Shown piece by piece: positions 1 through 12,051 of a DNA stretch of 12,051 nt. Every line of letters begins with the position of its first letter. The first letter of the stretch is position 1. A model generated the notes under the pieces. The model had not been told where the DNA came from. It worked only from the letters and a program-made list of their open reading frames with translations, and searched no databases. The stretch covers positions 1-12,051 of the forward strand of contig WLNG01000021.1 of assembly GCA_009699915.1 (NCBI GenBank). Reading direction: 5' to 3'. Source of the DNA: Actinomycetota bacterium. Its GTDB lineage: Bacteria > Actinomycetota > Thermoleophilia > Solirubrobacterales > Solirubrobacteraceae. A program made the translations under genes and the position numbers.

Positions 1-763
1 GCTCGATCGCAGCGTCGATGTCACGCGCGGACACATCCCAGGTGCCTCCCCGGGCCGCGGCGCCGAGCATGCCGACGCGCGCCACCCGCACCGACGCGGC
101 CCCCAGGAGCCACGCGTGCTCGAGCAGGTGCTCCACGTAGCCGAGGTTCGCGGGGGTGACGACGTGGATCAGCCGCACGCGCACGCCGCGAGCGAGCAGG
201 CGGTCGACCGCGGCGACGGCCCTGCCCCAGCTCCCGGACCCGCCGCGCGCGCCGTCGTGCAGGGAGGCGGTCGCCCCGTCGAGCGAGATGTTGACCTGCA
301 GGCCGGGGATCGTCGCGAGATGGTCGGCGACCGCATCGTCGACGAACCAGCCGTTCGTGTTCATGGTCGTGCCGACGCGCGCCTGCGAGAGGGTCGTCAG
401 CAGCTCGAGTGCGAGGTCTCTGCGCAGCAGCGGCTCGCCTCCGGTGACGACGGCCTCGACCACGCCGGCCTGGATCGCGTCGGCCGTGACGCGCCGCCAG
501 TCGTCATCGCTGAGGTCGATCGACTTCGCCCGGGTGTGCCGGGGCGAGTCCGTGTAACAGAACGGGCACTGGAGGTTGCAGCGGTGCGTCAGTTCCAGCT
601 TGACGCCGACCGGCGCCTCCGGCGGCAGCTCGATTCCGGCGGGCGACCAGAGCCCGAGCCGCAGCGCAAGACGGCGCGCCGCGAGATTGCGGTCGAGGCG
701 GCGGCCCAGCGCTCGTGCGCCGCGACTGCGTGTGAGTGGGGCGACGCGCGCCGATGCGGCCAA
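1..763 (-). CDS. Radical SAM enzyme (RiPP-maturase-like), C-terminus beyond window
   Basis: This is an open frame with no stop to the left edge; 254 codons are visible. CxxxCxxC, reading CNLQCPFC (Cys62, Cys66, Cys69), is the 4Fe-4S/SAM cluster site of radical SAM enzymes. TGGEP at 107-111 is the SAM-binding motif, followed by a MNTNGW segment and an NISLDGA strand typical of PqqE/MftC-like enzymes. A SPASM domain, if any, would lie in the missing C-terminus. TTG at 763 is the only ATG, GTG or TTG between the upstream in-frame stop (769-767) and the cluster motif, so it is the likely start. The first ~50 residues are Arg/Ala/Leu-rich and do not look like an RRE domain. The gene starts three bases after a 42-residue peptide gene, in the same frame and with no clear ribosome site, which suggests translational coupling. 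The proposed role is peptide modification; the fold is certain, the substrate is inferred. Confidence 0.9.
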   Translation of the reverse strand, partial: MAASARVAPLTRSRGARALGRRLDRNLAARRLALRLGLWSPAGIELPPEAPVGVKLELTHRCNLQCPFCYTDSPRHTRAKSIDLSDDDWRRVTADAIQAGVVEAVVTGGEPLLRRDLALELLTTLSQARVGTTMNTNGWFVDDAVADHLATIPGLQVNISLDGATASLHDGARGGSGSWGRAVAAVDRLLARGVRVRLIHVVTPANLGYVEHLLEHAWLLGAASVRVARVGMLGAAARGGTWDVSARDIDAAIE

Positions 764-766
764 GGC

Positions 767-895
767 CTAAAGAACGCTCTTGGCGGCCGCCGTCACCGCG
801 GGGCCGTCGACGCACTCGAGATCCTCCACGACCGGCGCCTCGTACGCGACGACATCCTCGCCCTGCTGCTCGTGATCCGACTCGTGCTCGTGCAT
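767..895 (-). CDS. Candidate RiPP precursor peptide, 42 aa
   Basis: This is a 42-codon ORF, ATG at 895 and TAG at 769-767, too short for most gene callers. A strong GAGGAG lies five bases upstream of the ATG, and a TTGACC-N17-TAGCGT promoter-like pair lies further up. The peptide starts with an acidic/His/Gln-rich stretch (MHEHESDHEQQGED), followed by VVAYEAPVVEDLECVDG and an Ala-rich end finishing in KSVL. Tyr18 and Pro21 form a YxxP pair with hydrophobic positions after it (V23, L26), reminiscent of leader motifs bound by PqqD-like RRE domains in lasso and other RiPP precursors. The only Cys, Cys28, could be a thioether donor. The radical SAM gene begins three bases downstream. The ORF and its translation signals are seen directly; the RiPP role is inferred from size, composition and neighbour. 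I do not recognise a named family. Confidence 0.72.
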   Translation of the reverse strand: MHEHESDHEQQGEDVVAYEAPVVEDLECVDGPAVTAAAKSVL

Positions 896-900
896 CTGCG

Positions 901-906
901 CTCCTC
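901..906 (-). promoter_or_regulatory. Ribosome binding site of the peptide gene
   Basis: GAGGAG on the minus strand with a five-base spacer (CGCAG) to the ATG at 895. It is one of the best Shine-Dalgarno matches in the window and decides the reading of the 42-residue ORF as a real gene. Confidence 0.75.
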
Positions 907-940
907 GATGTTGGTGGTGACCCAGCGTACGGGACGGGAG

Positions 941-954
941 CCCACGCTAGTGGG
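941..954. promoter_or_regulatory. Palindrome over the -10 element (possible operator)
   Basis: CCCAC-GCTA-GTGGG is an inverted repeat with 5-bp arms and a 4-base centre that covers the proposed -10 hexamer of the peptide operon. A regulator bound here would block the promoter. The arms are short for an operator, and a chance occurrence in GC-rich DNA is possible. Confidence 0.3.
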
Positions 955-972
955 CGGGAGTCTCGCGGTCAA
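944..972 (-). promoter_or_regulatory. Candidate sigma70-type promoter of the peptide/radical SAM operon
   Basis: On the minus strand, TTGACC (972-967) and TAGCGT (949-944) are separated by exactly 17 bases, close to the actinobacterial housekeeping consensus. Transcription would begin near 936-938, leaving a leader of about 40 bases before the ATG at 895. The call is pattern-based only. Confidence 0.45.
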
Positions 973-996
973 AGCCTTTCCCGGGCGGCCCGCAGC

Positions 997-1034
997 GCCC
1001 GAGCCTCAGCTCGGGCAGATCAACCCGAGCGACG
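997..1034. repeat. 38-bp direct repeat, left copy
   Basis: Identical over 38 bases to 2853-2890, in the same orientation. It includes the hairpin GCCCGAGC-CTCA-GCTCGGGC and the last codons and stop of the propeller/Ig gene. Similarity continues with a few mismatches to about 1057, matching 2913. The two copies flank the S8 protease gene, so recombination between them would delete it. Confidence 0.9.
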
Positions 1035-1099
1035 TCTTCGACGCCGTGCCGCCCGTCATCGTGCCCGCGAAGTTCGTCGCGGCCTGCGCCGTCGGCGCT
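1006..1099 (-). pseudogene. C-terminal relic of a propeller/Ig-like secreted protein
   Basis: On the minus strand this reads AQAATNFAGT directly followed by MTGGTASKTSLGLICPS and a stop. The intact gene at 2862-4292 has SQAATNFAGT near residue 357 and ends in TGGQASKASLGLICPS. The two segments, 94 codons apart in the intact gene, are joined in frame here at a short shared CCGTC. Bases 1054-1088 match 3192-3226 with two differences. There is no start codon, and the frame hits TGA upstream inside the tRNA-like fragment. It is a broken copy, either of a paralog that lacked the Lys/Gly-rich domain or of a copy with an internal in-frame deletion. Confidence 0.75.
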
Positions 1100-1123
1100 G
1101 GGGTTCAAATCCCCCTCTCTCCG
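1100..1123 (+). other. 3' fragment of a tRNA-Ser gene (possible att remnant)
   Basis: The plus strand reads GGGG-TTCAAAT-CCCCC-TCTCTCC-G: four bases of a T stem, a canonical T loop, the closing T stem, a 7-base acceptor 3' strand and a G discriminator. As I remember it, this matches the 3' end of the E. coli serU tRNA-Ser gene base for base. No D-arm, anticodon arm or complementary GGAGAGA 5' acceptor strand lies upstream, where relic protein sequence is found instead, so it cannot be a functional tRNA. Such 3' ends are typically left at the far end of elements that integrate into tRNA genes. Confidence 0.6.
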
Positions 1124-1184
1124 CTGGGATCGGCTCCTGAGACCGGCTCGAGAACCGCGCTGCTGCACTACCGTTTTAGGTGTG

Positions 1185-2849
1185 ATGCAGATGGCGTATC
1201 GCACAGGAGTGAGACGAGGCACCGTGGCTCTCTGGTGTGCGGTGCTCGTCGGGCTCGCGTGCGTCGCACTGAGCGCGACCATCGCGCCCCAGTCGTACGC
1301 AGCGGCTCCCGGCCGCGTCGAGCTGATCGTCCTGCGCAAGCCGCGGCTGGCCGCGGGAGAGCGACGGGCGCTGCGGCAGCGCGCAGGCGCCGACTTCGTG
1401 CGCTCGCTGCGGATCCCCGAGGCCGAGATCGTCTCGGTCCCCGCCGGCCGGGCGCAGGCCGCGCTGGGCGAGCTGCGCTCTGATCCGACGGTCAGTCTGG
1501 CCGTGGTGGACGCGGCGATCGAGCCGGCCGCGACGACCACCGGCGACCCCTCGTTCGGCGCGCTCTGGGCGCTCGTGAACCCCGGCGGCCCGGGGGCGAC
1601 CTTCGACGCCGACGTCGATGCTCCGGGGGCGTGGGCCGTTGCGACCGGCAAGGGCGTCGTAGTGGCGGTCGTCGACACCGGCACCGAATCCACGCACCCC
1701 GATCTGCGCCGCCAGTACGCGATCAACCCCGCCGAGAGCGGCAACGGGCGCGAATCGAATGGCATCGACGACGACGGCAACGGCCTGGTGGACGACTGGC
1801 GCGGCTGGGACTTCGTCGACGACGACAACAACCCCGCCACCACGCTCCTGGGCCATGGGGTGCACGTCCTCGGCACGATCGTGGCCGCGAACGGCAACGG
1901 AATCGGCATCAGCGGGATCGCCCCCGACGCCCGGGCGCTGCCGGTACGCGTCATCGGCGATGACAACCGCGGATCGTGGTCGGTCCTGCTGGAGGCCACA
2001 GAGGCGGTGGCATCGGCTGGCGCACGCGTCGTCAACCTCTCGCTCGGCGGCCCCGCCGACCCGTTGCTCGGGCAGCTCTTCGCTCAGATCGCTGCGCGCC
2101 ACCCAAGCACGCTCTTTGTGGCAGCCGCGGGGAACTCGGATTTGAACCTCGACATCGGCGAGAACGTCTACCCATGCGAGGCGCCGGCATCGAACGTCCT
2201 CTGCGTCGGCGCGTCCACGAGCAATGACACCCGCGCTCTCTTCTCCAACTACGGGAGCCGCTCCGTCGATCTCTTCGCCCCCGGCAGCGGAATCCTCTCC
2301 ACCGCGCTCGGTGGCCGCTACGACAGCCTCGACGGGACGTCGATGGCCGTGCCGTTCGCCTCCGGCGCCGCCGCCCTGCTCTTCTCCAAGGATCCGAGCC
2401 TCAGCGGCAAGCAGGCACGCGAAGATCTCATCGCGCACGTCGAGGTGCGCAGCGGCATGATCAGCGTCTCGGGCGGCCGACTGGACGCGGCGACCGCGCT
2501 CCATTCCCCAAATGCGCATCTTGGGCATGGCCGGCCGACGGTGCGATCGGCGAGGGTCCTCGTCTCCTCGCGCTGTACGACACGCCGCCCGCGCTGCCGG
2601 CGGGCGGCTTCGCTGCGCGCCACCGGCGGGAACGGCGCGAGCGCCCTGACATACAGCGTCACGCGCAGGAACCGGTCGGGCGCGGTGGTGGCCGTGACGC
2701 ACAGAACCGTCCAGCTGCGCCGATCCACCGCCACCACGACGAGGCTCCCCGTGCGCCTGCCCGCCGGGGCCTACCGCATCTCGATCAGAACGAGCGGCGT
2801 CAACGGCCGCTCGAAGGCCGCCGTGCGCTCGTTCACCGTGCGGCCCTGA
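1185..2849 (+). CDS. Secreted subtilisin-family (S8) serine protease with pro-region and C-terminal beta domain
   Basis: 554 residues. A basic N-terminus and hydrophobic stretch ending near QSYA (about residue 39) form a Sec signal peptide. Residues ~42-115 resemble an I9-type propeptide (VSVPAGRAQAAL, then DPTVSLAVVDAAI). The S8 triad is visible: Asp164 in VVDTGTESTHPDL, His224 in GHGVHVLGTI and Ser386 in DGTSMAVPFASG, with oxyanion Asn317 in AAAGNSD. The Asp-rich NGIDDDGNGLVDD insert (~192-204) looks like a calcium loop seen in many S8 enzymes. The usual GTHVAG after His is GVHVLG here. The last ~105 residues are Arg/Ser/Thr-rich, probably a beta-sandwich for surface association. TTTTAGG precedes ATG 1185; GTG 1182 and ATG 1191 are alternatives. 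It likely degrades extracellular protein; its substrate is unknown. Confidence 0.93.
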   Translation: MQMAYRTGVRRGTVALWCAVLVGLACVALSATIAPQSYAAAPGRVELIVLRKPRLAAGERRALRQRAGADFVRSLRIPEAEIVSVPAGRAQAALGELRSDPTVSLAVVDAAIEPAATTTGDPSFGALWALVNPGGPGATFDADVDAPGAWAVATGKGVVVAVVDTGTESTHPDLRRQYAINPAESGNGRESNGIDDDGNGLVDDWRGWDFVDDDNNPATTLLGHGVHVLGTIVAANGNGIGISGIAPDARALPVRVIGDDNRGSWSVLLEATEAVASAGARVVNLSLGGPADPLLGQLFAQIAARHPSTLFVAAAGNSDLNLDIGENVYPCEAPASNVLCVGASTSNDTRALFSNYGSRSVDLFAPGSGILSTALGGRYDSLDGTSMAVPFASGAAALLFSKDPSLSGKQAREDLIAHVEVRSGMISVSGGRLDAATALHSPNAHLGHGRPTVRSARVLVSSRCTTRRPRCRRAASLRATGGNGASALTYSVTRRNRSGAVVAVTHRTVQLRRSTATTTRLPVRLPAGAYRISIRTSGVNGRSKAAVRSFTVRP

Positions 2850-2852
2850 GCG

Positions 2853-2872
2853 GCCCGAGCCTCAGCTCGGGC
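2853..2872. terminator. Hairpin between convergent genes, likely bidirectional terminator
   Basis: GCCCGAGC-CTCA-GCTCGGGC is a perfect 8-bp stem with a 4-base loop. It begins four bases after the protease stop, and its loop holds the stop codon of the opposing gene. There is no T-run, as is common in high-GC actinobacteria. The same hairpin occurs at 997-1016 in the relic. Confidence 0.55.
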
Positions 2873-2890
2873 AGATCAACCCGAGCGACG
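2853..2890. repeat. 38-bp direct repeat, right copy
   Basis: Perfect copy of 997-1034. It covers the hairpin and the final codons of the intact propeller/Ig-like gene; see the left copy for the recombination implication. Confidence 0.9.
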
Positions 2891-4292
2891 CCTTCGACGC
2901 CTGGCCGCCCGTCGGCGTGCCGGTCACGTTCACCACGACCTTGCCGCCCTTCTTAACGAACGCCTTGCCCTTCGCGCTCAGCTTCAGTTTCACCGTCACC
3001 GTGCCCGCCTTCGTGACCGTGGCGGTGCCGGTCGCGACGACCTTCGAGCCGGCCTTCACGCTCACGACGAGCTTGCCCGCGGCACCCGCCTTCACCTTGA
3101 TCGAGGCCTTGCCGCCCTTGAACTTGAGCTTGCCGCCCGCCGGCTTGACGATCGCCGCCATCGCCTTCACGGCCGCAGCGGTGGAGGTCGCCGTCGTCGT
3201 GCCTGCGAAGTTCGTCGCGGCCTGCGAACAGGAGTACGTCCCGGCCTTCGTCGGCTGATATGTCGCGCCGGTCGCGCCGGCGATCGTCGACCCGTTGCGC
3301 TGCCAGGCCGTCGTCGGAGTGCCCTGCGGAGCGCGGTACTCGAACGCGCCGACGATGCCCGGGCTCCACGTGATGTCGCACGACAGCGACGAGCCGACCA
3401 CGCCCGCGCTCACCGTCGCGGCCTGCACCTTCGGCGCCTTCGTGATCACCGGATAACTCGGTTGGTTCACGGCGGGACCCGTGAGCGTCAACAACGTCGT
3501 CGTCTTGAGCCGTAGCGTGATGTAGGCGATCCTGGTGTCGAAAGAATTGCCGGTGATGTACAGGCGGTTGGTCTCAGGGTTCAGCGCCAGGCCGTACGCA
3601 AAGTCGCGGACGCTGTACGAGAGCACCTCACAGCTGGTGCCATCGAGATTCGCGCCCACGACCACTCCGGTCGAGCCGTCGAAGCCGGAGACGTAGAGCT
3701 TGTTCGCCGCGGTGTCGACGGCGACCGAATACGTGCGCGTGAGCGAACAGCCGGAGAACGTGATCGGCGTCGCCGACCCGCTGCCGCCGGTGCCCAGATA
3801 GAAGACCTTGCCCGCTTGGTCCACCCAGTAGACGCGGTTGCTGACCGTGTCGACCGTGGGACTCCGTACGTAGCCCGAAGCCGGGGTGAAGAAGGTTCCC
3901 TTGTCCGTCGGGTTCGCGACCGAGGCGTAGCCGATCGAGTCGCCATTCGCGTAGAAGATTTTGTTGCCCACCGGATCGAACGCGATGCCAGAGAGGCTCC
4001 CGCCGATCCCCGTGAGGATGTCCTGCGAGTCGCTGCCGTCAGGCTTGACCGAGACGATCTTGCCGCCATCGTAGTCGGCGATGAAGATACGGCCGCCCGT
4101 CATGTCGACGGCGGTGCCGTTGGGCGTGGAAGCGGTCCACGGCTGTGTCACGGCACCGGAGCCCAGGCCGCCAACGGACAGGCCTCGAGGAAAGGCGTAG
4201 TTGCTCCACCAGAGCTGGTCTGCGGCCGAGGCTGCGGGCGCCAGGGCGAGGAGGAAGCCGACGACGAGACCGACGGCGCGAAGAGACTTCAT
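2862..4292 (-). CDS. Secreted beta-propeller protein with Ig-like and Lys/Gly-rich C-terminal domains
   Basis: 476 residues. The signal peptide MKSLRAVGLVVGFLLALAPA...ASA is probably cleaved near residue 23. Residues ~24-285 form repeats such as GGRIFIADYDGGKIVSVKPDG, GNKIFYANGDSIGYAS, SNRVYWVDQAGKVFYL and NRLYITGNS, the YWTD/NHL-like blade pattern of a beta-propeller. Residues ~287-375 are an Ig-like domain with a likely Cys305-Cys355 disulfide and a WQRNGSTIAGATG strand pair. Residues ~380-455 are rich in Lys, Gly, Val and Thr with alternating hydrophobics, as in repeated beta-strand wall- or polysaccharide-associated tails. GGAGGA lies four bases before the ATG. It converges with the protease, 12 bp apart. 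No catalytic motif is seen; an adhesive or carbohydrate-binding surface role is a guess. Confidence 0.85.
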   Translation of the reverse strand: MKSLRAVGLVVGFLLALAPAASAADQLWWSNYAFPRGLSVGGLGSGAVTQPWTASTPNGTAVDMTGGRIFIADYDGGKIVSVKPDGSDSQDILTGIGGSLSGIAFDPVGNKIFYANGDSIGYASVANPTDKGTFFTPASGYVRSPTVDTVSNRVYWVDQAGKVFYLGTGGSGSATPITFSGCSLTRTYSVAVDTAANKLYVSGFDGSTGVVVGANLDGTSCEVLSYSVRDFAYGLALNPETNRLYITGNSFDTRIAYITLRLKTTTLLTLTGPAVNQPSYPVITKAPKVQAATVSAGVVGSSLSCDITWSPGIVGAFEYRAPQGTPTTAWQRNGSTIAGATGATYQPTKAGTYSCSQAATNFAGTTTATSTAAAVKAMAAIVKPAGGKLKFKGGKASIKVKAGAAGKLVVSVKAGSKVVATGTATVTKAGTVTVKLKLSAKGKAFVKKGGKVVVNVTGTPTGGQASKASLGLICPS

Positions 4293-4370
4293 GCTGTCCT
4301 CCGAAGTAGGGAAACCGTCGCCTCACGGAGAGCGATCGGCACCGAGCGTAGCGAAATGGGTGAACCGAAT

Positions 4371-4386
4371 GGCGCCCTTCGGCGCC
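4371..4386 (-). terminator. Small hairpin after the four-gene minus-strand unit
   Basis: GGCGCC-CTTC-GGCGCC (6-bp stem, 4-base loop) begins within the TAG stop of the small downstream gene. It could end the unit that starts with the acyl-CoA dehydrogenase. The stem is short and has no T-run. Confidence 0.35.
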
Positions 4387-4640
4387 TACCCTTCAGCGCC
4401 CTCGTCCTGCGGGATCACGAGCACGACGTGGCGGCGCGAGACGGCGAGCACCGGGTGGTGCGTCGTCGTGCCGGGCTGCTCGAGCAGCTCGACCTCGCAG
4501 TCGATCAGCGTGAGGAAGTGGCGCTCGGCGTTGAGGACGTCGGTCACGCGGCTGCGGTACCCGCCCGCCGGCATCGTGAGCCAGCCGGAGATCCGGTGGC
4601 GCTCCGTCTCGACGTGGACCCGTTCGCGGCGCTGCTCCAT
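4386..4640 (-). CDS. Small conserved-looking protein, 84 aa (DUF6812-like)
   Basis: 84 residues from ATG at 4640, ten bases after the Nudix stop. An upstream in-frame extension overlaps the Nudix gene and is not credible. The sequence HVETERHRISGWLTMP-AGGYRSRVTDVLN, then FLTLIDCEVELLE and VAVSRRHVVLVIPQDE, resembles a family of small actinobacterial all-beta proteins that I recall as DUF6812; the assignment is from memory. There are no membrane segments and no catalytic motif. The position at the end of the phosphatase/Nudix unit suggests co-expression only. Its function is unknown. Confidence 0.75.
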   Translation of the reverse strand: MEQRRERVHVETERHRISGWLTMPAGGYRSRVTDVLNAERHFLTLIDCEVELLEQPGTTTHHPVLAVSRRHVVLVIPQDEGAEG

Positions 4641-4650
4641 GGCGCAGAGC

Positions 4651-5052
4651 CTACGCGCATGCTGCCAGGCCGTCGATGAGGGCTTGGTCGTGCTCGTAGG
4701 TGAGCAGCGCGACCGCCTCGCCCGGAGCAAGCCAGCGCAGTTCGTCGACCTCCTCGTTGGGCGTGAACACGCCGCCCGTGACGGTCATGCGCCAGTAGCG
4801 CACGAGCTTTGCCCGGCCGCGCGCGTCGAAGTAGCGGACCGGCTTGAGTTCATCCCCAAGCTCACAGACCAGACCCGTCTCCTCAAGAGCCTCGCGCAGC
4901 GCCGCCTGTTCGAACGTCTCCCCCCGGTCGAGCTTGCCCTTCGGCAGCGACCAGTCGTCGTAGCGCGGCCGGTGCACCACGGCGACGCGGCCGTCGCGTT
5001 CGATTACTCCGCCGGCAGCCTCAACCTGCGGGGCGATGCCGCCGGGGCTCAT
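4651..5052 (-). CDS. Nudix hydrolase (MutT/diadenosine-polyphosphate type)
   Basis: 133 residues. A complete Nudix box GX5EX7REUXEEXGU spans Gly39 to Leu61 (GKLDRGET then REALEETGL), preceded by WSLPKGK, the signature shared by MutT1-like and Ap4A-hydrolase-like enzymes. The early VEAAGGVI strand and the late WLAPGEA segment complete the fold. The family hydrolyses nucleoside diphosphates linked to another group, such as 8-oxo-dGTP or ApnA. The ATG overlaps the stop of the upstream phosphatase as ATGA, so the two are translationally coupled. In mycobacteria MutT1 carries this domain plus a histidine phosphatase on one chain; here the domains are separate adjacent genes, which points to oxidised or alarmone nucleotide clearance. 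Confidence 0.9.
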   Translation of the reverse strand: MSPGGIAPQVEAAGGVIERDGRVAVVHRPRYDDWSLPKGKLDRGETFEQAALREALEETGLVCELGDELKPVRYFDARGRAKLVRYWRMTVTGGVFTPNEEVDELRWLAPGEAVALLTYEHDQALIDGLAACA

Positions 5053-5516
5053 CGAATCGCGCGCAGCTCGCGCGGGCGCAGCAGGACGATCAGCTCGCCG
5101 CGGGCGCCGTCCAGCCGCACCCCGGCGACGCCGCCCTTCTTCATGTCGATCCGTGCGCCGGTGAGGTCGTGGACGATCTGGCTGAAGTCGGGCTCGTGCC
5201 CGACGATCAGCACGTCGGTCTCATCCTGCTCGGCCGCGACGAGCGCCAGCGCGTCGCGGGCCTCGAAACCAGCGGAGAGCGGCGCGTGCACGACCGGCTC
5301 GGCGCCAAGCCCCTCACCTGCGAGCCGCGCCGTCTCCTGCGCGCGGACCCGCGGGCTCGTGTGGAAGCCCGACGGGACTACGCCGAGCGCGCGCAGCGCG
5401 GCGCCCGCCGCGCGCGCCTGCTCCTCACCGCGCGCGGTCAACGGGCGCTCGGCGTCGGGCCGCGTCCCGTACGGCTCGGCATCACCGTGACGCAGCAACC
5501 AGAGACGGCGTGCCAT
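5049..5516 (-). CDS. SixA-like histidine phosphatase
   Basis: 155 residues, a single phosphoglycerate-mutase-like domain. LLRHGDA carries the RHG motif with nucleophile His10. TSPRVRAQETA supplies the phosphate-binding Arg56, and IVGHEPD holds the second catalytic His107. Length and motif spacing match the small SixA class rather than glycolytic mutases. GAGG, formed across the upstream acyl-CoA dehydrogenase stop, lies five bases before the ATG at 5516. The gene starts six bases after that stop and overlaps the Nudix start by four bases. Given the Nudix partner, a nucleotide product (dephosphorylating what the Nudix enzyme yields, as in MutT1) is as likely as a phosphohistidine protein; this is inference. 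Confidence 0.88.
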   Translation of the reverse strand: MARRLWLLRHGDAEPYGTRPDAERPLTARGEEQARAAGAALRALGVVPSGFHTSPRVRAQETARLAGEGLGAEPVVHAPLSAGFEARDALALVAAEQDETDVLIVGHEPDFSQIVHDLTGARIDMKKGGVAGVRLDGARGELIVLLRPRELRAIR

Positions 5517-5522
5517 CGGTCC

Positions 5523-6761
5523 TCAGTCGAACGCGCCGACGGGGGCGGGCATGCCGGCTCGAGCGTTGATCTCCTGACGGCCGATCGCCCGCAGATGGAC
5601 CTCGTCGGGACCATCCACGAAGCGCAGCGTGCGCGCGTGGGCGTACATCGCGGCGAGCGGGAAGTCGCCCGAAAGGCCGGCCGCACCGAAGGACTGGATC
5701 GCCCGGTCGATCACCTGGCCGGCCATCCGCGCAGCGACGACCTTGATCGCCGCGATCTCCTTGCGGGCTGCCTTGTTGCCGACGTTGTCCATCATCCACG
5801 CCGCTTTGAGCGTGAGCAGGCGCGCCTGCTCGATCTCGACGCTGGAGAGCGCGATCCACTCGCGGATCACCCCGCGATCGGCGATCGGCGCGCCGAAGGC
5901 GACGCGGTTGGCGACCCGGTCGATCATCAGTTCCAGCGCACGCTGGGACATCCCGATCGCGCGCATGCAGTGGTGGATGCGGCCCGGGCCCAGGCGCGCC
6001 TGGGCGACGGCGAAGCCCTGGCCCTCCTCGTGGATGAGGTTCTCCTTCGGAACGCGCACGTTCTCGTAGCGCACCACAGGGTGGCCGTGCTGATCGTCGT
6101 AACCGAGCACCGTGAGATGACGCTCAACCGTCACGCCGGGCGAATCGAACGGCACGAGGATCATCGAATGGCGCGCGTACTTCGGACCGTCAGGGTTGGA
6201 GACGCCCATCACGATCGCGACCTTGCAGCGCGGGTCGGCGGCTCCGGTGCTCCACCACTTACGGCCGTTGACGACATACTCGTCGCCGTCGCGCTGGATC
6301 GTCGCCTGCATGTTCGTCGCGTCGCTCGAGGCGACGGCCGGCTCGGTCATGCCGAAGCAGGAGCGGATCTCGCCCTCGAGCAGCGGGTGGAGCCAGCGCT
6401 CCTGCTGCTCGGGCGTGCCGAACATGTGCAGGACCTCCATGTTCCCCGTGTCAGGGGCCGAGCAGTTGATCGACTCGGGCGCGATCTCGATGCTGCGGCC
6501 GCAGATCTCGGCAATCGGCGCGTACTCGAGGTTCGAGAGGCCTGCCCCGTGGACCTCGTCGTTCGGCAGGAAGAGATTCCAGAGCCCGCGCGAACGCGCC
6601 TCCTGCTTCAGATCCTCAACCACCTGAGGATGCTCGTGCGGATCGGCGGCCTCGCGCCGCTGCCGGGCGTAGACCGGTTCGGCCGGGTAGACGCACTCCT
6701 CCATGAACTGGTTCATGCGGTGCTGGAAGTCGAGCGAGCGCTCGCTGTGGGCGAAGTCCAT
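5523..6761 (-). CDS. Acyl-CoA dehydrogenase (ACAD10/11-like)
   Basis: 412 residues from ATG at 6761; the frame stays open upstream, but the extension would run through the divergent kinase gene. It has an all-helical N-terminal domain, then [16 protein letters not shown] (~135-150), which binds FAD and substrate, then [13 protein letters not shown] (~162-174). The C-terminal helical domain ends in [10 protein letters not shown] (~380-389), the version of the active-site segment typical of the ACAD10/ACAD11-like branch. The family oxidises acyl-CoA to enoyl-CoA with FAD and electron-transfer flavoprotein. The divergent APH-like kinase 61 bp away mirrors the kinase-ACAD fusion of ACAD10/11, which turns 4-hydroxyacyl-CoAs into enoyl-CoAs through a phosphorylated intermediate. 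That substrate is inferred. It is the first gene of a four-gene unit. Confidence 0.92.
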
Positions 6762-6822
6762 GCGCGGATCGTATGCCTTTCCCGGCCGGGCGACCCGGTC
6801 GGACGGCGGTACCTTTGCGGAC
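6762..6822. promoter_or_regulatory. Divergent intergenic region between ACAD and APH-like kinase
   Basis: These 61 bases must hold both promoters if the two starts are right. They contain the palindrome CCCGGCCGGG near 6780 and two similar CCTTT-containing motifs. I see no convincing -35/-10 pair in either direction and no strong ribosome site for either gene; leaderless transcripts are possible. Confidence 0.4.
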
Positions 6823-7908
6823 GTGTCCATCCACGCCATCGCCCCCGATGACATCGTCCGCACGCACGCCGACGGCGCCTGCAACGCGCGCGAGCCGCTC
6901 GTGGTGCTCGAGCCGCTGATCGCCTTCCTCGACGAGCACGGGATCGGGGCCGGGGAGCCGTCGCTGGCCCCGCTCGGGGAGGGCCACTCGAACGTCACCT
7001 ATCTCGTTGAGCGCGGCGGAACCGAGTTCGTCCTGCGGCGCCCGCCGCGCGGTCCGCTGCCGCCGAGTGCGCACGACGTGCTGCGCGAGGCCCGGGTCCT
7101 GCGGGCGCTGGAGGGCCGCGCGCGCGTGCCGCGGATCCTCGCCGTCTGCGAGGACTCCGCACCGATCGGCGCGCCCTTCTGCGTGATGGAGAAGATCGAC
7201 GGGCATGTGATCACCGACCGCGTTCCGCAGGTGCTCGGCACGCCACAGGATCAGCGTCGCCTCGGGGAGGAACTGGTCGACGCGCTCGTCGAACTGCACG
7301 CGGTCGACTGGCGGGCCGCCGGGCTGGAGGACTTCGGCAAACCGACCGGCTACTGCGAGCGTCAAGTCCGGCGGTTCCGCGGTCTCTGGGACATCAATCG
7401 CACGCGTGAGATCGCCGAGATCGACGCAGTCGCACAGTGGCTCGGAGCGAACCTGCCCCAGTCGCCCGCCGCGACGATCGTTCACGGCGATTTCCGCCTC
7501 GGCAACATGGTCTACGCGCCCGAGCCGCCGGCGCGGCTCGCGGCGATCCTCGACTGGGAGATGGCGACGATCGGCGATCCGCTCGCCGATCTGGGCTATC
7601 TGGCAACGCTCTGGTCCGACCGCGACGACCCCACGGGTGGGCCGCTGGCGATCACCGCCGTGACGCGCCAGCCGGGGTTCCTGCGCCGCGACGAGCTGAT
7701 CGCCCGTTACGAGGAGCGCTCCGGCCGTTCAATGACCGACATCCGCTGGTACCAGACGCTCGCGGTCTGGAAGTTCGCGATCTTTATGGAGGGCAACTAC
7801 AAGCGTGCCGTCACCGGTGCGAGCGACGACCCCTTCAACCTCCAGTTCGGTGAGGGCGTGCTCCAGCTTGCCGCGCATGCCCGGGAGCTGGCGCTCGGCG
7901 GCACCTAG
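6823..7908 (+). CDS. APH-like phosphotransferase (acyl-CoA-associated kinase)
   Basis: 361 residues from GTG at 6823; a longer reading from ATG 6703 would overlap the dehydrogenase. It has an ATP-lobe segment [12 protein letters not shown] (~51-62), then VLRRPP and [12 protein letters not shown], characteristic of the ACAD10/11 kinase branch. The catalytic loop HGDFRLGN (221-228) has Asp223 and Asn228. The metal-binding [11 protein letters not shown] (243-253) has Asp244. The family name refers to aminoglycoside kinases, but this branch is metabolic: partners phosphorylate a hydroxyl on an acyl-CoA so that the dehydrogenase partner can eliminate or isomerise it (ACAD10/11; LvaA in levulinate catabolism). 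It is divergent from the dehydrogenase, and its TAG overlaps the convergent CtaG stop (shared CTAG, 7905-7908). Confidence 0.9.
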
Positions 7909-8828
7909 ACCGGCGACTCCGGCGCGAAGCGCTCGCCGGCGAGGATCCGCTGCTCGAGCTCGGCGCCGCGGCCCGCCGCCACAGCGCGGCCGGCGCGGCG
8001 CGTGTCGAGTGCGACGCCCCGCTCGGCGGCGAGATCGAGCAGGCGCTGACGCTCTTCGCTCTGCCGGGCGGCCCGCAGGAACAGCCAGCAGAAGAGGCCG
8101 AGGGTGACGATCGACCCCTCGATCATCATCACCGCGCCCGCCGTGACCTGATCTCCGCCGGCCGAGATGTTCCACTGCGCCTCGCCGGGACGGTAGACGT
8201 CGTAAAGCGGCGAGCCGCCGAAGACGAAGATGTTCCCCAGCACCCCGGCGGTCAGCCGGACGGCGACGATGTACCCGAGCGCCGCCGCGTTCCCGAACCA
8301 CGCCGGCTTGGGCAGCGGCCCGAGCAGTGCCATCCACATGTTCATCCCCAGCGCGAGGAAGAGCATGTGCTGGAGCGCATGCACGTTGTCGTGGCGCACC
8401 GCAGCCTCGTGCAGGACACGCGTGTGCCAGAGGTAGAGGTTCGCCGCCCACAGCAGGTAGGCGAGGACCGGGTGCGCGAGGACGCGCAGCGCGCCCATGC
8501 CGGGCAGGCGCAGAATCGGCGCGAGCAGCGGCCCGGTGAGCCCCAGCACGAGCAGCAACGAGCCGAGATCGCCGATCAGCAGGTGCTCGAGCATGTGCGC
8601 CCAGAAGAGGTCGTCGCCCATCGCCGCAAGCGGCGTGAGCAGCGCGAGCGCGATCAGCAGGATGCCCCCGCAGAAGCACACGACCCGCCAGCCAGGGACG
8701 GCGCGCGGCGTCCCGCGCAGCCGGCGCATGCCCGCGATGTACAGCGCGAGCCAGGCCGCTATCCCGATCAGGATCGGCAGCGCCTCGGTGACGGTGGGCC
8801 AGCGGATGTTGCCGGCGGCGATCAGCAC
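7905..8828 (-). CDS. ctaG: caa3-type cytochrome c oxidase assembly factor CtaG
   Basis: 307 residues, GTG start at 8828. About seven membrane segments are visible, for example ~16-33, 49-68, 86-106, 118-134, 152-169, 182-203 and 228-252. HMLEHLLIGD (78-87) and a later His cluster (H135, H140, H150, H154 in a ...HALQHMLF pattern) fit the conserved His set of the Caa3_CtaG family. The family helps deliver copper to the CuA/CuB centres of cytochrome oxidase. The soluble C-terminal ~55 residues are charged. No cox genes are in the window, so it is a stand-alone copy. Its stop overlaps that of the APH-like gene. An EamA transporter lies 24 bp upstream. Confidence 0.9.
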   Translation of the reverse strand: MLIAAGNIRWPTVTEALPILIGIAAWLALYIAGMRRLRGTPRAVPGWRVVCFCGGILLIALALLTPLAAMGDDLFWAHMLEHLLIGDLGSLLLVLGLTGPLLAPILRLPGMGALRVLAHPVLAYLLWAANLYLWHTRVLHEAAVRHDNVHALQHMLFLALGMNMWMALLGPLPKPAWFGNAAALGYIVAVRLTAGVLGNIFVFGGSPLYDVYRPGEAQWNISAGGDQVTAGAVMMIEGSIVTLGLFCWLFLRAARQSEERQRLLDLAAERGVALDTRRAGRAVAAGRGAELEQRILAGERFAPESPV

Positions 8829-8842
8829 ACTCGCAGCGTACG

Positions 8843-8870
8843 CCCGCGGCGATCAGCCCGCGGCGATCAG
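8843..8870. repeat. 14-bp tandem duplication at the end of the EamA gene
   Basis: CCCGCGGCGATCAG occurs twice in a row (8843-8856, 8857-8870). On the minus strand the first unit of the pair encodes the last residues LIAAG, and the junction creates the TGA stop at 8855-8853. A slippage duplication of 14 bp (not a multiple of 3) may have set the present C-terminus. Confidence 0.7.
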
Positions 8871-9701
8871 CGCGATGCCACCGAATGCGAGCAGAACGCC
8901 GACCGCTTGCAGGCGCCGCAGACGCTCGTCCAGGACGCCGCGCGCGAGCAGCACGGTCATCACCGGGTAGAGCGCCCCGACGACCGCGACAACGCTCAGT
9001 GCGCCGTTGGTCTGGGCGATCGCGTAGAGCGCCGTCGCTCCGGCGTCAAAACAGGCCGCCGCGATGAGCAGCGGGCGCTCGCGGCGCGCCGGGAGCGATG
9101 GGCGCCGGAGCAGCACGACCGCGATCAGCGGCGGCAGGACGGTGAGCCGCATCAGGAAGATCAGCCACGGGATGCTCACGTCGGCCGCCGCGTCGGAGAA
9201 GGTGAAATACCCGCCGAAGCCCAGCGCCGACCCGAGCGCCAAGGCGATCGCCAGCCGCGAGCGGCGCGTGTGCTCGTGGCGCTCCTCCTCCACCGCGGCC
9301 TCCAGCGAGACGAGCAGGACCCCGGTGAGCGCACAGGCCATCCCCGCACCGATCAGGACGGTCATCGGGTCGCCGCTGACCAGCCCGACGATCACCGGGA
9401 CGGCGACGCCGCACGCCGAGAGCGGCGCCACGATGCTCATCTTCCCGATTGAGAGCGCTTGGTAGAAGAGCAGCAGCCCGCCTGCGCCGCAGATCCCCGC
9501 GGCGGCCGCCAGCGCGACCGTGCCCGCATCGGGGAACGGATCGCCTGCGACCAGCACCACCACACCGGTGACCACGAGGCTCGCGGCCTCGATCACGAGC
9601 AGAACCCCGAAGACCGAGGAGCGCCGCGTCGCCATTCCTCCGATGAAGTCGGAGCTGCCCCACATCCCCGAGGCGACGAGCGAGAGCAGGATCGCGAGCA
9701 C
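8853..9701 (-). CDS. EamA-family (DMT superfamily) transporter
   Basis: 282 residues, GTG start at 9701. About ten hydrophobic helices are arranged as two similar halves of five, separated by a charged linker (AAVEEERHEHTRRSR, ~134-148), the hallmark of two EamA repeats. The first helix carries SGMWGSSDFIGG, and the end of the first half has FYQALSIGKMSIVAPLSA; the second half has TALYAIAQTNGALSVVAVVGALYP, the paired pattern of DMT exporters. The family exports amino acids, metabolites or drugs; nothing here fixes the substrate. It is followed by ctaG in the same direction, so they may be co-transcribed. No good ribosome site is seen before the GTG. Confidence 0.9.
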   Translation of the reverse strand: MLAILLSLVASGMWGSSDFIGGMATRRSSVFGVLLVIEAASLVVTGVVVLVAGDPFPDAGTVALAAAAGICGAGGLLLFYQALSIGKMSIVAPLSACGVAVPVIVGLVSGDPMTVLIGAGMACALTGVLLVSLEAAVEEERHEHTRRSRLAIALALGSALGFGGYFTFSDAAADVSIPWLIFLMRLTVLPPLIAVVLLRRPSLPARRERPLLIAAACFDAGATALYAIAQTNGALSVVAVVGALYPVMTVLLARGVLDERLRRLQAVGVLLAFGGIALIAAG

Positions 9702-9714
9702 TGCCCGGCGAGTC

Positions 9715-9742
9715 TAGGCGGGCGCCGGGCGGCGCCCGCCTA
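9715..9742 (-). terminator. Strong hairpin between HtrA-like gene and EamA gene
   Basis: TAGGCGGGCGCC-GGGC-GGCGCCCGCCTA: a perfect 12-bp stem with a 4-base loop. It lies about 15 bases past the HtrA-like stop and about 14 before the EamA start. It likely ends the protease transcript and separates it from the EamA/ctaG unit. No T-run follows on the minus strand. Confidence 0.6.
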
Positions 9743-9756
9743 AAGCCGGGTGCGCG

Positions 9757-10581
9757 TCAGACGACCGGCGTGTCCGCGCCGGCCTGCGACTGCGGCGCGA
9801 TCTGCTCGCCCGCATCGGAGATCTGTGCGAGGACGTCGGGGACCGAGATCGCAAAGCCGATGCCGACGTTGCCGCCGCCGTTCGGCGCGGTGATCTGCGA
9901 GTTGACGCCGACCACCTCGCCACGCAGGTTGAGCAGCGGGCCACCCGAGTTGCCCGGGTTGATCGCCGCATCGGTCTGCAGCGCGCCGCTGATCGTCGCA
10001 CCGGACGGCGCCTCGATATCGCGACCGGTGGCCGAGATGATGCCCTCGGTGAGGGTCTGCGCAAGGCCGTACGGGCTGCCGATCGCGAAGACCGTCTCCC
10101 CGACCTGGGGCGACGCAGCCGCGAGCGGCAGATGCGCAAGGCCTTGGGCACCGTCGACGCGCAGCAGCGCGAGGTCGGTGGAGAGGCTGCCGCCGACGAT
10201 CCGCGCCGACTGCGGCGCTCCCTCCGGGCCGATCTTGACCTGGATGGCCTGGGAGCCCGCGACGACATGGGCGTTGGTGACGATCAGGCCGTCAGCGGTG
10301 ATGACGAAGCCCGACCCGGTCGCGACGCCCTGGTCGGTCTGGGACTGGATGAAGACAACGGCATCCTTGGATCGGGCGTAGACGCCGGCGGCCCCCTGCT
10401 GGACCGCCGGCCGGGGGCTTGCCTGCTGGTCGCTCGAGCGGACGACCCGCTCAAGTGAGGCGGCGGGCGCGACCGGCGCGCCGCCGGACTGGGATGAGCT
10501 GAGCTGGGTGCCCGCGATGACGCCGAGTCCGCCGACTGCCACGGTGATCGCTGCGGCTGTGATGCTGCGAGTGGAGATCAT
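9757..10581 (-). CDS. Membrane-anchored trypsin-like (HtrA/DegP-type, S1C) serine protease without PDZ
   Basis: 274 residues. A short N-terminal hydrophobic segment (~6-25) serves as anchor or signal, followed by a Ser/Pro/Gln-rich spacer to ~60 and then the protease domain. The triad is visible: His105 in VTNAHVV, Asp136 in STDLALLRV and Ser212 in INPGNSGGPL. GSGFVITADGLIVTNAHV and VFAIGSPYGL are S1C signatures. The chain ends about 30 residues after IGFAISVPDV, exactly where HtrA proteins continue into a PDZ domain, so PDZ regulation is absent. It probably acts on the outer face of the membrane in protein quality control or regulated cleavage. ATG at 10581 is favoured because it yields the signal segment; the ribosome site is weak. 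Confidence 0.9.
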   Translation of the reverse strand: MISTRSITAAAITVAVGGLGVIAGTQLSSSQSGGAPVAPAASLERVVRSSDQQASPRPAVQQGAAGVYARSKDAVVFIQSQTDQGVATGSGFVITADGLIVTNAHVVAGSQAIQVKIGPEGAPQSARIVGGSLSTDLALLRVDGAQGLAHLPLAAASPQVGETVFAIGSPYGLAQTLTEGIISATGRDIEAPSGATISGALQTDAAINPGNSGGPLLNLRGEVVGVNSQITAPNGGGNVGIGFAISVPDVLAQISDAGEQIAPQSQAGADTPVV

Positions 10582-10674
10582 GCCCGCACTCTGCGCTCCA
10601 ACCCTGCAGCGCCGCTGAAGGCTCCCCCAATTCTCCCTACGCGGGAGCGAAAGGTTCGCTAAACCGCTCGAGCG
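10582..10674. other. Intergenic region with small inverted repeats
   Basis: 93 bases between the ALDH stop and the HtrA-like start. It holds CTCCC-TACGC-GGGAG (10633-10647), AGCGAA-AGG-TTCGCT (10646-10660) and the palindrome CGCTCGAGCG (10665-10674). One of these may end the ALDH transcript. I see no convincing promoter for the protease. Confidence 0.4.
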
Positions 10675-12051
10675 TCAGGATCTCCGGCCGCGACCGTTCA
10701 GGAAGGCGATGAGCTTGCCGATCCGGCGCGTGTTCGCCTTCGTGTTGGGGAACATGTGCAGGTCGCGCTTGGGGAAGCTGCGCGAGATCACGATCGTCTG
10801 CGGCTCGCAGAACTTCCGGATCCCGTTGGCGCCGTGACGGCTGCCGACCCCCGACTGCTTGGCGCCGCCCATCGGCAGCTCGAGCGCCGTGTAGTTGATC
10901 ATCGCGTCGTTCACACAGACCGCGCCACTGTGGATGCGCCGCGCTACCTCCTCACCGCGGGCGAGATCCTTCGTGAAGACCGCGCCGCCAAGCCCGTAGA
11001 CCGAGTCGTTCGCCAGGCGGATCGCCTCCTCCGCGTCGGCGACCTTCATCACAGGAAGCGTCGGCCCGAAGGTCTCCTGCGTCATCGCCTCCATCGTGTG
11101 GTCGACGTCGACGAGCAGCGTCGGCTCGAAGAAGAGCCCGTCACCCTCGCGGCGATGGCCGCCGACGAGCACCTTCGCGCCCTTGGCAACGGCATCCGCA
11201 ACATGGCGCTCGACGATGTCCAGCTGCGGCGGGAAGGTCATCGCGCCGACGTCGGTGGTGCCGGGCGACGCGTCATGGCCCTGCCGCAGCGCTGCGACCT
11301 TCGTCGTCACCTTCTGGAGGAACTCGTCGTAGACGGGCGCTTCGACGTAGACGCGCTCGATCGAGATGCAGGTCTGCCCACTGTTCTGCATTGAGTAGTA
11401 GACGGCGGCGTTCGCTGCACGCTCAAGGTCGGCATCCTTCAGGACGATCAGCGGGTCCTTGCCGCCGAGCTCCAGCGCATATGGGATCAGACGCTCTGCC
11501 GCCTGGACGGCGACCTTGCGGCCCGTCTGCGTCGAGCCGGTGAACATGACCATGTCGACCGCGTCGACGAGCGCCCGGCCGGTCTCGCCCCTGCCGGTCG
11601 CGACCTGGTAGACGCCCTCGGGGAAGCCGCACTCGCGCAGGCACTCGCCCATCAGCAGCGAGGTCAGCGGCGTCACCTCTGACGGCTTGAGGATCACCGC
11701 GTTGCCGGCCATCAGCGCCGGGATGCAGTCGCCGAAGGAATTCGTGAGCGGGTAGTTCCACGGCCCGATCACTCCGACGACGCCGAGCGGCCGCCAGCGC
11801 ACGTGCAGCTTCTTGCCCTTGACGAAGAGCTGCGAAGAGCTGACCTTCTCGTCGGCCAGGTAGCGCGGACCCTGCTTGGCCCAGAAGCCGAAGGCGTGCG
11901 CCCCGTAGGAGATCTCGGCGAGCTGCGCGTCCTCGTAGGTCTTGCCGGTCTCGGAGATGATCGTGTCGATCACCCGGTCGCGATGGTCGATCAGCCACTT
12001 CTGCGCGCGCAGCATGAGACGCGCACGGCCGTCGAACCCCAGGCGCTCCCA
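10675..12051 (-). CDS. NAD(P)-dependent aldehyde dehydrogenase, N-terminus beyond window
   Basis: 458 codons are visible, open to the right edge. The first codons (WERLGFDGRARLML) match the internal helix before the ALDH core, so an upstream start lies outside. GPWNYP (~96-101), FTGSTQTGR (~170-178), LELGGKDP with general base Glu194 and NSGQTC with nucleophile Cys228 are in the right order and spacing; ETFGPTLPVM and NDSVYGLGG follow. The overall pattern resembles the succinate-semialdehyde dehydrogenase/GabD2-like branch common in actinobacteria. The last ~25 residues are basic and past the usual ALDH end. It oxidises an aldehyde to the acid; the substrate is not determinable from sequence alone. 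It is in the same direction as the HtrA-like gene but separated by 93 bp with inverted repeats. Confidence 0.93.
   Translation of the reverse strand, partial: WERLGFDGRARLMLRAQKWLIDHRDRVIDTIISETGKTYEDAQLAEISYGAHAFGFWAKQGPRYLADEKVSSSQLFVKGKKLHVRWRPLGVVGVIGPWNYPLTNSFGDCIPALMAGNAVILKPSEVTPLTSLLMGECLRECGFPEGVYQVATGRGETGRALVDAVDMVMFTGSTQTGRKVAVQAAERLIPYALELGGKDPLIVLKDADLERAANAAVYYSMQNSGQTCISIERVYVEAPVYDEFLQKVTTKVAALRQGHDASPGTTDVGAMTFPPQLDIVERHVADAVAKGAKVLVGGHRREGDGLFFEPTLLVDVDHTMEAMTQETFGPTLPVMKVADAEEAIRLANDSVYGLGGAVFTKDLARGEEVARRIHSGAVCVNDAMINYTALELPMGGAKQSGVGSRHGANGIRKFCEPQTIVISRSFPKRDLHMFPNTKANTRRIGKLIAFLNGRGRRS

Follow-up and report, generated by a model that had tools for sequence, protein, structure and literature searches.

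A probable RRE-guided radical SAM RiPP locus of an unnamed family in a Solirubrobacteraceae genome

We analyzed a 12,051-nucleotide stretch of DNA (the window; contig C124 of genome G000) and found, at its left end, a 42-codon gene and a radical SAM maturase gene that probably make up a biosynthetic locus for an RRE-guided radical SAM RiPP of an unnamed family. As to kind, this assignment is well supported. Two features that mark RRE-dependent RiPPs, a short conserved precursor beside its modifying enzyme and an RRE domain, fused or discrete, are present here and in the three other loci with close maturase homologues, located on G030:C164 (L036) and on the Thermoleophilia contigs JAJAZN010000126.1 (L038) and DHWI01000172.1 (L039). 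The features of the window locus are listed below.

767..895, minus strand: precursor peptide gene, 42 codons (MHEHESDHEQQGEDVVAYEAPVVEDLECVDGPAVTAAAKSVL); an open reading frame with homologues in the same place at three other loci and 286 profile matches
901..906, minus strand: GAGGAG ribosome-binding-like site, five bases (CGCAG) 5' of the precursor ATG, read from the sequence
818..844, minus strand: YEAPVVEDL, codons 18-26, putative RRE-binding leader motif; YxxP in 119 of 120 listed homologues
782..805, minus strand: GPAVTAAA, codons 31-38, conserved segment at fixed spacing from the Tyr and putative modification site
2..763, minus strand: radical SAM maturase, truncated by the contig end after its first 254 residues; PF04055 E 3.1e-21
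557..580, minus strand: CNLQCPFC, the CxxxCxxC for the SAM-binding [4Fe-4S] cluster, read from the translation; all three Cys in 35 of 35 aligned homologues
Contig C76, L004:2-733, plus strand: probable maturase continuation, from a 29-base overlap and a common frame; C-terminal PqqD/RRE domain, PF05402 E 3.9e-9

A first-pass annotation, made from the letters of the window, had placed the 42-codon frame, with its GAGGAG site, three bases ahead of a radical SAM gene, and the coordinates bear this out: the precursor stop TAG at 769-767 is followed by GCC and then by TTG (763), at which the radical SAM frame 763..2 has its listed start. The YEAP and DLECVDGP segments that it read in the peptide, and the CxxxCxxC and TGGEP motifs that it read in the enzyme, are present in the translations as described. 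GAGGAG also lies 5' of the ATG of the first L038 precursor. A search of the window's own genome for a second precursor returned the query alone.

The small frame stands beyond chance because homologous frames lie just upstream of the homologous maturase in all three other loci (one in L036, two each in L038 and L039), and because a profile search of 561 candidates returned 286 matching proteins at E ≤ 0.01. By these sequence comparisons the precursor peptide is a real family, and the absence of a conserved small frame at this position in related genomes, which the annotation had named as grounds for abandoning its reading, is not what we observed; homologous peptides beside homologous radical SAM genes, which it had proposed to look for, stood at each of the three loci.

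Motif counts were taken on the 120 listed of the 286 matches. YxxP and TAA each occur in 119 of these, PAVTAAG in 96, and a Cys anywhere in five, the window's included. Counted from the Tyr of the 119 YxxP precursors, the leader half reads E at +1 (117), P at +3 (119), V at +5 (114), E at +6 (112), D at +7 (109), and L at +8 (107); further on come G at +13 (102), P at +14 (115), T at +17 (118), A at +18 (118), A at +19 (119), G at +20 (113), and Ser or Thr at +22 (88). Across the six precursors of the four loci, M1, Y18, E19, P21, E24, L26, T35, A36, and A37 are invariant. The build is thus one of a variable acidic N-terminus, a near-invariant YExPxVEDL, and GPAVTAAGx(S/T) at fixed spacing, most relatives reading GPAVTAAG where the window precursor has GPAVTAAA. 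The core has no conserved Cys, Trp, Tyr, or Lys, and the tails beyond TAA run from 4 to 30 residues and vary in both length and sequence. At +10, the place of the window's Cys28, 88 of the 119 listed precursors have Thr or Ser and two have Cys, so that, judged against the sequences of the 120 listed relatives, the single Cys is a peculiarity of the window copy. In the tail after AA(G/A/R), the window precursor and one of the two from L038 have a Lys, which all three from L036 and L039 lack, a comparison of only six sequences. When the first L038 precursor is compared with that of the window over the 21-codon motif, 8 codons are identical, 9 differ synonymously, and 4 change the residue; the other 14 pairs among the six precursors show 4-8 synonymous and 4-11 changing codons, some pairs having more changing than silent ones, and we offer these figures as a descriptive count.

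Linkage of precursor and maturase beyond the four loci was gauged by comparing the sizes, rather than the names, of longest contigs. For 14 of the 120 listed precursors this size equals that of a maturase match (80 taken of 120 listed), at 10 values including 1001428, 109559, 55160, and 19176; short equal values may be coincidence. We also observed 16 contig sizes common to two to four different precursors, with a maximum of four at 3209, which is also a maturase's; different precursors on equal-sized contigs suggest tandem precursor arrays.

The window holds the N-terminal half of the maturase, and the remainder is read from another contig of a genome that is 60.64% complete. Bases 1-29 of the window recur reversed as C76:1-29, and the C76 frame opens with the same ARDIDAAIE and adds 234 further residues, for a total of about 488, the length of the L038 homologue; the maturase family profile aligns over 3-238 on C124 and over 233-480 on C76. 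The two contigs therefore probably join, by overlap, frame, and homologues and not by a single read-through contig. Separately, a 40-base likeness between the window and G000:C28, which falls within a frame read as a transporter, was taken as chance and set aside.

The maturase comprises a radical SAM domain, a Twitch-like middle, and a C-terminal RRE. No SPASM match was obtained in the two parts on the window and C76, nor in the full-length homologues, with the same genome's MftC matching SPASM as a control. The search for maturase relatives scored the 7994 candidates sharing most words and gave 379 matches, 120 of them listed; we aligned 32 of the listed matches with the three locus proteins. 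Cys is found in all 35 sequences only at C61, C65, C68, and C315, and across columns 69-428 the one other column with Cys in at least four sequences is 196 (14 of 35), a statement that concerns Cys ligands alone. From this alignment the maturase probably carries a single Fe-S cluster. Its nearest structure is SkfB (PDB 6EFN), the sactisynthase of the sporulation killing factor; otherwise the matches from Foldseek and VIA are mostly other radical SAM barrels (viperin, MoaA, DesII) and add little information. SkfB differs in carrying its RRE at the N-terminus, according to PMC6231123, whereas that of the window maturase is C-terminal; at the position aligned with the SkfB auxiliary-cluster Cys, window-family maturases have Asp and other residues, and the window-family precursor, unlike that of SkfB, has no conserved Cys.

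Known family models do not account for the pair. The annotation had seen no match to the mycofactocin (MftA), PQQ, SCIFF, or FxSxx-COOH precursors, and our scans agree: in 45 of the 120 listed precursors we found no convincing NCBIfam or Pfam match and none met a curated model, the best contacts being one precursor with a lasso-leader model (NCBIfam, E 0.065) and one with a DUF (Pfam, E 0.053), neither significant. The maturase reaches the cut-off of no NCBIfam radical SAM model among the 25 best models shown per protein, and in these tables nothing places it in a known non-peptide pathway, the other objection that the annotation had raised. Mycofactocin (MftA/B/C) resembles the window locus in having a small precursor, a radical SAM maturase, and a PqqD-type RRE, yet model TIGR03962 gives 102.5 bits for the window part and at most 104.4, against a cut-off of 265. 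A true mycofactocin pair is encoded elsewhere in the same genome (L037, G000:C160, 3200-4940), where MftC scores 648 bits and MftA exceeds its cut-off; the window locus is therefore a second system, and radical SAM peptide systems number at least two in this genome. The MftA model matches none of the 45 precursors and does pass the same-genome MftA control. For PQQ, the PqqE model TIGR02109 reaches at most 83.9 bits against a cut-off of 381.35. The SynChlorMet/HprK-rel group (NCBIfam ScmC-F, HprK_rel_A/B, PqqD_rel_X) is similar, by family names, in combining HprK-related and PqqD-like proteins and, for Scm, a radical SAM enzyme. Its models all fall under cut-off on the window family (ScmF at most 94.4 of 400, ScmC 29.1 of 125, ScmD 27.8 of 100, PqqD_rel_X 28.4 of 35), and the Scm models match 0 of 45 precursors. 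Searches of open-licence literature turned up no account of the precursor motif or the cluster; one may stand in subscription journals, or the cluster may figure unnamed in large mining studies (RRE-Finder).

Downstream of the maturase, C76 encodes in order a formyltransferase-like protein, a discrete PqqD protein on the other strand, a kinase-like protein, and an NTP_transf_5 protein. The last three lie on both strands and need not share the precursor's operon. The formyltransferase-like gene is located as follows.

L004 743-1718 (C76) and L038 7465-8448: formyltransferase-like protein; PF00551 E 5.6e-13 (C76)

The discrete PqqD protein (PF05402 E 8.1e-19 on C76) follows the maturase, or the formyltransferase-like gene, at all four loci, and PF05402 is accordingly found in both the maturase and a discrete protein in each. 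Thus, where the annotation had suggested extending the locus leftward for a SPASM domain, an RRE, a peptidase, or an exporter, the RRE was found twice over, fused and discrete; SPASM gave no match, and no dedicated peptidase or exporter was noticed in the flanks, where inspection by eye covered frames of at least 150 codons around L036, L038, and L039, with chosen Pfam scans, so that such a gene could be missed. The NTP_transf_5 protein (E 6.3e-35 on C76) is present at all four loci, partially in L039. The kinase-like protein has a GxxxRGKST motif and sub-threshold HPr kinase matches on C76 and aligns across the four loci. Its Pfam scores stay under cut-off in three of these, L039 giving no match, and searching PDB sequences with the protein returned nothing. 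Its predicted structure (pLDDT 85.4, four sequences) matches PEP carboxykinase and HPr kinase folds, with best E values of 2.4e-6 and 4.4e-6, and by this model the neighbor is an HprK/PEPCK-fold kinase-like protein. The formyltransferase-like gene is confined to C76 and L038 among the four loci, the gap after the maturase being too small for it in L036 and L039. An N-x-H and D pattern, which we take to be catalytic, aligns in the protein. A search for it at E ≤ 1e-15 found 7 proteins, one of them the L038 copy; two of the seven, P0242 and P0245, are on contigs equal in size to those of maturase matches.

Could the locus instead make a cofactor, as PQQ and mycofactocin loci do, by excising the conserved segment and converting it to a single small molecule with a redox or signal role, identical across members and kept in the cell? 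The strong conservation of GPAVTAAG would suit such a product, as would the lack of a noticed exporter or peptidase among the flanking frames, and of the NCBIfam models that do not reach their cut-off, the mycofactocin maturase model scores among the highest. We nevertheless consider this unlikely: a single fixed product is at odds with tails that vary in length and sequence and with different precursors on several equal-sized contigs, the NCBIfam scores fall far under cut-off, and the same genome's MftA, tried as a precursor homologue and rejected, does not align with the precursor (hhalign probability 3.6%, 10 columns). The precursors also lack a C-terminal VY or E..Y pattern, which counts against this reading. 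It is more doubtful still that the peptide, small and acidic and with no product known, is a regulatory or structural protein while the enzyme acts on something else, given that the RRE is fused to the maturase, that YxxP is retained throughout nearly all listed relatives, and that a discrete PqqD adjoins in every locus.

A lasso-type peptide, in which the leader would take up the whole conserved part as far as T-A and the short tail would be the core, seems very improbable. A YxxP leader with Thr 17 residues after the Tyr resembles lasso leaders, and one of 45 precursors makes the contact with the lasso leader model noted above. Paeninodin and pseudomycoidin clusters, as described in PMC8498205, are lasso clusters with HPr-kinase-like and nucleotidyltransferase tailoring and share with the window family a YxxP leader, a PqqD-type RRE, and relatives of the kinase-like and nucleotidyltransferase proteins. 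They differ in that window-family loci have no Asn_synthase (the lasso cyclase) and a radical SAM maturase instead; no Asn_synthase was found on the locus contigs in four genomes, three of them only 61-67% complete, and the three matches obtained, all in G338 (apparently the genome of L039), sit on other contigs. Many of the listed tails after TAA are, moreover, too short. A sacti- or ranthipeptide thioether formed through Cys28, for which the one Cys of the window copy and the nearness of SkfB might speak, is scarcely credible. The Cys donors in the core that characterize these classes are wanting, with Cys so scarce among the listed precursors, and aligned Twitch ligand positions hold no conserved Cys. 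Because Cys is unconserved in the precursors and lost at the aligned auxiliary ligand positions, no role for Cys28, and hence no thioether, is indicated. The RiPP arrangement of peptide and enzyme proposed in the first-pass annotation, with YxxP as an RRE-type motif, stands; on present evidence, its emphasis on the Cys was wrong.

For an RRE-guided radical SAM RiPP locus, the following scheme would apply. RREs are known to recognize YxxP, and motifs of this sort generally lie along the RRE as a strand (PMC12710340). The RRE would dock YExPxVEDL and present GPAVTAAG to the radical SAM site, where the enzyme may alter one residue, for example by inverting Val, Thr, or Ala or by another C-H change there. 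A single-residue change seems likeliest, and the usual crosslinks or a thioether unlikely, since the core lacks conserved Cys, Trp, Tyr, and Lys and the enzyme probably has one Fe-S cluster. The kinase-like and nucleotidyltransferase proteins, whose relatives modify lasso peptides at their C-terminal Ser, may then add phosphate, or phosphate plus sugar, to the Ser/Thr two residues after AAG (+22). In loci that have the formyltransferase-like protein, it may formylate an amine, and leader removal may depend on general peptidases. Taken as a whole, we put forward only tentatively, as a possibility short of an even chance, a RiPP class with the core GPAVTAAGx(S/T) and no conserved Cys or aromatics, in which a C-terminal-RRE radical SAM enzyme without an auxiliary cluster would alter Val, Thr, or Ala in a way without precedent among RiPPs; phosphate or phospho-sugar would then be placed on the neighboring Ser/Thr and, in one branch, formylation would take place.

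The locus is rare among the genomes searched. With up to three candidates scored per genome, a draw from the class gave the maturase in 3 of 399 genomes, and one from the phylum in 1 of 396, which is the genome of the window itself; in the order of G187 (apparently the genome of L038) it was found in 2 of 129. The precursor was found in 4 of 399 class genomes and in 3 of 146 in the window's family, both figures including a decayed copy in G009. Weak precursor matches in G336, G239, and G084 (E 0.004-0.008) were not listed in a later search at the stricter limit of 0.001. On viral contigs 26 stretches fitted the precursor pattern and none was confirmed, and among plasmids P0001 was without a match. 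In G009, a genome of the same genus that is 99% complete, the second half of a precursor lies between tRNA-Ser and a NUDIX-like gene that has its counterpart near 4625 in the window; its frame has no ATG, GTG, or TTG ahead of the motif, and the closest radical SAM match in G009 is weak (E 8.1e-7). The tRNA-Ser(GGA) beside this half-precursor, in the region L051 9798-9993, is intact. Window bases 1100-1126 correspond to 27 bases of a tRNA-Ser 3' end, with 26 of 27 alike. A frame at window 1182-2849, read by eye as a secreted subtilisin-like protease beside the precursor, is missing at the same place in G009. Possibly, the locus was gained and lost in a tRNA-linked manner and an island border lies here.

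The family would supply a defined enzyme-substrate pair whose peptide goes unrecognized by Pfam and NCBIfam in the members scanned. Since the core has no conserved Cys, Trp, or Tyr and the conserved auxiliary-cluster cysteines are absent from the enzyme, the chemistry of the maturase is not readable from known classes, and the pair is directly testable by co-expression.
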